In this document: piece by piece, positions 1-64,000 of the stretch
Position numbering within the stretch: the first letter of the stretch is position 1
Layout of the letters: every line of letters begins with the position of its first letter
Assembly (NCBI RefSeq): GCF_025200925.1
Contig: NZ_CP104174.1
Coordinates: 2,604,001 to 2,668,000 of the forward strand
Source: Bradyrhizobium sp. CB1015
GTDB lineage: Bacteria > Pseudomonadota > Alphaproteobacteria > Rhizobiales > Xanthobacteraceae
DNA length: 64,000 nucleotides
Direction of reading: 5' to 3'
The notes under the pieces: model-generated
What the model was told of the DNA's origin: nothing
Database searches by the model: none
What the model saw: only the letters and a program-made list of their open reading frames with translations
Program-made: the position numbers and the translations under genes

Positions 1-129
1 CTGACCATGTCCATGGGCATGATGATGATGCCGCCGACGATCCTCGCACTGCCGTTCAAGATGCTGTTCTTCGTGCTGATCGACGGCTGGAATCTGCTGG
101 CCTCCGGACTGGTGCGGTCGTTCTCGTAA
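1..129 (+). CDS. fliP: Flagellar export gate protein FliP, C-terminal end
   Basis: Only the last 42 codons are inside the window; the start lies upstream. The translated tail has a methionine-rich stretch, the motif [10 protein letters not shown], then a hydrophobic segment ending VDGW-like (here LIDGW) and LVRSFS. This matches the C-terminus of FliP, an integral membrane subunit of the flagellar type III export gate that works with FliQ, FliR and FlhA, all three of which lie downstream. A GC-rich hairpin directly after the stop suggests that this gene ends the preceding operon. Confidence 0.85.
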
Positions 130-153
130 GGGGCGGCGATCGCCTGCCGCCCC
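130..153 (+). terminator. GC-rich hairpin just after fliP
   Basis: GGGGCGGC (130-137) and GCCGCCCC (146-153) form a perfect 8-bp stem with an 8-nt loop, starting at the base after the fliP stop codon. No T-run follows, so this could be a terminator of relaxed type or an mRNA 3'-end protector. Confidence 0.5.
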
Positions 154-305
154 GTCATGGTTAGCGAGAAGTACCGCGTTATGGTTAGCGGTAGGTAATA
201 TTAACCATCTGATATTGCTGAGGAATTCAAGCCGACCTTAATCTGCGGGCAAGATTCGGCATGCTAGCAATGCATCACGGCGGGTTGGACCCCACCACAT
301 CAGTC
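154..305 (+). promoter_or_regulatory. Promoter/operator region of the first flagellin gene
   Basis: ATGGTTAGCG occurs twice in direct orientation (157-166 and 181-190, 24 bp apart). The second copy also forms an inverted repeat, ATGGTTA (181-187) with TAACCAT (202-208). An 8-bp palindrome TGCTAGCA lies at 262-269. Direct repeats of this kind suit an OmpR-type activator such as the LafR/FtcR protein encoded at the far end of the cluster, but no binding is proven. I see no clear sigma-54 or sigma-28 promoter by eye. Confidence 0.35.
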
Positions 306-388
306 CAAAGGCATGATGCCGCCCCTCCGTACCGGTGCAAGCCCGGTATGTCCCCTGATGAAAATGTAACGCGTACATAAAGGGACAT
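306..388 (+). promoter_or_regulatory. Flagellin 5' leader, copy 1, with hairpin and SD-complementary segment
   Basis: Bases 306-355 match 1495-1544 upstream of the second flagellin at 46 of 50 positions. Each copy holds a perfect 6-bp hairpin (TACCGG 330-335 with CCGGTA 343-348, 7-nt loop). It is followed by ATGTCCC (348-354), the exact complement of GGGACAT (382-388), which contains the Shine-Dalgarno of the gene. Pairing of the two would hide the ribosome site. In Caulobacter, FlbT acts on the fljK flagellin 5' UTR, and flbT is encoded in this cluster, so FlbT is the natural candidate partner here. That link is inference. Confidence 0.6.
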
Positions 389-393
389 TCGCA

Positions 394-1299
394 ATGTCAA
401 GCCTGCTTACGAACTCGACCGCCATGACCGCGCTGCAGACCCTGCGGTCTGTCGGTTCGCAACTCTCCACCACGCAGACCCGGATCTCCACCGGTCAGCG
501 CGTGGCCACCGCCTCGGACAACGCCGCCTATTGGTCGATCGCGACATCGATGCGCGCCGACAACGCCGCTCTCTCGGCAGTCTCCGACTCGCTCGGTCTG
601 TCGGCCGCGACCGTCGACACGCAATACACCGCTCTGACCACGGTCATCGGTGACAAGGACTCCGGCCTGACCAAGCTCCAGTCCCTGCTGGTCCAGGCCA
701 AGACCGCCGGTATCGACCGCACCAAGATCCAGGCCGATATCACCCAGATCCAGCAGCAGATGAAGAGCACCGCCAACGCGGCGACCTTCAACGGCATCAA
801 CTGGCTGAGCACGACCGCCACCACGCCGGCGACCTTCAGCCTGGTGTCGTCGTACTCGCGCGTCGCCGGCACGCCGACCATCGGCTCCATCACGGTGACG
901 ACCGCCAACTACTCGCTCTACACCGCGACCACGAGCGGCGTCCTGGACACGGTGAGCGGCGGCGCGTCGGTTGACAACATGACCATCGGCGCGCTGACCG
1001 ACTCGGCGGCCGACCAGACCACGCTCGACGGCTACATCGCGCAGGTCACCACCGCGATCAACACGGTGGCTTCGGCCGCCGCCAACCTCGGCGCGGTCAA
1101 GAACCGCATCGCGACCAACACGGAATTCGTGAAGTCGCTGATGGACTCGGTTGACCGCGGTGTCGGCCAGCTCGTCGATGCCGACATGAACCAGGAGTCC
1201 ACGCGCCTTGCGGCCCTCCAGGTCCAGCAGCAGCTCGGCGTTCAGGCGCTCTCGATCGCCAACAACAGCAGCCAGAGCATCCTGTCGCTGTTCCGCTAA
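394..1299 (+). CDS. lafA1: Flagellin (lateral type), copy 1
   Basis: A 301-residue flagellin, the filament subunit secreted through the flagellar export apparatus. The N-terminal D0/D1 helix region has the usual pattern (SLLTNSTAMTALQTL, then ISTGQRV and SDNAAYWSIA), and the C-terminal helix ends QALSIANNSSQSILSLFR. The protein is short, with a small central domain, as in rhizobial flagellins. The ATG at 394 follows the purine-rich site AAAGGGACAT. The second flagellin, just downstream, is closely similar. A leader shared by both genes precedes it and a strong hairpin terminator follows it, so each flagellin is probably its own transcription unit. The name lafA is used because the surrounding gene set resembles the lateral flagellar cluster of Bradyrhizobium. 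Confidence 0.93.
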   Translation: MSSLLTNSTAMTALQTLRSVGSQLSTTQTRISTGQRVATASDNAAYWSIATSMRADNAALSAVSDSLGLSAATVDTQYTALTTVIGDKDSGLTKLQSLLVQAKTAGIDRTKIQADITQIQQQMKSTANAATFNGINWLSTTATTPATFSLVSSYSRVAGTPTIGSITVTTANYSLYTATTSGVLDTVSGGASVDNMTIGALTDSAADQTTLDGYIAQVTTAINTVASAAANLGAVKNRIATNTEFVKSLMDSVDRGVGQLVDADMNQESTRLAALQVQQQLGVQALSIANNSSQSILSLFR

Positions 1300-1318
1300 G
1301 CTTCGAACCGTCCTTGCA

Positions 1319-1353
1319 GAGGGCCGCGCTTCTCGCGAAGCGCGGCTCTTTCG
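1319..1353 (+). terminator. Intrinsic terminator after flagellin 1
   Basis: GCCGCGCTTC (1323-1332) and GAAGCGCGGC (1337-1346) form a perfect 10-bp stem with a TCGC tetraloop, extended by weaker pairs. It is followed by CTCTTTCGTTT, a T-rich tail. Confidence 0.8.
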
Positions 1354-1494
1354 TTTCGGCGGACGCCCGTGCACGCCGATCATTTCGTCGCCCTGTTGCA
1401 GTAGGAGCACAGGGCCACAAGCCTCGCACAAGCTTCGCTCGCTAACCTCGCCGCTACGACAGGTTGGGCCTTAACCCCGCATTTTCCGGGCGCC

Positions 1495-1570
1495 CAAAGG
1501 CATGACGCCGCCCTGTCGTACCGGTGCAAGCCCGGTATGTCCCCAGCTCATCCAATCTTCAAAGGGACAT
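1495..1570 (+). promoter_or_regulatory. Flagellin 5' leader, copy 2, with hairpin and SD-complementary segment
   Basis: This is the second copy of the 50-bp leader block (1495-1544). The TACCGG/CCGGTA hairpin is at 1519-1524 and 1532-1537. ATGTCCC at 1537-1543 is complementary to GGGACAT at 1564-1570, just before the ATG at 1575. The spacer between the two complementary pieces is 20 nt here and 27 nt in copy 1, and the sequence between them differs, while both pairing segments are unchanged. This argues for selection on the pairing. The promoter of lafA2 must lie between the terminator at 1353 and this block, but none is clear by eye. Confidence 0.6.
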
Positions 1571-1574
1571 CAAA

Positions 1575-2486
1575 ATGGGTTCAAGTCTCCTCACCAACTC
1601 CTCCGCCATGACCGCGCTCCAGACCCTTCGGTCTGTCAGCTCGCAACTCGCCACCACGCAGAACCGGATCTCGACCGGCCAGCGCGTCTCGACCGCGTCG
1701 GACAACGCCGCCTACTGGTCGATCGCGACCTCGATGCGCTCGGACAACGCTGCGCTCTCGGCGGTCTCCGACTCGCTCGGTCTGTCGGCCGCGACCGTTG
1801 ACACCGAATACACCGCCCTGACCTCGGTCATCGGCGACAAGGAATCCGGCCTGACCAAGCTGCAGGCGCTGCTGGTCGAAGCCAAGACCGCCGGTATCGA
1901 CCGCACCAAGATCCAGGCCGACATCACCCAGATCCAGCAGGACATGAAACTGAAGGCCAATTCGGCGACCTTCAACGGCATCAACTGGCTGAGCACGACC
2001 GCCACCACGCCGGCGACCTTCAACCTGGTGTCGTCGTACTCGCGCGTCGGCGGCACGCCGACCATCGGCTCCATCACGGTGACGACCGCCAACTACTCGC
2101 TCTACACCGCGACCGCGAGCGGCATCCTGGACACGGTGAGCGGCGGCGCGTCGGTTGACAACATGAACATCAGCGCGCTGACCGACTCGGCCGCTGACCA
2201 GACCACGCTCGATGGCTACATCGCTCAGGTCACCGCTGCGATCAACTCGGTGGCCTCGGCCGCTGCCGATCTCGGTGCGGTCAAGAACCGCATCTCGACC
2301 AACACGGAATTCGTCAAGACCCTGATGGACTCCGTGGATCGCGGTGTCGGCCAGCTCGTCGACGCCGACATGAACGCGGAATCGACCCGCCTCCAGGCGC
2401 TGCAGACCCAGCAGCAGCTCGGCGTTCAGGCGCTCTCGATCGCCAACCAGAACAGCCAGAGCATCCTGTCGCTGTTCCGCGGCTAA
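1575..2486 (+). CDS. lafA2: Flagellin (lateral type), copy 2
   Basis: A 303-residue flagellin with the same domain plan as copy 1: N-terminal D0/D1 helices, a small central region, and a C-terminal helix ending QSILSLFRG. An in-frame start exists at 1524, inside the shared leader. The ATG at 1575 is chosen because it sits 4 nt after GGGACAT and aligns with the start of copy 1 (MGSSLLTNS against MSSLLTNS). The central part of the gene (about 1965-2191) is nearly identical at DNA level to copy 1, while the ends are more diverged, which suggests gene conversion. Confidence 0.93.
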   Translation: MGSSLLTNSSAMTALQTLRSVSSQLATTQNRISTGQRVSTASDNAAYWSIATSMRSDNAALSAVSDSLGLSAATVDTEYTALTSVIGDKESGLTKLQALLVEAKTAGIDRTKIQADITQIQQDMKLKANSATFNGINWLSTTATTPATFNLVSSYSRVGGTPTIGSITVTTANYSLYTATASGILDTVSGGASVDNMNISALTDSAADQTTLDGYIAQVTAAINSVASAAADLGAVKNRISTNTEFVKTLMDSVDRGVGQLVDADMNAESTRLQALQTQQQLGVQALSIANQNSQSILSLFRG

Positions 2487-2503
2487 GCGGCGCTCTCGAA
2501 AAC

Positions 2504-2530
2504 GACCGTGCTCCCTCAGGGAGCACGGTC
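2504..2530 (+). terminator. Strong hairpin terminator after flagellin 2
   Basis: GACCGTGCTCCC (2504-2515) and GGGAGCACGGTC (2519-2530) form a perfect 12-bp stem with a 3-nt loop, 17 nt after the stop codon. There is no T-tract. Confidence 0.7.
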
Positions 2531-2787
2531 CCCGCCGTCATGGTGGGCGCGCCGACACGCGATGTGGCGGCAATCGACCTCCCGACGTCAGACTTCTTGC
2601 GACACGCCGCAGCCGGTCGGGCTGCCGTGCGCCCGAGCGCTCGCTCGCGGCTGCCAAACCGATTGCGTCGCCCAGCCTTGTAAAATTGCAACGCCTCGCC
2701 AGCGCACCCGCACATTCGCGCTTCGCGCAACCTTCAGACAAGGTTGGCAGCTGAGTGTCCTCACCATTCGCATTGGTACGAGGTCAT
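2531..2787 (+). promoter_or_regulatory. Intergenic region upstream of the fliF operon
   Basis: About 257 bp between the flagellin terminator and fliF. It contains a perfect 7-bp inverted repeat CAACCTT (2728-2734) / AAGGTTG (2740-2746) with a 5-nt loop, close to the fliF start. It is likely to carry the promoter of the long downstream operon, but no confident -35/-10 or sigma-54 match is visible. Confidence 0.3.
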
Positions 2788-4413
2788 ATGCTCAGTCGTG
2801 CGCAGGTACAGCAACTGCTCAACAATCTGCTGGAGCTTGGGCCGCGACGCCTGATGGCCTTGGGACTGATCGGCTTTGCGGTTCTCGTCACCGTCGTCGG
2901 CGGCGCCTATTATCTCAGCCGCCCCGAGTTCGAAACGCTCTACACCGGCCTCACCCGCGAAGACGTGACGCGCATCGGCGCGGCGCTGCGCGAGCAGAAC
3001 ATCACCTTCGACGTCAATTCCGCCGGCGATGCGGTCTCGGTGCGTCCGAGCCAGACCATGCAGGCGCGGATGCTGCTCGCCGAGAAGGGGCTGCCGACCA
3101 GCGCCAATTCCGGTTACGAGCTGTTCGACAAGATCGGCTCGCTCGGGCTGACCTCGTTCATGCAGGAGGTCACCAAGCTGCGCGCGCTCGAGGGCGAGAT
3201 CGCCCGCACCGTCCAGCTGATGAAGGGCGTGAAGGCGGCACGCGTGCATATCGTGCTGCCGGTGCGCGGATCGTTCCGCGCGACGCAGCAGCCGCCTTCG
3301 GCGTCGGTGGTGCTGCGCACCGACGGCGCGATCGAGGCGCGCACGGCGCAGTCGATCCGGCATCTCGTCGCCGCCGCCATTCCCGGCATGAGCCGCGACA
3401 AGGTGACGGTGCTCGATGCCGACGGCTCGATGCTGCTCGCCGAAGAGGACGAGGCCAGCGCCGCGCCGACTAAGATGGCGAGCCTGCAGAAGACGGTCAG
3501 CGGCATGGTGCAGGAGAACATCCGCAAGGCGCTGACGCCGTATCTAGGCCTCGACAATTTCGAGGTGAGCGTCGCTCCGCAGCTGTCCACCGACAAGCGG
3601 CAGATCAACGAGACGGTCTACGATCCCGAGAGTCGCGCCGAGCGCTCGGTGCGGGCCGTGCGCGAGAAGGAATCTTCGCAGAACGCCGACCGCTCGTCGC
3701 CGACCACGGTGCAGCAGAATCTCCCCGACCAGCAGGTGAATGCGGGCGGCGGCAAGAACTCCAGCGAGGACAAGACCCGCCGCGAGGACGTCACCAATTT
3801 CGAGGTCTCGTCCAAGACCACGACGACGGTGAGCGACGGCTATTCGGTCAAGAAGCTGTTCATCGCCGTCCTGGTGAACCGCGCGCGGCTGGTCGCCGAT
3901 CTCGGCGACAAGAGCAACCAGGCCATCATCGACAGCAAGCTCGCCGAGATCAGCCAGCTCGCGGCGACGGCGGGCGGACTGGACAAGGCGCGCGGCGATC
4001 AGATCCAGGTGACGGCCGTCGACTTCATCGAAGGTTCGCGTGAGCTGGCGCCGGTGCCGCCGATCAGCTTCGTCGAGATGATCAACAAGCAGCTCGGCAG
4101 CGTCATCAACGCGATCACGATCCTGGCCGTGGCTTCGATGCTGGTCTGGTTCGGGCTGCGGCCCGCGGTCAACGGCATTCTGACCCATCGCGCGCAGCAA
4201 GAGCAGGCGGAGGCGGCCGAGGCCGCGCAGCTCGAGGCCTCGGCAGCCCTTGCTCTGCCCGACGGCGAGGAGGCCGAGCTCAACCTCGTCGAAGACCTCG
4301 AAGGCAAAATGCAGCGAACGCCGCAGAAGCGGCTGGAGCAGATCGTCCGGCTCGATCAGATGCAGGCGGCGGCGATCCTTAAAGACTGGATGCGACGCGA
4401 GGAGGCGGCATGA
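2788..4413 (+). CDS. fliF: Flagellar MS-ring protein FliF
   Basis: A 541-residue protein that forms the MS ring in the inner membrane, the base on which the rotor and export gate assemble. It has an N-terminal membrane helix (about residues 22-43), a periplasmic ring-building region with the YscJ/FliF pattern (LYTGLTREDV, EKGLPTSANSGYELFD) and a second membrane helix near residue 440. The short cytoplasmic tail (EDLEGKMQRTPQKRLEQIV) is of the kind that binds FliG. I chose ATG 2788, preceded by GAGG. An in-frame GTG at 2755 would add 11 residues. It overlaps the next gene by 4 nt and heads the long operon. Confidence 0.93.
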   Translation: MLSRAQVQQLLNNLLELGPRRLMALGLIGFAVLVTVVGGAYYLSRPEFETLYTGLTREDVTRIGAALREQNITFDVNSAGDAVSVRPSQTMQARMLLAEKGLPTSANSGYELFDKIGSLGLTSFMQEVTKLRALEGEIARTVQLMKGVKAARVHIVLPVRGSFRATQQPPSASVVLRTDGAIEARTAQSIRHLVAAAIPGMSRDKVTVLDADGSMLLAEEDEASAAPTKMASLQKTVSGMVQENIRKALTPYLGLDNFEVSVAPQLSTDKRQINETVYDPESRAERSVRAVREKESSQNADRSSPTTVQQNLPDQQVNAGGGKNSSEDKTRREDVTNFEVSSKTTTTVSDGYSVKKLFIAVLVNRARLVADLGDKSNQAIIDSKLAEISQLAATAGGLDKARGDQIQVTAVDFIEGSRELAPVPPISFVEMINKQLGSVINAITILAVASMLVWFGLRPAVNGILTHRAQQEQAEAAEAAQLEASAALALPDGEEAELNLVEDLEGKMQRTPQKRLEQIVRLDQMQAAAILKDWMRREEAA

Positions 4414-5090
4414 ACGCGGCAATCGGAAAACTCCTGACGCAGTTCGATGCGAATGGCCGGATCAAGTCGCCGCCGCCTCCGCCTCCGAAAATCCAGGACG
4501 TGCCGACCAGGCCGAAGGAGGCGAGGCGCGATCCGCAGCCTCAAGCGCAGCCGCAGGCCCAGACGCAGCATCCGGCGCCGCCGACGGAAGCCCCGCCGGT
4601 CAATCTCCTGGACGATGCCTATCGTCGCGGCCATGCGGCGGGCGTCGCGGAAGGCGACGCCAAGCTGGCCGAGGAGCGCGTTCGCAGTGCGATCCGGCTT
4701 GGCGAGGAGCGGGCCAAATGGTCCGACCAGCAGGCGGTCGCGATCGTCAGCGGCTTCGAGGCGGCGTGCCGCGAGATCGAAAGCAACATCGCAAGCTCCG
4801 TCGCGCGGATCTTGCTGCCGTTCCTCACCGATGCGGTGCGCGACAAGGCGATCGGATCGCTGGTCGAGCAGATCGCGGCGCTGACCGGCAGCTCGTCGGT
4901 GCCGGCCTTCAAGGTCACCGGCCCGAGCGAGCTGCTCGACCTCGTGAAGACGCAGCTCGAGGCATCCAGGCGAACGGGCATCGCATACGAGGCCGCCGAG
5001 ACGCTCGAGGTCCGCGTCATGGCCGACCAGACCGTGATCGAGACGCAGATCACGGCCTGGAGCGAGCGCCTCAAGGAAGCGCGCCGGTAG
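4410..5090 (+). CDS. fliH: FliH-like flagellar assembly protein
   Basis: A 226-residue soluble protein. A proline- and glutamine-rich N-terminal stretch (about residues 20-60) is followed by a charged helical region (AKLAEERVRSAIRLGEERAKW). The C-terminal domain (LLPFLTDAVRDKAIGSLVEQI, then FKVTGPSELLDLVKTQL and a final ETQITAW) has the layout of the FliH/YscL family, which bind and regulate the export ATPase FliI. Sequence similarity is weak, as usual for this family, so the call rests on layout and position directly after fliF. Start ATG overlaps the fliF stop (ATGA), which suggests coupled translation. Confidence 0.65.
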   Translation: MNAAIGKLLTQFDANGRIKSPPPPPPKIQDVPTRPKEARRDPQPQAQPQAQTQHPAPPTEAPPVNLLDDAYRRGHAAGVAEGDAKLAEERVRSAIRLGEERAKWSDQQAVAIVSGFEAACREIESNIASSVARILLPFLTDAVRDKAIGSLVEQIAALTGSSSVPAFKVTGPSELLDLVKTQLEASRRTGIAYEAAETLEVRVMADQTVIETQITAWSERLKEARR

Positions 5091-5096
5091 TCCGCC

Positions 5097-6410
5097 ATGG
5101 AGGAGGTCAAGCATGAGCTCGTGATCGTCCGCCGGCGCAGCGCCTTCGCCGAGGAAGCGCATCACGGCGGCGTCTGGAAGATCGCCTATGCGGACTTCAT
5201 GACCGCGATGATGGCGTTCTTCCTGGTGATGTGGCTGCTCAACGCGCTCAACCAGGATCAGAAGCAGGTTGTCGCGAGTTATTTCAACCCGATCCAGCTC
5301 GCGGAAAATGCCCCCGCGCCGAAGGGGCTGAAGAATCTCTCCAAGAAGGAGCCGACGTCGTTCGAAGGTCAGGACGGCAAGCGCCAGCCGGCTGGCTCGA
5401 ACGAAGAACGTCGTGGCGACTCTCCGACGGCCGAGAAGCCGGCCTCTTTCGAGGAGAAGGTCCTGTTCCGCGATCCCTATGCGACGCTCGCCGAGATCGC
5501 CAATAGCGCGAACCAATCCACGGGCCAGCGTCGCGCCGGCGCTCTGACCTCCGCCGAAGAGGATGGCCTCAAGGGGGGCGACGCCTATCGCGATCCCTTC
5601 GATCCCGGCTATTGGAAGCTGGCGCCGCAGGCGTCCAAGGATGCCGATCGCTTCATCGAGAGCGAGCCGAAGCCGAACGCCTCCGCGCGAGACGGCGCAG
5701 CCGGAGCGAATCCGGGCGAGCCGCAGGCGCGCCGGAGCAGGACGGATGATGCTGGCGGCAGCGTGGCTCCGAACCCGGAGAGCTCGTCCGCAAGCCTGTC
5801 GCCCCTGCTGCCGCCGGGCTCCGCACCGACGCAGTCGGCACGCGAGGGCAGCGCCCAGGCCGGCGTTCAGGCCAATGCCGCCCCGCAGGCGCGTCTCAAC
5901 GATACGGCGAAGGAGCCGGAAGCGCGCGAGGTGGCGCAAGCGCAGCAGCCGACCCTCAAGCAGCTTCAGTCCGCGATCGCAGACGCCCTGTCGGACATCA
6001 AGGCAGGAGCGGGGCCGGCCGCCGAGGTGCGCCAGGTCGAGGAAGGGCTCCTGATCAGCCTGACCGACGATGCGAGCTTCGGCATGTTCGCTGTCGGCTC
6101 GGCGGAGCCGCGTCCCGAGCTGATCCGCGTGATCGACAAGATCGGGCCGCTGCTGATGAAGCGCCAGGGCATGATCATCGTCCGCGGCCATACCGACAAT
6201 CGGCCGTATCGGTCGGAGACTTACGACAATTGGCGGCTGTCGACCGCTCGTGCACAGATGGCTTATTACATGCTGGTTCGCTCCGGCGTCGACGCGCGGC
6301 GGATCGAGCATGTCGAAGGTTACGCCGATCGGCGGCCGAAGCTTCCGAACGACCCGGCGGCCGCCCAGAACCGCCGGATCGAGATCCTGATCCGGGAGAA
6401 GCGCCCGTGA
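5097..6410 (+). CDS. motB: Flagellar motor stator protein MotB
   Basis: A 437-residue stator subunit that anchors the proton-conducting MotA/MotB complex to peptidoglycan. A single membrane helix (about residues 29-51, IAYADFMTAMMAFFLVMWLL) carries the essential proton-binding Asp (D33). The C-terminal OmpA-like domain (about 315-432) has the GHTDN motif and NRRIEILIRE. The linker between them is long, low-complexity and rich in Pro, Ala, Glu and Ser, making the protein longer than enteric MotB (about 310 residues), as in other rhizobia. motA is not in the window. The gene ends in a GTGA overlap with motC. Confidence 0.93.
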   Translation: MEEVKHELVIVRRRSAFAEEAHHGGVWKIAYADFMTAMMAFFLVMWLLNALNQDQKQVVASYFNPIQLAENAPAPKGLKNLSKKEPTSFEGQDGKRQPAGSNEERRGDSPTAEKPASFEEKVLFRDPYATLAEIANSANQSTGQRRAGALTSAEEDGLKGGDAYRDPFDPGYWKLAPQASKDADRFIESEPKPNASARDGAAGANPGEPQARRSRTDDAGGSVAPNPESSSASLSPLLPPGSAPTQSAREGSAQAGVQANAAPQARLNDTAKEPEAREVAQAQQPTLKQLQSAIADALSDIKAGAGPAAEVRQVEEGLLISLTDDASFGMFAVGSAEPRPELIRVIDKIGPLLMKRQGMIIVRGHTDNRPYRSETYDNWRLSTARAQMAYYMLVRSGVDARRIEHVEGYADRRPKLPNDPAAAQNRRIEILIREKRP

Positions 6411-7585
6411 TCAGGCTGCTGAGCCGCGCCGCATTGCTGCTGCTGCCGTTCATGGCGGCAAATGCGCTTGCCCAGCCTGCGCCCTTGGGGGGCGAACCCT
6501 ATGAGCTCGTCCGCGCGCTGCAAGCAGTGCAGGACGGCATCGCCAACGGCGACACCGCCGCACATGGCAGTCATATCGCTCTGATCCGGCAGATCGGCGA
6601 GAAGTTCCTCGCGGCCGATCCCGCCGTGTGGAGCAATCCGCAGAACAGCCAAGCGGTCGTCATCTACCTGCTCAGCGGCGGTGCGCCGCAAATCGTCCGC
6701 AAGCTGCCGCGCGACAAGATGAACGTCGACGAGCGGCTGTTCGACGGTGCGCTCGCCTATGTCGAGGGTCGTCAGGAGGAAGCGCGGGAGCTGCTCAAGG
6801 AGATCAAGCCGCGGACGATTGCCTCAGGATTGGGCGGACAGGTCGCGCTGGTTCAGGGCGCGCTGTTCGCGCGCGCCGAAGCGTCGCTCGCGATCGAGCG
6901 TCTGGACGATGCGCGCCTGCTGCTGCCCGGCACGCTGGTCGAGGAGGCGGCGCTGCGGCGCGAGATCCTGTTGGTGGGGCAGGCGGAGGATTTCGAGAAG
7001 TTCGAGTTCCTGACGCTGGCCTATATCCGCCATTACCGCAACTCGATCTATGCCGGCGATTTCTGGCAGCGTTTCTCCGCGGGACTGACACAATCGAGCC
7101 TGGCGCTCGACGAGCGCCGCTTTGCGCGGATCTCAGCCTTGCTGGAGCAGATCGATCGCGCCAGCCGCCTCAAGCTGTATCTCGTGATCGCCCGCGCCGC
7201 GATGGTGCGCGGACGGCTGGCCGTGACCCGGCTTGCGGGCGAGCGGGCGTTGACGCTCAGCGTGGACGCATCAGCGGAACGCGAGCGCGCCCATTTCTTC
7301 CGCGGCGCCTCGCGGGTGCTCACCGACGAATATGACGGCGGTCTCGCCGAACTGAAGGCGCTCGACCGGTCGAAGCTGCCTGAGCGCGACGTGCCCCTTC
7401 TCAATGCGGCGGTGCAGCTCGCGCTCGACATCCGCAAGTCCTTCGCGGGCGGATCCCCCGCAGCAGCGGACAAGCCTCCGGCAACGCCGGCGCGGCTCGA
7501 TCTGGCGTCATCGATCGCGACGCTCGCACGCGCGCAGAAGCAGCTCGGGGAACTCGAACTCCTGACCAAGGACCGCCGTCCATGA
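6407..7585 (+). CDS. motC: Periplasmic motility protein MotC
   Basis: A 392-residue protein with a signal peptide (about residues 1-23, ending NALAQP), so periplasmic. MotC is a rhizobial-type protein needed for motor function, reported to associate with MotB in Sinorhizobium. The mature part is helical with repeated short helices. I chose the GTG at 6407 because it gives a clean signal peptide and overlaps the motB stop (GTGA). The longer open frame upstream is a shadow of motB. The position between motB and fliK/motD is the conserved rhizobial order. Confidence 0.85.
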   Translation: MIRLLSRAALLLLPFMAANALAQPAPLGGEPYELVRALQAVQDGIANGDTAAHGSHIALIRQIGEKFLAADPAVWSNPQNSQAVVIYLLSGGAPQIVRKLPRDKMNVDERLFDGALAYVEGRQEEARELLKEIKPRTIASGLGGQVALVQGALFARAEASLAIERLDDARLLLPGTLVEEAALRREILLVGQAEDFEKFEFLTLAYIRHYRNSIYAGDFWQRFSAGLTQSSLALDERRFARISALLEQIDRASRLKLYLVIARAAMVRGRLAVTRLAGERALTLSVDASAERERAHFFRGASRVLTDEYDGGLAELKALDRSKLPERDVPLLNAAVQLALDIRKSFAGGSPAAADKPPATPARLDLASSIATLARAQKQLGELELLTKDRRP

Positions 7586-8925
7586 CCAAGCTCAGCGGAA
7601 CCTCCGGACAGCTCTTCTCCGGTCTCGCCGAGAGTCTCAACATGCGCGGGGCGCGCGCCGCAAAGAGCGCCGGGACCAAACCGCAGGCGAATTCGTCCTT
7701 CAACGATCTGCTCCACACCGTCTCGAACCTCGCCAAGCAGGCACTGAGCGAAGATGGCAGCGAGACGGCCGCGAAGACCGGAACGCTGCGCACGCGTGTG
7801 ATCCACTCGGCCAAGCAGGAGAAGCCGAAGGAGGCGACGCTGCATCAACACGTCGCGGTCACTGCACATCCAGAGTCCATGGACGAGGCCTCCGACACCA
7901 AGTCCGACAAGCTGGCGGACAAACAACGTCCGGTCGATCATGTCGCAGGGCCAGATCGCCAGGATCAATCCGGCATCGCTGTCGTGGTCGGCCAGGAGAT
8001 CGCTGCCGCGCCTGTCGTGAAGCCGCAGATGCAATTGTCGCCTGCGGGTAAGGACGCGCCCGCGCGCGACGAGCAGTCCCCCTCGGCGAAGCACGAGGCT
8101 CCGGGCGCGGTGAAGGCGGCGACCGCCGATACCGGCCCATCCGGACTTGCCCCGACCGGCGCACGCTCGCAGGCCGCGGCGCCGCAAGCGCTGGCCACGC
8201 CGCAGCCGACACCGACGCAAGGTGCGGAGACTTCGAGCGCAATGCCGGCATCACCTGGCTTCGAGGCGGTCACGGCCGATGTCGAGCGCGCCGCCAAGGC
8301 TTCGGCGCGCGCCGCGCTGCCCGAGACGACCAAGGTAAACGTGGTCCAGCAGGAAACCCATCTGCCACCGGTGCAGTTCAACGCCCCGCAGCAGGTCGCC
8401 AATGCAGTCGTCGCCGAGCTGAAGGAATCGTCGGCAGCGGCGGCGTCCGCGGCGCCAGATCTGGCGGCACCCCTGACCAACGCACCGGATCAGCCGCTCA
8501 GGATCCTGACCGTCAATCTCGAACCGCCCGCGCTCGGCAACGTCACGGTGCGCCTGCGCCTCGTCGGCACCGAAGTGTCCGTCCAGCTCGCGGCCGAGCG
8601 CAAGGACACGAGCCAGATGCTCGACCAGCAGCGCGATCAGATCCGCGACCTCATGCAGTCGGCGGGCTACGTCGCCGACGTTGCACCGGTGCAGCACGGC
8701 GCGCTGGATGGATTTCAGAGCGGTTCCGGCCAGTCGCAGCCGCAGCTCTCGGGCCAGCAACAATCCTCGCCGCAGTCGCAAGGCGCGTTCGGCGGTGCCG
8801 GCACGTCGTCGGGGCAGTCCGACGGCGGCGCGAAGCAGGCTCGCCAGGAGCGCCAGTTCAGCCAGGAGACGCGTCATGATCAGGACGTGGCGCCGCATCA
8901 TCGTCGCGGCCCTGTTTATCTCTAG
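7582..8925 (+). CDS. fliK: Flagellar hook-length control protein FliK (MotD)
   Basis: A 447-residue secreted ruler protein that sets hook length and triggers the switch from hook to filament export. The N-terminal two thirds is low-complexity (Ala, Pro, Ser, Gln). The C-terminal Flg_hook domain is clear at about residues 303-370 (LRILTVNLEPPALGNVTVRL, VQLAAERKDTSQML). The tail is Ser/Gln/Gly-rich. In rhizobia this gene was first called motD. It overlaps motC by 4 nt, and its 3' end overlaps the next gene by 50 nt. Confidence 0.85.
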   Translation: MTKLSGTSGQLFSGLAESLNMRGARAAKSAGTKPQANSSFNDLLHTVSNLAKQALSEDGSETAAKTGTLRTRVIHSAKQEKPKEATLHQHVAVTAHPESMDEASDTKSDKLADKQRPVDHVAGPDRQDQSGIAVVVGQEIAAAPVVKPQMQLSPAGKDAPARDEQSPSAKHEAPGAVKAATADTGPSGLAPTGARSQAAAPQALATPQPTPTQGAETSSAMPASPGFEAVTADVERAAKASARAALPETTKVNVVQQETHLPPVQFNAPQQVANAVVAELKESSAAAASAAPDLAAPLTNAPDQPLRILTVNLEPPALGNVTVRLRLVGTEVSVQLAAERKDTSQMLDQQRDQIRDLMQSAGYVADVAPVQHGALDGFQSGSGQSQPQLSGQQQSSPQSQGAFGGAGTSSGQSDGGAKQARQERQFSQETRHDQDVAPHHRRGPVYL

Positions 8926-9457
8926 TGCGAGCGCCGCCCAGGCGGCCGTCGAAACTGCGCGCCCCTGCGAGCGCGAGATGGCGCGCGCGGCGCAGCGGCA
9001 CGGGATTCCGCTCGGCATTCTCTATGCGGTCGGGCTCACCGAGACCGGTCGGCGTGGCGCGCTCCATCCCTATGCTCTCGGTGCCGATGGTCAGACCGTG
9101 TTCGCCAAGGACATGGATGATGCAATCGCGAATTTCGAGACCATGCGCAGCAAGGGGATCAAATTGATCGACCTCGGCTGCATGCAGATCAACCATTATT
9201 ACCACGGCGACAAGTTCGCGTCGGTCCGGGCGATGTTCGATCCCGCCAGGAACGTCGAATACGCCGCGCGCTTCCTCAAGGAGTTGAAGCAGCGCGAAGG
9301 CAGCTGGACCATGGCCGTCGCCCGCTACAATGCCGGCCCCAACAACCAGCCGGCGCAGAAGCGCTACGTCTGCCATATCGTTGCGCATCTCGTCTCGAGC
9401 GGCTTCGGCGCATGGACCGACAAGGCTCGCTCCTTCTGCCAGCCGAAAACGACCTGA
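8876..9457 (+). CDS. Exported lytic transglycosylase (SLT family)
   Basis: A 193-residue protein with a signal peptide (about residues 1-23, IIVAALFISSASAAQA) and a compact lysozyme-like transglycosylase domain. The likely catalytic Glu is E56 in YAVGLTETG, and later motifs IDLGCMQIN and AVARYNAG are typical of the family. It cleaves peptidoglycan, here probably to let the rod and hook pass through the cell wall. The start at 8876 lies inside fliK, 50 nt before its end. It is supported by an AGGAG site and by the signal peptide. Confidence 0.85.
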   Translation: MIRTWRRIIVAALFISSASAAQAAVETARPCEREMARAAQRHGIPLGILYAVGLTETGRRGALHPYALGADGQTVFAKDMDDAIANFETMRSKGIKLIDLGCMQINHYYHGDKFASVRAMFDPARNVEYAARFLKELKQREGSWTMAVARYNAGPNNQPAQKRYVCHIVAHLVSSGFGAWTDKARSFCQPKTT

Positions 9458-9547
9458 CAGCATGAAGTTGTGCATCGCGCCCAATCATCAGCCCCGCGCA
9501 AGCAAGACCCCGCATTGTAGCTGCAACCTGACTGAGGAGCCCAATTC

Positions 9548-10777
9548 ATGAGCCTGTATGGCGTTATGCGCACCGGCGTTTCCGGGATGAACGCGCAGTC
9601 CAACAAGCTGTCGACGGTCTCGGACAACATCGCCAACGTCAACACGACCGGCTACAAGCGGGCTTCCACGGAGTTCTCCTCGCTGATCCTGAAGAGCGGC
9701 TCCGGCAACTACGATTCCGGCGCGGTCGAGACCACCGTCCGCTACGCCATCAGCGATCCCGGCAACTATCACTTCACGACATCGACGACGGATCTTGCGG
9801 TCCAGGGCAACGGATTTTTCGTCGTGCAGGACGCGAACGGCAACAACTTCCTCACGCGTGCGGGTGCGTTCGTGCCCGATGACACCGGCAACCTCATCAA
9901 CACGGCCGGCTTCCAGTTGATGGGCTACAACATCGCGAACGGTGCCGTCCCCAACGTCGCCGCCAACGGTTTCGGCGGCCTTCAGGTCATCAACGTCAAT
10001 CAGATGGCGCTCCAGGCCGCGCCGTCGACCAAGGCGACCGTGGCCGCCAATCTCGATCCGAGCGCAACCGCGATCGCAGCGCCGGCAGGGCCCGCCAACT
10101 ACACGTCCAAGACGTCGATGGTGACCTACGACAATATCGGCAATGCCGTGACGCTCGACGTCTACGCTGCCAAGACGGGCGCCAATACCTGGGATATCCA
10201 GGTCTACAACGGCGCCACTGCGTTGACGACGCCGGGTCCCGCAACCACGTTCACCTTCGACGTCACCGCGACCGGCAAGGGCAGATTGGCCGCGGCGAGC
10301 CCGACGGCGCTCTCGGTCGCGATCCCGGGCGGTTCCGCCGCCTTCAATATCGATATGTCGGCCATGACCCAGGTCGCTGCCGCCTTCGATTTCAAGGCGA
10401 CGGTCGACGGCAATGCTCCGTCCGCGGTGGAGAAGGTGAACATCGATGACAAGGGCATCGTCACCGCCGTCCTCAAGAACGGCACCACGCTACCGAGCTT
10501 CCAGATTGCGCTCGCCACGGTGCCGAGCCCGGATCATCTGACGCCCGAAGTCGGCAACGTCTATTCGCCGAACCTGGAGTCCGGAAATGTGCAGGTTGGC
10601 CTCGCCGGCCAGGGCGGTCTCGGCACCGTCAAATCCGGCGCGCTGGAAGATTCCAACGTCGACCTCGCGGACGAACTGACCTCGATGATCGAGGCCCAGC
10701 GCGGCTTCACGGCGAACTCGAAATCGTTCCAGACCGGCGCGGATCTGCTGGACGTCGTCGTCAACCTGAAGCGCTGA
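9548..10777 (+). CDS. flgE: Flagellar hook protein FlgE
   Basis: A 409-residue hook subunit. The N-terminal rod-type motif (SLYGVMRTGVSGMNAQSNKL, SDNIANVNTTGYKR) and the C-terminal flg_bbr motif (DELTSMIEAQRGFTANSKSF, ending VVNLKR) are both complete, with a D1-D2 body between them. The start ATG 9548 follows an AGGAG site. A 90-bp gap separates it from the transglycosylase gene, so an internal promoter is possible. flgK follows 34 bp later. Confidence 0.95.
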   Translation: MSLYGVMRTGVSGMNAQSNKLSTVSDNIANVNTTGYKRASTEFSSLILKSGSGNYDSGAVETTVRYAISDPGNYHFTTSTTDLAVQGNGFFVVQDANGNNFLTRAGAFVPDDTGNLINTAGFQLMGYNIANGAVPNVAANGFGGLQVINVNQMALQAAPSTKATVAANLDPSATAIAAPAGPANYTSKTSMVTYDNIGNAVTLDVYAAKTGANTWDIQVYNGATALTTPGPATTFTFDVTATGKGRLAAASPTALSVAIPGGSAAFNIDMSAMTQVAAAFDFKATVDGNAPSAVEKVNIDDKGIVTAVLKNGTTLPSFQIALATVPSPDHLTPEVGNVYSPNLESGNVQVGLAGQGGLGTVKSGALEDSNVDLADELTSMIEAQRGFTANSKSFQTGADLLDVVVNLKR

Positions 10778-10811
10778 ATTCCTCGGCGCTCGTTTCGGGC
10801 AAGAGCACGCC

Positions 10812-12287
10812 ATGTCGCTTACCGCCGCTCTCAACTCGGCTCGCTCCTCGCTCATGGCGTCGAGCATCCAGTCGTCGGTCATCTCGCGCAACATCGCCGG
10901 TGCCAGCGCCACCGGCTATTCGCGCAAGCTCACCGTGCTGGACAATCTGCCCGGCACCGGCGTCTATGTCGCGGCGATCCAGCGCGCCGCCAGCTCGGGC
11001 CTCTACAACAACGTCCTGATCGCGACCTCGTCCTCCGCCAAGCAAACCGCGATCTATGACGGCCTGCAGAAGATCGCTTCCGCGACGGTGGACGATCCGG
11101 AGCTCGACCAGTCGCCGACGGCGCAGCTCAATGCGCTGAAGCAGGCGTTGCAGAAATATGCCAACGCCCCGGACAACACCACGCTGGCGCAGGCGGCGGT
11201 CGCGTCCGCCAAGGACATGGCGACTGCGCTCAACCAGGCGACCCGCACCGTGCAGTCGGTCCGCGAGAGCGCCGATGCCGACATGAAGACGTCGGTTCAG
11301 AACATCAACCAGCTGCTCTCCCAGTTCGAGACCGTCAACACCGCGATCGTGAAAGGCACGATCTCCGGCGACGACATCACCGACTACCTCGACCAGCGCG
11401 ACAGCATCGTCTCGCAGCTGTCGCAGGAGGTCGGCGTCACCATGTCGATCCGCCCCAACGGCGACGCGGCGCTCTACGCCGACAGCGGCGTCGTGCTGTT
11501 CGACAAGACGGCGCGAACGGTGAGCTTTGCGCCGACGACTGCCTACACCGCCGGCACCACGGGCAATGCCGTCTACATCGACGGCGTCCCGGTGACCGGG
11601 GCCAATTCGGTGATGCCGCTGAAGTCAGGCAAGCTCGCAGGGCTGGCTCAGCTGCGCGACCAGGACACCGTCACCTATCAGAGCCAGCTCGACGAAATCG
11701 CGCGCGGCCTGATCAATACGTTCAGGGAAAGCGATCAGACCGCCGCGGCGCTGCCCGACGTTCCCGGTCTCTTTACCTATCCGGGCGCTCCGGCGATGCC
11801 GGCGAGCGCAACCGTCTTGGTGGGCCTCGCCGGCGCGATCTCGGTCGCCGCATCGGTCGATCCGGCTCTGGGCGGCAACCCGAATCTGCTGCGCGACGGC
11901 GCGATTAGCGGCAGCCCGGCCTATCAATACAACACCGCCGGCAACGGCGGCTATTCGGCCCGGCTGCAGCAGCTCATCGGCGGCATGGATGCCTCGCAGC
12001 CGTTCGATGCGACGACGCAAGGCAAGCCGAGCGGCAGCCTGATCGACTTCGCATCGTCGTCGGCGAGCTGGATCGAAAACCAGCGCAAGGCCGCCAACGA
12101 CAACTCCGAGTACCAGAGCACATTGCTCAACCGCAGCATCACGGCGTTGTCCAACGTCAACGGCGTCAACATGGACGACGAGATGGCCTTGATGCTCCAG
12201 GTCGAGCGCACCTATTCGGCCTCGTCGAAGATCATCTCGACGGTCGATGAAATGCTGCAGAGCCTGCTCGCTGCCGTGGGGAACTAA
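10812..12287 (+). CDS. flgK: Hook-filament junction protein FlgK (HAP1)
   Basis: A 491-residue junction protein between hook and filament. The N-terminal helix has the axial-protein motif (SRNIAGASATGYSRK), and the C-terminal helix has NGVNMDDEMALMLQVERTYSASSKIISTVDEML, characteristic of FlgK (the stretch is read across several motifs). The start has only a weak purine site (AAGAG). It is followed 3 nt later by flgL, as expected for the HAP pair. Confidence 0.94.
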   Translation: MSLTAALNSARSSLMASSIQSSVISRNIAGASATGYSRKLTVLDNLPGTGVYVAAIQRAASSGLYNNVLIATSSSAKQTAIYDGLQKIASATVDDPELDQSPTAQLNALKQALQKYANAPDNTTLAQAAVASAKDMATALNQATRTVQSVRESADADMKTSVQNINQLLSQFETVNTAIVKGTISGDDITDYLDQRDSIVSQLSQEVGVTMSIRPNGDAALYADSGVVLFDKTARTVSFAPTTAYTAGTTGNAVYIDGVPVTGANSVMPLKSGKLAGLAQLRDQDTVTYQSQLDEIARGLINTFRESDQTAAALPDVPGLFTYPGAPAMPASATVLVGLAGAISVAASVDPALGGNPNLLRDGAISGSPAYQYNTAGNGGYSARLQQLIGGMDASQPFDATTQGKPSGSLIDFASSSASWIENQRKAANDNSEYQSTLLNRSITALSNVNGVNMDDEMALMLQVERTYSASSKIISTVDEMLQSLLAAVGN

Positions 12288-12290
12288 GTC

Positions 12291-13337
12291 ATGATGAGCG
12301 CGAACTACATTTCCACGCTGATGTTGTCCTCGTCGTTGAGGTATTCGATCACGAACAATCAGGCGGCGCTGAGCAAGGCCTCGACCGAGGCGACCACCGG
12401 CCGCTTCGCCGATATCGGCCTCGAGCTCGGTGCCACGACCGGAAGCGACCTCACGCTGCGGGCGGACTTCAGCTTCGCCGATCAGCTCGTCGACACCAAT
12501 GGGCTCGTCTCGGGACGCCTGGACGTGACGCAGAACCGGATCACCCAGCTCAGCAAGACCGCGACGGACTTCCTCAAGGACCTGATTGCGGCCCGCAGCA
12601 CCGACGGCGGCGGGCGGGTCATCCTGCCTCCTGCATCCTCCAATCTCCAGGATCTGATCGGCGCGCTGAACGTTTCCTATAACGGCTCCTATCTGTTCTC
12701 GGGCATCAACACGCAGAACGCGCCTATCACGCCTTATGTCGCGGGCTCGGCCAGCAAGAACCAGGTCGATGCGGATTTTCTCGCGGCCTTCGGCTTCTCG
12801 CAATCCGCGCCGGGCGTGGCCACCATCACTCCGGCGCAGATGCAGACCTTCCTCGACACCAGCTTCGATGCCGAGTTTGCCAGCCCGGCCTGGAACACCA
12901 ACTGGTCCTCGGCGACCGACCAGACCATGCAAAGCCGGATCTCCACCACCGAGATCGCCGATACGTCCGTGAGCGCCAACCAGACCGGCTTCCGCAAGCT
13001 CGCCGAGGCCTACACCATGATGGCCGATCTCGGGAACGTGAAGCTGAGCCAGGAGACGTTCCAGGTCGTGGTGGACAAGGCCATCGGGCTCGTCGGCAAC
13101 GCCATCAACGACCTCGCTGCGCTCGGTGGCACCGTCGGCACGGTCCAGCAGCGGATCACCACCGCAACCGCCAAGCTCAAGACGCAGCAGGACATCCTGA
13201 ACAATCAGATCGTCGGCATGGAGAAGGTCGACCCGACCGAAGCCTCGGTCCGGGTCAACACGCTGCAGACACAGATCCAGACCGCACTGGCGCTCACCTC
13301 GCAGCTCCAGAAGATCAGCCTCATCAACTATCTCTGA
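12291..13337 (+). CDS. flgL: Hook-filament junction protein FlgL (HAP3)
   Basis: A 348-residue flagellin-like junction protein. Both flagellin-type helical ends are present: the N-terminal LSKASTEATTGRFADIGLELG and a C-terminal helix running through LNNQIVGMEKVDPTEASVRV to QLQKISLINYL. Two consecutive ATG codons occur at 12291 and 12294; GGGGA upstream fits the first. The gene is 3 nt after flgK and 55 nt before flaF. Confidence 0.93.
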   Translation: MMSANYISTLMLSSSLRYSITNNQAALSKASTEATTGRFADIGLELGATTGSDLTLRADFSFADQLVDTNGLVSGRLDVTQNRITQLSKTATDFLKDLIAARSTDGGGRVILPPASSNLQDLIGALNVSYNGSYLFSGINTQNAPITPYVAGSASKNQVDADFLAAFGFSQSAPGVATITPAQMQTFLDTSFDAEFASPAWNTNWSSATDQTMQSRISTTEIADTSVSANQTGFRKLAEAYTMMADLGNVKLSQETFQVVVDKAIGLVGNAINDLAALGGTVGTVQQRITTATAKLKTQQDILNNQIVGMEKVDPTEASVRVNTLQTQIQTALALTSQLQKISLINYL

Positions 13338-13392
13338 ATAGGGGCTCGTAACCTTTGTCCAGTTGTTCGGTCTCCTGCGAAGAGTGGTCCTG

Positions 13393-13737
13393 ATGACGTT
13401 TGAAGCCTATGAAGCGGTCGTTGACGAAAGTGGCTATGAGGCGCGCAGTCGGGAGCGGCAGGCGCTCAGCCTCGGCATCGACCGGCTCGAGCGGATCCAG
13501 AAGGGGCGCTTCAGCCTCGAGGATCAGGTCGAGAGCCTGCTCTATGTGCGGCGGCTGTGGACGATCTTCATCGAGGATCTCGCGCACCCCGAGAACGGGC
13601 TGCCGGACAAGCTGCGCGCCGACATCATCTCGATCGGGCTGTGGGTGGTCAAGGAAGCCGACCGTCTCCGCGAGCAGCGGTCGAGCGACGTGGTGCAGCT
13701 GATCGAAATCAACCGCCTGATCCGAGACGCGCTTTAA
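13393..13737 (+). CDS. flaF: Flagellin synthesis regulator FlaF
   Basis: A 114-residue protein matching the usual FlaF length, with the family pattern YEAVVDESGYEARSRERQAL and LWTIFIEDLAHPENGLP. In Caulobacter, FlaF is needed for flagellin synthesis and works against FlbT. I chose ATG 13393; an in-frame TTG at 13363 is less likely because the ATG gives the normal FlaF N-terminus (MTFEAYEA). Its stop overlaps the flbT start (TAATG). Confidence 0.9.
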   Translation: MTFEAYEAVVDESGYEARSRERQALSLGIDRLERIQKGRFSLEDQVESLLYVRRLWTIFIEDLAHPENGLPDKLRADIISIGLWVVKEADRLREQRSSDVVQLIEINRLIRDAL

Positions 13738-14147
13738 TGAAGATCTCCTTGCGCGCGGGCGAACGGATCTACATCAACGGCGCGGTGCTCCGCGTCGACC
13801 GCAAGGTCTCCGTCGAGCTCGTCAACGACGTGATGTTCCTGCTCGAGGGGCAGGTCATGCAGGCGTCCGACGCCACCACGGCGCTGCGACAGCTCTATTT
13901 CATCGTCCAGCTCATGCTGATGAACCCGACCGACGTCCGCGACGCCGCCGCGCTCTACGCGCAGCATCACGAGGCCCTGTGTGTCGTTTGCGAGAGCCGC
14001 GAGATGCTCGATGGGCTCGGCGCGATCCACGAGCTGGTCGGGGCGACCCGCTATTTCGAGGCGCTCAAGCGGATTCGGGCGCTGTTTCCGGTGGAGCAGG
14101 CCATCCTGGCCGGCGCCGCCGATGTTTCCCCAGTCGAAGCTGCCTGA
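13737..14147 (+). CDS. flbT: Flagellin mRNA regulator FlbT
   Basis: A 136-residue protein, complete FlbT length, with the motif MKISLRAGERIYINGAVLR and LLEGQVMQASDATTALRQLY. FlbT is a post-transcriptional regulator. In Caulobacter it acts on the 5' UTR of flagellin mRNA and links flagellin translation to hook completion. The two flagellin genes of this cluster have a conserved leader with a segment complementary to the ribosome site, which makes them the obvious targets. The start ATG overlaps the flaF stop codon by one base. Confidence 0.92.
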   Translation: MKISLRAGERIYINGAVLRVDRKVSVELVNDVMFLLEGQVMQASDATTALRQLYFIVQLMLMNPTDVRDAAALYAQHHEALCVVCESREMLDGLGAIHELVGATRYFEALKRIRALFPVEQAILAGAADVSPVEAA

Positions 14148-14162
14148 CAGCGGAGAGACAAG

Positions 14163-14585
14163 ATGAACGTCAACAGCGCGACCGACACGACCGGCAAGTC
14201 GTCCAGCTCGAACGCGACCACCTCGCCGACGTCGAGCAACAGCGTGGACTACAACACGTTTCTGCAGCTCCTCATTGCCGAGATGAAAAATCAGGATCCG
14301 ACCAATCCGATGGATACCTCGCAATATATGAGCCAGTTCGCCCAGCTCTCGACCGTCGAGCAGGCGATGCAGACGAATTCGAAGCTGGACGCGCTGCTGT
14401 CCTCGCAGTCCTTGTCGCAGGCCAACGGGCTGATCGGGAAGACGGTCAGCTTCGCTGACTCGACCGGCGCGACCTTCAGCGGCAAGGTCGTCTCGGTCTC
14501 CATCAACAGCGACGGCTCCGTCGCGACCCTTCAGGACGGCACGAAGGTCGCGGTCGGACCGGGGCTCACGATCAGCCAGTCATGA
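14163..14585 (+). CDS. flgD: Hook-cap (hook scaffold) protein FlgD, short form
   Basis: A 140-residue protein. The conserved FlgD N-terminal block is complete (DYNTFLQLLIAEMKNQDPTNP, then SQYMSQFAQLSTVEQ), followed by a short beta domain (GLIGKTVSFADSTG, VSVSINSDGSV). It lacks the longer C-terminal domains of enteric FlgD (about 230 residues), which is normal in rhizobia. It caps the growing hook. The 3' end overlaps fliQ (ATGA). Confidence 0.92.
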   Translation: MNVNSATDTTGKSSSSNATTSPTSSNSVDYNTFLQLLIAEMKNQDPTNPMDTSQYMSQFAQLSTVEQAMQTNSKLDALLSSQSLSQANGLIGKTVSFADSTGATFSGKVVSVSINSDGSVATLQDGTKVAVGPGLTISQS

Positions 14586-14848
14586 ATGAGCGGGACGCCC
14601 TCGATATCGTCCAGGCCGCGATCTGGACCATCATCGTCGCCTCCGGGCCGGCAGTCGGCGCAGCCATGCTGGTCGGCACCGTCATCGCGCTGATCCAGGC
14701 CCTGACCCAGATCCAGGAGGTGACGCTGACCTTCGTTCCGAAGATCATCGTCATTCTCCTGGTCGTTGCCGTCTCCGGCTCCTTCATCGGCGCGCATCTG
14801 TCGACCTTCACCGAGATGGTCTATTCCAGGATCGAGCGCGGCTTCTGA
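14582..14848 (+). CDS. fliQ: Flagellar export gate protein FliQ
   Basis: An 88-residue membrane protein with two hydrophobic helices (about residues 16-40 and 50-74) and the family pattern GPAVGAAMLVGTVIALIQA, QIQEVTLTFVPKI. It is a subunit of the FliP5Q4R1 gate. It starts within the flgD stop codon. A 76-bp gap precedes flhA. Confidence 0.94.
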   Translation: MNERDALDIVQAAIWTIIVASGPAVGAAMLVGTVIALIQALTQIQEVTLTFVPKIIVILLVVAVSGSFIGAHLSTFTEMVYSRIERGF

Positions 14849-14924
14849 TCCGGACGGCCCCGGCACCATCCCCGCGTAAGCTTTGCGCGGCAGATTGCGA
14901 ACCGGACCCCTCTGCCGGTGACCC

Positions 14925-17006
14925 ATGGCCGATACGTTAGCTGCTAGCCTGCCCAATCCGCGCCGCCTCGGAACGGATGCCTTTTTCGCCGGCGGCATCG
15001 TGACCATGCTCACGATCCTGTTCCTGCCGATTCCTCCGATCCTGATCGACCTCGGCCTCGCGTTCTCGATCGCGCTGTCGGCACTGATCCTGATGGTCGC
15101 GCTGTGGATTCAGCGGCCGCTCGACTTTTCGGCCTTCCCGACCGTGCTGCTGATCGCGACGATCCTGCGCCTGGCGCTGAACATCGCGACGACGCGCCTG
15201 ATCCTGTCGCGGGGCGGGGAGGGCGAACAGGCGGCAGGCCATGTCGTTGCCGGCTTCTCGAAGTTCGTCATGGGCGGCGACTTCGTTATCGGCCTCATCA
15301 TCTTCGCGATCCTGGTGACCGTGAATTTCGTCGTGATCACCAAGGGCGCGACGCGTATCGCCGAAGTCGGCGCCCGTTTCACCCTCGACGCCATCCCCGG
15401 CAAGCAGATGGCGATCGACGCGGACCTGTCCGCCGGCCTGATCGACGACAAGGAGGCCCAGCGCCGGCGCCGCGAGCTGGAAGAGGAGAGCGCGTTCTTC
15501 GGCGCCATGGACGGCGCCTCGAAATTCGTCCGCGGCGATGCCATTGCCGGCCTCATCATTACCGCGATCAACATCTTCGGCGGCATCGTCATCGGCGTCA
15601 CTCATCACGGATTGACTCTGTCCCGTGCCGCCGACGTCTACACCAAGCTCTCCGTCGGCGATGGTCTGGTGTCGCAGATGCCGGCGCTGATCGTCTCGCT
15701 GTCGGCGGGCCTCTTGGTCTCCAAGGGCGGCACCAGGGGCTCGGCGGAGCAGGCGGTGCTGCGGCAGCTCGGCGGCTATCCGCGCGCGGTATCGGCCGCC
15801 GCGCTGATGATGTTCGTGCTCGCTCTGATGCCGGGGCTGCCGATGGCGCCGTTCGTGCTGCTCGGGGGCGTCATGGCCTTCGTCGGCTATTCGCTGCCGA
15901 AGCGGCAGGCCGCGCTGAAACAGAAGGAGGATGCGCGCAAGGCCGACGAGCGCGCCCAGGCCGAGGCCAAGGAATCCGTCAAGGAGCAGCTCAAGACCGC
16001 CGAGATCGAGCTGGCGCTCGGCGGCCACCTTTCGGTCCATCTCCTGGGCTCGCGCACCGAGCTTGCCCACCGCGTGGCCAAGATCCGCAAGAAATTCGCC
16101 AAGCAGTACGGCTTCGTCATTCCCGAGATCAAGCTCACCGACAATCTGTCGATCGATCCCAAGAGCTATCAGATCCGAATTCACGACACGCGCGTTGCCC
16201 ATGGCGAGCTCAGGCTCGGCGAGGTGCTGGTGCTGGTCGACAAGGACGGCAAGCCCGACGTGCCGGGCGACGAGGTGATCGAGCCCGCGTTCGGCATGAA
16301 GGCGCTGTGGGTGACGGAAGCCTTCACCGACGAAGTCAAGCGGCAGGGCTGCAAGCCGGTCGACAATCTGTCGGTGCTGCTCACGCATTTGAGCGAAGTG
16401 ATCAGGGCGAACCTTGCCCAGCTGCTGTCCTACAAGGACATGCGTGCCCTGCTCGACCGGCTCGATCCCGAATACAAGCGCCTGGTCGAGGATCTCTGCC
16501 CGTCGCAGATCTCCTATTCGGGCCTGCTGGCGATCCTGAAGATCCTGCTGGCCGAGCGAGTCTCCATTCGCAATCTTCATCTGATCCTCGAGGCGATCGC
16601 CGAGATCGCGCCCCATGTGCGGCGGTCCGAGCAGGTGGCGGAGCACGTGCGGACGCGGCTTGCCCAGCAGATCTGCGGCGATCTCTCGGACAATGGCGTG
16701 CTCAACGTGGTCCGTCTCGGCAACCGCTGGGACCTCGCTTTCCACCAGAGCCTGAAGCGCGATGCCAAGGGCGACGTCGTCGAGTTCGACGCCGACCCGC
16801 GCCTGATCGAGCAGTTCGCGACCGAAGCCAGCGCCGCGATCCGGAAATTCACCGAGAGCGGCACCAGCGTGGTGCTGGCAGTGACGCCGGAAGCGCGCCC
16901 CTATGTCCGGATGATCCTGGAGCGGGTGTTTCCGACATTGCCGATCCTGTCGCATGTCGAAGTCGCGCGCAGCGCCGAGATCAGGGCACTCGGAGCCATA
17001 TCGTGA
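14925..17006 (+). CDS. flhA: Flagellar export gate protein FlhA
   Basis: A 693-residue protein, normal for FlhA. The N-terminal half has about eight membrane helices and the conserved cytoplasmic loop ([37 protein letters not shown]). The C-terminal cytosolic half has the domain that docks chaperone-substrate complexes ([35 protein letters not shown]). It energises export through the gate. The stop overlaps the GTG start of fliR. Confidence 0.96.
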
Positions 17007-17755
17007 TCTCCGGGCTCGCCGACAGCGTGCTGGTGACGTTCATCGTGTTTTGCCGCATCGGCGCCTGCCTGATGCTGGTGCCCGGCTATTCCAGCGTCAA
17101 CGTGCCGCCCCAGGTACGCCTGTTCGTCGCGTTGGTCACGACGTTTGCGCTGACGCCGATCCTGATCGCCGTCCTGAAGCCGCTCACGGACAACGCGGCG
17201 CCGCTGACGCTGGCGCTCCTGATCTGCTCCGAGCTCGTGGTCGGCAGCGTCATCGGGCTCGGCGGACGCGTGTTCTTCCTCGCCCTCCAGACGATGGCGA
17301 CCATGATGGCGGGCGCGATCGGCCTGAGCAACATCCCGGGCACGCCGGTCGCCGACACCGATCCGGCACCGGCCCTGGTGCCGCTGATCATGGCGGCCGT
17401 CACCACACTGTTCTTCATGACCGACCAGCACTGGCAGGTGCTGCGCGGGCTGATGAACTCCTACGACGTCTGGAAGCCCGGCAACAGGCTGGGCGGCAGC
17501 GTCGCGCTCGAGCTGCTCGTCGGCCGCCTTTCGGAGGCGTTCGTGCTGACGCTGCGGATCTCGAGCCCCTTCATCGTCTATTCGGTCATCGTCAACCTGG
17601 CGGTCGGCCTGATCAACAAGCTGACGCCGGCCATTCCGGTCTACTTCATCTCGGTGCCCTTCGTGCTGTTCGGCGGCTTCCTGCTGCTCTACCTCACCAG
17701 CGACGAGCTGCTGACGCAGTTCATGCTCGGCGTCTCGTCGTGGCTCGCGGAGTGA
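17003..17755 (+). CDS. fliR: Flagellar export gate protein FliR
   Basis: A 250-residue integral membrane protein with about six hydrophobic helices and the family pattern ([20 protein letters not shown] near the N-terminus; FYISVPFV-like block near 210). The GTG at 17003 overlaps the flhA stop (GTGA). With FliP, FliQ and FlhA it completes the export gate set in this cluster. Confidence 0.92.
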
Positions 17756-17762
17756 CCGGGTC

Positions 17763-18182
17763 ATGACGTCGCGCGCGGACAAGCTCGGCCGGATGGTCTC
17801 GCTGGTGAAGCTGCAGCTCCGGCTCTCGGAATGGCAGCTCGCGCAATTGCGGCAGCAGGAGCGCAGCCTGCAGGACGAGCAGGAATGGCTGGTCGGAGCC
17901 TTGAACGATGGAAAGCCGCCGGCGGGATCGTCGAACGAATCGATCGCGCGGCGTCTCAACAGGACGAGCGTCGGCGCCTGCGCGGTGCAGGCGCAGGCCG
18001 CGCAGCAGCTCGACCAGGTTCGCCGCGAGACCCGCCGCGTGAGACAGCTCGAGGAGGTCGCCAAGTCCGCGCTCGCCAACAAGCTTCGCGATGCCGAGAA
18101 GCGCTCGCTCGAGGAAATGACGGGAACGAGCCTTACCGTGGGCGCGTGGACGCCACAGCCAGCCAACCGGAACAAGACATGA
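17763..18182 (+). CDS. FliJ-like coiled-coil protein
   Basis: A 139-residue, highly charged helical protein. Almost the whole length is predicted coiled coil by its heptad-like Leu/Gln/Arg pattern (LVKLQLRLSEWQLAQLRQQE, AAQQLDQVRRETRRVRQLEE). Its size and character fit FliJ, the export-ATPase stalk protein that in other bacteria links FliI to FlhA, and here it lies two genes after flhA. Direct sequence similarity to enteric FliJ is weak, so this is a call by shape and place. It starts 7 nt after fliR and overlaps the next gene (ATGA). Confidence 0.5.
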   Translation: MTSRADKLGRMVSLVKLQLRLSEWQLAQLRQQERSLQDEQEWLVGALNDGKPPAGSSNESIARRLNRTSVGACAVQAQAAQQLDQVRRETRRVRQLEEVAKSALANKLRDAEKRSLEEMTGTSLTVGAWTPQPANRNKT

Positions 18183-18661
18183 TCGTAACAGCGACGCCCG
18201 ACCTCATCCTCGACGTCCTCGAAGCCGCCGACCCCGTGACGCAGCGCGCCGCGACCGCGAAGCTCGACGCGCTGAAATCATCGGACGCCGATTTCGCCGC
18301 CACGTTGGAGGCGGAAGTCGGCAAGGCCAAAGCCGCGACTGCGGACCAGGCCGCGGCGAAGGTCGCCGAAGCGCGGTCGGGTGCGGTGAACGGGGCGCCG
18401 GTGCAGGTGATCAAGGCGCCGGCATCCGGCGAGGTTTATCGCAAGTTCGAAGCCTTCATCCTCCAGACCTTCGTCGAGACGATGTTGCCGAAGGAGTCGG
18501 AGGAGGTCTTCGGCAAGGGCACGGCTGGCGGCGTCTGGAAGTCGATGCTTGCAGAGCAGCTCGGCAACCAGCTGGCAAAGGGCAAGGGCGTCGGCATCGC
18601 CCGGCAGCTCGCCGCCGCACATCCGGTCGGACCGGACGCTGCGGGGAAGGCCGGATCATGA
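18179..18661 (+). CDS. flgJ: FlgJ/CheL-type rod-binding protein
   Basis: A 160-residue protein. The N-terminal part is alanine-rich and helical. The C-terminal part has the rod-binding pattern of the FlgJ N-terminal domain (FEAFILQTFVETMLP, GGVWKSMLAEQLGNQLA). Unlike enteric FlgJ it has no peptidoglycan hydrolase domain; the separate transglycosylase at 8876-9457 may supply that activity. It acts as a scaffold for rod assembly in the periplasm. It overlaps the preceding gene by 4 nt. Confidence 0.75.
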   Translation: MIVTATPDLILDVLEAADPVTQRAATAKLDALKSSDADFAATLEAEVGKAKAATADQAAAKVAEARSGAVNGAPVQVIKAPASGEVYRKFEAFILQTFVETMLPKESEEVFGKGTAGGVWKSMLAEQLGNQLAKGKGVGIARQLAAAHPVGPDAAGKAGS

Positions 18662-18700
18662 TCCGCGAACGGGTGACAGAAGTTGAGAGGTGAATTTGAA

Positions 18701-19213
18701 ATGCAGGCACAAGAAGGCGCGGTGGCCGTGGCGATGGACCAGGCGGTCGCGGACACCGAGATGATGACGACGGAAGCCGCAGCGGGCGATGCGCTGCTGC
18801 CCGTGCTGCTGCCGATCGGAGGTGGCGAGGCGATGGTCGACGCCGCGGACGCGGTGAGATCTGACGAGATGCGTGGCCTGCTGGCCGCAATCCGCCGGCT
18901 CGCGAGTATCGTCGAGGAGGAGACGACCGCACTCGCGACGGGCCAGAAGATCGATTTCGACGACTTCAGCGCGCGGAAGAGCCGAAGCATGCTCGAGTTC
19001 GTTCGCCTGATGCGGGCGCGAATGCACCTCGGCGGGGAGGTCGAGATCACCGGGGAGATTCAGCGGCTGCGCGAGAAGCTCGAACGGAATCGTTCCATTC
19101 TGGAAATGCACTACGACGCGGTCCGCGAGGTCGCGAGCATCATCGTCAAGGCGGTCAAGGACGCCGAGTCGGACGGCACCTATACCGGTCGCACAGCGCA
19201 GGACGGAAAATGA
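18701..19213 (+). CDS. FlgN-like flagellar chaperone
   Basis: A 170-residue protein with an acidic N-terminal third and a long helical C-terminal part (LLAAIRRLASIVEEETTALA, LREKLERNRSILEMHYDAVRE). The layout is that of FlgN, the export chaperone of the junction proteins FlgK and FlgL. I chose ATG 18701, preceded by AGAGGTGA; an in-frame TTG at 18683 is weaker. It overlaps the next gene by 4 nt. Confidence is moderate because FlgN is poorly conserved. Confidence 0.6.
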   Translation: MQAQEGAVAVAMDQAVADTEMMTTEAAAGDALLPVLLPIGGGEAMVDAADAVRSDEMRGLLAAIRRLASIVEEETTALATGQKIDFDDFSARKSRSMLEFVRLMRARMHLGGEVEITGEIQRLREKLERNRSILEMHYDAVREVASIIVKAVKDAESDGTYTGRTAQDGK

Positions 19214-19668
19214 TCAGACTGGTGCTGGCCGGGCTCTGGGTATGCATCCTCACGGCGGGCACGAGCTATGCCGTCGCCTATTGGAAGGAAAAGGGCAGCC
19301 TGCTGCCGGCGAAGGACGAATATCTCGAAGGGCTGCAATATCACAAGACGCGGGCGCTGAGCGTGCCGATGGTCGAGAACGGCAATGTGCAGGGCTACAT
19401 CGTCGCCCGCTTCGTCTACACCATGGAGGGGCGGACCATGCACCAGCTGAACGTTCCGCCGGAGCCGTTCGTGGTCGACGAGGCCTTCCGCAGGATCTAT
19501 GCCGACGACCGTCTCGACTTCAGGAAGCTCGCCCGTTACGACCTCGCCATCCTGACGACGGCCATCAAGCAGCGCGTCAACGAACGGATGCAGGGTGACA
19601 TCGTCCAGGACGTCCTGGTCGAGGACTTCAACTACGTCTCCAAGGAAGAATTCCAGCAGAAGCCGTAG
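19210..19668 (+). CDS. Membrane-anchored flagellar-cluster protein, possibly FliL-related
   Basis: A 152-residue protein with one N-terminal hydrophobic helix (about residues 3-26) and a small periplasmic domain. The C-terminal end (LTTAIKQRVNERMQGDIVQDVLVEDFNYVS, read as separate segments) resembles the end of FliL-type proteins, where an amphipathic helix precedes a final beta strand, but I cannot confirm homology. It is the last gene of the long flagellar run and overlaps the FlgN-like gene by 4 nt, so it is very likely co-expressed and involved in motor or basal-body function. Confidence 0.5.
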   Translation: MIRLVLAGLWVCILTAGTSYAVAYWKEKGSLLPAKDEYLEGLQYHKTRALSVPMVENGNVQGYIVARFVYTMEGRTMHQLNVPPEPFVVDEAFRRIYADDRLDFRKLARYDLAILTTAIKQRVNERMQGDIVQDVLVEDFNYVSKEEFQQKP

Positions 19669-19680
19669 TCTTTTCTACGG

Positions 19681-19721
19681 CCATCCTTCGAGACGCCGCT
19701 ACGCGGCTCCTTAGGATGAGG
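19681..19721. repeat. Palindromic intergenic repeat (CCATCCTTCGAGACG family), copy 1
   Basis: The unit starts CCATCCTTCGAGACGCC and ends CTCCTTAGGATGAGG, with an internal GCCGC/GCGGC hairpin. Related units lie at 56382-56422 and, inverted, at 56470-56514. I recall this family as very common between Bradyrhizobium genes. Confidence 0.7.
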
Positions 19722-19760
19722 ACAAGGAGGCCACATCCGAGGTCTCCGCCGCCAAAAGTG

Positions 19761-19797
19761 CAACGGCCTCCGCGAAGCTGCTTCGCAGAGGCCGTTG
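19761..19797. terminator. Bidirectional terminator between the flagellar operon and lafR
   Basis: CAACGGCCTC (19761-19770) pairs with GAGGCCGTTG (19788-19797), and the inner GCGAAG (19772-19777) with CTTCGC (19781-19786), with one C/A mismatch and a 3-nt loop. It sits between two convergent genes, 27 nt past the lafR stop on its strand and 92 nt past the plus-strand stop. Confidence 0.75.
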
Positions 19798-19824
19798 CCG
19801 GTTTCGTGGCGATGTCCTGCCGTG

Positions 19825-20595
19825 TCAGTTGCCGGCCGGGTATGCCGCCGGGACGGCCTGCGCCCTGTTCAGGAGGATGCCGACGTCGTCGAGCTCCTGC
19901 ACCGGCTCGTCGAGCGTTTCGCCTGCCGGGATGTCGAGGCGGTATCCGACGTAACGCCGGGCTACGATCGCATCGAAGCCGAGGCGGTCGCGGAGCTTCT
20001 TGCGCAGCTTGCTGACGTGGCTCTCGATCACGCTCTCGTCGAAGCTGGACTCGAAGATGCCGTAGACCGCGTTGAAGATCTGCGTCTTGGTGATCCACTT
20101 GCCGTGGTTGGCCACCATATATTCGAGGATGCGCAGTTCGCGGCGGGGCAGGGTGAGGGCGTGTCCCGCGATTTCGGGGTCACGGCCGTTGAAGAAGACC
20201 TGGATCCTGCTCTCGCAGGGCCTCGGCAGCTCGCCCACCCGGCGGCGCGCGATCGCGGCCGTTCGGGCGAGGATCTCGCGCAGGTGGATCGGCACGTGCA
20301 CGACGTCGTCCACGCCCGATTCGAACAGCTCCAGCGTGTTCTTGAGCATCTTCTGGCCGCTCATGGCGATGATGGGAGCCGATGAGCGCTTGCGCATCGC
20401 CCGCGGCAGGCTTCCGCGGGCGTCGCAATCCCCGAGGAGAAAGGCGTCCACCGCCGCCAGATCGGATTCGCTCGCAGATTGCAGCCAGTCCCAGAATTCT
20501 CCGGAGGAGAAGCCGATCGACGATACGCCTTCGCGAACGAGCCCTCCGACGTAGCTGTTCGCGACGCTCTCGCGATCATCAACGATAATATACAT
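19825..20595 (-). CDS. lafR: OmpR-type flagellar master regulator LafR/FtcR
   Basis: A 256-residue two-domain regulator. The N-terminal receiver-like domain starts MYIIVDDRES, as in FtcR of Brucella and LafR of Bradyrhizobium, which activate flagellar genes. The C-terminal OmpR-type winged helix spans about residues 125-225 (LPRRELRILEYMVANHGKWI, ESHVSKLRKKLRDRL, YVGYRLDIP). At the strand where the phosphoacceptor Asp is expected (VDAFLLGD) a Gly sits at residue 55, next to D56, so normal phosphorylation is doubtful. I chose the ATG at 20595 because the longer frame adds a non-conserved 30 residues. It is convergent with the flagellar operon. Confidence 0.85.
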   Translation of the reverse strand: MYIIVDDRESVANSYVGGLVREGVSSIGFSSGEFWDWLQSASESDLAAVDAFLLGDCDARGSLPRAMRKRSSAPIIAMSGQKMLKNTLELFESGVDDVVHVPIHLREILARTAAIARRRVGELPRPCESRIQVFFNGRDPEIAGHALTLPRRELRILEYMVANHGKWITKTQIFNAVYGIFESSFDESVIESHVSKLRKKLRDRLGFDAIVARRYVGYRLDIPAGETLDEPVQELDDVGILLNRAQAVPAAYPAGN

Positions 20596-21414
20596 CAGTC
20601 TTTCGCCCCTGTTTCGCACTTGTTGCGGCCGGTTGGTTGTTGTGATGCCCCGGCTCGGCAACGATGCTGTTTGACGACATTCCATCCCGCGAACCGTTGT
20701 TGTGGTTTCGATATTCGCGGGCAGCCCTACGCGTTCAGTGCCTGCGTCTCGCAGGCCTGTGACTTCAACTCGATACTGAAACGCTTACTGCGTGAGGCTC
20801 GGCGGGTGTCTTACTGATCACCTCGCGGAGCAGATTGAGAAACGACCTAGAACAGTGGCGCCAAGTTGCTCATCGCGTTCGAACACTGCTGAACTGTGTC
20901 GATCTCCTCGCCAACTGGCGAGAATCACTTGAGTAGGACCGTAACAATTGCCGATTTCCGATCAAGCGTGCGGAACAAAGCGATTGCTACACGCGCTTGA
21001 TGCTGTTGATTCGTGTCGGGTTGTTTCTTGATGTATTCGATCGCATCAGTTGATTTGGATACTGAACTAGTTTTGCATCGCGGTGGTTGTATGATTCCGC
21101 ATCCCCGTACAATTGCAGCCATTTTGGGTGGTGCTCCGGGTCACGCACATTGATGGGTTTTCAACCCCGGATTGACACTGGAACCCGCTTTTCCGCATGC
21201 GACAATTCGACTCACGTCTTCTCCGCGACTCCAGCTTGGTGAAATCTTGGCGAGTGTGTGTCTTTCGAGTCGCACTCTCGCCACGTGTATGACGCGATCG
21301 ACTCATGCGGCGTCGCATCGCGCGCGATGAAAAGCTTTCGACGCGCACGTTTCAGGCAAGCTTCGGCAAATAGCGTCACCGTTCGATAGACCGAACCGAA
21401 CGGAGCATTTGCAT
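20596..21414. other. 819-bp region without genes upstream of lafR
   Basis: This lies between the divergent lafR and the next plus-strand gene. Open frames here (up to 112 codons) look like chance. Two perfect inverted repeats are visible: GCCTGCG/CGCAGGC (20740-20756, 3-nt loop) and CTCGCCA/TGGCGAG (20907-20922, 2-nt gap). The stretch is less GC-rich than its neighbours. It probably holds the lafR promoter with a long leader, and may hide an unannotated small RNA, but nothing specific can be named. Confidence 0.4.
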
Positions 21415-22374
21415 ATGTTGTCCGATGGACAAGCTCGTCCCAACGCGACCGCGGATGCTTCCACTGCGGCGAAGCCGGCGCCGGAGGCGAGCGATACAAT
21501 GGACAACGCGGGGCGAACGCCCAAGCCTGCCGCGAGCGCAAAGCGTGTATCGGCTGCGGCGAGCGACGAGGCTCTCGCCAAGGAGGCCCTCGAGGGCTTG
21601 AAGCGCATTCGTGCCAAGGCACGCCTCGACAAGATGGCAATCCCGAAACCCGCGCCGGCCGTGATCAAGCCGGCCGTGATCGTGGCGAAGCCGCCGCCGC
21701 CTCGTCCGACATGGGTCGTGCCGCTCGCAACACTGGCGGTCGCTGCCATGTTGGTGGTCTGCGCCTGCACCGGCGTGATCGCCTATCTCACCACCCAGCC
21801 GGCGCCGAACAACGTTGCGGCCAATGCGGAGATCAGGCATCTGCGCGAGACCGTCGCGCAGCTGCGCAAGCAGGTGTCGGGCGTGTCTGAAAATCTCGAC
21901 GGCTTGCGCACCGCGGTCGACCAATCCAGCAAGGTCACGAACGATCGCTTCGGCAGGTTTGCCGAGAATCTGGACCGGATCGAGCGGGTGAGCTCGTCCT
22001 CGACGGCGAAGCTCGACAAGCTCGCTCAGGTGCAGGCCCAAGCCCAAGCACAGGCTCCCGCGCCGGCAACGGTGCAGACGCAGCCGGTGTCGCAAGGGCC
22101 GATGATGGCGGCGGTCGCCGCGCCCGAATTCACGGGATCGGTGCCTGCACCCGAGCGTGCATCGGCGCCGCGCAAGGCAATCAAGGGCTGGTCGGTCCGT
22201 CAGGCCTATGAGGGGATCGCGATCCTGCAAGGCCCGAACGGCGTCATCGAAGCCGTGCTGGGACAGCAGGTGCCCGGTCTTGGCCGCATCGAAGAGATCA
22301 GGAACGAGAACGGGCGTCTGGTGGTGGAAGCCAGCGGCGGCGTCATCTATTCGTCGCGCAAGGCGACGCCCTGA
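21415..22374 (+). CDS. Single-pass membrane protein with coiled coil and C-terminal beta domain, unknown function
   Basis: A 319-residue protein. Residues 1-90 are a charged, Ala/Lys/Pro-rich cytoplasmic region. A single membrane helix follows at about 101-127 (WVVPLATLAVAAMLVVCACT), then a periplasmic coiled coil (IRHLRETVAQLRKQVSGVSE), a Gln/Ala/Pro-rich linker with four QA repeats, and a folded end of about 60 residues (IKGWSVRQAYEGIAILQGPNG, VPGLGRIEEIRNENGRLVVE). That end resembles a domain I have seen in other Bradyrhizobium envelope proteins. The ATG at 21415 follows CGGAG; an in-frame TTG lies 6 nt upstream. No function is assigned. Confidence 0.75.
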   Translation: MLSDGQARPNATADASTAAKPAPEASDTMDNAGRTPKPAASAKRVSAAASDEALAKEALEGLKRIRAKARLDKMAIPKPAPAVIKPAVIVAKPPPPRPTWVVPLATLAVAAMLVVCACTGVIAYLTTQPAPNNVAANAEIRHLRETVAQLRKQVSGVSENLDGLRTAVDQSSKVTNDRFGRFAENLDRIERVSSSSTAKLDKLAQVQAQAQAQAPAPATVQTQPVSQGPMMAAVAAPEFTGSVPAPERASAPRKAIKGWSVRQAYEGIAILQGPNGVIEAVLGQQVPGLGRIEEIRNENGRLVVEASGGVIYSSRKATP

Positions 22375-22386
22375 TCGAGCGGCCGT

Positions 22387-22965
22387 CTATTGGCGGTGAT
22401 GCTCGAAGCTGGTGCAAAGCAGATCGACCTCCGCCTCGGCGATCGGCGCGCGAAACAGGCGGCAGCTGAACTCGACCGTCGTCTTGCTGTCGGTACCGGT
22501 GCGATCCTCCCGCAGGAAGATACACCGCTTGCAGGCGTCGGTATGGTGCCGCTGCTCGGCGGAATCGGAGTGGTCAAGCACGTGCCGGAACGTGTCGCGG
22601 AAGCGGATCTTGACCTCGTCATCGAGAACGGCGATCGCTTCGACAAGGACGTTGACTGGGTCGCGCACCAGGAACTTCTTGCCCTGATGGGTCACGCTCA
22701 ACGTCACCGATCGCTTGTCCGTGGCCGAGCGCTTCCGCTCGAGATAGCCGAGCCGCTCGAGCTCGCCGATGATGAACGAGGCGGTGCCGCGCGTGGTGCC
22801 GACGTAGCTCGCCAGCGCCGAGGGGGTTCGGGAAAACCGGTTGGCGCGGGAGAGGAAGCGCAGCGCCATCCATTCGCGGTCGCGCAAACCGTGCTTGGTG
22901 CCTTCGAACCACAGGATGCGTGCGGCCTGCTCCAACAGTTCAATCGATTCGCGCGCCAAATTCAT
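22387..22965 (-). CDS. MarR-family regulator with a four-cysteine C-terminal tail
   Basis: A 192-residue regulator. A MarR winged helix covers about residues 30-105 (PSALASYVGTTRGTASFIIGELERLGYLERK read in parts; DKRSVTLSVTHQG). The C-terminal tail is unusual for MarR: it holds all four cysteines of the protein (C145, C148, C168, C184), with C145 and C148 as CKRC after two His residues, a layout that could bind zinc or an iron-sulfur cluster or sense oxidants. It is convergent with the membrane protein gene (12 nt apart). A perfect palindrome lies 17 bp upstream of its start. Confidence 0.85.
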   Translation of the reverse strand: MNLARESIELLEQAARILWFEGTKHGLRDREWMALRFLSRANRFSRTPSALASYVGTTRGTASFIIGELERLGYLERKRSATDKRSVTLSVTHQGKKFLVRDPVNVLVEAIAVLDDEVKIRFRDTFRHVLDHSDSAEQRHHTDACKRCIFLREDRTGTDSKTTVEFSCRLFRAPIAEAEVDLLCTSFEHHRQ

Positions 22966-22981
22966 TTCAGTTCCAGGTCGG

Positions 22982-22993
22982 ATAAACGTTTAT
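22982..22993. promoter_or_regulatory. Perfect palindrome, candidate MarR operator
   Basis: ATAAACGTTTAT is a perfect 12-bp palindrome in an otherwise GC-rich stretch, 17 bp before the marR start codon. MarR proteins usually bind short palindromes near their own promoter, so autoregulation is likely. Confidence 0.5.
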
Positions 22994-23578
22994 TCAATTG
23001 AGCCTTGGGCAGCGCAATCGGGGCGGACGGGAATGAACCCGCTTGCGCTCCGTGGTCCGTTGCCGGCGGCGTCGCGCGTCGCGGGAAGAAGCCTCTGCGT
23101 TTCCGAAGATGGAACTTCCGGCCGTGGAACTAGGGTGTCACAAAGAAAGACCGGGTAAATCGCGCGGCCGAGATCCTTCGAAAATTTCAATCAAATGACG
23201 ACGGTTCGCACGTGAATTGGTGATGACGCACGATGCGTAAGCAAGATGATGTGTCACCATCGTCACTGCGACTGCCATTTGTTGCGGCATGGACTGTCGG
23301 GTGCGCGCACAGGTGCATTCTCTGCAGCGCCAGGAGGCTTGGCGGGCAGGGAAAGAACCATTCTTTTCGGTTAATGGATGTTGCGATGCAGTGCAGCTAG
23401 ACGGTTAAGTCCGACACACAATCGGGCTCCGGCGGACGGCGGACACCGGTGTTCGCCAACGAAGGGATGAGGCCGTGAGCCGCGTCCTCGCAGGCTGGTG
23501 AGTTGCCTTTGTCCCGCAATTATTGGCGAATGCGGCGCCCGAGGGGCATCAGCATGGGAATCAGGAATGGGAAGATCG
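22994..23578. other. Intergenic region, no gene seen
   Basis: 585 bp between the divergent marR and the hydrolase gene. Short open frames look like chance. No tRNA, terminator or clear promoter is visible to me. It must carry the promoter of the downstream hydrolase gene and may carry further MarR sites. Confidence 0.4.
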
Positions 23579-24466
23579 ATGAGCTTTGAAACCAGCATAA
23601 CATCCGACGTCATTGGACTGACGAAAGTCGCCCCGCTCTCGCGGCGCGGGTTCATGAGCGCGACCGCGGCCGTCGCCGCTGGCTACACGCTCGCGGCAGG
23701 TCCGGTCCGGGCCGACATCATCACGACGGATATCAGCGGCCTCCAAGCCGGCGATGCCAAGGTCAAGGTCGGCTCCGAGGAGATGCCCGCTTATTTCGCC
23801 CGCCCGGCCGGCAACACCAAGGCGCCGGTGATCATCGTGGCGATGGAGATCTTCGGCCTGCACGAATACATCAGGGACGTGACGCGGCGCCTCGCCAAGC
23901 TCGGCGCGTTCGCGGTCGCGCCCGATTATTATTTCCGCAAGGGCGTCGACCTGACCAAGGTCGCGGATGTCAAGGAGCTGCTGCCGGTGGTGAATGCAAA
24001 GCCGGACGCGGAGCTGTTGTCGGATCTGGACGCGACGGTCGCCTGGGCAGGATCGCAAAGCGGTGACGCAACGCGGCTCGGCATCATCGGCTTCTGCCGG
24101 GGCGGCCGCACGGTCTGGGAATATGCCGCCCACAGCGGTGCGCTCAAGGCGGGCGTTGCCTTCTACGGGACCTTGGTCGATCCTGCCAACCCGTTGTTGC
24201 CGAAGAGCCCGCTGCAGCTCGCGCCCGAGATGAAGGCGCCGGTGCTCGGCCTCTACGGTGGCGCCGATACCGGCATTCCCGTCGCCCAGGTCGAGCAGAT
24301 GAAGGCAGCGCTCGAGCAGAGCAAGAAGCCGGCCGACTTCAAGATCTACCCCGAAGCGCCGCACGGCTTCCATGCCGACTATCGCGGCAGCTACCGCAAG
24401 GACGCCGCGGAAGATGCCTGGAAGCAGGCAGAGGCCTGGTTCAAGAAATACGGCGTGTTGAGCTGA
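23579..24466 (+). CDS. Tat-exported dienelactone hydrolase-family protein
   Basis: A 295-residue alpha/beta hydrolase. The N-terminus has a twin-arginine signal (SRRGFMSATAAVAAGY), so export by Tat is likely, with cleavage near residue 47. The triad of the dienelactone hydrolase family is visible: C173 in GFCRGG, D230 in GGADTG and H262 in PHGFH. Classical dienelactone hydrolase opens lactones in chlorocatechol breakdown, but most exported relatives have unknown substrates. I chose ATG 23579 after GGGAAGA; ATG 23567 would add 4 residues. A terminator follows, so it is a single-gene unit. Confidence 0.88.
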   Translation: MSFETSITSDVIGLTKVAPLSRRGFMSATAAVAAGYTLAAGPVRADIITTDISGLQAGDAKVKVGSEEMPAYFARPAGNTKAPVIIVAMEIFGLHEYIRDVTRRLAKLGAFAVAPDYYFRKGVDLTKVADVKELLPVVNAKPDAELLSDLDATVAWAGSQSGDATRLGIIGFCRGGRTVWEYAAHSGALKAGVAFYGTLVDPANPLLPKSPLQLAPEMKAPVLGLYGGADTGIPVAQVEQMKAALEQSKKPADFKIYPEAPHGFHADYRGSYRKDAAEDAWKQAEAWFKKYGVLS

Positions 24467-24478
24467 CGCATGGTTTCG

Positions 24479-24505
24479 AAGGGCGGTCCGAGCGGCCGCC
24501 CTTTT
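24479..24505 (+). terminator. Intrinsic terminator after the hydrolase gene
   Basis: AAGGGCGG (24479-24486) and CCGCCCTT (24496-24503) pair, with a 9-nt loop, followed by TTGATTT. It starts 13 nt after the stop codon. Confidence 0.8.
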
Positions 24506-24576
24506 GATTTCGGCGCGGACCGCACAGGGACGAAGTCAAGCGCGGCATGTCTGGTAGGAATGGGAGCGCAGGAACC

Positions 24577-25425
24577 CTATCGACCTTCGCCTGCGCGCCA
24601 CAACGCGTCGAGGCCATGCCGGTAGGTGGGGTGGGCCAGCGTGACGCCGAGTTCGCGCTTCAATTTTGCATTGGAGACCCGCGCGCTGCTGGCATAGAAG
24701 CTGCGCGCCATCGCCGACATCTCGGCGGTGGCAAACGCCTCTTCAGGCGGTGGTGACACGCCCAACAGCTTCGCGGCATAGGCGATCACGTCCTGCGGCG
24801 GCGCGGGCTCGTCGTCGCAGATGTTCCAGGTGCCGCCGCGCCCGTGCTGGATCGCGGCCATGATCGCGCTCGCGATGTCATCGACGTGGATGCGATTGAA
24901 GATCTGTCCCGGCTTGATGATGCGCCTCGCCGTTCCCGCGCGCAGCGCCGCCAGCGCGTTGCGGCCGGGACCGTAGATGCCCGCAATCCTGAGGATCGCC
25001 GCATCGCCGTCCGTCGCATCCGTCCAGGCCTGCTCCGCTGCGATCCGCACGCGCGTGCGGTCGAGGACGGCCTGCGGCGGCGTGCTCTCGTCGACCCAGC
25101 TGCCTGCGTAATCACCGTACACCCCGATGGTGGAGAGATAGACGACCTTGCGGCGGCTTCCCTTGAGCACGCCGCCGAACGCCGCGATTGCGGGATCGCC
25201 GGTACTGCCGGGCGGGATCGAGACCAGGAGGACGTCGGAATCGCGAACCCGTTCGACCGTCTCGCGCGACGGATCGCTGCCGGAAAACGGATGCACCTCG
25301 ATGCCGGCGAGATCGTTGCGCTGCGCGGGATCGCGCACGGTGCCGGCGACATGCGAGAAGCTGTCGCCGTGCTTGCGGACGAAATGCCGGGCACTGTAGC
25401 CGAGGCCGAGGATGAAGAGCCGCAT
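24577..25425 (-). CDS. NAD(P)-binding epimerase-like protein (extended SDR)
   Basis: A 282-residue protein with an N-terminal Rossmann fold (MRLFILGLGYSARHF) and the pattern of nucleoside-diphosphate-sugar epimerase relatives (VVYLSTIGVYGDYAG, RIAGIYGPGRNAL, FNRIHVDDIASAIMAA). The canonical catalytic YxxxK is not evident in its usual place, and the Tyr of GVYG may serve, so the enzymatic activity is uncertain. I chose ATG 25425 after GGGAG; a longer frame adds 19 residues that do not belong to the fold. Upstream and on the other strand lies a HAD hydrolase gene 155 bp away. Confidence 0.82.
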   Translation of the reverse strand: MRLFILGLGYSARHFVRKHGDSFSHVAGTVRDPAQRNDLAGIEVHPFSGSDPSRETVERVRDSDVLLVSIPPGSTGDPAIAAFGGVLKGSRRKVVYLSTIGVYGDYAGSWVDESTPPQAVLDRTRVRIAAEQAWTDATDGDAAILRIAGIYGPGRNALAALRAGTARRIIKPGQIFNRIHVDDIASAIMAAIQHGRGGTWNICDDEPAPPQDVIAYAAKLLGVSPPPEEAFATAEMSAMARSFYASSARVSNAKLKRELGVTLAHPTYRHGLDALWRAGEGR

Positions 25426-25580
25426 GCGTCTCCCGTGCAGGTCGAAGGTTCCCGTTCGCGCGGTCGTGCGCAGTTCGCTCATAAGAGATTTTTGGGTCCG
25501 GCAAAAGATATTGCGATTTGTCTCGTCCCCCGCCGCGGTCGATGCTCGCTTCTTGCAGCATCGGAAGGGAGGTATCGATC

Positions 25581-26315
25581 ATGCGGGCCGAAGCGTGGGT
25601 TCAGTCGCCAGCAGACGCCGCCGATCTGATCCGGCGCGCGGCCGCGCTGATCTTCGACGTCGACGGCACCCTGGCCGAGACCGAGGAGCTGCATCGGCAG
25701 GCCTTCAACCTTGCCTTCGCCCGCCACGGTCTCGACTGGCAATGGGACTGCACCGTCTACAAGGACCTGCTGCGGGTGACAGGCGGCAAGGAGCGCATGC
25801 GCGCATACCACACAAGGCTAGTGACAGCTCCGCCCTTGTCGGACAAAGACATCGCAGAGCTTCACCGCATCAAGACCGCGCATTATGCCGAATTGGTCGA
25901 GACCGGACGCTGCCCCTTGCGGCGGGGCGTGACGGATTTGCTCAGGGCCGCGAAGGCGAGGGGCCAGCGGCTTGCGATTGCGACCACCACCTCGCACGGC
26001 AATATCGATGCGCTGCTGTCGCGAGCGCTGGGCAAACGCTGGGCCGCGGATTTCGACGCGATCGTCGCCGGCGATGACGTCAGGCACAAGAAGCCGGCGC
26101 CGGACGTCTATCTCGAGATCCTGACACGGCTGAAGCTCGTGGCCTCCGACTGCGTTGCGATCGAGGATTCCGCCAACGGCCTGGTCGCGGCCTCGCGTGC
26201 CGGCATCCCGGTTCTGATCACCCGCAGCATGTTCTTTGCGGACGATGACTTCACCGGAGCGCGGGCCGTGCTGGACGATCTGTCGGAACTTTTGGACCGC
26301 CAAACAAAAAACTGA
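25581..26315 (+). CDS. HAD-superfamily hydrolase, CbbY-like
   Basis: A 244-residue phosphatase of HAD subfamily I. The nucleophile motif is DVDGT (D26, D28), motif II is ATTTS, motif III is the Lys in HKKPAPDVYLE, and motif IV is IEDSANG. The cap insertion between residues 40 and 110 is of the beta-phosphoglucomutase/CbbY type. Relatives act on sugar phosphates such as xylulose-1,5-bisphosphate, but no Calvin-cycle gene lies nearby. The ATG at 25581 follows GGAAGGGAGG. Confidence 0.9.
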   Translation: MRAEAWVQSPADAADLIRRAAALIFDVDGTLAETEELHRQAFNLAFARHGLDWQWDCTVYKDLLRVTGGKERMRAYHTRLVTAPPLSDKDIAELHRIKTAHYAELVETGRCPLRRGVTDLLRAAKARGQRLAIATTTSHGNIDALLSRALGKRWAADFDAIVAGDDVRHKKPAPDVYLEILTRLKLVASDCVAIEDSANGLVAASRAGIPVLITRSMFFADDDFTGARAVLDDLSELLDRQTKN

Positions 26316-26361
26316 AAAACAACCCCATGCACAGTAGATCACGTCGCCGTGATCGCCGTGC

Positions 26362-26769
26362 TCAGTGGACGCGGTGACTGGCTCTATCGTCCTCCGCCTG
26401 CTCGACAATCTGCGCGATCGGGCTGGACTGATGGTGCACCAGGCGCCAGTCGTCGCCGACGCGGCGAAAATGGTTCGCCGCGGCCAGCGCCGTGCCGTCG
26501 ACGATCTCGATGCAGAGCACGCGGGCGCTGTCGCCGTCGACGATCGCCTGCGGCTCGGCGCAGACGATCTGCGGCCGCTGGGGGTTTTGCAGGATGTCGC
26601 GCCAGCTTCCGATCACGGTGGCGCGTCCGATGATGGCCGGCCAGCCGGGATGGATGCAGGAGATGCCGTCGTCGTCTGCCCACATTCGTTCCATGCCGGC
26701 GAAGTCGCCCGTTGAAAAAGCGGCGTAAAAGGCCGCGTTGGCGGCGATGACCTTGTTGTCGTTTCCCAT
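26362..26769 (-). CDS. SnoaL/DUF4440-like small protein
   Basis: A 135-residue protein of the NTF2-like cone fold, by pattern: FYAAFSTGDFAGMERMWADDD near the N-terminus, then CIHPGWPAIIGRATVIGSWRDIL, and a C-terminal sheet ending HFRRVGDDWRLVHHQSSPI (segments read separately). Such proteins are small enzymes or ligand-binding proteins, and the substrate cannot be told. I chose the ATG at 26769 because the 24-residue extension looks non-coding. It is on the same strand as, and 95 bp downstream of, the fructuronate reductase-family gene. Confidence 0.8.
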   Translation of the reverse strand: MGNDNKVIAANAAFYAAFSTGDFAGMERMWADDDGISCIHPGWPAIIGRATVIGSWRDILQNPQRPQIVCAEPQAIVDGDSARVLCIEIVDGTALAAANHFRRVGDDWRLVHHQSSPIAQIVEQAEDDRASHRVH

Positions 26770-26864
26770 TCCTCTCGGGTGGGGCAAGCACAGACAAAAA
26801 TCAAGCGCGACTTTCCGTCGATTTTGGCCGCAGTGCAGCATTCAAGATGCTGCCCGCGTCGTGG

Positions 26865-28364
26865 TCACGCCGAAACGTGCGTTGCCACGGCCCGCTGTGC
26901 GCCGTCGGCATAGAGGCGGCCGAGCGCCGCGGTGACGGCCTCGCGCAGGCGCGGCTCGGCGCCGAGCGGCCCGAACACCTTCGCCACCCCGAGCAATGCC
27001 GGCGCGAGGCGCTCGGCAACGGGCCCCGCCTCGCGCGCCAGCGCGGCGAACTCGCCGGCGAGCGGATCGCGCACGTCGATCGCCCGTCCCTGTTCGTCGA
27101 CGCCGCTGACGTAGCGCATCCAGCCGGCGACCGCGAGTGCATGCGTTGCGATCGGCAGGCCCCTGGCAAGACGATCCTGCATCGCGCCGAGCAGCCGCTG
27201 CGGCAGCTTTTGCGAGCCGTCCATCGCGATCTGCCAGGTGCGGTGGTGCAGCGCCGGATTGGCAAAGCGCTTGAGCAGCGAGGCGCGATAGGCCGCGAGA
27301 TCCGTGCCTGCGGGCATCGTCAGCGTCACCGCGGCCTCTTCCATGACCTGCGCGGCGAGGCGCGCGAAGTGCGGATCCTGCATGGTGTCGGCGATGGTCT
27401 CGTAGCCGGAGAGATAGCCGAGATAGGCCAGCGCCGAATGGCTGGCGTTGAGCAGCCGCAGCTTCATCAGCTCGAACGGCTTGACGTCGCCGACGAGCTC
27501 GACACCCGCTGCGGCCAGGTCCGGCCGGCCCGCGGTGAAGCGGTCCTCGACCACCCATTGCGTGAACGGCTCGGTCATCACCGGCCAGGCGTCGCGCATG
27601 CCCAGCGCGGATGACACCGCATCGCGGTCGGCATCCGTCGTCTCCGGCACGATGCGGTCGACCATGGTGCAGGGGAACGCGACCGTATCGGCGATCCACT
27701 TGCCGAGTTCCCTAGAGCGCAGTGCGGCGAACTGCGTCACGATCCGCTGCACGGTGTGGCCGTTGGCGGCGAGGTTGTCGCAGCACAGCACGGTGAAGGG
27801 CGAAAGACCCCGCGCCCGCCGCCGTGCCAGCGCGGCGACGATGAAGCCCGGCGCCGAGCGCGGCGCGTCGAAATTGTTCAGATCATGCGCGATGTCAGGA
27901 TGCCGCTCGTCGAGGTCGCCGGTCTGCGGCGTGTGGCAATAGCCCTTCTCGGTCACCGTGAGCGAGACGATGCGGATGGCGGGATCGGCCATCCGCTCGA
28001 CCAGGGCTGCCGGCTTCTCGCGCGCGACGACGCTGTCGAGCAGGGCGCCGATCACGCGATGCTCGGTGCCTTCGGCGGCGCGGACGGCCATTGTGTAGAG
28101 ATGGTCCTGCGGGGCGAGGGCATCGCGCGTGCCCGGGCTGCGCAGGCTCGCGCCGATGATGCCCCAGGACATGCTGCCGCTAGCGAGGCAATCGTCGATG
28201 ACGACGGCCTGATGGGCACGATGAAAAGCACCTAAGCCTAAATGCACGATGCCGGGCGTGACGCGCGATCGGTCATAGGCCGGACGGCGGATGGCAGGTG
28301 CCAGCCGGTCGAGATTGGCGCGACCAAGCCAAGTGGAATCAAGGCGCATCGAGCTCTGGCGCAT
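26865..28364 (-). CDS. uxuB: Fructuronate reductase / mannitol dehydrogenase family protein
   Basis: A 499-residue polyol dehydrogenase of the long-chain mannitol dehydrogenase family. The NAD-binding start is PGIVHLGLGAFHRAHQA. The middle carries VTEKGYCH, then LCCDNLAANG and VDRIVPETT, and the second domain has the KLRLLNASHSALAYLG catalytic block (Lys-Asn-His). It reduces D-fructuronate to D-mannonate with NADH, or oxidises a related polyol. The neighbouring mannonate dehydratase and sugar-acid dehydrogenase favour fructuronate reductase. The ATG at 28364 follows GGGGAG. It is divergent from a GntR regulator with a clear operator between them. Confidence 0.85.
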   Translation of the reverse strand: MRQSSMRLDSTWLGRANLDRLAPAIRRPAYDRSRVTPGIVHLGLGAFHRAHQAVVIDDCLASGSMSWGIIGASLRSPGTRDALAPQDHLYTMAVRAAEGTEHRVIGALLDSVVAREKPAALVERMADPAIRIVSLTVTEKGYCHTPQTGDLDERHPDIAHDLNNFDAPRSAPGFIVAALARRRARGLSPFTVLCCDNLAANGHTVQRIVTQFAALRSRELGKWIADTVAFPCTMVDRIVPETTDADRDAVSSALGMRDAWPVMTEPFTQWVVEDRFTAGRPDLAAAGVELVGDVKPFELMKLRLLNASHSALAYLGYLSGYETIADTMQDPHFARLAAQVMEEAAVTLTMPAGTDLAAYRASLLKRFANPALHHRTWQIAMDGSQKLPQRLLGAMQDRLARGLPIATHALAVAGWMRYVSGVDEQGRAIDVRDPLAGEFAALAREAGPVAERLAPALLGVAKVFGPLGAEPRLREAVTAALGRLYADGAQRAVATHVSA

Positions 28365-28428
28365 GGACGTCTCCCCTTTGCTTTGCCGCTGCTTGACACG
28401 GCCTCTGTCCTCGGTCAATGCTCTGGTC

Positions 28429-28457
28429 AATTGGTAAGACCAATTTTCCAAAATTGG
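28429..28457. promoter_or_regulatory. FadR/GntR-type operator with overlapping palindromes
   Basis: AATTGGT-AAG-ACCAATT (28429-28445) is a perfect 7-bp inverted repeat and fits the FadR-subfamily consensus TNGTNNNACNA. Its right arm also starts a second perfect repeat, CCAATTTT (28440-28447) with AAAATTGG (28450-28457). The site lies between the divergent uxuB-type gene and the GntR gene, about 50-65 bp from each start. Confidence 0.7.
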
Positions 28458-28506
28458 CGGGCCGCGGGTCTGGACGACCTCGCGGGACCCTTTCGGGAGG
28501 GCCAGC

Positions 28507-29319
28507 GTGCCGCTGGAAGCTGTGGAGGCGAGACGGCTCTATCGCCAGGTCGCCGATCAATTGCGAAGCCTGATCGACAGCGGCGAGTACGCGGTCGGCA
28601 GCCGCTTGCCGACCGAGCGCGAGCTTGCCGAACAGCTCAAGGTGTCCAGGCCGACGGTGCGCGAAGCCTTGATTGCGCTCGAGGTCGAAGGCCGTCTGCG
28701 CATCCGCGTCGGGTCCGGCATCTATGTGATCGAGCCCGCCGCGATCGCCGCGCCGGCGCCATCAGCGATCATAGAAGGCCCGTTCGAGCTGCTGCGTGCC
28801 CGCGAATTCCTCGAAAGCGCCATCGCAGAGCAAGCCGCGCGCGTGGCGACCAAAGATGACATCGAGCGCATCGATGCCGCGCTCGTCGCGATGGAGAATG
28901 TCGACCATCCTGGCGAAGCCTCGATGGTTCATGACCGCGCCTTCCATATCGCCATCGCAGGATGCCTCGGCAACGCCGTGCTGGTGCGGGTTGTCGGCGA
29001 GTTGTTCGACCAGCGCCTTAATCCCTATTTCGCGCAGCTCGCGCATTATTTCGAGAACCCGACCACGTGGCGAACCGCGCTCGACGAGCACCGGGCCGTG
29101 CGCGACGCCATCGCTGCGCGCCGGCCGCTGACGGCCCATGACGCCATGCGCGATCACCTCGCGCATTCGCAGGAGCGCTTTGCACAGAATTTTGGTGCCG
29201 AGACATCAGCAGGGGCACCGGCTGCACGGAAGCGGGCGGCGCCGTCAGGGGTTCAGCCGGCGAAATCAAAACGACCGTCGAAGAAACAGGCCAAGAGCGG
29301 TGGCGCGCGGAGGCCATGA
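28507..29319 (+). CDS. GntR-family regulator, FadR subfamily
   Basis: A 270-residue regulator. The winged helix is at about residues 10-78 (LYRQVADQLRSLIDSG, LPTERELAEQLKVSRPTVREAL). The FCD ligand domain carries the usual metal-binding Asp/His set (VHDRAFHIAIAG, DEHRAV, MRDHLAHSQ). The C-terminal 35 residues are a basic Lys/Arg/Ala/Pro tail not typical of the family. The start is GTG at 28507 after GGGAGG. It probably represses the divergent uxuB gene and the downstream TRAP operon until a sugar acid binds, as UxuR/ExuR-type regulators do. Confidence 0.88.
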   Translation: MPLEAVEARRLYRQVADQLRSLIDSGEYAVGSRLPTERELAEQLKVSRPTVREALIALEVEGRLRIRVGSGIYVIEPAAIAAPAPSAIIEGPFELLRAREFLESAIAEQAARVATKDDIERIDAALVAMENVDHPGEASMVHDRAFHIAIAGCLGNAVLVRVVGELFDQRLNPYFAQLAHYFENPTTWRTALDEHRAVRDAIAARRPLTAHDAMRDHLAHSQERFAQNFGAETSAGAPAARKRAAPSGVQPAKSKRPSKKQAKSGGARRP

Positions 29320-29389
29320 AATTGGACGGCCCGCATCCATGCCGGGGCGGGCCAACAAGAAGCGGACTTGAACGATGGAGGAAAAGTCG

Positions 29390-30367
29390 ATGTTGAAGAA
29401 GATGACGATTGCAGCAGTGATTTCCGCCGCCACGCTATTGGCGGCGACCAGCGCGAGCATGGCACAGACCAAGCTCAAATGGGCCCACGTCTACGAGACC
29501 TCGGAGCCGTTCCACACTGCATCGGTCTGGGCCGCGCAGGAGATCGCCAAGCGCACCAACGGGCGCTACCAGATCGAGGTCTATCCGGCCTCCCAGCTCG
29601 GCAAGGAGGCCGACATCAACCAGGGCCTCTCGCTCGGCTCGGTCGACATCATCATTTCCGGCTCGAGCTTCGCGGCCAAGAGCTTCGCGCCGATCGGCGT
29701 GACCTATTATCCCTACACCTTCCGCGACGCCGATCATCTGCTCGCCTACACCAAGAGCGACATCTTCAAGGAGCTCGCCAAGGGTTATGAGGACAAGAGC
29801 GGCCACCACATCGTCGCCGTGACCTATTACGGCGTTCGCCAGACCTCGTCGAACAAGCCGATCAAGACCTGCGCCGACATGAAGGGCTTGAAGATGCGCG
29901 TGCCCGACGTGCCGGCTTACCTCGCGATGCCGCGCGCCTGCGGCGCCAACACCGCGCCGATCGCCTTCGCCGAAGTCTATCTCGCGCTCCAGAACGGCAC
30001 CGTCGAGGCGCAGGAGAACCCGCTGACCACGATCGAGGCCAAGAAGTTCTACGAGGTGCAGAAGCACATCGTGCTGACCGGCCACATCGTCGATCACCTC
30101 AACACCGTGATCGCCGGCGCCCTGTGGAAGAAGCTCACGGACGAGGACAAGAAGATCTTCACCGACGTGGCGCAGGAGGCCGCCGCCAGGGCCACCGGAG
30201 AGATTAAGCAGAACGAAGCCAAGCTGGTCGCCTTCTTCAAGGAGAAGGGCCTGACCGTGACCGAGGTCGACAAGAACGAGTTTCGCGACACCGTGCTGAA
30301 GAACGTCGCGTTCGAGACGTTCGGCTACCGCAAGGCGGATTGGGAGAAGATCCAGGCGGTGAAGTGA
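29390..30367 (+). CDS. dctP: TRAP transporter substrate-binding protein DctP
   Basis: A 325-residue periplasmic binding protein with a signal peptide (about residues 1-25, ending ASMAQ). The family pattern is present: HVYETSEPFHTASVWAAQE, then ADMKGLKMRVPDV with the conserved Arg that binds a carboxylate, and NGTVEAQENPLTTIEA. Such proteins carry organic acids; from the neighbours the likely ligand is a hexonate or hexuronate. I chose ATG 29390 after GGAGG; ATG 29375 would add 5 residues. A long palindromic repeat separates it from dctQ. Confidence 0.92.
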   Translation: MLKKMTIAAVISAATLLAATSASMAQTKLKWAHVYETSEPFHTASVWAAQEIAKRTNGRYQIEVYPASQLGKEADINQGLSLGSVDIIISGSSFAAKSFAPIGVTYYPYTFRDADHLLAYTKSDIFKELAKGYEDKSGHHIVAVTYYGVRQTSSNKPIKTCADMKGLKMRVPDVPAYLAMPRACGANTAPIAFAEVYLALQNGTVEAQENPLTTIEAKKFYEVQKHIVLTGHIVDHLNTVIAGALWKKLTDEDKKIFTDVAQEAAARATGEIKQNEAKLVAFFKEKGLTVTEVDKNEFRDTVLKNVAFETFGYRKADWEKIQAVK

Positions 30368-30373
30368 CGCGCC

Positions 30374-30502
30374 CGTCGTTCCGGGGCGACGCGGAAGCGT
30401 CGAACTACGGTGCGCACTTGCGCACCTGAGAACCTCGAGATTCCGGGTTCGGCTCTCCGGGCCGCGCGTTGCGCGGTCCCGTCGAGTCGCCCCGGAATGA
30501 CG
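30374..30502. repeat. Long palindromic repeat between dctP and dctQ
   Basis: Outer arms CGTCGTTCCGGGGCGAC (30374-30390) and GTCGCCCCGGAATGACG (30486-30502) pair with a single G/A difference, and several internal hairpins lie between them (for example GCGCACTTGCGC, CGCGCGTTGCGCG). I recall this family as abundant in Bradyrhizobium genomes. It fills the 157-bp gap inside the transporter operon and could protect the 3' end of dctP mRNA or reduce expression of the membrane subunits. Confidence 0.75.
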
Positions 30503-30524
30503 ATGGAGAGGTTTGAGAGGTAAC

Positions 30525-31103
30525 ATGTCCACCGCCGAAATCCACCGGCAGATCACCGCGGACGAGATCGCCCACACCTTCGAGGAGGAGGCGACGCCGA
30601 AGGTCGATCTCGGCGTCTACGCCTTCGAGGACTGGGTGGCGCTGGCGATCTTCTGGGTGATGGCGCTCGCCGTCTTTCTGCAGTTCTTCACCCGCTACGT
30701 GCTCAACGACAGCTACGCCTGGACCGAGGAGATCGCGACCTATTGCCTGATCGGCGTGGTCTTCATCGGCGCCTCGATGTGCGTGCGGCTGTCGCGGCAC
30801 ATCCAGGTTGACCTCGTCTATCGCTACCTGCCGCATGCCGTAGGGCGCGTGCTGTCGACGGCGATCGACCTGATCCGGATCGCCTTCTTCGGCTACGCCA
30901 TCAAGCTGGTCTGGGTCTACATTCGGATCATCGGCGACGAGCAGATGACCACGATCAATCTTCCCAAGGATTATGTTTATTACGCCGTGCTGCTCGGGTT
31001 CGTGCTGATGTTCGCACGCTCCGTACAGGTGGCACTCCAGAACTGGCGGCAGGGCTACTCGGTCCTCGAACGTCCCGGTGCCTACGACGGATCGGAAGGA
31101 TAA
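30525..31103 (+). CDS. dctQ: TRAP transporter small membrane subunit DctQ
   Basis: A 192-residue membrane protein with four hydrophobic helices and the DctQ pattern (FTRYVLNDSYAWTEEIATYC; RLSRHIQVDLVYR). The N-terminal 38 residues are charged and longer than usual. The ATG at 30525 follows GAGAGG. It is followed 4 nt later by dctM, and together they form the Na+-coupled membrane part of the transporter. Confidence 0.92.
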   Translation: MSTAEIHRQITADEIAHTFEEEATPKVDLGVYAFEDWVALAIFWVMALAVFLQFFTRYVLNDSYAWTEEIATYCLIGVVFIGASMCVRLSRHIQVDLVYRYLPHAVGRVLSTAIDLIRIAFFGYAIKLVWVYIRIIGDEQMTTINLPKDYVYYAVLLGFVLMFARSVQVALQNWRQGYSVLERPGAYDGSEG

Positions 31104-31107
31104 GACC

Positions 31108-32514
31108 ATGCTGCTGTTGCTCGGAGGCTTTCTCCTTCTGATGCTGCTCGGTGTCCCCGTGGCGATCGCCATGGCCGCGTCGTCGCTGCTCTACATCCTG
31201 GTCAGCGGCGTGACGCCCGACGTCACGCTGGCGCAGCGCATGATCGCCGGCGTCGAGAGCTTTCCTTTGCTCGCCGTGCCGTTCTTCATCCTGGCCGGCA
31301 ATCTCATGAACATCGCCGGCGTGACCGGCCGCATCTACAAGTTCGCGGTCGCGCTGGTGGGGTGGATGCGCGGCGGCCTCGGCCACGTCAACATCATCGG
31401 CTCGGTGATTTTCTCCGGCATGTCCGGCACGGCCATCGCGGATGCCGCAGGACTTGGCACCATCGAGATCAAGGCGATGAAGGACCACGGCTACTCCACC
31501 GAATTCTCGGTCGGCGTCACCGCGGCCTCGGCGACGCTCGGGCCGATCATCCCGCCGTCGCTGCCGTTCGTGATCTACGGCATGATGGCGAACGTCTCGA
31601 TCGGCGCGCTGTTCCTCGGCGGCGTCATTCCCGGCGTCGTGCTGACGCTGTTCATGATGGTGACCGTCACCTATTTCGCGCACAAGAACAAATGGGGCAG
31701 CGATACACCGTTCTCCTGGCCGCAGCTCGGCTCGGCCGGGCTCGAGATCTTGATCGTGCTGTCGTTCCCGATGGCGATCTGGCTGATGGTGCTCGCCGGC
31801 CTCTCGGTCAACATGGCCGTCGTCATCGGCCTCGGCACGCTGCTCCTGATCGACTGGTATTTCGATTTCTCGGCTGTGATGGCGCTGATGGCGCCGGTGA
31901 TTCTGATCGGCGGCATGACGCTCGGCTGGTTCACACCGACGGAAGCCGCGGTCGCCGCGGTGATCTGGTCGCTGTTCCTCGGCCTCGTCCGCTACCGCAC
32001 CATGACGTTCCAGACCGTCGCCAAGGCGACCTTCGACACCATCGAGACCACGGCTTCTGTGCTGTTCATCGTCACCGCGGCCTCGATCTTCGCCTGGCTG
32101 CTGACGGTGTCGCAGGCGGCGCAGATGCTCTCGGACTGGATGCTCAGCATCACCCACAACAAATGGGTGTTCCTGGCGCTCGCCAATGTCCTGATCCTGT
32201 TCGTGGGGTGCTTCATCGACACCACGGCGGCGATCACGATCCTGGTGCCGATCCTGCTGCCGATCGTGCTCAAGCTCGGCATCGACCCGATCCATTTCGG
32301 CCTGATCATGACGCTGAACCTGATGATCGGCCTGTTGCATCCGCCGCTCGGCATGGTGCTGTTCGTGCTCGCCCGCGTGGCAAAGCTCTCGGTCGAACGC
32401 ACGACGGTGGCGATTCTGCCCTGGCTGGTGCCGCTGCTGCTCGCGCTGATCGCGATCACCTACATCCCCGACCTGACCCTCTGGCTGCCTAAATACATGG
32501 GACTCTCCAAATGA
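31108..32514 (+). CDS. dctM: TRAP transporter large membrane subunit DctM
   Basis: A 468-residue permease with about 12-13 hydrophobic helices. It has the family motifs VPFFILAGNLMNIAGVT, FSGMSGTAIADAAGLGTIEI, GPIIPPSLPFVIYG and FIDTTAAITILVPILLP. The ATG at 31108 follows AAGGAT. Its stop overlaps the dehydrogenase start (ATGA), so transport and catabolism are translationally linked. Confidence 0.94.
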   Translation: MLLLLGGFLLLMLLGVPVAIAMAASSLLYILVSGVTPDVTLAQRMIAGVESFPLLAVPFFILAGNLMNIAGVTGRIYKFAVALVGWMRGGLGHVNIIGSVIFSGMSGTAIADAAGLGTIEIKAMKDHGYSTEFSVGVTAASATLGPIIPPSLPFVIYGMMANVSIGALFLGGVIPGVVLTLFMMVTVTYFAHKNKWGSDTPFSWPQLGSAGLEILIVLSFPMAIWLMVLAGLSVNMAVVIGLGTLLLIDWYFDFSAVMALMAPVILIGGMTLGWFTPTEAAVAAVIWSLFLGLVRYRTMTFQTVAKATFDTIETTASVLFIVTAASIFAWLLTVSQAAQMLSDWMLSITHNKWVFLALANVLILFVGCFIDTTAAITILVPILLPIVLKLGIDPIHFGLIMTLNLMIGLLHPPLGMVLFVLARVAKLSVERTTVAILPWLVPLLLALIAITYIPDLTLWLPKYMGLSK

Positions 32515-33560
32515 CCTCGACCGCTCTCGCCGCGACCCTGTTCGGCCCCGAAGACCTGCGCATGATCGAGCATCCGCTCGACAAGCTCGCGGACGGGATG
32601 GTCCGCATTCGTTTCGGTGCCGGCGGCATCTGCGGCTCGGACATGCACTATTTCCGCCATGCCCGCACCGGCGACTTCGTGGTGAAGTCGCCGCTGGTGC
32701 TGGGCCATGAGATCTCCGGGGAGGTCGTGGAGATCTCCGGTGCCGCCGCGAACCTGAGGGTCGGCGACCGCGTTGCCGTCAACCCGTCGCGCTGGTGCGG
32801 CCATTGCGTCGCCTGCCGCGAGGGCCGGCCGAACCTGTGCGAAAACATCTACTTCATGGGCTCGGCCTCGAAGACGCCGCACATGCAGGGCGGCTTCGCC
32901 AATTACTTCGACGCGATCCCGGCGCAGTGCGTGAAGATCCCCGATCACGTCTCCTACCAGGCCGCCGCGCTGGCCGAGCCGCTCGCGGTCTGCCTGCACG
33001 CGGTCGCGCGCGCCGGCAAGATCGAGGGCAAGCGCGGCATCATCTTCGGTGCCGGCCCGATCGGGCTTTTGACCATGCTCGCGGCGCACCGCGCCGGCAT
33101 GGCCGACATCACCGTGGCCGACATCGCCCCCGCGCCGCTCGCCTTTGCGACCAAGCTCGGCGCCTCCCGTGTCGAGAACGTATCCGCCGGCGAAGAGGGC
33201 CTGAAGGCGCAGGCCGCGTTGCGCCCCTATGACGTCGCGTTCGAGGTCTCGGGCACGGCTGCAGGCCTTGCCAGCGCGATCGGCATCGTCAGGCGCGGCG
33301 GCGTCGTGGTGCAGATCGGCAATCTGCCGGGCGGCCAGATCCCGACGCCGTCGAACGCGGTGATGGCCAAGGAGATCGACCTGCGCGGCTCGTTCCGGTT
33401 CGGCTTCGAGTTCATGAATGCGGTGGAACTGATCGGCAACGGCAGCGTCGATGTGCTGTCGCTGGTCACCGCCGAGCGGCCGCTCTCGACCGCACCCGAC
33501 GCGCTGCGGCTGGCGCTGGATCGCTCGCAGAGCGTCAAGGTCGTTCTGACCGCGAACTGA
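32511..33560 (+). CDS. Zinc-dependent L-idonate/L-gulonate 5-dehydrogenase-like enzyme
   Basis: A 349-residue medium-chain alcohol dehydrogenase. The catalytic zinc motifs GGICGSDMHYF and GHEISG, and the structural zinc cysteines C96, C99, C102 and C110, are present. The NAD site is IIFGAGPIGLLTML. The protein reads like IdnD (L-idonate 5-dehydrogenase). Together with a fructuronate reductase-family gene and a mannonate dehydratase, oxidation of L-gulonate to D-fructuronate (the LgoD type of activity described in other bacteria) is the most consistent role. That substrate is inferred from context. Start ATG overlaps the dctM stop. Confidence 0.85.
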   Translation: MTSTALAATLFGPEDLRMIEHPLDKLADGMVRIRFGAGGICGSDMHYFRHARTGDFVVKSPLVLGHEISGEVVEISGAAANLRVGDRVAVNPSRWCGHCVACREGRPNLCENIYFMGSASKTPHMQGGFANYFDAIPAQCVKIPDHVSYQAAALAEPLAVCLHAVARAGKIEGKRGIIFGAGPIGLLTMLAAHRAGMADITVADIAPAPLAFATKLGASRVENVSAGEEGLKAQAALRPYDVAFEVSGTAAGLASAIGIVRRGGVVVQIGNLPGGQIPTPSNAVMAKEIDLRGSFRFGFEFMNAVELIGNGSVDVLSLVTAERPLSTAPDALRLALDRSQSVKVVLTAN

Positions 33561-33573
33561 CTTTTGTTTTGAC

Positions 33574-33617
33574 GCGTTTTCTTCACGCGAACCGGTATCC
33601 ACTTCGCTCGAAAACGC
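33574..33617. repeat. Short palindromic repeat between the dehydrogenase gene and uxuA
   Basis: GCGTTTTC (33574-33581) and GAAAACGC (33610-33617) are perfect inverted arms around ACGCGAACCGGTATCCACTT. I recall this as a common Bradyrhizobium intergenic element. It takes up most of the 72-bp gap within the operon. Confidence 0.6.
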
Positions 33618-33632
33618 TTTGGGAGGCAGCAC

Positions 33633-34823
33633 ATGATGCTGGAGGGATGGCGCTGGTACGGGCCGGATGATCCGGTCTCGCTCGATGACGTCAGGCAGGC
33701 CGGGGCGAGCGATATCGTCTCGGCGCTGCATCAGGTGCCGATCGGGGAGGCCTGGACGCGCAAGGCGGTCGAGGAGCGCAAGAATTTCATCGAGAACGGT
33801 CAGCCCGGCCGCTCGCAGCTGACCTGGTCGGTGGTGGAATCGATTCCGATCCCCGACGACGTCAAGCGCCTTGGCGGAAAAGCGACGAAGTCGATCGAGG
33901 CATGGATCGCGAGCCTGGAGGCGGTCGCCGCCTCTGGCATCAAGATCATCTGCTACAATTTCATGCCCGTGGTGGACTGGTGCCGCACCGACCTCGAATG
34001 GGAGCTGCCGAACGGCGCCCGCGCCATGCGCTTCGACCAGGATCGCTTTGCCGCGTTCGAGCTGCACATCCTGAAGCGCCCGGCGGCGGTGCAAGAGTAT
34101 TCGCCCGAGCAGCAGGCGCGCGCCAAGGCGCTGTTCGACAAGATGAGCCAGGCCGATATCGACTATCTCGTCATGGTCATCGCCAGCGCGCTGCCCGGCT
34201 CGACCACCGAGCCGATGACCATCCCGCAGTTCCGCGACCGGCTCGAGACCTACCGCGACATCACGCCAAAAATCCTGCGGCAGCATCTCGCCGAATTTCT
34301 CGCGCGCGTGACGCCGGTCGCCGAGCAGCTCGGCGTGTCGCTGACGCTGCACCCGGATGACCCGCCGCGGCCGCTGTTCGGCCTGCCGCGCATTGCCTCG
34401 TCCGCCGACGATTATCAGGCGCTGTTCGACGCCGTGCCGTCCAAGGCCAACGGCATCTGCTTCTGCACCGGCTCGCTCGGCGTGCGCGCGGAGAACAATC
34501 TGCCCGAAATGGCGGAGCGCTTCGGTCCGCGCATTGCCTTCGCGCATCTGCGCGCGACCAAGCGCGAGGCCGACGGGCTGTCGTTCTACGAGTCCGATCA
34601 TCTCGACGGTGACGTCGACATGATCGCGGTGCTCAAGGCGCTGTTGAAGGAGAACGGGCGGCGCGCACCCGACAAGCGTATCGTGTTCCGCCCGGACCAC
34701 GGCCACCGCATGCTCGACGATCTCGCCGCCACCAAGCGCACCAATCCCGGCTACACCGCCATCGGCCGCCTGCGCGGCCTCGCAGAGCTCCGCGGTGCGA
34801 TCCGGGCGATCGAGCATCGATAG
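33633..34823 (+). CDS. uxuA: D-mannonate dehydratase UxuA
   Basis: A 396-residue enzyme that dehydrates D-mannonate to 2-keto-3-deoxy-D-gluconate. It has the family pattern WRWYGPDDPVSLDDVRQAGA at the start, YNFMPVVDWCRTDL and LTLHPDDPPRPLFGLPRI, with Asp/His residues for the metal, and the end RPDHGHRMLDD. Length matches UxuA (about 394). The start ATG 33633 follows GGGAGG. It is the last gene of the TRAP operon. The later enzymes (KDG kinase and aldolase) and uronate isomerase are not in the window. Confidence 0.94.
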   Translation: MMLEGWRWYGPDDPVSLDDVRQAGASDIVSALHQVPIGEAWTRKAVEERKNFIENGQPGRSQLTWSVVESIPIPDDVKRLGGKATKSIEAWIASLEAVAASGIKIICYNFMPVVDWCRTDLEWELPNGARAMRFDQDRFAAFELHILKRPAAVQEYSPEQQARAKALFDKMSQADIDYLVMVIASALPGSTTEPMTIPQFRDRLETYRDITPKILRQHLAEFLARVTPVAEQLGVSLTLHPDDPPRPLFGLPRIASSADDYQALFDAVPSKANGICFCTGSLGVRAENNLPEMAERFGPRIAFAHLRATKREADGLSFYESDHLDGDVDMIAVLKALLKENGRRAPDKRIVFRPDHGHRMLDDLAATKRTNPGYTAIGRLRGLAELRGAIRAIEHR

Positions 34824-34843
34824 AGGCAACGCTCTTTCCACGT

Positions 34844-34923
34844 CGTCATTGCGAGCGCAGCGAAGCAATCCAGAATCCCTCCGCGGAAAGACTCTGGATT
34901 GCTTCGCTGCGCTCGCAATGACG
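34844..34923. repeat. 31-bp perfect inverted repeat (CGTCATTGCGAGCG family)
   Basis: The arm starting CGTCATTGCGAGCGCAGCGA (34844-34874) is perfectly complementary to 34893-34923, with an 18-nt loop. It lies between convergent uxuA and lysR and would form a very stable hairpin on either strand, so it also serves as a bidirectional terminator. A related but rearranged element lies at 50153-50289. Confidence 0.8.
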
Positions 34924-34958
34924 TGGAGGGAGGTCTGCTTCATCCCAACACGGGACGC

Positions 34959-35897
34959 CTAGTAGCACGCCGCCATCGCGCCGAGCTTCGGATAGAGCCG
35001 GTCGATCGCGGCGATCTCGCTTTTCATCTGCGCGATGATCCAGTCGCGGATCTCGGCGGCGATGGGACGCATGATCCGGTTGCGCGGCGGCAGGAATTCG
35101 CAGATGCGGCGCGTGGTGGTCAACGTATCGGAGGCCGGCACCAGCGCGCCGGTGAGCAGCCAGTGCGAGGCGACCGTCAGCCAGCCGAGCGCAATACCCT
35201 GCCCGAGCAGGGCCGCCTGCACCACGACGGCATAGTCGGTGAAGCTCAGCGCCTTGGCCGCGCCGCGGCGGCCGGTGAGGAGCGAAGCGTAATCCGCGGC
35301 CCAGTCGCCCGGCGTCTCGGCGAGGCGGATGATGGTGTTGCCCTCGGTGGGATCAGTCTCGCCGAGATAGCCGGGGCTGCACATCGGCAGCATCACTTCC
35401 TTCATCACCAGCGTGCCGCCGGAGGACGGCTCGTCGCGGTCACGGAAGCGCATGCCGAGATCGACATTCTCCACCGGCCCGCGGAGCGCGCCGGAGATGA
35501 GCTGGAAGCGCAGATCCACTTGCGGAAACTGTTTCTGCAGCTTGTCGATGCGCGGCATCAGCCAATGCGTGGTGAAGGCGGAGGAGACCGACAGCGTCAC
35601 CGTCTCGGTGCCCTTGCGGCGCCGCTCGATCTCGACGAGCCCGCTCTCGATGCTGCGGAAGCCTTCGAGCACGCGGCGATAGAGCAGCTCGCCTTCCTCG
35701 GTGAGCACCGCGCGCCCTGCTGTGCGATCGAACAGGCGGACGCCGAGATGCTCCTCGAACTGGCCGAGCATCCGGCTCACCGCCGGCTGCGTCACGTTCA
35801 ATTCGGCGGCCGCAGCCGTGAAGCTGCCATTGCGCGCCGCCGCGTCGAAGACGAACAGGGCGTTGCTGGACGGCAGCATGCGGCGGAGCTCGGGCAT
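34959..35897 (-). CDS. LysR-family regulator
   Basis: A 312-residue regulator (GcvA-like layout). The helix-turn-helix is at about residues 12-70 (FVFDAAARNGSFTAAAAELNV, TQPAVSRMLGQFEEHLGVRLF). The effector domain follows (VSSAFTTHWLMPRIDKLQK, GQGIALGWLTVASHWL). It is divergent from the polyamine-type ABC operon, which is its likely target. ATG 35897 gives the full length; a second Met at 35879 (MLPSSNALFV) would leave a palindrome at 35895-35911 upstream of the gene instead of on its start codon. Confidence 0.88.
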   Translation of the reverse strand: MPELRRMLPSSNALFVFDAAARNGSFTAAAAELNVTQPAVSRMLGQFEEHLGVRLFDRTAGRAVLTEEGELLYRRVLEGFRSIESGLVEIERRRKGTETVTLSVSSAFTTHWLMPRIDKLQKQFPQVDLRFQLISGALRGPVENVDLGMRFRDRDEPSSGGTLVMKEVMLPMCSPGYLGETDPTEGNTIIRLAETPGDWAADYASLLTGRRGAAKALSFTDYAVVVQAALLGQGIALGWLTVASHWLLTGALVPASDTLTTTRRICEFLPPRNRIMRPIAAEIRDWIIAQMKSEIAAIDRLYPKLGAMAACY

Positions 35898-35949
35898 AAC
35901 GCCATGTTATGGGCGTGGTGAGAATTTGGCAATTGCCGAGTTTTGGCAA
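35895..35949. promoter_or_regulatory. Candidate LysR operators between lysR and the ABC operon
   Basis: CATAAC (35895-35900) and GTTATG (35906-35911) form a perfect inverted repeat with a 5-bp gap. GGCAATTGCC (35928-35937) is a perfect 10-bp palindrome, and TTTGGCAA occurs at 35925-35932 and again at 35942-35949. LysR proteins bind such paired sites between divergent genes. Confidence 0.45.
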
Positions 35950-36107
35950 GTCTGGTGTCATGACCGTGACCGCCAAAAGACAGGCCCTTCGAGAGAAGAT
36001 TGGTGCAGCGCACGCTTCAGCCGTGAGTGCTCCAAAGCCCTGTCTATAAACTAGCCTTATGGCGCGCAGTGAGGCACGCCAGCGCAGAGACATCGCGAGG
36101 TCGATCG

Positions 36108-37190
36108 TTGGACAAGCGAGCGGAAAGCGTCGAGATCAGGTCCGCCAGCAAGGCCTATGGCGCCGTTCGCGCCCTCGACGACGTTTCCCTCAATGTCGGC
36201 GCCGGTGAATTTGTCTCACTGCTTGGCCCCTCCGGCTCCGGCAAGACCACGCTGCTCGGCATTTTGGGCGGCTTCATCCTGCCGACCTCAGGCACGATTC
36301 TGTTCGGCGGCCGTGACGTCACCTACATGCCGCCGCACAAGCGCGACATCGGCGTGGTGTTCCAGAATTACGCGCTGTTTCCGCACATGAGCGTCGGCGA
36401 GAACGTCGCCTTTCCCTTGCGCGCGCGACGCCTGCCGAAATCCTTCTGGCCGGACAAGGTGCGCGCAGCGCTCAGCATGGTCGGCCTTGCCGGCTATGAA
36501 GAGCGCGGCATCGCGCAGCTCTCCGGCGGTCAGCGCCAGCGCGTGGCGTTGGCGCGCGCCATGATCTTCGAGCCGCGCCTGATCCTGATGGACGAGCCGC
36601 TCTCTGCGCTCGACAAGCAGCTCCGCGAATCCATGCAGATCGAGTTGCGCGCGCTGCACAAGCGCATCCAGGCCACCATCATCTATGTCACCCATGACCA
36701 GCGCGAGGCGCTGACCATGAGCGACCGCGTCGCCGTCATGAAGGACGGCCGGCTGGTCCAGATCGACGAGCCGGCGCGGCTGCACGACCATCCCGCCGAT
36801 TCCTTCGTCGCCAGCTTCATCGGCGAAGCCACGATGCTGCCGGTCCGCCGCGTCGATGCCTGCAGCGTTGCACTCGGCAATGCCGTGCTGCGCAGCGCGC
36901 GCGCCATTCCCGATGGCGATGCACTGATGCTGGCCGTGCACAGCGAGAAGCTGCTGATCGATGACGGCGCGCAGGATGTCGCCTGCAACCGGCTGACCGG
37001 GACTGTCACCGACATCGTCTACCAGGGCGAGAGCCTGCGCATTTTCCTCGCGCTCGCCGACGGCATCGCGCTCAGCCTGCGCCAGCCGAGCTACCACCAG
37101 GCCTATCACCGCATCCCGCCGCTTGGCGGCAGCCTCACCGTCACCCTCCACCCCGAGGACACCATCGTCGTCCCGAGGGCAAGAGAGTGA
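36108..37190 (+). CDS. ABC transporter ATP-binding protein, spermidine/putrescine type
   Basis: A 360-residue ATPase with Walker A GPSGSGKTT (from about residue 40), signature LSGGQRQRVALARAM, Walker B LILMDEPLSALD and the H-loop THDQREA. The C-terminal TOBE domain covers roughly 280-355. This is the PotA layout and pairs with the PotD, PotB and PotC-type genes further down. The start is uncertain: TTG 36108 after GAGG gives a normal N-terminus (DKRAESVEIRSASKAYG), while GTG 36027 would add 27 residues without similarity. Confidence 0.88.
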   Translation: MDKRAESVEIRSASKAYGAVRALDDVSLNVGAGEFVSLLGPSGSGKTTLLGILGGFILPTSGTILFGGRDVTYMPPHKRDIGVVFQNYALFPHMSVGENVAFPLRARRLPKSFWPDKVRAALSMVGLAGYEERGIAQLSGGQRQRVALARAMIFEPRLILMDEPLSALDKQLRESMQIELRALHKRIQATIIYVTHDQREALTMSDRVAVMKDGRLVQIDEPARLHDHPADSFVASFIGEATMLPVRRVDACSVALGNAVLRSARAIPDGDALMLAVHSEKLLIDDGAQDVACNRLTGTVTDIVYQGESLRIFLALADGIALSLRQPSYHQAYHRIPPLGGSLTVTLHPEDTIVVPRARE

Positions 37191-37226
37191 ACTCAAGTCC
37201 CATCCAACCCGAGAGAAGAAACTGAT

Positions 37227-37943
37227 ATGTCGACCCAAGCCGCATTCAGCAATTTCAAGGTTCTCACCTTCGACGTCGTCGGCACCCTGATCGATTTCGA
37301 GACCGGCGTGCTCTCCGCGGTGCGCAAGATCTCGGGCAAGACGCCGGCCGAGCTCAGCGACGACCAGATCTTCGAATCCTACAAGCGCGGCCGCGACAAG
37401 CACTATGAGCGCTCGAGCGAGGTGATGTTTTACGTTTACCGTTACCTCGCGCAGGAACTCGGGCTGCCAGCGGATGACGCCTCATGCGACGTCTTCCAGC
37501 TCGCCGTGCTGCGCTGGGGGCCGTTCTCCGATTCCGTCGAGGCGCTCAAGCGGCTGCGCACGAAGTTCCGTCTGGTCGCGATGACCAATGCCGACCGCGT
37601 CGCGCTGTCGTGCTACGCGCATGCGCTCGGCAATCCCTTCGATGACACCGTCTGTGCCGACGACACCGGCGTTGCCAAGCCCAATCCGGAATTCTTCGCC
37701 TACAATAAGGGCCGCCAGTCGGCGTTCGGCTACAAGCAGTCCGACATCCTGCACGTCGCGCAGAGCCAGTATCACGACATCGGGATCGCGCGGAAGCTCG
37801 GCTACAAGGTGTGCTGGATCGAGCGCCGCCAGGGCATCGCCGGCTTCGGCGGCACACCGGCGGTGGAGACGCTGACCAGGCCGGACTTCCATTATCCGAC
37901 CCTGAAGGCGCTTGCCGACGCCGCGATCGGGCCGGCAGCGTAA
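37227..37943 (+). CDS. HAD-superfamily protein, 2-haloacid dehalogenase type
   Basis: A 238-residue HAD protein. Motif I is FDVVGTLIDF, with one Asp and no second Asp, as in haloacid dehalogenases and unlike HAD phosphatases (DxDxT). Motif II is AMTNADR, and motif III is the Lys in VAKPNPEFF. It lies inside a transporter operon next to a FAD oxidase, so a role in processing an imported N- or C-substituted acid is possible. The true substrate is unknown. Confidence 0.82.
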   Translation: MSTQAAFSNFKVLTFDVVGTLIDFETGVLSAVRKISGKTPAELSDDQIFESYKRGRDKHYERSSEVMFYVYRYLAQELGLPADDASCDVFQLAVLRWGPFSDSVEALKRLRTKFRLVAMTNADRVALSCYAHALGNPFDDTVCADDTGVAKPNPEFFAYNKGRQSAFGYKQSDILHVAQSQYHDIGIARKLGYKVCWIERRQGIAGFGGTPAVETLTRPDFHYPTLKALADAAIGPAA

Positions 37944-37957
37944 CGGAGAGCTGTGGC

Positions 37958-39265
37958 ATGACACGGGACTGGCGCGCGCTGCCATCGGTCAATTCGCTGT
38001 GGGAAGCCACGGCGGATCCGGCGCGCGCGTTTCCCGTGCTCTCGAGTGAGCAACAGGCGGATGTGGTGATCATCGGCGCCGGCTACACCGGCCTGTCCGC
38101 CGCGCACCACATCGCCAAGAGCGGGCTCAGCCCCATCGTGCTCGAGGCGAACCGCCCCGGCTGGGGCGCGAGCGGGCGCAATGGCGGGGTGATCACCGCA
38201 AAGTTCCGCCTGTCGTTTCGCGAGATCGATGCCGTGCACGGGCGCGACATGGCACGGCGCATGTACGAGATCGCGCATGAATCGACCGACATGGTCGAGG
38301 AGCTTGTCTCCGAATTCGGCATCACCAGCGCAAACCTTGTGCGCACCGGCCAGGTCAAGGCCGCGCACAACGAGACGACGCTCCGGGCCGCGATCGACGA
38401 GGCCAACTGGATGACGCGCGAGATGGGCTCTGCCGAGGTCCGCATCCTCGACAAGAACGGCGTGCGCGAGGAGACCGGCTCCGACAGCTTCGTCGGCGGC
38501 GTGCTCAATCCCGGCTCGGGCGGCATCCATCCGCTGAACTATCTGCGCGGCCTCGCCGACGGCGTGGCGCGCCGCGGCGTTCCTGTCTTCCAGGAATCGC
38601 CGGTGGTCAAGCTTCGGCGCGAGAAGGACGGTATCATCGCGGAGACGCCGCGAGGGACGGTGCGCGCCAAGCAGGCGATCATCGCCACCAACAGCTATTC
38701 CGACCTGACCAGTGCCACCGCGCATCTGCAGCGCACGCTGATCCCGTTCCGCAGCGCCATGGTCGCAACCGAGCGGCTCTCGCGCAACCTCGCGGGAAAG
38801 CTGATGCCGACGGGGCGCACCTACACCGAGACCAAGCGCATGATGCGCTGGTTCCGCATGGTCGACAACCGCGTCATCTTCGGCGGCCGCGGCGCCTTCG
38901 GCAAGCAGGATTCGCAAGCCGCGTTCGATGCCTTGCGCAAGGCGATGGTCGGCATCTTTCCCGATCTCGCCGATGTCCCGCTCGAATACAAGTGGTCGGG
39001 CCTCGTCGCGATGACGCTGGACTCGGTGCCGCATATCGGCCGGCTCGACGACCGCACGCTGTTCTCGGTCGGCTACAACGGCGCCGGTGTTGCGATGTCG
39101 AGCCTGATGGGCCGCTATCTCGCCGCCTTCGTGCGCGGCGAGACGCCCGACGTCGGCCTGCTCGACGCGCGGCGCATGAAGGCGATTCCGTTCTATCCGC
39201 TGCGTGAGCCCGCCGTGCGCATCGTCGCCGGCTGGTACCAGTTTCTCGATGCGATCGGTCAGTGA
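37958..39265 (+). CDS. FAD-dependent oxidoreductase, PuuB/DAO type
   Basis: A 435-residue flavoenzyme of the D-amino-acid oxidase family. The FAD site is VVIIGAGYTGLSAAHHIAKSG, followed by GASGRNGGVIT, typical of gamma-glutamylputrescine oxidase (PuuB) relatives; the end is FSVGYNGAGVAMSSLMGRYLA. It probably oxidises a secondary amine or an amino acid delivered by the ABC transporter encoded around it. The ATG at 37958 follows GGAGAG, 14 nt after the HAD gene. Confidence 0.87.
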   Translation: MTRDWRALPSVNSLWEATADPARAFPVLSSEQQADVVIIGAGYTGLSAAHHIAKSGLSPIVLEANRPGWGASGRNGGVITAKFRLSFREIDAVHGRDMARRMYEIAHESTDMVEELVSEFGITSANLVRTGQVKAAHNETTLRAAIDEANWMTREMGSAEVRILDKNGVREETGSDSFVGGVLNPGSGGIHPLNYLRGLADGVARRGVPVFQESPVVKLRREKDGIIAETPRGTVRAKQAIIATNSYSDLTSATAHLQRTLIPFRSAMVATERLSRNLAGKLMPTGRTYTETKRMMRWFRMVDNRVIFGGRGAFGKQDSQAAFDALRKAMVGIFPDLADVPLEYKWSGLVAMTLDSVPHIGRLDDRTLFSVGYNGAGVAMSSLMGRYLAAFVRGETPDVGLLDARRMKAIPFYPLREPAVRIVAGWYQFLDAIGQ

Positions 39266-39287
39266 GATCTATTTGGAGGAGGCGAGG

Positions 39288-40334
39288 ATGACGACGAAGC
39301 AGAGTTTGGGATTGGGCTGCGCGCTGCTGGGCGCGATCGGATTGACCAGTGCGGCTGATGCCGCCGAGCAGATCACCTTCGTCTCGCAGGGCGGCGCCTA
39401 TCAGCAGGCGCAGACGGTGGCGATCCTCGATCCCTCCGCCAAGAAGCTCGGCATCACCATCAACCAGGACTCCATTCCCGACGCCTGGCCCGCGATCAAG
39501 ACGCAGGTCGGCAGCGGCAAGCCGATCTGGGACGTCGTCGACACCCCGACCGGCAACTGCTTGCGCGGCGGCGAGCAGGGGCTGCTCGAGAAGCTCGACT
39601 TTTCGAAGATTCCAAACGGCGCGGCGATGCCGGAGGCCTATCGCAGTCCCTATTCGGTGTCCTACGAATTCTATTCCAGCGTGCTCGCCTACAGCCAGAA
39701 GACCTTCCCGAAGGACGCGCCGAACAGCTGGGCCGATTTCTGGGACGTGAAGAAGTTTCCCGGCCGCCGCGCGCTGCGCAACCACCCGTTCGCGACGCTC
39801 GAGGCGGCGCTGATGGCCGACGGCGTGGCGCCGGACAAGCTCTACCCGCTCGACGTCGACCGCGCCTTTAGGAAGCTGGAAGAGATCAAGCCGCACATCA
39901 CGGTGTGGTGGACCTCGGGCGCGCAGTCGGCGCAGCTGCTCAATGACGGCGAGGTCGACATGGAGATGGCCTGGAACGGTCGCGTCAGCGCGGTCGCGAA
40001 GGAGGGCGCCAAGGTCGCCTTCACCTACAACCAGGGCATTTTGCAGAGCACCTCGCTGTGCATCCTCAAGGGCGCGCCGAATCTCGGTACGGCGCTAAAA
40101 TTCCTCAACGAGGCCGTCGATCCCGTGCACCAGGCCAACCTGCCGCTCCACATCGATTACGGCCCGGGCAATCCGAAGGCGTTCGAGACGGGCGTGATCA
40201 AGCCCGAGCGCGCGGCGCAATTGCCGAGCGAGCCGGCGAATGCGACGAAGCAAGCGCTGATGTCCTACGCCTGGTGGTCCTCGCCCGCGGGAGAAGCCGC
40301 CGAGAAGCGCTGGGCGTCCTTCATGCAGAAGTGA
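39288..40334 (+). CDS. ABC transporter substrate-binding protein, polyamine (PotD) type
   Basis: A 348-residue periplasmic binding protein with a signal peptide (about residues 1-25, ending SAADAAE). It has the pattern ITFVSQGGAYQQAQT, NSWADFWDVKKFPGRRALRN and DMEMAWNGRVSAVAKEGAKV of the PotD/PotF group (bacterial extracellular solute-binding family). ATG 39288 follows GGAGGAGGCGAGG. Its stop overlaps the GTG of the permease gene. Confidence 0.88.
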   Translation: MTTKQSLGLGCALLGAIGLTSAADAAEQITFVSQGGAYQQAQTVAILDPSAKKLGITINQDSIPDAWPAIKTQVGSGKPIWDVVDTPTGNCLRGGEQGLLEKLDFSKIPNGAAMPEAYRSPYSVSYEFYSSVLAYSQKTFPKDAPNSWADFWDVKKFPGRRALRNHPFATLEAALMADGVAPDKLYPLDVDRAFRKLEEIKPHITVWWTSGAQSAQLLNDGEVDMEMAWNGRVSAVAKEGAKVAFTYNQGILQSTSLCILKGAPNLGTALKFLNEAVDPVHQANLPLHIDYGPGNPKAFETGVIKPERAAQLPSEPANATKQALMSYAWWSSPAGEAAEKRWASFMQK

Positions 40335-41215
40335 GCGAGACAGCGTTGACGACTTCAGTGCCAGATCCCTCCCAAAAGCATCAGCGCCGTGAGCACGGCC
40401 TGATGCTGGCATTGGTGTCGCCGGCGCTGCTGGTGATCCTGGCTCTGATCGTGTTGCCGGTCGGCTGGCTGGCCTGGCAGTCGATCTACCATGACGGCTT
40501 CACGCTGGAGAACTATCGCCGCGTCTTCACCGAGGACATCTACTGGCGCAGCTTTGCGCTGACCTTCGAGATCAGCCTCGCGGTCACGGGAATCGCGCTG
40601 CTGCTCGGCTACCCCGTGGCCTACCTCGCCAATTCGGTGCCGAAGGGCTGGAGCATCCTCATCCTCTCGCTGGTCGTGCTGCCGTTCTGGACCAGCGTGC
40701 TGGTGCGCGCCTATGCCTGGCTGGCGCTGCTCCAGCGCAGCGGCGTGATCAACCAGTTCCTGCGCTATCTCGATGTGATCTCCGAGCCGCTCGCGCTGGT
40801 CCACAACACGTTCGGCACGGTGGTCGCAACCGTGCACATCCTGCTACCGTTCATGGTGCTGCCGCTCTATGCCACCATGCAGAAGATCCCGAACGACCTG
40901 ATGCAGGCCGGCGCCAGCCTTGGCGCGAGCCCGTCGCTGACCTTCGTCCGCGTGTTCCTGCCGTTGTCGCTGCCGGGCGTGCTCGCGGGCTGCACCATGG
41001 TGTTCGTGCTCTGCCTCGGCTTCTACATCACGCCGGAGCTGCTCGGCGGCGGACGCACCGTGATGGTGTCGATGCTGGTGAGCCGCAACGTCGAGCTTTA
41101 CAACCAGTTCGGGGCCGCCAGCGCGGTCGCGGTGGTGCTGCTAATAAGTGTGCTCGCGATCTTCTTCATTGTCAGCCGCTTCATCTCGCTCGACCGCGTG
41201 TTGGGGCAGAAATGA
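40331..41215 (+). CDS. ABC transporter permease, PotB type
   Basis: A 294-residue permease with six hydrophobic helices and the EAA-type loop (LMQAGASLGASPSLTFVRVFLPLSLPGV, read in parts), which contacts the ATPase. The N-terminal 25 residues are charged. The GTG at 40331 overlaps the preceding stop (GTGA); its own stop overlaps the next gene (ATGA). Confidence 0.9.
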   Translation: MSETALTTSVPDPSQKHQRREHGLMLALVSPALLVILALIVLPVGWLAWQSIYHDGFTLENYRRVFTEDIYWRSFALTFEISLAVTGIALLLGYPVAYLANSVPKGWSILILSLVVLPFWTSVLVRAYAWLALLQRSGVINQFLRYLDVISEPLALVHNTFGTVVATVHILLPFMVLPLYATMQKIPNDLMQAGASLGASPSLTFVRVFLPLSLPGVLAGCTMVFVLCLGFYITPELLGGGRTVMVSMLVSRNVELYNQFGAASAVAVVLLISVLAIFFIVSRFISLDRVLGQK

Positions 41216-41997
41216 TGCGCGCCTCGCCCGCACGGATTGCCCTCTACGTGATCAGTACGCTGGTGCTGGTCTATCTGATCATCCCCGTTCTGATCATCGC
41301 GCCGATCTCGTTCTCCAGCGCGCGCTTTCTGACCTTCCCGCCGCCGTCCTTCTCGCTGCGCTGGTACCAGCAATATTTCTCAAATCCCGCCTGGATGCAG
41401 GCGACGCGGGTGACGCTGACGGTTGCGCTCCTCACCGTCGTGATCGCGACCCCGTTCGGGGTGGCCGCCGCCTATGCCATCAGCCAGTCGAAGCTTCGGA
41501 TCATGCGTCTCATCCACATGGCGCTGCTGTTGCCGCTGGTGGTGCCGATCATCATCACCGCCGTCGGCATCTTCTTCGTCTATGCCAAGGTCGGTCTGGT
41601 CGCGACCATGCCCGGCCTCGTGCTTGCCAACGTGATGCTGGGCCTGCCTTATGTCGTCATCTCGGTGCTCGCAGGCCTGCAGAGTTTCGACCCCGCGCAG
41701 GAGATGGTGGCGCGCAGCCTCGGCATGAACCGCCTGCGCAGCTTCTTCGCGGTGACGCTGCCGCAGATCAAGTCCAGCGTGGTCGCGGGCGGAATCTTCG
41801 CCTTCATCTCGGCGATGGACGAGACCATCGTCGCGCTGTTTATCTCCGGCGGCCAGTATCAGCCGCTGACCAAGCGCATGTTCACCGCGCTCCGCGACGA
41901 GATCGATCCGACCATTGCCGCGATCTCGACCTTGATGACGGCGGCCTCATTCATGCTGGTGCTGCTGGCGAGCGCGCGACAGAAGCGCAGCGGGTGA
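41212..41997 (+). CDS. ABC transporter permease, PotC type
   Basis: A 261-residue permease with six helices and the EAA loop (MVARSLGMNRLRSFFAVTLPQ). It completes the polyamine-type importer with the ATPase, binding protein and first permease. It is the last gene of the operon, convergent with the racemase-family gene 31 bp away. No terminator hairpin is visible between them. Confidence 0.9.
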   Translation: MMRASPARIALYVISTLVLVYLIIPVLIIAPISFSSARFLTFPPPSFSLRWYQQYFSNPAWMQATRVTLTVALLTVVIATPFGVAAAYAISQSKLRIMRLIHMALLLPLVVPIIITAVGIFFVYAKVGLVATMPGLVLANVMLGLPYVVISVLAGLQSFDPAQEMVARSLGMNRLRSFFAVTLPQIKSSVVAGGIFAFISAMDETIVALFISGGQYQPLTKRMFTALRDEIDPTIAAISTLMTAASFMLVLLASARQKRSG

Positions 41998-42028
41998 GGA
42001 TAACGGGGTTGAAATTGAGGAAAGCAAA

Positions 42029-42718
42029 TCATCCAATCGCGAAATCGGCGGCCGTCTCGGCGTGGATGGCCGTGGTGTCGAACGTCTCGACCGAAACGTC
42101 GTGCGGGCCGACCAGCATCGTGATCTCGGTGCAGCCGAGGATGATGCACTCGGCGCCGCCGGCGACGAGAGCCGCCATTACCTCCTGGTAGCGGCGGCGC
42201 GATGGCGCGGTGACGTCCCCGAGGCACAGCTCGTCGTAGATGATGCGGTTCACCTCGGCGCGCTCGTGCGCGGGAGGGACCATGACGTCGAGACCGTGCG
42301 CGCGCAATCGGTCGATGTAGAAGTCTTCCTCCATCGTGAACTTGGTGCCGAGCAAGCCGACCCGCCGATATCCCTTGGCCCGGATCCGCTCGGCCGTCGC
42401 ATCGCCGATGTGGATGAACGGAACGCTCACGCTGGATATGATCTCGGGCGCCAGTTTGTGCATCGTGTTCGTGCACAACACGATCGCCCGCGCGCCGGCA
42501 CTTTCGAGCAACCGCGCGACCTCAGCGAGGCTCGCCGCCGCCTCCTGCCAGCGGCCGGCATACTGCATCTGCTTGATCTGCTCGAAATCGTAGGAATACA
42601 TCAACAGCGGGGCCGAATGCAGCTTGCCCATGCGGTCGCGAACCCGCTCGTTGATGAGCTTGTAGTAGAGCGCGGTGCTCTCCCAGCTCATGCCTCCGAT
42701 CAGGCCAATGGTTTGCAT
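42029..42718 (-). CDS. Aspartate/glutamate racemase-family protein
   Basis: A 229-residue protein of the Asp/Glu racemase superfamily. The start is MQTIGLIGGMSWESTALYY, and both catalytic cysteines are present, in IVLCTNTMHK and IILGCTEITM. The layout matches the YgeA/aspartate racemase group. It interconverts L- and D-amino acids, which fits the D-amino-acid dehydrogenase-like gene nearby. It is transcribed alone on the minus strand, with a 214-bp gap to the next divergent gene. Confidence 0.9.
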   Translation of the reverse strand: MQTIGLIGGMSWESTALYYKLINERVRDRMGKLHSAPLLMYSYDFEQIKQMQYAGRWQEAAASLAEVARLLESAGARAIVLCTNTMHKLAPEIISSVSVPFIHIGDATAERIRAKGYRRVGLLGTKFTMEEDFYIDRLRAHGLDVMVPPAHERAEVNRIIYDELCLGDVTAPSRRRYQEVMAALVAGGAECIILGCTEITMLVGPHDVSVETFDTTAIHAETAADFAIG

Positions 42719-42932
42719 TCCGGTGCTCCCGACGATTTGGTTCGGCCGGATCGTAGACGAAGATCTTGAAGCTCGCCATCATGGTCGCGGCAGGGCCTGT
42801 AGTGCAAACGGCAGGGACGGGCATGACGCCTGCGCAGGCTGCGAGAAGCCTTTCGATCTTGCGCACGCTCTCGGCCTGTCCTAGGCCAGTTCCCGAACAA
42901 GCGCGCATCGCCGAAGTCTTGAGGGAGCCGAC

Positions 42933-44594
42933 ATGACCATTCGCAACACCCGCACCGGGGGCCAGATCCTGATCGATCAGCTCGTCGCCCAAGGCGTCGA
43001 GCGCGTCACCTGCGTGCCGGGTGAGAGCTATCTGGCGGCCCTCGATGCGCTGCATGACAGCCCGATCGACGTCGTGATCTGCCGCGCCGAAGGCGGCGCG
43101 GCGATGATGGCGGAAGCCTATGGCAAGCTCACCGGACGGCCCGGAATCTGCTTCGTCACCCGCGGTCCCGGTGCCACCAATGCCAGCCACGGCGTCCACA
43201 TCGCGATGCAGGATTCGACGCCGATGATCCTGTTCGTCGGCCAGGTCGACACCGGCATGCGCGAGCGCGAGGCGTTCCAGGAGCTCGACTACAAGGCCGT
43301 GTTCGGCTCGATGGCGAAATGGGCAGTCGAGATCGATCGCCCCGACCGCATTCCGGAGCTGGTGGCGCGCGCGTTCCGCGTCGCCATGCAGGGCCGCCCC
43401 GGTCCCGTCGTGATCGCGCTGCCGGAAAACATGCTGACCGAGACCGCGGCCGTCGCCGATGCCATGCGAATCGAGCCGGCGGTGAGCTGGCCGGCGCCTG
43501 CCGATATCGACAAGCTCGGCGCCATGCTGGCCGGCGCCAAGGCGCCGCTCGTCATTCTCGGCGGCTCGCGCTGGACCGATGAGGCGGCCAAGAGCATCGC
43601 GCGGTTCGCCGAGCGATTCGACCTGCCGGTCGCGACCTCGTTCCGCCGGGCCTCGCTGATCGACGCCGACCATTCGCACTACGCCGGCGACCTCGGCATC
43701 GGGCCGAGCCCGGACCTGAAGGCGCGCATCGACAATGCCGATGTCCTCCTGCTGATCGGCGGCCGCATGTCGGAGATGCCGTCCTCCTCCTATACGCTGC
43801 TCGACATTCCCAACCCGAAGCAGAAGCTGATCCATGTGCATCCGGGCTCCGAAGAGCTCGGCCGCATCTATCAGCCTGATCTGGCGATCCAGGCGACGCC
43901 GGCCGCCTTCGCCGCCGCCGTCGAGACGCTGAAGCCTTCCGGCGCGGTGGCGTGGAAGGGCGAGGCCGCCAAGGCGCATGCGGATTACCTCGCCTGGACC
44001 GGGAAGGCGCGCGAGCTGCCGGGCAGGTTCCAGTACGGCCAGATCATGACCTGGCTGCGCGATCGCCTGCCGAAGGACGCGATCGTCTGCAACGGCGCCG
44101 GCAATTATGCCGGCTGGATTCATCGCCATCACCGCTTCCACAGCTTTGCCGCCCAGCTTGCGCCGACCTCGGGCTCGATGGGTTACGGCGTGCCGGCGGG
44201 CGTGCTGGCCAAGCGGCAATATCCGGATCGCGTCGTCGTTGCCTTCGCCGGTGACGGCTGCTTCCTGATGAACGGCCAGGAATTCGCCACCGCCGTGCAA
44301 TATGACGCGCCGCTCGTCGTCGTCATCATCGACAATTCGCAATACGGCACCATCCGCATGCACCAGGAGCGCGACTATCCCGGCCGCGTCGTCGGCACCC
44401 AGCTCAAGAACCCGGACTTTGCGATGTATGCGAAGGCGTTCGGCGGCCATGGTGAGCGTGTCGAGCGCACCGAAGAGTTCGCACCGGCGTTCGAGCGCGC
44501 GCTGGCTTCGGGCAAGCCGTCGATCCTCCATTGCATCATCGATCCCAGGGCGATCTCGGTCGGCAAGGATTTTGTTCCGGCGGTGAAGGCCTAG
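42933..44594 (+). CDS. ThDP-dependent enzyme, acetolactate synthase-like
   Basis: A 553-residue ThDP enzyme with three domains. The N-terminal one holds the catalytic Glu in CRAEGGAAMMAEAYGKLTG, the middle one has VILGGSRW, and the C-terminal one has the ThDP-binding GDG...N motif (GDGCFLMNGQEFATA to IIDNSQYGT). It resembles the large subunit of acetolactate synthase, but no regulatory subunit gene follows. The operon partners are amino-acid enzymes, so it is more likely a 2-keto-acid decarboxylase/lyase-type enzyme of a degradation pathway. The substrate is unknown. Confidence 0.88.
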   Translation: MTIRNTRTGGQILIDQLVAQGVERVTCVPGESYLAALDALHDSPIDVVICRAEGGAAMMAEAYGKLTGRPGICFVTRGPGATNASHGVHIAMQDSTPMILFVGQVDTGMREREAFQELDYKAVFGSMAKWAVEIDRPDRIPELVARAFRVAMQGRPGPVVIALPENMLTETAAVADAMRIEPAVSWPAPADIDKLGAMLAGAKAPLVILGGSRWTDEAAKSIARFAERFDLPVATSFRRASLIDADHSHYAGDLGIGPSPDLKARIDNADVLLLIGGRMSEMPSSSYTLLDIPNPKQKLIHVHPGSEELGRIYQPDLAIQATPAAFAAAVETLKPSGAVAWKGEAAKAHADYLAWTGKARELPGRFQYGQIMTWLRDRLPKDAIVCNGAGNYAGWIHRHHRFHSFAAQLAPTSGSMGYGVPAGVLAKRQYPDRVVVAFAGDGCFLMNGQEFATAVQYDAPLVVVIIDNSQYGTIRMHQERDYPGRVVGTQLKNPDFAMYAKAFGGHGERVERTEEFAPAFERALASGKPSILHCIIDPRAISVGKDFVPAVKA

Positions 44595-44598
44595 AGCG

Positions 44599-45864
44599 AT
44601 GCCTGAAGGCCGCCACGTCGCCATCATCGGGGCCGGCGCGATCGGCGTGATCAGCGCGATCGAGGCGCTGCGCGAGGGCCATCGCGTCACGCTGATCGAT
44701 CCCGGCGAGCCCGGAGGCGAACAGGCGGCGAGCTACGGCAATGCCGGCTGGCTGTCGTCGCATTCGGTGATCCCGCCGGCGGAGCCGGGCGTCTGGAGGA
44801 AGGTGCCGGGCTATCTGATGGACCCGCTCGGCCCGCTTGCGATCCGCTGGTCTTACCTGCCGAAGGCGCTGCCCTGGCTGATCAAGTACCTGCTCTCGGG
44901 CTGGACCCCGGCGCGGGTCGAGACCACGGCGTTCGCGCTGCGCGATCTCCTGAAGGACGCGCCGCTGCTGCACAAAAAGCTCGCGGAAGAAGCCGGTGTT
45001 CCTGAATTGATCGAGCGCAACGGCGTGATGCACGTGTTCACCTCGCGCGGCAATTTCGACAACGACCTCGGCTGGCGCTTGCGCAAGAAGGTCGGCGTCG
45101 AATGGCTGGAGCTCAATGCCGACGAGATGCGCCAGCGTGAGCCGGATCTGCATCCGCGCTATACCTTTGGCGTCGTCGTGGAGGAGGCCGGGCGCTGCCG
45201 TGATCCCGGCGCTTATGTCGCGGCCCTTGCCGCTCATGCGATCGCCAGCGGTGCGAAGCACGTGCGCGCCAAGGCAACCGGGCTGAGGCTCAACGGCGAC
45301 AAGCTCGTGGCCGTTCTCACCGAGACCGGCGAGATCGCATGCGATGCCGCGGTGGTCGCGGCCGGTGCCCGCTCGAAGCAGCTCACCGCGTCGGTCGGCG
45401 ATCCCTTGCCCCTCGAAACCGAGCGCGGCTATCACGTCGTGATCGAGAATCCGGAGGTAGGTCCGCGCAGCTCGATGATGGCCTCCGACGCCAAGCTGGT
45501 GGTGAACTGGACCAACAAGGGCTTGCGTGCCGCCGGCACGGTCGAGATCGCGGGCCTCGAGGCTGCGCCGAACTGGAAGCGGGCCGAGATCCTGCGCAAC
45601 CACCTCGTCAGCATGTTCCCGAAACTGCCGAAGGACCTTCCGGCCTCGCGCGTCAAGACCTGGTTCGGCCATCGCCCGAGCATGCCGGACGGACGGCCCT
45701 GCATCGGCTATGCGCGCGCCTCGCGCGACATCGTCTATGCTTTCGGCCACGGCCATGTCGGCCTGGTCGGCTCGGCCCGCACCGGCCGTCTGGTCGCCCA
45801 GCTCGTGAGCGGCAAGGCGCCGGAAATTCCGCTGGCGCCGTTCGCACCCGATCGTTTCCTCTGA
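44599..45864 (+). CDS. D-amino-acid dehydrogenase-like FAD oxidoreductase
   Basis: A 421-residue flavoprotein of the DadA type. The FAD site is VAIIGAGAIGVISAIEALREG, followed by GEQAASYGNAGWLSSHSVIPP, which is typical of DadA relatives; the end is AFGHGHVGLVGSARTGRLVA. It would deaminate a D-amino acid or a related amine to a keto acid at the membrane. It starts 4 nt after the ThDP enzyme gene and is followed by a racemase-family gene. A DadA-racemase-ThDP order suggests racemisation or deamination followed by keto-acid cleavage. Confidence 0.87.
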   Translation: MPEGRHVAIIGAGAIGVISAIEALREGHRVTLIDPGEPGGEQAASYGNAGWLSSHSVIPPAEPGVWRKVPGYLMDPLGPLAIRWSYLPKALPWLIKYLLSGWTPARVETTAFALRDLLKDAPLLHKKLAEEAGVPELIERNGVMHVFTSRGNFDNDLGWRLRKKVGVEWLELNADEMRQREPDLHPRYTFGVVVEEAGRCRDPGAYVAALAAHAIASGAKHVRAKATGLRLNGDKLVAVLTETGEIACDAAVVAAGARSKQLTASVGDPLPLETERGYHVVIENPEVGPRSSMMASDAKLVVNWTNKGLRAAGTVEIAGLEAAPNWKRAEILRNHLVSMFPKLPKDLPASRVKTWFGHRPSMPDGRPCIGYARASRDIVYAFGHGHVGLVGSARTGRLVAQLVSGKAPEIPLAPFAPDRFL

Positions 45865-45874
45865 GAGCCTACCC

Positions 45875-46618
45875 ATGACCACCTCAGCCAGCCCGTCCTC
45901 CCGCATCGCCCGTGGCGGCAAGGCCATCTACGGCGCGCCGCTCGGCATCCTGATGCTGGAGGCGCGCTTTCCCCGCATTCCCGGCGACATGGGCAACGGC
46001 ACGACCTGGCCATTCCCTGTGCTCTATCGCGTGGTGAGTGGCGCCTCGCCGGAGAAGGTGGTGCTGAACGGCGCGGCCGGCCTCTTGCCCGATTTCATCG
46101 ATGCGGCGAAGGAGCTGGTGCGGCTGGGGGCGGAGGCCATCACCACCAATTGCGGCTTCCTCTCGCTGTTCCAGAAGGAGATCGCGGCGGCCGTCGGCGT
46201 TCCCGTCGCGACCTCGTCGCTGATGCAGGTGCCGTGGGTGCAGGCGACCCTGCCGCCCGGCAAGCGCGTCGGCCTCGTCACGGTGTCGGGTTCGACCTTG
46301 ACGCCGGCCCATCTCGAAGGGGCCGGCGTGCCGCTCGACACGCCGCTGGTCGGCACCGAGAACGGCAAGGAGTTCTTCCGTGTCCTGATCAAGGCCGAGA
46401 AGGACGACATGGACATCGGGCAAGCCGAGCGCGACGTCGTCGAGGCCGGCAAGGAGCTCGTCGCCAAGCATCCGGACGTCGGCGCCATCGTGCTCGAATG
46501 CACCAACATGCCGCCTTATGCGGCCGCGCTTCAGGCCGAGGTCGGATTGCCGGTCTACGACATCTATTCCATGATCACCTGGTTTCATGCCGGGCTGCGC
46601 CCGCGCGTCTTTGCGTGA
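45875..46618 (+). CDS. Asp/Glu racemase superfamily protein
   Basis: A 247-residue protein. The two superfamily cysteines are in ITTNCGFLSLFQ and IVLECTNMPPYA. It is distinct from the racemase at 42029-42718 and longer, with a start (LGILMLEARFPRIPGDMGN) as seen in hydantoin racemase/maleate isomerase-like groups. It is probably a racemase or isomerase acting before or after the D-amino-acid dehydrogenase-like enzyme. It lies 10 nt after that gene. Confidence 0.82.
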   Translation: MTTSASPSSRIARGGKAIYGAPLGILMLEARFPRIPGDMGNGTTWPFPVLYRVVSGASPEKVVLNGAAGLLPDFIDAAKELVRLGAEAITTNCGFLSLFQKEIAAAVGVPVATSSLMQVPWVQATLPPGKRVGLVTVSGSTLTPAHLEGAGVPLDTPLVGTENGKEFFRVLIKAEKDDMDIGQAERDVVEAGKELVAKHPDVGAIVLECTNMPPYAAALQAEVGLPVYDIYSMITWFHAGLRPRVFA

Positions 46619-46657
46619 ATGCGTCCGTGAGATCGTCACACATCCAGGAGTGAACCC

Positions 46658-47437
46658 ATGAAGCTATCCGGCAAGGTCGCCGCCATTACCGGCGCCGCGC
46701 GCGGCATCGGCAAGGCCTGCGCGAAGAGATTTTTGGACGACGGCGTCAAGGTCGTGATCTCCGACGTCGATGCCGAGGGCCTTGCCGCGACGGCCGCCGA
46801 GCTTGGCCGGCCGGATGCCCTGCGCACGATCGTCGGCAACGTCGCCAAGCGTGCGGACGTGGATCAGCTGGTCGCGACCGCGGTGAAGGAGTTCGGCCGG
46901 CTCGACATCATGGTCAACAATGCCGGCGTCGCCCGCAACCGCGACATCCTCGACATTACCGAAGAGGAATTCGACGAGATCATCGGCATCAATTTGAAGG
47001 GCGCGTTCTTCGGCGTGCAGGCGGCGGCGAGGCAGATGATCGCCCAAGGCGGTGGCGGGGTCATCATCAACATGTCCTCGGTGAACGCGCTGCTGGCGAT
47101 CCCGGCGCTGGCGACCTACGCGATGTCCAAGGGCGGCATGAAGCAGCTCACCTCCGTCGCGGCGGTCGCGCTCGCCCCGCACAACATCCGCGTCGTCGCG
47201 GTCGGGCCGGGCACGATCCTGACCGACATGGTGGCGTCGTCCATCTACACCTCGGAAGACGCCCGCAAGACCGTGCTGTCGCGCACGCCGGCCGGCCGCG
47301 GCGGCGAGCCGAGCGAGGTGGCGTCCGTCGTGGCATTCCTTGCCAGCGACGATGCGTCCTATATCACCGGGCAGACGATCTATCCGGATGGCGGCCGGCT
47401 GGTCCTGAACTACACGGTGCCGGTGAAGGAGAAGTAG
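46658..47437 (+). CDS. Short-chain dehydrogenase/reductase
   Basis: A 259-residue classical SDR. The cofactor motif is TGAARGIGKACAKRF, the NNAG motif is VNNAGVAR, the catalytic Ser is in NMSSVNALL, and YxxxK is YAMSKGGMK. Asp in VISDVDAEGL after the second strand points to NAD rather than NADP. It is the last gene of the ThDP operon, convergent with iclR with only 6 nt between the stops. The substrate is unknown. Confidence 0.9.
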   Translation: MKLSGKVAAITGAARGIGKACAKRFLDDGVKVVISDVDAEGLAATAAELGRPDALRTIVGNVAKRADVDQLVATAVKEFGRLDIMVNNAGVARNRDILDITEEEFDEIIGINLKGAFFGVQAAARQMIAQGGGGVIINMSSVNALLAIPALATYAMSKGGMKQLTSVAAVALAPHNIRVVAVGPGTILTDMVASSIYTSEDARKTVLSRTPAGRGGEPSEVASVVAFLASDDASYITGQTIYPDGGRLVLNYTVPVKEK

Positions 47438-47443
47438 GGGCCC

Positions 47444-48238
47444 TCACTCCGCCGCAATATTGATTCCGTAACCCAGCCGCTTCGAAATGCTCCCCGCGCA
47501 CTCGCGCAGCGCATGCGCGATCGGGCTGTCCCAGCGCGCGTCGAACGTGCCTTCCGGGCCCATCGCGGTGATGACCAGCGCGACGTGGCCGGAATGATCG
47601 AACACCGGCGCGGAGAACGCATTGACGCCGGGCAGGGGATCGCCGAGCGCACGGGCGAGGCCGTGCTTGCGGACCTCGGCGAGCATCTCGGCGACCTTCG
47701 CGCCCTTCACGGCGCGCTTCGGGTTGTAGCCGACGCCATGGCGGTCGAGGCCGCTGTCGAGCGCGGCGTTGATCGTCTTCTCCGGCAGGAACGCCGCGAA
47801 CGCGCGGCCCGTCGCCGTCTCCAGCAGCGCCATCACCGAACCGGCGCGCATGACGATGTGCACCGGCTGGGCCGGCTCTTCGAGCTGCACCACGGTCGGG
47901 CCGTGCGTGCCCCAGATCGCGAGCGAGACAGCGTGGCCGATCTGGCTCGCGAGGCCCGCGATCTTCGGACGCGCGATGCGCACGCTGGAGAGCCGGCGCA
48001 GGCTGACCAGGCCGAGCTCCAGCGCCAGCGCGCCGATCTCGTAGCGGCCGGTGGTCTCGTCCTGCTCGATCAGGCCGATGCGGGAGAAGCTGGCGAGATA
48101 GGGGTGCGCCTTGGCTGGCGTCATGCCGGCTTCGCGGGCGAGATCGCGCAGCATCATCGGCTCGCCGCTCCGTGCGAGCGCGCGAAGCAATTCGCCGCCG
48201 ACCTCGATCGACTGGATGCCGCGGCTTTCTCTCTTCAT
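47444..48238 (-). CDS. IclR-family regulator
   Basis: A 264-residue regulator. The winged helix is at about residues 7-70 (IQSIEVGGELLRALARSGEP, MLRDLAREAGMTPAKAHPYL). The GAF-like effector domain covers the rest (HAVSLAIWGTHGPTVVQLEE; NAFSAPVFDHSGHVALVITA). I chose ATG 48238 because the 21-residue extension lies within an intergenic repeat. It is on the same strand as the upstream flavoprotein gene and convergent with the SDR gene, so it may control either unit. Confidence 0.88.
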   Translation of the reverse strand: MKRESRGIQSIEVGGELLRALARSGEPMMLRDLAREAGMTPAKAHPYLASFSRIGLIEQDETTGRYEIGALALELGLVSLRRLSSVRIARPKIAGLASQIGHAVSLAIWGTHGPTVVQLEEPAQPVHIVMRAGSVMALLETATGRAFAAFLPEKTINAALDSGLDRHGVGYNPKRAVKGAKVAEMLAEVRKHGLARALGDPLPGVNAFSAPVFDHSGHVALVITAMGPEGTFDARWDSPIAHALRECAGSISKRLGYGINIAAE

Positions 48239-48267
48239 GCGCCTCCGATGCGCTTGAGTCCTTGTTT

Positions 48268-48316
48268 GAGCATGATCTCTTCGGAAAACCGCTGCACACA
48301 TTTCCTGATCATGCTC
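48268..48316. repeat. Palindromic repeat between the flavoprotein gene and iclR
   Basis: GAGCATGATC (48268-48277) and GATCATGCTC (48307-48316) form a perfect 10-bp inverted repeat around TCTTCGGAAAACCG. The last base is shared with the stop codon of the flavoprotein gene. I recall this GCATGATC-type element as common in Bradyrhizobium. It may end or attenuate transcription before iclR. Confidence 0.65.
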
Positions 48317-50049
48317 TACGCCGCGTCGCGCTTGGCGGCGCTGTCGGCAAGATGTCTGCCGGCAATGTAGCCGAAGGTCAGTGCCGGCCCAAGCGTGATG
48401 CCTGCACCCGGATAATTGCCTCCCATGATGCTCGCCATGTCGTTGCCGGCGGCGTAGAGGCCGGGAATCACCCGGCCTTCGGAGTCGAGCGCGCGCGCGT
48501 TCTCGTCGGTGACGATGCCGGCATAGGTGCCGAGATCGCCGATCACCATCTTGATGGCGTAGAACGGGCCGCTCTCGATTGGCGCGACGCAGGGGTTGGG
48601 GCCGTGCAGTGCATCGCCCTGGTAGCGGTTATAGGCCTTCGAGCCCTTGCCGAAGGCGGCGTCATGGCCTTGCGGCGCCGTCACATTGAACTGCTTGACG
48701 GTCTCGACGAACGCCCTGGCGTCGATCCCGGCTTTTGCCGCCAGCGCCTCCAGCGTGTCGCCGCGCATGAGATAGCCGGTCTTCAAATGATGACCCAGCG
48801 GCATCGGGAAAGGCGGCACGCAGCCGAGGCCGTATTTCCGCAACGTCTTGTGGTCGCAGACCAGGAAGGCGGCGATCTCCTCGCCGGGCTTGGCGGCCTT
48901 GATCATGGCCTGGACGAAGTCGTGGTAGGAATTGCCCTCATTGGCAAAGCGCTTGCCGTCGCGCATCACCGCGATCACACCGGGTTTGGCACGGTCGATG
49001 AAATGCGGCATCACGCCCTTGGAGCCGTCCTTGCGCGTGGTCAGCGACACCGGCACCCAGGCCGCCGCGTTCGGCAGGCGGTCCTCGATGCGGCCGCCGG
49101 CGCCTTCGGCAAGGCGCAGGCCGTCGCCGGTGTTTCCCGCGGGCCCGGGCGAATAATGCTCAACGCCGGTCGGCGCGTGCGGGAACATCTTCCTGCGCCG
49201 CTCGACGTCGTGTGGAAAGCCGCCGCAGGCGAGCACGACGCCCCGACGTGCGCGGACACGCACGTCGCGTCCCTCGCGCGAGACGATGGCACCGGTCACA
49301 ACGCCGTTCTCGACCGTCAGCTCGCGCACGGGCGCGGACAGCCACATCGGAATCTTCAGGTCGAGCGCGGACTTTGCGAGGCGCCCGGCGAGCGCATTGC
49401 CGTTGGTCAGCGTCATGCCGCGGCCATAGCGCAGCACGTCCATGAGATGTCGCGACAGGCGCTTCGTGACATAGACCGCGGAGGTCAGCGACTTCGTCAC
49501 GCGCATGAAGTGGATGATCTCCTTGCCGCTTCCCAACATCATGCCGAACACGGTGAGCTCGGGCAGCGGCATGCCGAGCGATTTGATGAGGTCGCCGAGC
49601 TCGCGGCCGTCGAACGGGCGCGTTACCATGGAGCGGCCGCCCTGGGCGCCGCCGGGCGCCTCGGCGTGGTAATCGGGAAACACCAGCGGCATGTCGAAGC
49701 GCAGCGCCGTCTTGGTGGTGAAGAAATCGACCGCTTCAGGGCCGGCGCTCAGGAAGGCATCGACGCGTGCCGCGTCGTAATTGTTGCCGGCCTCGTGCCG
49801 CAAGTAGGTGCGGGCCTGCTCCGGCGACTCCTCGATGCCGTACGCCTTCGCCAGCGAGGTTCCGGGAATCCACAGCCAGCCGCCGGAGCGGGCCGTGGTG
49901 CCGCCGAAGCGCGGCTCCTTTTCGACGATCAGCACGTCGAGCCCGCGATAGCGCGCGGTGATCGCGGCCGACATGCCGGAGCAACCCGATCCGGCCACGA
50001 GCACGTCGCACTCGTAAGTCTCCAAGGTGCCATGCTCGTTGCCAGCCAT
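48316..50049 (-). CDS. FAD-binding dehydrogenase, 3-ketosteroid-1-dehydrogenase/fumarate reductase type
   Basis: A 577-residue flavoprotein. The FAD site is DVLVAGSGCSGMSAAITARY, followed by RFGGTTARSGGWLWIPGT. The motif ANEGNSYHDFVQAM, and the end GLYAAGNDMASIMGGNYPGAGITLGPAL (read in parts), are typical of KstD-like enzymes, which introduce a double bond next to a keto group of steroid-like or other cyclic substrates. The true substrate is unknown, and no steroid pathway genes are nearby. I chose ATG 50049 after GAGG; GTG 50061 would add 4 residues. Confidence 0.85.
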   Translation of the reverse strand: MAGNEHGTLETYECDVLVAGSGCSGMSAAITARYRGLDVLIVEKEPRFGGTTARSGGWLWIPGTSLAKAYGIEESPEQARTYLRHEAGNNYDAARVDAFLSAGPEAVDFFTTKTALRFDMPLVFPDYHAEAPGGAQGGRSMVTRPFDGRELGDLIKSLGMPLPELTVFGMMLGSGKEIIHFMRVTKSLTSAVYVTKRLSRHLMDVLRYGRGMTLTNGNALAGRLAKSALDLKIPMWLSAPVRELTVENGVVTGAIVSREGRDVRVRARRGVVLACGGFPHDVERRRKMFPHAPTGVEHYSPGPAGNTGDGLRLAEGAGGRIEDRLPNAAAWVPVSLTTRKDGSKGVMPHFIDRAKPGVIAVMRDGKRFANEGNSYHDFVQAMIKAAKPGEEIAAFLVCDHKTLRKYGLGCVPPFPMPLGHHLKTGYLMRGDTLEALAAKAGIDARAFVETVKQFNVTAPQGHDAAFGKGSKAYNRYQGDALHGPNPCVAPIESGPFYAIKMVIGDLGTYAGIVTDENARALDSEGRVIPGLYAAGNDMASIMGGNYPGAGITLGPALTFGYIAGRHLADSAAKRDAA

Positions 50050-50402
50050 ATCGGGCCTCACCTCTTAATTAGATAATAGAAAATTAGTTTGTCAATGGCG
50101 AACAGGAGGTGCCGGGTGGCCGGGTAATGCCATGTAAGGGGTGTCCCTGCCTCAACACCCGTCATTGCGAGCCAACGGGTCCGCGCGAAGCGCGACCCGA
50201 TGACAGGCTCCGCGAAGCAATCCAGAGTCTTTCCGCGGAGGCAGTCTGGATTGCTTCGTCGCAAGGGCTCCTCGCAATGACGGGTGTTGCGACACCTGCG
50301 CAAAAATCCCGCGCCGTTATCCTGTGAGAAGACGACTCCTCCCCTGGTTGCAACCCCCCGCACGTTTGGCCATGATGCCCACTGGAATCGTTGGGGCAGG
50401 GC
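50050..50402. other. Intergenic region dominated by a composite repeat
   Basis: 353 bp between two divergent genes. Most of it is the composite palindromic repeat at 50153-50289. An A/T-rich stretch at about 50065-50092 (TTAATTAGATAATAG and on), just upstream of the minus-strand flavoprotein gene, is the likely promoter area of that gene. No gene is seen. Confidence 0.5.
50153..50289. repeat. Composite palindromic repeat, related to the 34844 element
   Basis: The outer arms CAACACCCGTCATTGCGAG (50153-50171) and CTCGCAATGACGGGTGTTG (50271-50289) are perfectly complementary. Inside are CGAAGCAATCCAGA and TCTGGATTGCTTCG arms, as in the 34844-34923 element. The left side is interrupted by a separate hairpin built from CGGGTCCGCGC and GCGCGACCCG, so one repeat seems to have landed in another. 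Confidence 0.75.
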
Positions 50403-51704
50403 ATGACGACAGCAACGGGGGTCTCCGCGGCTGCGGAGAGATCGACGACGGCGCATGTGGTGTGGGCGAGTGCGCTCGGCACCGCGATCGAGTGGTACGA
50501 TTTCCTGATCTACGGCACGGCGGCGGCCCTCGTCTTCAACAAGCTGTTTTTCCCGAGCTTCGATCCCTTCGTCGGCACGCTCGCGGCATTCTCGACCTAT
50601 GCGGTCGGCTTCGTCGCGCGGCCGATCGGCGGCGCCATCATCGGGCATTACGGCGACCGGGTCGGCCGCAAGACCATGCTGGTGGCGACCATGATCGCGA
50701 TGGGGCTCGGCACCTTCCTGATCGGCTGCCTGCCGACTTACGATCAGATCGGCGTCTGGGCTCCGATTCTGCTCGTGATCCTCCGTTTCGTTCAGGGCAT
50801 CGGGCTCGGGGGCGAGTGGAGCGGCGCGGTCGTGATGGTGATCGAGCACGCCGGCAATCGCCGCGGCTTCTACGGCAGCCTGGTGCAGGTCGGCTTTCCC
50901 GTCGGCGTCGCCGCATCGACCGGCATCTTCGGCCTGATGACGAAGCTGCCCGAGGCGGATTTTCTCAGCTGGGGCTGGCGCGTGCCGTTCCTGATCAGCG
51001 TTCTGCTCGTCGGCGTCGGCTTCATCGTGCGGCTCAAGCTCGCGGAGACGCCTCACTTCAAGGAGATCGTCGAGCGCAAGGAGGTGCTGGCGCAACCGGC
51101 CCTCGAGGTGCTGCGCCGCGACTGGCGCAGCTTTCTGCTCGCCATCGGCATCACGGTGTCGGAAGTCGGGCTCGCCTATCTCCTCACCGTGTTCACGGTG
51201 GTTTACGCCACGACCAAGCTCGGCCTGCCCCGGCAGGTGATCCTGGATGCGGTGGTCTATGCCGCGATCGTCGAGTTCGCGACGCTGCCGCTGGCCGGCT
51301 GGCTGTCCGATATCTTCGGACGCAAGGCGCTGTATCTGGCCGGCGGCGTGTTCTCGGTGGCGCTGGCGTTTCCGCTGTTCTGGTTCCTCGACACCAGGGA
51401 GCCGGCGCTGATCACGCTTGCGCTCGTCGTCACGATGACGCTCACCCATGCGCTGCTGTTCGGGCCGAAGGCCGCGTTCATGCCGGAGCTGTTCCGCACC
51501 CAGGTGCGCTACAGCGGCGCCTCGCTCGGCGCCAACGTCGCGGCGGCGCTCAGCGGCGGCTTCTCGCCGCTGATCGCGGCTGCGCTGCTGGCATGGGCCG
51601 GATCGTATTGGGCGGTGTCGGTCTACATCGTTGCGCTGTCGGTCATCACGATCCTCGCAACGCTGATGGCGCCGGAGACCGCGCGGGACTCGCTAAGATC
51701 CTGA
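50403..51704 (+). CDS. MFS transporter, metabolite:H+ symporter (MHS) type
   Basis: A 433-residue permease with 12 hydrophobic helices. It has the MHS-family motifs GTAIEWYDFLIYGTAAAL, GGAIIGHYGDRVGRKTMLV and RFVQGIGLGGEWSGAVVMVIE. Relatives carry shikimate, proline/betaine, citrate or other organic acids; no neighbour points to the substrate. ATG 50403 is chosen over ATG 50391. Its last 12 nt overlap the convergent glycoside hydrolase gene. Confidence 0.9.
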   Translation: MTTATGVSAAAERSTTAHVVWASALGTAIEWYDFLIYGTAAALVFNKLFFPSFDPFVGTLAAFSTYAVGFVARPIGGAIIGHYGDRVGRKTMLVATMIAMGLGTFLIGCLPTYDQIGVWAPILLVILRFVQGIGLGGEWSGAVVMVIEHAGNRRGFYGSLVQVGFPVGVAASTGIFGLMTKLPEADFLSWGWRVPFLISVLLVGVGFIVRLKLAETPHFKEIVERKEVLAQPALEVLRRDWRSFLLAIGITVSEVGLAYLLTVFTVVYATTKLGLPRQVILDAVVYAAIVEFATLPLAGWLSDIFGRKALYLAGGVFSVALAFPLFWFLDTREPALITLALVVTMTLTHALLFGPKAAFMPELFRTQVRYSGASLGANVAAALSGGFSPLIAAALLAWAGSYWAVSVYIVALSVITILATLMAPETARDSLRS

Positions 51705-53255
51705 GCGTCGGGACAGGCAAGCCGGATTTGCAGCGGTCGGAAGCACCACGAAGGTGATCGTCGTTGGCGCGAGCCGAATCGCGCCCGGCGGTGCTGCGCG
51801 TGGCTGGAGCGGCGGCAGCCGGCCGCCATTGGTCAGCGCGAGGGTCTTGCCGTTCAATTGCACAATCGTGCCCTGCAGCCGCCTCGCGTGCAGTGTGTAC
51901 CGCTCGGCGGGGTCCGGCAGCGATAGCGTGCGCGATGTGCTGCCGGACGTGTTGATCGCGAGCAGCGACACCGCACCTGCCCTGGCTGTATGGCAATGCG
52001 CATAAAGATGGAGATCGCGCGGCGCAGCCTTGCCTATGTCGAGCACGATCGTTCCCATCAGCCGGCGCCAGAGCAGCGCGGCCCAATAGCTCGGCCGCGG
52101 CCTGAGCGTTGTTTCCTCGAGCAGGCCGTAATCGCTGGCGGTGAGCGTGTTGTGCATCACCACCTGGACGCCGGCCTTCGCCAGGCGTCCGAGCTGGTCG
52201 AGATAGCGGAAGGTGTCGAGAAAGGTCGGGTCCCATAAGCCGCCGCCGCAGGCGGCATCGGCCGTCTCGGTCAGCCAGATCGGCTTGCCCGGCTCGAATG
52301 CGTCGCGCAGCGCCCGGTAGGTGCCGAGTGTCGTATCCGTGCGGCCCAGCCATTGCTCCGAGAGGGCCTGCGCCGGATCGTCGTGCCCGCCGCAGCGCGG
52401 CGAGATCGTGTTGTAATGGTGATAGGAGAACCGGTCGACGCCGGGACCGGATGCGGCAAGCAGATCGCGTGTGGTGAGCCCCGCGCCGGATGGCGATGGT
52501 GCATCGCCGGCCGAGCCCGGGCCGAGGATCAGCGTCTCCGGTGCGGCGCGCCGCATCCAATCGCGGAAGACCTTGAAGTCGCGGCCATAGCCGGCCGCAT
52601 CATAGCCCGCCGGTGCGCCGTTCGTCGCCGCGAGCGTCGGCTCGTTCATGAATTCGGCGGCGGCGATGCGGCCACCCAGCGCGCGCGTCGCCTCGACCAG
52701 CTGCTGCGCCTGATCCGGCTTCCAGATGCCGTTGGCATCGCGGCTGCCGGGACTGATCGCAAAGGAGGTGACGATCTCCGCATCGACCGCACGCGCGAAC
52801 TCCACCACGCCGCGCCATTGCGCCCGGCTGAGCACCGAGTTGAATCCCTGCGGCGGCTCTCCCGGCCCCTCCGCAAAGAACGTCGCATTGGCCCAGGTGC
52901 CGCTCACGCGCAGATAGGCCGGCGACAACGCCGCCGCGAGCCGGCGCAGTCGCGCATTGGCAAGATCGATCGGCGGGCGCGCGCTGTAACGATCGCGTTG
53001 GTCGAAGCCGCGCGCGTTTCGCGGATAAGGTTTCCAGAACCGCCCGCCGGTCACCTCCACCATTTCGATATTGTAGGACTGAAATCGCGCATCGATCGTT
53101 CCGATCGGCTTCAGTCCGGCAGGCGAGATGGCGATGTCGTCGGCCTGCGCCGCACAGGCCGTTGCGGCGGCGAGCAGGGCAATCGCGCCGGCCGCGAAAC
53201 CGGCTGGAGGCGGTCGGAACCCTGGTCTACGGTGTGCTGCCGCCTGCTTCGTCAT
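51693..53255 (-). CDS. Exported glycoside hydrolase, GH79/heparanase-like
   Basis: A 520-residue protein with a basic N-terminus and a hydrophobic signal (about residues 19-38, ending ACAAQAD). A TIM-barrel glycosidase follows: the likely acid/base Glu is in AAEFMNEPTLAA, and the likely nucleophile Glu in IWLTETADAACGG. A C-terminal beta domain follows (LLAINTSGSTSRTLSLPD). The layout fits clan GH-A, and the pattern is closest in my reading to GH79 (beta-glucuronidase/heparanase), though GH39 is possible. It may release uronic acids from polysaccharides. The 3' end overlaps the MFS gene by 12 nt. Confidence 0.7.
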   Translation of the reverse strand: MTKQAAAHRRPGFRPPPAGFAAGAIALLAAATACAAQADDIAISPAGLKPIGTIDARFQSYNIEMVEVTGGRFWKPYPRNARGFDQRDRYSARPPIDLANARLRRLAAALSPAYLRVSGTWANATFFAEGPGEPPQGFNSVLSRAQWRGVVEFARAVDAEIVTSFAISPGSRDANGIWKPDQAQQLVEATRALGGRIAAAEFMNEPTLAATNGAPAGYDAAGYGRDFKVFRDWMRRAAPETLILGPGSAGDAPSPSGAGLTTRDLLAASGPGVDRFSYHHYNTISPRCGGHDDPAQALSEQWLGRTDTTLGTYRALRDAFEPGKPIWLTETADAACGGGLWDPTFLDTFRYLDQLGRLAKAGVQVVMHNTLTASDYGLLEETTLRPRPSYWAALLWRRLMGTIVLDIGKAAPRDLHLYAHCHTARAGAVSLLAINTSGSTSRTLSLPDPAERYTLHARRLQGTIVQLNGKTLALTNGGRLPPLQPRAAPPGAIRLAPTTITFVVLPTAANPACLSRRSGS

Positions 53256-53447
53256 GCGCGTTGCCCGGGGTCAGACGCCCGGAGGCAATCTGGCCTTACC
53301 CTCGACCCGGCTATTTTATCCCTATTACGTTGCCGTTGCCGACGAGAGCGTCCGGGCCCGGCGGGCTATCGACGGGGGCTAAAAAATTTCGTCGGCCCCT
53401 CTTGAAACCGGTTGCCGGTTTTCTAAGTCGTTTTTCGCCGCGAGAGC
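53256..53447. other. Upstream region of the heat-shock operon
   Basis: No gene is seen. CTTGAAA at 53401-53407 followed 18 nt after the CTTG by CTAAGT (53423-53428) resembles the alphaproteobacterial sigma-32 promoter pattern. However, ROSE-controlled genes in Bradyrhizobium were reported to use housekeeping-type promoters, so this is only a candidate. ACCGG/CCGGT inverted arms (53407-53418) overlap it. Confidence 0.3.
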
Positions 53448-53562
53448 GGTGTGCCGGATGCCAACCGGGTCCGGCACGGGCGCCGGGCAGGTCGTTTCGG
53501 ACCCGTCTGAATCCCCGCCTTGCGCTCCTTCGTATCCATCTTGCTCTTTGGAGGACTTGGTT
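53448..53562 (+). ncRNA. ROSE-type RNA thermometer in the hsp20 5' leader
   Basis: The last part of the leader has the ROSE signature: TTGCT (53541-53545) can pair with the Shine-Dalgarno AGGA (53552-53555) across the 6-nt loop CTTTGG, leaving the conserved G bulged. Upstream lie a perfect 8-bp hairpin (GTGCCGGA 53451-53458 / TCCGGCAC 53470-53477) and further GC-rich complementary segments. In Bradyrhizobium, ROSE elements block translation of small heat-shock genes at normal temperature and melt on heating. The element's position directly before an Hsp20 gene fits. Confidence 0.8.
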
Positions 53563-54024
53563 ATGAGGACCAGTTTTGACTTCGCGCCCCTGTGGCGCTC
53601 CACCATCGGCTTCGACCACCTGGCCGACCTCGTCGACAGCACGCTGCGCCAGGCGACCGAGGACAATTATCCCCCCTACAATATCGAGCGCTCCGGCGAA
53701 GATCACTATCGGATCAGCCTTGCCGTAGCGGGGTTCGGCGTTAACGACATCACCGTGACGGCCGAGCAGAACGCGCTCACCATCGAGGGCAGGAAGCCCG
53801 AGACCGCCGCGCGCGAATATTTGTACCAGGGCATCGCCGCGCGTCCGTTCCGGCGCGTGTTCAACCTCGCCGACTATGTCCAGGTGAAGCAGGCCTCGTT
53901 CCAGGACGGGCTCCTGATCATCGACCTCGTCCGCGAGGTTCCGGAAGCCATGAAGCCGCGCCGCATTCAGATCGCGGGCGGCGCTCCTGCGGCATCGCAG
54001 ATCGAGCAGAAGAAGGCAGCCTGA
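53563..54024 (+). CDS. Small heat-shock protein (Hsp20, IbpA-like class A)
   Basis: A 153-residue ATP-independent holdase that binds unfolding proteins. It has the rhizobial class A pattern: RTSFDFAPLWRSTIGFDHLA, then PPYNIERSGEDHYRISLAVAGF (read in parts), with an alpha-crystallin domain over residues 35-125 ending DGLLIIDLVREVPEAMKPR and the conserved IxI-type end RRIQIA. ATG 53563 follows GGAGGA, the site masked by the ROSE element. It is the first gene of a stress operon. Confidence 0.93.
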   Translation: MRTSFDFAPLWRSTIGFDHLADLVDSTLRQATEDNYPPYNIERSGEDHYRISLAVAGFGVNDITVTAEQNALTIEGRKPETAAREYLYQGIAARPFRRVFNLADYVQVKQASFQDGLLIIDLVREVPEAMKPRRIQIAGGAPAASQIEQKKAA

Positions 54025-54104
54025 GCGCTCGATCGAACGGGTGGCGGAACGCGGCGCGTGCATGCGCGGGCCGCGCTCCCGATGCATGAATGAAGGAGAG
54101 TACC

Positions 54105-54596
54105 ATGGCTTTTCGTGATCTCATTCCCTGGTCGAGAAACCAGGAGCTTGCGCCGGCGCGCGACAATTTCGATCCGTTCCTGACGCTTCACCGCGAGATG
54201 AACCGTCTGTTCGACGATGTCTTCCGCGGCTTCGGCGGGACCGGCCTGTCGCCGCTGATGGAAGGCCGTTTCGGCTGGCCGAAGGTCGAGCTCAGCGAGA
54301 CCGACAAGACGCTGACCGTCTCGGCCGAGCTTCCCGGCCTGACGGAGAAGGACGTCCAGGTCGAGATCGCCAATGGTGTCCTCACCGTCCGCGGCGAGAA
54401 GAAGGCGGAGCGCGAGGGGGAAGGCAGGTTCTTCACCGAGCGCTATTACGGCGCCTTCGAGCGGCAGATTCCGCTGGAGGGTGTCGAGGAGGACAAGGCC
54501 GAGGCGTCGTTCAAGAACGGCGTCCTGACCGTGTCGCTGCCGAAATCGGAGAAGGCGCGCGAAGGCGTCAAGCGCATCGCGATCAATACGCATTAA
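54105..54596 (+). CDS. Small heat-shock protein (Hsp20, class C-like)
   Basis: A 163-residue Hsp20 of a different type from the preceding gene. The N-terminus is DLIPWSRNQELAPARDNFDP, then LHREMNRLFDDVFRGF. The alpha-crystallin domain (about 60-160) runs from GWPKVELSETDKTLTVSAEL to KNGVLTVSLPKSE. Class A and class C proteins can form separate oligomers, so the operon supplies two holdase types. The ATG at 54105 follows GAAGGAG. It lies 80 bp after hsp20-1. Confidence 0.93.
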   Translation: MAFRDLIPWSRNQELAPARDNFDPFLTLHREMNRLFDDVFRGFGGTGLSPLMEGRFGWPKVELSETDKTLTVSAELPGLTEKDVQVEIANGVLTVRGEKKAEREGEGRFFTERYYGAFERQIPLEGVEEDKAEASFKNGVLTVSLPKSEKAREGVKRIAINTH

Positions 54597-54606
54597 CGTC
54601 AAGCGG

Positions 54607-54632
54607 GACGGCGGCGATGTGGCGCCGCCGTC
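54607..54632 (+). terminator. Perfect 10-bp hairpin between hsp20-2 and the next gene
   Basis: GACGGCGGCG (54607-54616) pairs with CGCCGCCGTC (54623-54632) across a 6-nt loop, 11 nt after the stop codon. No T-tract follows. It may reduce read-through or stabilise the hsp20 mRNA 3' end. Confidence 0.5.
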
Positions 54633-54684
54633 TCATCGTCAACAAGCCGTCCCCCTGGAAAGGAGCATGTGGGAGACTTAACCG

Positions 54685-55020
54685 ATGACCAACGTGAATA
54701 CCAGTTCCGGCACTCTCAATCCGCTGTTTCATCCTGCCGCCCACTACGACGCGCCTGCCGACGTGCTGAATGCCGCGGAGCTCTCTCCGCCCGAGAAGCG
54801 CATCATCCTGTCGTCCTGGGCATCGGACATGTACGCGGTCGAATCCTGTCCCGCCTTGCGCGAGATTCCCGGCATGAGCCACACGGTCCGGCTCGCCGAC
54901 ATTCTGGCCGCCTTGCGCAAGCTCGACGGCGACAACGACAATGACGACCCGCCGCGGGGCGGCGGCGTGCCGATGCGGTTGCGGCGGCCATGGGCCGCCG
55001 CCGAAGGGCGCGCGGCATGA
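54685..55020 (+). CDS. Conserved small protein of the heat-shock operon, unknown function
   Basis: A 111-residue protein. The middle part (LSPPEKRIILSSWASDMYAV, then EIPGMSHTVRLADILAALRKL) is a compact helical domain with the look of a conserved family. The C-terminal 30 residues are Asp/Gly/Pro/Arg-rich and likely disordered. GGGAG lies shortly before the ATG at 54685. It overlaps a 38-codon gene at its stop (ATGA). Its place between two chaperones and a DegQ-type protease suggests a role in protein quality control, but the function is unknown. Confidence 0.75.
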   Translation: MTNVNTSSGTLNPLFHPAAHYDAPADVLNAAELSPPEKRIILSSWASDMYAVESCPALREIPGMSHTVRLADILAALRKLDGDNDNDDPPRGGGVPMRLRRPWAAAEGRAA

Positions 55021-55133
55021 TGTTCACGCCCACCGTCCTCGGGCTCGTGCTGCTCGGCCAAGCCGCGGCAGCCTGGACCGTCCCGCTTCTGGTCCTGCAG
55101 GGCATGATCGTCGCGTCCGGCGACGAAGGCTGA
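55017..55133 (+). CDS. 38-residue hydrophobic peptide in the heat-shock operon
   Basis: Short frame MMFTPTVLGLVLLGQAAAAW and on, ending IVASGDEG. One membrane helix covers about residues 7-33. It starts inside the stop codon of the preceding gene (ATGATG), which supports coupled translation, and ends 45 nt before the protease gene. No family is recognised. A second ATG three bases later (55020) is equally possible. Confidence 0.55.
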   Translation: MMFTPTVLGLVLLGQAAAAWTVPLLVLQGMIVASGDEG

Positions 55134-55178
55134 AGCCACGGTTTTGACTATCCCCACAACACAAGCGGCAGGGTGACG

Positions 55179-56288
55179 ATGATGAATGCTGTGCGTCTGC
55201 TGTTCCTGGCCTTGCTGATGCTGACGCTCACGGCATCGCACCCTGCCGCCGGCCAGATTCCGGATCTGAAGACCGGCGGCTCCGTGCCGACCCTGGCGCC
55301 GCTGGTGCGCCAGGTGACGCCGGCCGTGGTCAACATTTCCGTGCACGGCCGCGTGCGCGAGGACAATCCGCTCTATCGCGATCCGCTCTTCCGCGAATTT
55401 TTCGACGTTCCCCGGCAGATCGAGAAGGAGGTCAATGCGACCGGCTCCGGGGTGATTGTCGACGCCCAGCGCGGCTATGTGCTGACCAACAATCACGTGG
55501 TCGAGGGCACCTCCCCCGTTCAGATCACGACCAAGGACGGCCGGCAGTTCTCCGCCAAGGTCATCGGCCGCGATCCGCCCACGGATGTCGCGGTGCTCCA
55601 GGTCCAGAACCCGGTCGGGCTCAAGGCGCTTGCCTTCGGCGACAGCGACGGGCTCGATGTCGGCGATTTCGTCCTTGCGATCGGCAATCCCTTCGGCCTC
55701 GGCCAGACCGTGACCTCAGGGCTCGTCAGCGCGCTGGGCCGCACCGGCCTCGGCAAGCAGGGCTATGAGGATTTCATCCAGACCGACGCGGCGATCAATC
55801 CCGGCAATTCCGGCGGTGCGCTGGTCAGCTTGCGCGGCGAGCTCGTCGGCATCAACTCGGCGATCATCTCGCCCGCGGGCGGCAATGTCGGCATCGGCTT
55901 TGCCATTCCGGTCAACATGGCGCGCAAGGTGATGGAGCAGATCATCGTGAGCGGCCGCGTCGAGCGCGGCCGCATCGGCATCTCGCTGAAGGACCTGCAT
56001 CCGTCGGTCAACAAGGGATTGAATCAGGGCGCCGTCATCGCCGAGATTGCGGCGGATTCGCCCGCAGAGAAGGCGGGGCTGCGCAAGGGTGACATCGTGA
56101 CCGGCGCCGATGACCGCCCGATCCGCACTGCCGCCCAGCTCCGCAACACGATCGGCCTGGCGCGGATCGGCGAGGACGTGAAGCTCACGCTGCTGCGCAA
56201 CGGTGCGCCGTTCACCGCCACGGTGAGAGTGGCGCCCGCAGCCGCGCCGAGCAGCGCGCTCGCAGGCCCCAATCGCCTCGTCCGCTGA
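55179..56288 (+). CDS. Periplasmic serine protease, DegQ/DegS-like with one PDZ domain
   Basis: A 369-residue HtrA-family protease. The signal peptide is about residues 1-25 (ending HPAAGQ). The triad is complete: H106 in LTNNHVVEG, D136 in DPPTDVAVL and S211 in GNSGGAL. A single PDZ domain covers about 265-355 (GRIGISLKDLHPSVNKGLNQ, EKAGLRKGDIVTGADDRPI). With one PDZ instead of two it resembles DegS or short DegQ, but it lacks a permanent membrane anchor. It degrades misfolded envelope proteins. I chose ATG 55179; ATG 55182 and GTG 55173 are also in frame. Confidence 0.9.
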   Translation: MMNAVRLLFLALLMLTLTASHPAAGQIPDLKTGGSVPTLAPLVRQVTPAVVNISVHGRVREDNPLYRDPLFREFFDVPRQIEKEVNATGSGVIVDAQRGYVLTNNHVVEGTSPVQITTKDGRQFSAKVIGRDPPTDVAVLQVQNPVGLKALAFGDSDGLDVGDFVLAIGNPFGLGQTVTSGLVSALGRTGLGKQGYEDFIQTDAAINPGNSGGALVSLRGELVGINSAIISPAGGNVGIGFAIPVNMARKVMEQIIVSGRVERGRIGISLKDLHPSVNKGLNQGAVIAEIAADSPAEKAGLRKGDIVTGADDRPIRTAAQLRNTIGLARIGEDVKLTLLRNGAPFTATVRVAPAAAPSSALAGPNRLVR

Positions 56289-56297
56289 AACGAATGC

Positions 56298-56327
56298 GGG
56301 GACGAACCGCGGGGAGCGGTTCGCCCC
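56298..56327 (+). terminator. Hairpin after the protease gene
   Basis: CGAACCGC (56303-56310) and GCGGTTCG (56316-56323) pair, extended by GGGG/CCCC around a single unpaired A, with a 5-nt loop. It lies 10 nt after the stop codon, probably ending the stress operon. Confidence 0.65.
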
Positions 56328-56381
56328 CTGCGCTGGCAGGGCTATCGCACATGAGTTGTAGCGGCGGCCGGTGCGCACGCC

Positions 56382-56422
56382 CCGTCCTTCGAGACGGCGC
56401 TGACGCGCCTCCTCAAGGATGA
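56382..56422. repeat. Palindromic intergenic repeat (CCATCCTTCGAGACG family), copy 2
   Basis: Starts CCGTCCTTCGAGACGGCG and ends CCTCCTCAAGGATGAGG. It is the same family as 19681-19721 and lies in the gap between the stress operon and the small minus-strand genes. Confidence 0.7.
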
Positions 56423-56469
56423 GGCTCATCAGCGCCAGTGCCTCTTGAAACTGCAGCCACACACTCCGT

Positions 56470-56514
56470 CCTCATCCTGAGGAGCCCGCCTCAAGCGGGC
56501 GTCTCGAAGGATGG
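56470..56514. repeat. Palindromic intergenic repeat (CCATCCTTCGAGACG family), copy 3, inverted
   Basis: Starts CCTCATCCTGAGGAGCCCGC and ends GCGTCTCGAAGGATGG, in reverse orientation to copy 2. Copies 2 and 3 can pair with each other over 45-bp arms to form a larger hairpin, a possible bidirectional terminator between convergent genes. Confidence 0.7.
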
Positions 56515-56581
56515 CCGCGGGGAAGGGCTCTCAATTGCGATAGCCTGCCTGCGGTGGTCAGGGGGCGTGTGATCACTCGGC

Positions 56582-56758
56582 TCAGGCCGCGCGGTGATCC
56601 CATTCGCCTTGCAGGTCCTGGATCAGCCGCCGCTCGCGTTCGATGCGCTGGCGATAGAGCTCGCGCTCGTGCTCGCTCTTGGCGCTGGCAAGAAGCAGCT
56701 CGTAATGGCCGATGACTTTCTCGCTGCCGCGGATCGGCAGGTCGCGCTGGCTGTTCAT
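56582..56758 (-). CDS. 58-residue charged helical protein
   Basis: Short frame starting MNSQRDLPIRGSEKVIGHYE and ending QDLQGEWDHRAA. It is almost entirely helical and highly charged, with a heptad-like pattern (LLLASAKSEHERELYRQRIE). It begins within the stop codon of the 72-residue gene upstream on the same strand (ATGA), which strongly supports that it is translated. No function is known. Confidence 0.65.
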   Translation of the reverse strand: MNSQRDLPIRGSEKVIGHYELLLASAKSEHERELYRQRIERERRLIQDLQGEWDHRAA

Positions 56759-56973
56759 TGCGCCATCCCCATTGCGCCAGCCGGCGTTTCGGCGGCGCGG
56801 AAGCCGACGGGAAAGGTCGCTGCGGCCAGGCCATCGAGCGCCGATTGCTCCTCGGCGAGGCGTCTCTCGATGAACTGGCGCTCGAGCTGCGACAGTCTGG
56901 TCTTCAGCAGGCGCCGGTAGCGGTGGATGTTGTTGCGGTGCGCACGGATGCGGGCCAGATTCTCATCGAGCAT
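56755..56973 (-). CDS. 72-residue helical protein
   Basis: Starts MLDENLARIRAHRNNIHRYR. It has a coiled-coil-like helix (LLKTRLSQLERQFIERRLAE) followed by an Ala/Gly-rich tail. I chose the ATG at 56973 after GGAGAG; the longer open frame upstream runs into non-coding sequence. It forms a two-gene unit with the 58-residue gene, to which it is translationally coupled. Both are short, basic/acidic helices and may form a heteromer. Function unknown. Confidence 0.7.
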   Translation of the reverse strand: MLDENLARIRAHRNNIHRYRRLLKTRLSQLERQFIERRLAEEQSALDGLAAATFPVGFRAAETPAGAMGMAQ

Positions 56974-57236
56974 CGTCGTCTCTCCAGACGGTCGCGTTAG
57001 ATCCTTTGGTTGTGCGAGGATGAGAAGGTCTCTTCTCGGCGAAAAAAATAGGCAGCGGGTGAACGGTGTCAAGATGTTGGCGGGCCCGTCCTCGTTGCTG
57101 GCTCTGGAGTCGATGATCGGCCAACCGAACTGTCCGGACGGCGGGTTCCGGGCGCGATTGCCTTTTGTTGGCCGGCAAGCGAACCTCGTGTGGCCATATT
57201 TGAGCAGGAGTGATCTGTCGCGAGGGAGGCGCTCCG

Positions 57237-57623
57237 ATGAACAAGGCACTGATCACTGCTGTCGCAATGCTGGCCTGCGTGCCCGCGAGTGCGCTCGCGC
57301 AGGAGCGCGCGGGCGATGCGGCGCTCGGCGCGGTCTCGGGTGCGGTGGTGCTGGGCCCGGTCGGTGCGGTCGCCGGCGCCTTGATCGGCTACACGGCCGG
57401 ACCCTCGATCGCCCGTTCCTGGGGCCTGAGAGGCTCGCAGTCGGCAGGGCACCGGCAGCCGCCGCCGCGTCGCGCCGCCGCGACCGGCAGCCCGTCGCGC
57501 ACGCGCGAGGCAATGGCCGCCAACGGTCAGATGAGAGCTGCCGGCAATCCGGCTCCGCCGGTTCAAGCCGCGCCCGCGGCACCGGCGCAAGCGCCGGCAC
57601 CGCCCGTTCAGGGATTCGACTGA
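57237..57623 (+). CDS. Exported glycine-zipper protein
   Basis: A 128-residue protein with a signal peptide (about residues 1-21, ending ALAQE). A glycine-zipper-type hydrophobic segment follows (GDAALGAVSGAVVLGPVGAVAGALIGYTAG, read in parts), then a basic and Pro/Ala-rich tail. Such proteins sit in the outer membrane or periplasm. ATG 57237 follows GAGGGAGG. No function can be assigned. Confidence 0.75.
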   Translation: MNKALITAVAMLACVPASALAQERAGDAALGAVSGAVVLGPVGAVAGALIGYTAGPSIARSWGLRGSQSAGHRQPPPRRAAATGSPSRTREAMAANGQMRAAGNPAPPVQAAPAAPAQAPAPPVQGFD

Positions 57624-57657
57624 AGCCGTCCAGCCTCAAGCCGCAGCCTACGCCGAC

Positions 57658-58509
57658 CTAGGATTGGCCGAGAATCTTCTTCGCGGCGCGAAGGTGCGGC
57701 TTGTCGATCATCTGGCCGTCGAGCCGCAGCGTGCCGGAATTGGGATTGCCCGCGAATGCTGCGATCACCTTCTCCGCCCAGGCGCGCTCGGCCTCCGTCG
57801 GCGCGAAGGCCGCGTTGACGATGTCGACATGCTTGGGGTGGATCAGCGCCTTGGCCGAAAAGCCGTCGCGCCGTGCCGCACGCGTTTCGGCTTCGAGGCC
57901 GGCGAGGTTGTCGATGTCGGTGTAAACCGTGTCGATCGGCGCGACCTCGGCCGCGGCCGCCGCCATCAGGCAGAGATCGCGCGCCAGGCGGTAGGGGCTG
58001 TGGAATACGCCGCCGCTCGCTTTCTCGGTGGCGCCGAGCGAGGCGGAGAGATCCTCCGCGCCCCACATCAGGCCGGCGAGGCGAGGGGAGCAGCCCTTGT
58101 AGCTGCCGAGCCCGAAGATCGAGCCGGCGGTCTCAGTCGCGACGCAGACGATGCGGGTGGCGCCGATCGCGATGCCGGACGCGGCTTCCAAAGCTTCGAG
58201 CCAGGTCGCGACCTGCCGCACGTCGTCGCCGCCTTGGGATTTCGGCAGCACGATGCCGTCAGGCCTGCCCGGCATCACCGCGGCGAGATCGGCCAGCGTC
58301 ATGCCGGTGTCGAGCGCATTGACGCGGACATAGAGCTGATGCGGGCCGGGGCGGCTCTTCAGCATCGAGAGCGTGAGCTCGCGCGCCTCCGCCTTCTTCT
58401 CGGTGACGACGGAATCCTCGAGATCGATGATCAGCGCGTCGGCCTTGCCTTCGCTCGCCTTCTCGAATTTGCGCGGGGAATCGCCCGGCACGAACAGCAT
58501 TGAACGCAT
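57658..58509 (-). CDS. CitE-like CoA-ester lyase
   Basis: A 283-residue lyase of the HpcH/HpaI (CitE/malyl-CoA lyase) family. The start MRSMLFVPGDSPRKFEKA and the motifs ADALIIDLEDSVV (metal Asp/Glu), LYVRVNALDT, VCVATETAGSIFGL and AKALIHPKHVDIVN are as in the family. Substrates of relatives include citramalyl-CoA, malyl-CoA and methylmalyl-CoA. It starts on the stop codon of the MaoC gene (TGATG), so the two are coupled. Confidence 0.9.
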   Translation of the reverse strand: MRSMLFVPGDSPRKFEKASEGKADALIIDLEDSVVTEKKAEARELTLSMLKSRPGPHQLYVRVNALDTGMTLADLAAVMPGRPDGIVLPKSQGGDDVRQVATWLEALEAASGIAIGATRIVCVATETAGSIFGLGSYKGCSPRLAGLMWGAEDLSASLGATEKASGGVFHSPYRLARDLCLMAAAAAEVAPIDTVYTDIDNLAGLEAETRAARRDGFSAKALIHPKHVDIVNAAFAPTEAERAWAEKVIAAFAGNPNSGTLRLDGQMIDKPHLRAAKKILGQS

Positions 58510-58961
58510 CAGACCGGCCTCCTGTGCATCATCGCCATGCGGCGGCATGTGCCGACGATCTCGTCGTTCTGGTTCAAGGCATGATGCTCGAACTCGACGA
58601 TGCCGGCCCTTGGCCGCGATTTGGATTCCCTCAACGAGAGCACCTTCGTCGTCGCCCGCAACGTGTCGCCATGGAAGACCGGCTTTGGAAAGGTGACGTC
58701 GGTCATGCCGAGATTGGCGACGGTGGTGCCCAGGGTCGTATCATAGACCGTCATCCCGATCATGATGCCGAGGGTGTAAAGGCTGTTGAAAATACGCTGG
58801 CCGAACTCGGTCTTCTCGGCGAAATGCGCGTCGATGTGCAGCGGCTGCGGGTTGAGCGTCAGCAGGCTGAACATGGTGTTGTCCATCTCCGTGACGGTCC
58901 GGGTCAGCGGATGCCTGAACTCCTGGCCCACGGAAAAGTCCTCGAAATAAAGTCCGGCCAT
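58509..58961 (-). CDS. MaoC-family enoyl-CoA hydratase
   Basis: A 150-residue hot-dog-fold hydratase. The pattern YFEDFSVGQEFRHPLTRTVTE, MFSLLTLNPQPLHIDAHFAE and FPKPVFHGDTL includes the catalytic Asn/His area (NPQPLHID). It hydrates an unsaturated CoA ester, producing the hydroxyacyl-CoA that the coupled CitE-like lyase could cleave, as in C5-dicarboxylate routes such as mesaconate or itaconate. The exact substrate is unknown. I chose ATG 58961 (MAGLYFEDF). It is divergent from an acyl-CoA dehydrogenase gene. Confidence 0.9.
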   Translation of the reverse strand: MAGLYFEDFSVGQEFRHPLTRTVTEMDNTMFSLLTLNPQPLHIDAHFAEKTEFGQRIFNSLYTLGIMIGMTVYDTTLGTTVANLGMTDVTFPKPVFHGDTLRATTKVLSLRESKSRPRAGIVEFEHHALNQNDEIVGTCRRMAMMHRRPV

Positions 58962-59108
58962 CGCGGTTTCCTCCCTGCGAAATAACGGCGCATTCGTAAC
59001 CCTGCGCCGCATGACCCTATGCATGGTAGACACACTTCGCAGGCAAATTCACGTATCTGCATGCGGTTTTTCGAGCTAAAGAACGCTTGGCGAAGGGAGA
59101 TCAAGGCC

Positions 59109-60275
59109 ATGGATTTCGCGCTCACCGATCAGCAGGAAGCCATTCGCGACGCCATCGCCAAGATCTGCGAAGGCTTTCCCGACGCCTATTGGCTGAAGAA
59201 GGACCACGACGGCGGATTCCCGCACGACTTCCACAAGGCGCTGGCGGATGCCGGCTGGCTCGGCATCTGCGTGCCGGAAGAGTATGGCGGCTCCGGGCTC
59301 GGCATCACGGAAGCTGCGATCATGATGCGCACCATCGCCGAGTCGGGCGCCGGCATGTCCGGTGCCTCGGCGGTGCACATCAACGTGTTCGGGCTCAATC
59401 CCGTCGTCGTGTTCGGCACCGAGGAGCAGCGCAGGCGCATGCTGCCGCCGATGGTCGAGGGCCGCGAGAAGGCGTGCTTCGCCGTCACCGAGCCGAACAC
59501 CGGCCTCAACACCACGCAGCTCAAGACCCGTGCAGTCGCCAAGAACGACCGCTACATCGTCAACGGTCAGAAGGTCTGGATCTCGACCGCGCAGGTCGCG
59601 CACAAGATTTTGCTGCTGGCGCGCACCACGCCGCTGGAAGAGGTGCGCTCGCCGACCCACGGCCTCAGCCTGTTCTACACCGATTTCGATCGCAACAGGA
59701 TCAAGGTCCACGAGATCGAGAAGATGGGCCGCAAGATCGTCGATTCCAACGAGCTGTTCTTCGAGGACTTCGAAATCCCGATGAAGGATCGCATCGGCGA
59801 GGAGGGCAAAGGCTTCGAGTACATCCTCGAAGGCATGAACCCGGAGCGCATTCTCATTGCGGCGGAAGCCGTTGGACTCGGCAAGCTCGCGCTGTCGCGC
59901 GCGACCGAATACGCCAAGACGCGCGTCGTGTTCAATCGCCCGATCGGCAAGAACCAGGGCATCCAGCATCCGCTCGCGGTGAACTGGGTCGAGCTCGAGG
60001 CGGCCTGGCTGATGGTGATGTCGGCGGCCTGGCAGTACGACAAGGGCATGCCCTGCGGCGCGGCGGCCAATGCGGCGAAATATCTGGCGGGGGAAGCGGG
60101 CTTCTCGGCCTGCGAGCAGGCGGTGATGACCCATGGCGGCTTCGGCTATGCCAAGGAATTTCACGTCGAGCGCTATTTGCGCGAGGTGCTGATCCCGCGC
60201 ATCGCGCCGGTCAGCCCGCAGCTCGCGCTCAGCTTCATCGCGGAAAAGGTGCTGGGGCTCGCGAAGTCGTACTGA
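59109..60275 (+). CDS. Acyl-CoA dehydrogenase
   Basis: A 388-residue FAD enzyme of standard length. It has the motifs LGICVPEEYGGSGLGITEAA, CFAVTEPNTGLNTTQLKTRA, RILIAAEAVGLGKLAL and THGGFGYAKEFHVERYLREV, and ends near IAEKVLGL. It introduces a double bond into an acyl-CoA. ATG 59109 follows a GGGAGATCAAGG purine stretch. It is divergent from the MaoC-CitE pair and convergent with a CoA ligase gene, so the four genes probably serve one degradation route. Confidence 0.92.
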   Translation: MDFALTDQQEAIRDAIAKICEGFPDAYWLKKDHDGGFPHDFHKALADAGWLGICVPEEYGGSGLGITEAAIMMRTIAESGAGMSGASAVHINVFGLNPVVVFGTEEQRRRMLPPMVEGREKACFAVTEPNTGLNTTQLKTRAVAKNDRYIVNGQKVWISTAQVAHKILLLARTTPLEEVRSPTHGLSLFYTDFDRNRIKVHEIEKMGRKIVDSNELFFEDFEIPMKDRIGEEGKGFEYILEGMNPERILIAAEAVGLGKLALSRATEYAKTRVVFNRPIGKNQGIQHPLAVNWVELEAAWLMVMSAAWQYDKGMPCGAAANAAKYLAGEAGFSACEQAVMTHGGFGYAKEFHVERYLREVLIPRIAPVSPQLALSFIAEKVLGLAKSY

Positions 60276-60281
60276 ACGGGT

Positions 60282-61862
60282 CTATTCCGCGGCGATCCGT
60301 TCCATCGCCATGGCGCGAAGCTTGGCGCGCTGGATCTTCACGCCGTTGGCGCTGTCGGTGACGGGGAAGGCGTTCACGACATAGATCCGCGCCGGCACCT
60401 TGTAGCCGGCGAGCCGCTCGCGCAGACGCGCGGTCAGCGCCTCCTGTCGCGGTGGCTCTCCAGCCGGGATCACGAAGGCGACGCAGCGCGCCTGCCCCTT
60501 GAGATCGACTGCGACGACCTGGGCGTCGGCGATACCGGCGCAGGATTTGAGCTCGTCCTCGATTTCACCGGGCGCGACCAGGAAGCCGCCGAGCCGCATC
60601 GCATCGCCGGCGCGGGTCTCGTAGACGAACGACCCGTCGCCGCGCAGCCGGCCGATGTCGCCGGTGCGGAAGAAGCCGTCGGCGGTGATCGCCTCGCGCG
60701 TCGCCTCCGGGTTGTTGAAGTAGCCGAGGAAGCGCGAGGGCGCGCTGATCTCGATCTCGCCGGAGACGCCGCTGGCCGCAAGCTCGCCGGTCTCGACGTC
60801 GCGCACGCGGACTTTCGCCTCCGGCGACATCGGCCAGCCGCCGCCCTCGATCCGATCGGCAAAGGCATCAGCGGGGCGGCCGATCGAGAACAGCGCCTGC
60901 ACCTCGCTCGAGCCGTAGAGGCCGAACAGCTTCAGGCCGCGCGCTTCCGCCTCCACTGCGAGCTCGCGCCAGCCGGGCTGGAACGCGGCGAAGCCGCAGA
61001 CTTCGAGATGCGGAAACGGGCGCGGCGCATCGCTGAGGGCGAGGATGCGCCGGAACATCTCGTCCGAACCGAAGGAATGCGTGATCCGCTCCGTGCTGAG
61101 GATTTTCAGCGCCGGCGCCGCCTCGAAGGCATCGAGCACATGAATGGTTGCACCCGCCGCGAGGAAACCGAGCAGGCTCGTCATGCCGAACGTGCCGCAG
61201 AACGGCAGCATCGCCAGCAGCGAATGACGGTGGGGATCGAGCTGGAGCGCGTGGGCGACGGAGGCGGCGTGCGTCGCCAGCGTCGCTTGCGAATGCGCGA
61301 CCAGCTTCGGCCCCTTGGTGGTGCCCGACGTGGTGTAGAGCAGCACGGGCAGGTCGACATCATCCTGGGGCAGCGGAGCCGGCGGGTAGGGCGTCTCGAA
61401 CGCATCGAACCGCACGCAGGGCCAGTACGCCGCGATCGCGTCCGCGCCGACCACGGCCAGCCGTTGCAGCGCGGGCACCTCGGCCTCGGCGACATCGGCG
61501 AGGATGGCGGCAAAGTCGATCGCGCGGAATGCCGCCTCGACCACCAAGAGCCTCGCGCCTGATAGCTTGAGCAGGTGCGCGACTTCCGCGCTGCGATAGC
61601 GCGTATTGACGGCGGCGACGACCGCGCCGAGCCGTGCGGCGGCGAACAGCAGTGCGAGCCATTCGACCCGGTTGACCAGCCAGACCGCGACGACGTCACC
61701 CTTGCCGATGCCTTGCGCGGCAAGCCAGGCGGCGGTCTGGTCGATCTTCGCCGAAAATTCCGCGCGAGAGACGGGCATGCCGTCGAAGACCAAAGCAGAA
61801 TCGGCCGCGGTCTTAAGCTGGAGCAGCGATTGCAGCGAAACGTCGTTGGAGCTCATGGCCAT
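60282..61862 (-). CDS. AMP-forming acyl-CoA synthetase/CoA ligase
   Basis: A 526-residue enzyme of the acyl-adenylate family. The phosphate loop is LLYTTSGTTKGPK, the adenylate motif GLYGSSEVQ, and the hinge-side motif FFRTGDIGRLRGDGSF; the C-terminal catalytic Lys region is NAFPVTDSANGVKIQRAKL. It activates a carboxylic acid to its CoA ester at the cost of ATP. The start may be 61862 or ATG 61856, and neither has a strong ribosome site. It ends 6 nt from the convergent acyl-CoA dehydrogenase gene. Confidence 0.9.
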   Translation of the reverse strand: MAMSSNDVSLQSLLQLKTAADSALVFDGMPVSRAEFSAKIDQTAAWLAAQGIGKGDVVAVWLVNRVEWLALLFAAARLGAVVAAVNTRYRSAEVAHLLKLSGARLLVVEAAFRAIDFAAILADVAEAEVPALQRLAVVGADAIAAYWPCVRFDAFETPYPPAPLPQDDVDLPVLLYTTSGTTKGPKLVAHSQATLATHAASVAHALQLDPHRHSLLAMLPFCGTFGMTSLLGFLAAGATIHVLDAFEAAPALKILSTERITHSFGSDEMFRRILALSDAPRPFPHLEVCGFAAFQPGWRELAVEAEARGLKLFGLYGSSEVQALFSIGRPADAFADRIEGGGWPMSPEAKVRVRDVETGELAASGVSGEIEISAPSRFLGYFNNPEATREAITADGFFRTGDIGRLRGDGSFVYETRAGDAMRLGGFLVAPGEIEDELKSCAGIADAQVVAVDLKGQARCVAFVIPAGEPPRQEALTARLRERLAGYKVPARIYVVNAFPVTDSANGVKIQRAKLRAMAMERIAAE

Positions 61863-61889
61863 CGGACTAACCCGATCGCGCCAACCTGT

Positions 61890-62525
61890 CTACTTGGTGC
61901 CGAACATCCGGTCACCGGCATCGCCCAGGCCGGGCACGATGTAGCCGTGGTCGTTGAGCCGCTCGTCGATCGCGGCGGTCCAGATCGGCACGTCGGGATG
62001 CTCGCTCTGGAACTGGGCGATGCCCTCGGGCGCGGCCAGCAGGCAGACGAAGCGGATGTCGCGGGCGCCGCGCGCCTTGAGCAGGGACGCGCCGGCGCAG
62101 GCCGAGTTGCCGGTCGCCAGCATCGGATCCATCAGGATCACGGTGCGGTCGGACAGGTCCTGCGGTGCTTTGAAGTAATATTCCACGGCCTGCAACGTCT
62201 CGGGGTCGCGGTAGAGCCCGATATGGGCGATGCGTGCCGAGGGCATCAGCGCCAGCATGCCGTCGAGGAAGCCGACGCCAGCGCGCAGGATCGGCGCCAG
62301 CGTGAGCTTCTTGCCGGCGATCTTCGGCGCCTGCATGGCCGCAATCGGCGTCTCGATCTCGACCAGCTCCAGCGGCAGGTCGCGCGTCACCTCGTAGCCG
62401 AGCAGCATCCCGATCTCGTTCAGGATCTCGCGAAAGCTCTTGGTCGAGCGGTCCCTCTCCCGCATCAGGGAGAGCTTGTGCTGGACCAGGGGGTGGGCGA
62501 CGACGTTGACGTTGCTGGTGCTCAT
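61890..62525 (-). CDS. upp: Uracil phosphoribosyltransferase
   Basis: A 211-residue salvage enzyme that makes UMP from uracil and PRPP. It has the family patterns [21 protein letters not shown] at the start, [21 protein letters not shown], the PRPP loop [11 protein letters not shown], and the C-terminal uracil site [17 protein letters not shown]. Length is normal. It is 28 bp upstream of the CoA ligase gene on the same strand, but a functional link is not evident. Confidence 0.96.
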
Positions 62526-62644
62526 GAAACCGCTCTACACGGTTCCGTGAAACTGCGCCAGATCGGCCAGGTACTTTTAGGCAACGCCTTTTCCGCGGGA
62601 TAGCCGGCCTCAACCGGGCGGCTGATCGAGGCGGAGGTGAGGAG

Positions 62645-62773
62645 CTAGACCCCGAGGCCGCGCGCCAGCAGCGTGATCACGAGCGTCAGGATGCTGCCCC
62701 AGATCAGGCTCAGCGTCACCGTCAGAATGGTCACAGTGACGGCCTGCTCCAGATTTCCCTTGAAGGGCTGCAT
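62645..62773 (-). CDS. 42-residue membrane peptide
   Basis: Short frame starting MQPFKGNLEQAVTVTILTVT and ending LLARGLGV, with one membrane helix (about residues 13-37). It begins 1 nt after the stop of the 30-residue peptide gene, and AAGGCTAGG just before the ATG could serve as ribosome site. Close packing supports expression. No family is recognised. Confidence 0.5.
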   Translation of the reverse strand: MQPFKGNLEQAVTVTILTVTLSLIWGSILTLVITLLARGLGV

Positions 62774-62774
62774 C

Positions 62775-62867
62775 CTAGCCTTCCGAGGCCGGGTTCGCGG
62801 TGACGCGCATGCCGAGCAGCAAGGCGCCCATCAATGCGACCAGGATGACGATCTTGAGCTCGACCAT
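62775..62867 (-). CDS. 30-residue membrane peptide
   Basis: Short frame starting MVELKIVILVALMGALLLGM and ending TANPASEG. The first two thirds form one membrane helix. GAGG precedes the ATG, and the frame begins 4 nt after the stop of the 125-residue gene. It resembles small single-helix accessory peptides of membrane complexes in size only. Function unknown. Confidence 0.5.
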   Translation of the reverse strand: MVELKIVILVALMGALLLGMRVTANPASEG

Positions 62868-62871
62868 TTCG

Positions 62872-63249
62872 TTACCTCGCAAAGCCTGCCAGGCGCCGCT
62901 TCACCCCGTCCAGCCATCGCGCCGCCAGCGCGACCAGCGCATTGCCCTGGTTCGCGACGTCGAGTTCGAAGGTCTCGGACGGAAACACCAGCGCGCAACG
63001 TGCCGGTGCGCTCTGCCGGTTGGCGAAATCGATCGCCGAGCTCCTGAACAGGAAGAGACCTCCGGCGCGCCCCTTCGCTTCGCGAGCGACCCAGAGCCCG
63101 GCCCGGTTACGCCCGATGAAGAAAGCGGGAATGGCGGCACTGACGACATCAGGATCGAGTGGATTGAGTGCTGTGGTCGCGCCGATGTCAGGCGCGGTCG
63201 TTCGCGATTCCGGCAGGCGGTGCACGGCTTGAAAGGCGATCGCGGCCAT
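62872..63249 (-). CDS. Small protein of unknown function
   Basis: A 125-residue protein. It has a beta-rich middle (AAIPAFFIGRNRAGLWVARE, AGGLFLFRSSAIDFANRQ) and a helical end (VALAARWLDGVKRRLAGF). No signal peptide or membrane helix is evident. The start ATG 63249 follows GAGGAGG, a strong site. It heads a tight group with the two membrane peptides (gaps of 4 and 1 nt). The pattern resembles small proteins seen near other rhizobial stress genes, but no function can be named. Confidence 0.75.
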   Translation of the reverse strand: MAAIAFQAVHRLPESRTTAPDIGATTALNPLDPDVVSAAIPAFFIGRNRAGLWVAREAKGRAGGLFLFRSSAIDFANRQSAPARCALVFPSETFELDVANQGNALVALAARWLDGVKRRLAGFAR

Positions 63250-63289
63250 GGCGGCCTCCTCACACATGTCATGACGTCTGCAATGCCGG

Positions 63290-63478
63290 TCAGGAGGGGA
63301 GATGCCAGATATGGATGGCGGCTCTCAGCGCGATCAGCGCGGTGAGCACGCTGCCCATCGAGAGCAGGCCAAGCGCTTGGAACGCGATGCGCTTGAGCTG
63401 GGCCTTGCGCGATTCGGAGATGCGCGCCGTGCGTTCGGCTCCGAAGGGCCGGTCAAAGTCATCTGTCAGAATCGACAT
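63290..63478 (-). CDS. 62-residue single-helix membrane protein
   Basis: Starts MSILTDDFDRPFGAERTARI. The first 30 residues are polar and charged. A hydrophobic helix follows (about residues 33-56, FQALGLLSMGSVLTALIALR), so it is an inner-membrane protein with a cytosolic N-terminus. It lies 40 bp upstream of the 125-residue gene on the same strand. Function unknown. Confidence 0.6.
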   Translation of the reverse strand: MSILTDDFDRPFGAERTARISESRKAQLKRIAFQALGLLSMGSVLTALIALRAAIHIWHLPS

Positions 63479-63590
63479 TGTGGAAGCCCTCGTCCTTGGC
63501 GCGGCGAGACGGCCGCTCCGATCTGCCCGTTATGATGTCGATCGTTGCGTAGGATTGCGAGATGAGCGCCGGCGTGCCCGCATAGGAATG

Positions 63591-63989
63591 TCATAAAGAC
63601 GCCGGCCCTCGCGCCGGAAGCCCTCTGAAGAGATCCGGGTTCCGCTTCGGTCGGGAGACCTGAGACGGCGCGGGATCCGAATGCGTGATGCCGACCGCCG
63701 CGGCAAAGGCGAGGCGCAGCCGCGGCTCTTCGATCTGCTTGCAGAAGCGGTCCAGGATGTCTGCAGTATTCTGTAGCTGCCCGCCGATGGCCGCGCAAAG
63801 CTGCGAACTGGTTCGCCGGAAGAAGTGGAACGTCTCGTCGGCGGCATGCCGCCCATTGAGGCGGTCGAGCTCGGCCGCAAGCGCCGCAACGTTGAGCCTG
63901 TCGGACTCATCCCGCGTCACGGCAAAGCGCAGCAGCGCCAGCTTCCAGGCGTAAAGCAGCCTGTGAGATCCATCGAGCGGGTCGGGCAT
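63591..63989 (-). CDS. Small helical protein of unknown function
   Basis: A 132-residue protein, mostly helical, with HRLLYAWKLALLRFAVTRDE near the start and a basic, Pro/Arg-rich, probably disordered end (SQVSRPKRNPDLFRGLPARG). The start ATG 63989 is 11 nt from the window edge, so its ribosome site is only partly visible. It is the first of the minus-strand small genes, 112 bp upstream of the 62-residue gene. No family is recognised. Confidence 0.6.
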   Translation of the reverse strand: MPDPLDGSHRLLYAWKLALLRFAVTRDESDRLNVAALAAELDRLNGRHAADETFHFFRRTSSQLCAAIGGQLQNTADILDRFCKQIEEPRLRLAFAAAVGITHSDPAPSQVSRPKRNPDLFRGLPARGPASL

Positions 63990-64000
63990 GCGTTGTCCGG

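Follow-up and report, generated by a model that had tools for sequence, protein, structure and literature searches.

Two flagellin genes lie near the start of the 64,000-nucleotide stretch analysed here (the window), and the leader of each carries an exact complement of its own ribosome binding site. The question is whether these leaders govern flagellin translation, and through what. The first-pass annotation had described two matching 50-bp blocks, each with a hairpin and a segment complementary to the Shine-Dalgarno (SD) sequence, and had proposed a two-state switch that might be the target of FlbT or a self-contained gate. The blocks at 306-355 and 1495-1544 were indeed identical at 46 of 50 positions, the TACCGG/CCGGTA hairpin was present in both, and ATGTCCC was followed by GGGACAT after 27 nt in copy 1 and 20 nt in copy 2. 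These observations are confirmed, but they understate the case: the ATGTCCC/GGGACAT pairing makes up just one helix (P5) within a larger leader RNA. Each of the two flagellin mRNAs seems to start with this folded RNA of about 110 nt and to have its ribosome binding site masked by it.

The conserved structure spans 277-388 in copy 1 and 1456-1570 in copy 2, and begins about 30 nt upstream of the annotated stretch (306..1570), which was too narrow. The helices follow one another from 5′ to 3′ as P1, P2, P3 (GGC-AUGAN-GCC), P4 and P5 over the SD; P2 and P3 form a three-way junction closed by P1, and P4 and P5 come next with almost no linker (Table 1). P1 and P2, where covariation is strongest, and P3, the most conserved hairpin, had been missed. 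Between the two window copies P2 already contains a compensated pair, TTGGAC/GTCCAA in copy 1 (A-U) against TTGGGC/GCCCAA in copy 2 (G-C). The proposed two-state switch, in which the hairpin and the SD helix would compete for one shared base, is not supported. The P4 stem is ACCGG/CCGGU, while the flanking U ends P1 and the flanking A starts P5, so P4 and P5 can form together; the two helices are compatible and are conserved together.

Table 1. Features of the two flagellin leaders and of their cluster in the window.
Feature	Position	Strand	Evidence or remark
Promoter-like stretch CAAGATTCG...GCTAGC, upstream of copy 1	248..268	+	putative; weak conservation
Copy 1 P1	277-284 with 323-330	+	structure and covariation; one C-U mismatch; mean pair probability 0.07
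Copy 1 P2	285-290 with 303-308	+	structure and covariation
Copy 1 P1-P3 three-way junction	277..330	+	alignment structure and covariation
Copy 1 P3 hairpin GGC-AUGAU-GCC	310-320	+	predicted weak; mean pair probability 0.25
Copy 1 P4 hairpin ACCGG-UGCAAGC-CCGGU	331..347	+	pair probability 0.94
Copy 1 P5 AUGUCCC/GGGACAU over SD	348-354 with 382-388	+	pair probability 0.65
Flagellin gene 1, lateral type, 301 aa	394..1299	+	Pfam Flagellin_N and Flagellin_C
Promoter-like stretch CACAAGCTTCG...GCTAAC, upstream of copy 2	1426..1446	+	putative
Copy 2 P1	1456-1463 with 1512-1519	+	pair probability 0.93
Copy 2 P2	1464-1469 with 1492-1497	+	pair probability 0.90
Copy 2 P3	1499-1509	+	pair probability 0.90
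Copy 2 P4 hairpin	1520..1536	+	predicted weak in the ensemble, 0.10
Copy 2 P5 AUGUCCC/GGGACAU	1537-1543 with 1564-1570	+	mean pair probability 0.98
Flagellin gene 2, ATG at 1575	1575..2486	+	second match to flagellin in the own genome (90% identity with flagellin 1)
FlaF of the cluster	13363..13737	+	PF07309, E 3.5e-31
FlbT of the cluster (L-type)	13737..14147	+	PF07378, E 2e-39 (for the longer ORF, 13557-14147); member of the FlbT clade that accompanies the element

The pattern ATGTCCC-N(5-30)-GGGACAT occurred twice in the window, and 100 shuffled windows contained none. On its own this evidence is less strong than it seems, because 7-mer complements are not unusual (for 0.66% of the 7-mers in the window an exact reverse complement follows at a similar distance), the two copies are duplicates, and the fold z-scores against shuffles are modest (-0.75 for 306-420, -0.88 for 1495-1600, -1.35 for 326-398 and -1.06 for 1516-1580). 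The window sequence alone being weak evidence, the matter was therefore settled by comparison with relatives.

Within the genus, 146 genomes taken from a larger group were searched with the protein; 138 gave matches at E 0.001, of which many were distant ones, probably other flagellins. Near matches only were kept, and 70 loci (30 from the protein search and 40 by place) yielded 137 flagellin starts with 125 distinct leaders. The AAAGGCATGA-type core was conserved in all 137 of these lateral-flagellin leaders, ATGTCCC was kept in 137/137, and so was the partner strand GGG[AG]C[AG]T (GGGACAT in 126, GGGACGT in 8 and GGGGCGT in 3), every version of which pairs with AUGUCCC if G-U is allowed. Conservation of the helix, which the first-pass annotation had proposed to check in other genomes of the genus, was complete in the leaders collected. 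In third or later flagellin copies (L033, L034, L035, L036, L037, L040, L042 and L056) P5 is weaker, GGGACGT or GGGGCGT introducing one or two G-U pairs; this perhaps gives graded leakiness among paralogues. When 45 of the 137 leaders, chosen by shared words, were aligned with MAFFT, RNAalifold returned 27 pairs in five helices, with P1 and P2 starting upstream of the annotated block. For the 29-pair structure on these 45 leaders, 97.6% of cells pair, and 27 two-sided changes were counted against 7.3 in shuffles.

The element extends well beyond the genus. Covariance model R1, run over 198 genomes of the family at E 0.1, matched 36 of them in 13 of 47 genera, 31 at E 6e-14 or better and five weakly (E 0.001 or worse); in the own genome the two known copies alone were convincing (E 4e-44 and 9e-38), the next match standing at 0.066. 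A second model, R2, was run over 397 genomes of the order and matched 127 of them, from 49 of the 141 genera. Strong matches, at E 2e-6 or better, were found in 113 genomes, and the other 14, at E 0.0028 or worse, were not counted on. Over 385 genomes of the class, R2 and R3 gave no match above 27 bits outside the order, and 27 loci fetched from the 41 places listed there had no recognisable flagellin nearby. The leader RNA is apparently restricted to one order.

Placement was examined on a part of the R2 matches, 110 aligned copies from 81 loci, and 107 of them directly precede a reading frame matching flagellin. The three exceptions are L174, L179 (a truncated match) and L132 (an unrelated gene, outside the order). 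At L174 (1109-1246, minus strand) the gene that follows the copy resembles flagellin, by eye, in no more than a short stretch (SAAYWSI).

The leader RNA structure is well supported by covariation. The main set comprised 88 model-aligned leaders (matches at E 1e-10, from 69 loci), in which 94.8% of cells pair and 23 of 29 pairs show two-sided changes; 324 cells carry such changes, against 85 in shuffled alignments and 30-61 with the partners slid. As an alignment made with the model leans toward the model, the analysis was repeated on 40 order-wide leaders aligned by sequence only. There RNAalifold recovered P1, P2, P3 and P5 but not P4, with two-sided changes in 15 of 21 pairs. By average-product-corrected scoring of the same alignment, 10 of the top 20 among 6,933 column pairs are pairs of the structure (0.06 expected), and the fifth-ranked is the outer pair of P4, absent from that RNAalifold structure. 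Covariation is strong for P1 and P2. At paired positions G-U exceeds A-C, 104 to 46 in the 88 leaders and 36 to 23 among those aligned by sequence only; this asymmetry speaks for an RNA of the leader strand rather than a DNA palindrome. Across the 88 leaders P3 is the most conserved hairpin, with GCAUGA in 83, and P4 has a constant stem and a variable loop. P2, judged by eye, is a simple hairpin within the genus, but in several relatives outside it (among L083-L098) the region grows into a larger domain with what look like two extra hairpins.

The covariation of P5 itself says little because the helix is nearly invariant (UGUCCC in 73 of 88 leaders); of the six P5 pairs scored in the sequence-only alignment, one ranked 18th and five 410th or lower. 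The own strands of 15 variant P5s pair at a mean of -7.25 kcal/mol, compared with -6.26 when strands were dealt among them, and 17 of 2,000 permutations were as good. Only 7 of the 15 exceed the average of their pairings with every other leader, and for 9 the consensus strand would be a better partner than their own. The SD side and the opposite strand have changed jointly in L181, L195 and L208; compensatory change in the helix does occur, in few leaders. The first-pass claim that ATGTCCC can pair with the SD, and that this pairing is kept while the intervening sequence changes, is borne out across the order. A conserved helix over the SD, as defines an SD-sequestering leader, is present.

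Folding of single sequences predicts occlusion of the SD by P5. The SD strand was unpaired with a mean predicted probability of 0.115 over the 88 leaders, against 0.313 with the upstream leader shuffled, and in 78 of them it was less open than the mean of its own shuffles. The two window copies differ: in copy 2 the SD was predicted unpaired at 0.4% against 22.5% in shuffles, and in copy 1 at 15.0% against 14.6%, with no extra hiding. The stability z-score relative to upstream-shuffled leaders averaged -1.72 (below -2 in 33 of 88), and mean helix probabilities over the 88 leaders were 0.48 for P1, 0.55 for P2, 0.55 for P3, 0.57 for P4 and 0.68 for P5, a partial support for every helix.

Upstream of P1, positions near -37/-36, -26/-25 and -13/-12, counted from the first base of P1, were weakly conserved in the 88 leaders (at most 0.74 bits). 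This promoter-like motif keeps a constant spacing to P1 and in many relatives includes a near-repeat AAGCTTCGCGCAAGCTT and GCTA; the transcript may therefore start at the foot of P1. The motif is a possible site of a regulator such as LafR; no match to the sigma-70 consensus was found in window positions 1-2600.

FlbT was named in the first-pass annotation as a member of the same cluster, correctly: the FlaF and FlbT genes lie side by side about 13 kb downstream of the leaders. FlbT was present in 111 of the 113 strongly matching genomes by hand tally, the exceptions being G446 (86% complete) and G584. In the four families with both states, also tallied by hand, the element was found in 34/34 genomes with at least two FlbT genes and in 0/38 with one (f44, 11/11 vs 0/6; f11, 11/11 vs 0/8; f41, 10/10 vs 0/9; f35, 2/2 vs 0/15); in the own genus the counts were 6/8 vs 0/7. 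Other families have the element accompanied by a single FlbT. Over the whole draw of the order, 44 of 52 genomes with at least two FlbT genes had a strong match (G110, G696, G169, G450, G420, G486, G630 and G693 had none), and 176 genomes with FlbT have no strong match to the element.

The FlbT proteins themselves were then compared. Those from 19 element-bearing genomes (16 single-FlbT genomes, the window and two of four further neighbourhoods) formed one clade with support of 100/100, and of 100/98 after 20 FlbTs from other orders had been added, one with an inner stop being left out. Twenty other FlbTs fell outside it, 15 from element-less genomes and five that are second copies from element genomes. 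Near the element, no FlbT was found in two of the four 20-kb neighbourhoods searched. S-type systems have FlbT and lack the element. This comparison shows that the element travels with one FlbT clade and belongs to one flagellar system. The link to FlbT is confounded, since the whole flagellar system is inherited together, and FlbT is not singled out within it.

The own genome also has a second, S-type FlbT at C1:6187842, about 21 kb from a flg-Rhizobiales RNA (RF01736) that scored above cut-off at C1:6167076-6167220 (L151); the S-type flagellar system may have an RNA element of its own. The Pfam Sm_like domain is weakly matched by 11 of the 19 S-type FlbT proteins (A8; best E 3.4e-4), which hints at RNA binding.

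The connection between FlbT and a flagellin mRNA leader dates from 2000 (Anderson and Gober, as cited in PMC4347634). According to a review (PMC8429497, citing Mongiardini 2017), FlbT translationally induces LafA1 and LafA2 in B. diazoefficiens; another source describes it as a translational activator in Brucella and a repressor in Caulobacter (PMC9812332). A passage of a 2015 review (PMC4347634) lists its mechanism as unresolved.

In the reading that we prefer, and consider fairly probable, P5 closes a translational gate, which the FlbT belonging to that flagellar system would open by direct or indirect action. A structured leader (the P1-P2-P3 junction, P4 and P5) would stand at the start of each flagellin mRNA, and by default P5, pairing AUGUCCC with the SD GGGACAU, would keep the ribosome off. 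The P3 hairpin (GC-AUGAN-GC) and the junction would serve as receptor for some factor from this system, most probably the cluster's L-type FlbT with or without FlaF or flagellin, whose action would open P5 or prevent its formation; flagellin would then be translated only while that system is being built. How FlbT might act on the leader, by direct binding, through what opening step and with what role for FlaF or flagellin, we infer. A stronger version can be offered tentatively, as something that falls a little short of probable: a distinct FlbT clade would target the leader RNA directly, FlbT-L would read the conserved AUGA hairpin and the junction and open the SD helix, and FlbT would be an activator in this order because its flagellin mRNAs acquired a self-closing gate. 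The difference in sign from the Caulobacter repressor would follow if only this order has such a self-closing leader.

The same gate might answer to another effector, FlaF, unsecreted flagellin or a small RNA, with FlbT acting indirectly. The element and L-type FlbT co-occur only as part of a flagellar system, and in Caulobacter translational regulation by FlbT is described as needing a flagellin, FljJ (PMC7591256); yet among the members of the system it is FlbT for which an effect on flagellin translation has been reported in B. diazoefficiens (PMC8429497), and we regard a different effector as unlikely.

A metabolite or ion riboswitch, with the junction and P4 binding a small molecule that sets P5, seems to us quite improbable. 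The compact multi-helix architecture upstream of an SD-masking helix, the T-loop-like P4 loop in 38 of 88 leaders and the detection of LafA1 and LafA2 only in arabinose-grown cells, as stated in PMC5996035, would suit such a switch. However, nearly all placed copies (107/110) precede flagellin, without any pathway genes seen downstream; P2 and the loop of P4 are free to vary, and no Rfam riboswitch matched.

We give a similarly small chance to a leader that mainly sets mRNA stability or processing, through protection of the 5′ end or an RNase E or RNase III site, with SD masking secondary. The order-wide conservation of the strand opposing the SD and the joint changes in L181, L195 and L208 would go unexplained, although the promoter-like motif would place the 5′ end just before P1, a usual spot for a protecting stem, and Caulobacter FlbT is said to promote mRNA degradation (PMC4347634).

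That the leader is instead a DNA element bound by a transcription factor such as LafR is very unlikely: P1, P2 and P3 are inverted repeats near a promoter-like motif, but that motif is separate and lies upstream, and the excess of G-U over A-C, the variable loop lengths and a helix ending at the SD all point to RNA. A self-cleaving ribozyme like twister-sister (RF02681) is scarcely credible, for although the copy 1 P4 hairpin matches the SL4 hairpin (17 nt, E 0.64) and shares its loop type, the match covers only positions 31-47 of the 81 of the model, the SL4-type loop occurs in just 38 of 88 leaders, and no counterpart was seen in the leader of the conserved catalytic L1 loop and C-A cleavage step (features as given in PMC5660989).

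Among the 4227 models of Rfam 15 no family fits the leaders. At copy 1, with E up to 10, there were only three weak matches (a miRNA, an lncRNA and the 17 nt of twister-sister), and none at the elements of 14 diverse loci with E up to 0.5. The flg-Rhizobiales family (RF01736) in particular gave no match at copy 1 (E up to 10), at either copy (E up to 1) or at the 14 loci (E up to 0.5). No description of the leader RNA was found in the open-licence literature, within the titles, beginnings of abstracts and selected passages covered. It is of a known kind, an SD-sequestering leader, and to our knowledge a new RNA family with its own architecture, so it adds a family that Rfam 15 lacks.

ROSE-type thermometers (RF00435) are leader RNAs that likewise mask the SD. 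The sole ROSE match of the window lies at 53454-53569 on the plus strand (56.2 bits, E 1e-5, above the gathering score), and not at the flagellin leaders. The flg-Rhizobiales RNA resembles our element in being a candidate structured RNA of Rhizobiales linked by name to flagella (PMC2864571), whereas its match in the own genome lies near the S-type FlbT and not at flagellin leaders. The FlbT-responsive flagellin 5′ UTR of Caulobacter (Anderson and Gober 2000) is alike in that FlbT controls the flagellin leader post-transcriptionally; there, however, FlbT represses, and the element was not found outside the order, Caulobacter not being identified among the scanned genomes. For the question of how FlbT works, the leader RNA supplies a specified target and exact mutations to try, and it may account for the difference in sign. 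In its proposed working it comes close to the CsrA-FliW system (PMC4894983), in which flagellin translation is set at the leader by a protein tied to assembly. The two differ in that here a conserved RNA helix closes the SD, and no CsrA match was seen for FlbT in Pfam. If FlbT does act on the leader directly, its mechanism would parallel CsrA-FliW control in an alphaproteobacterial setting, but with the opposite sign.
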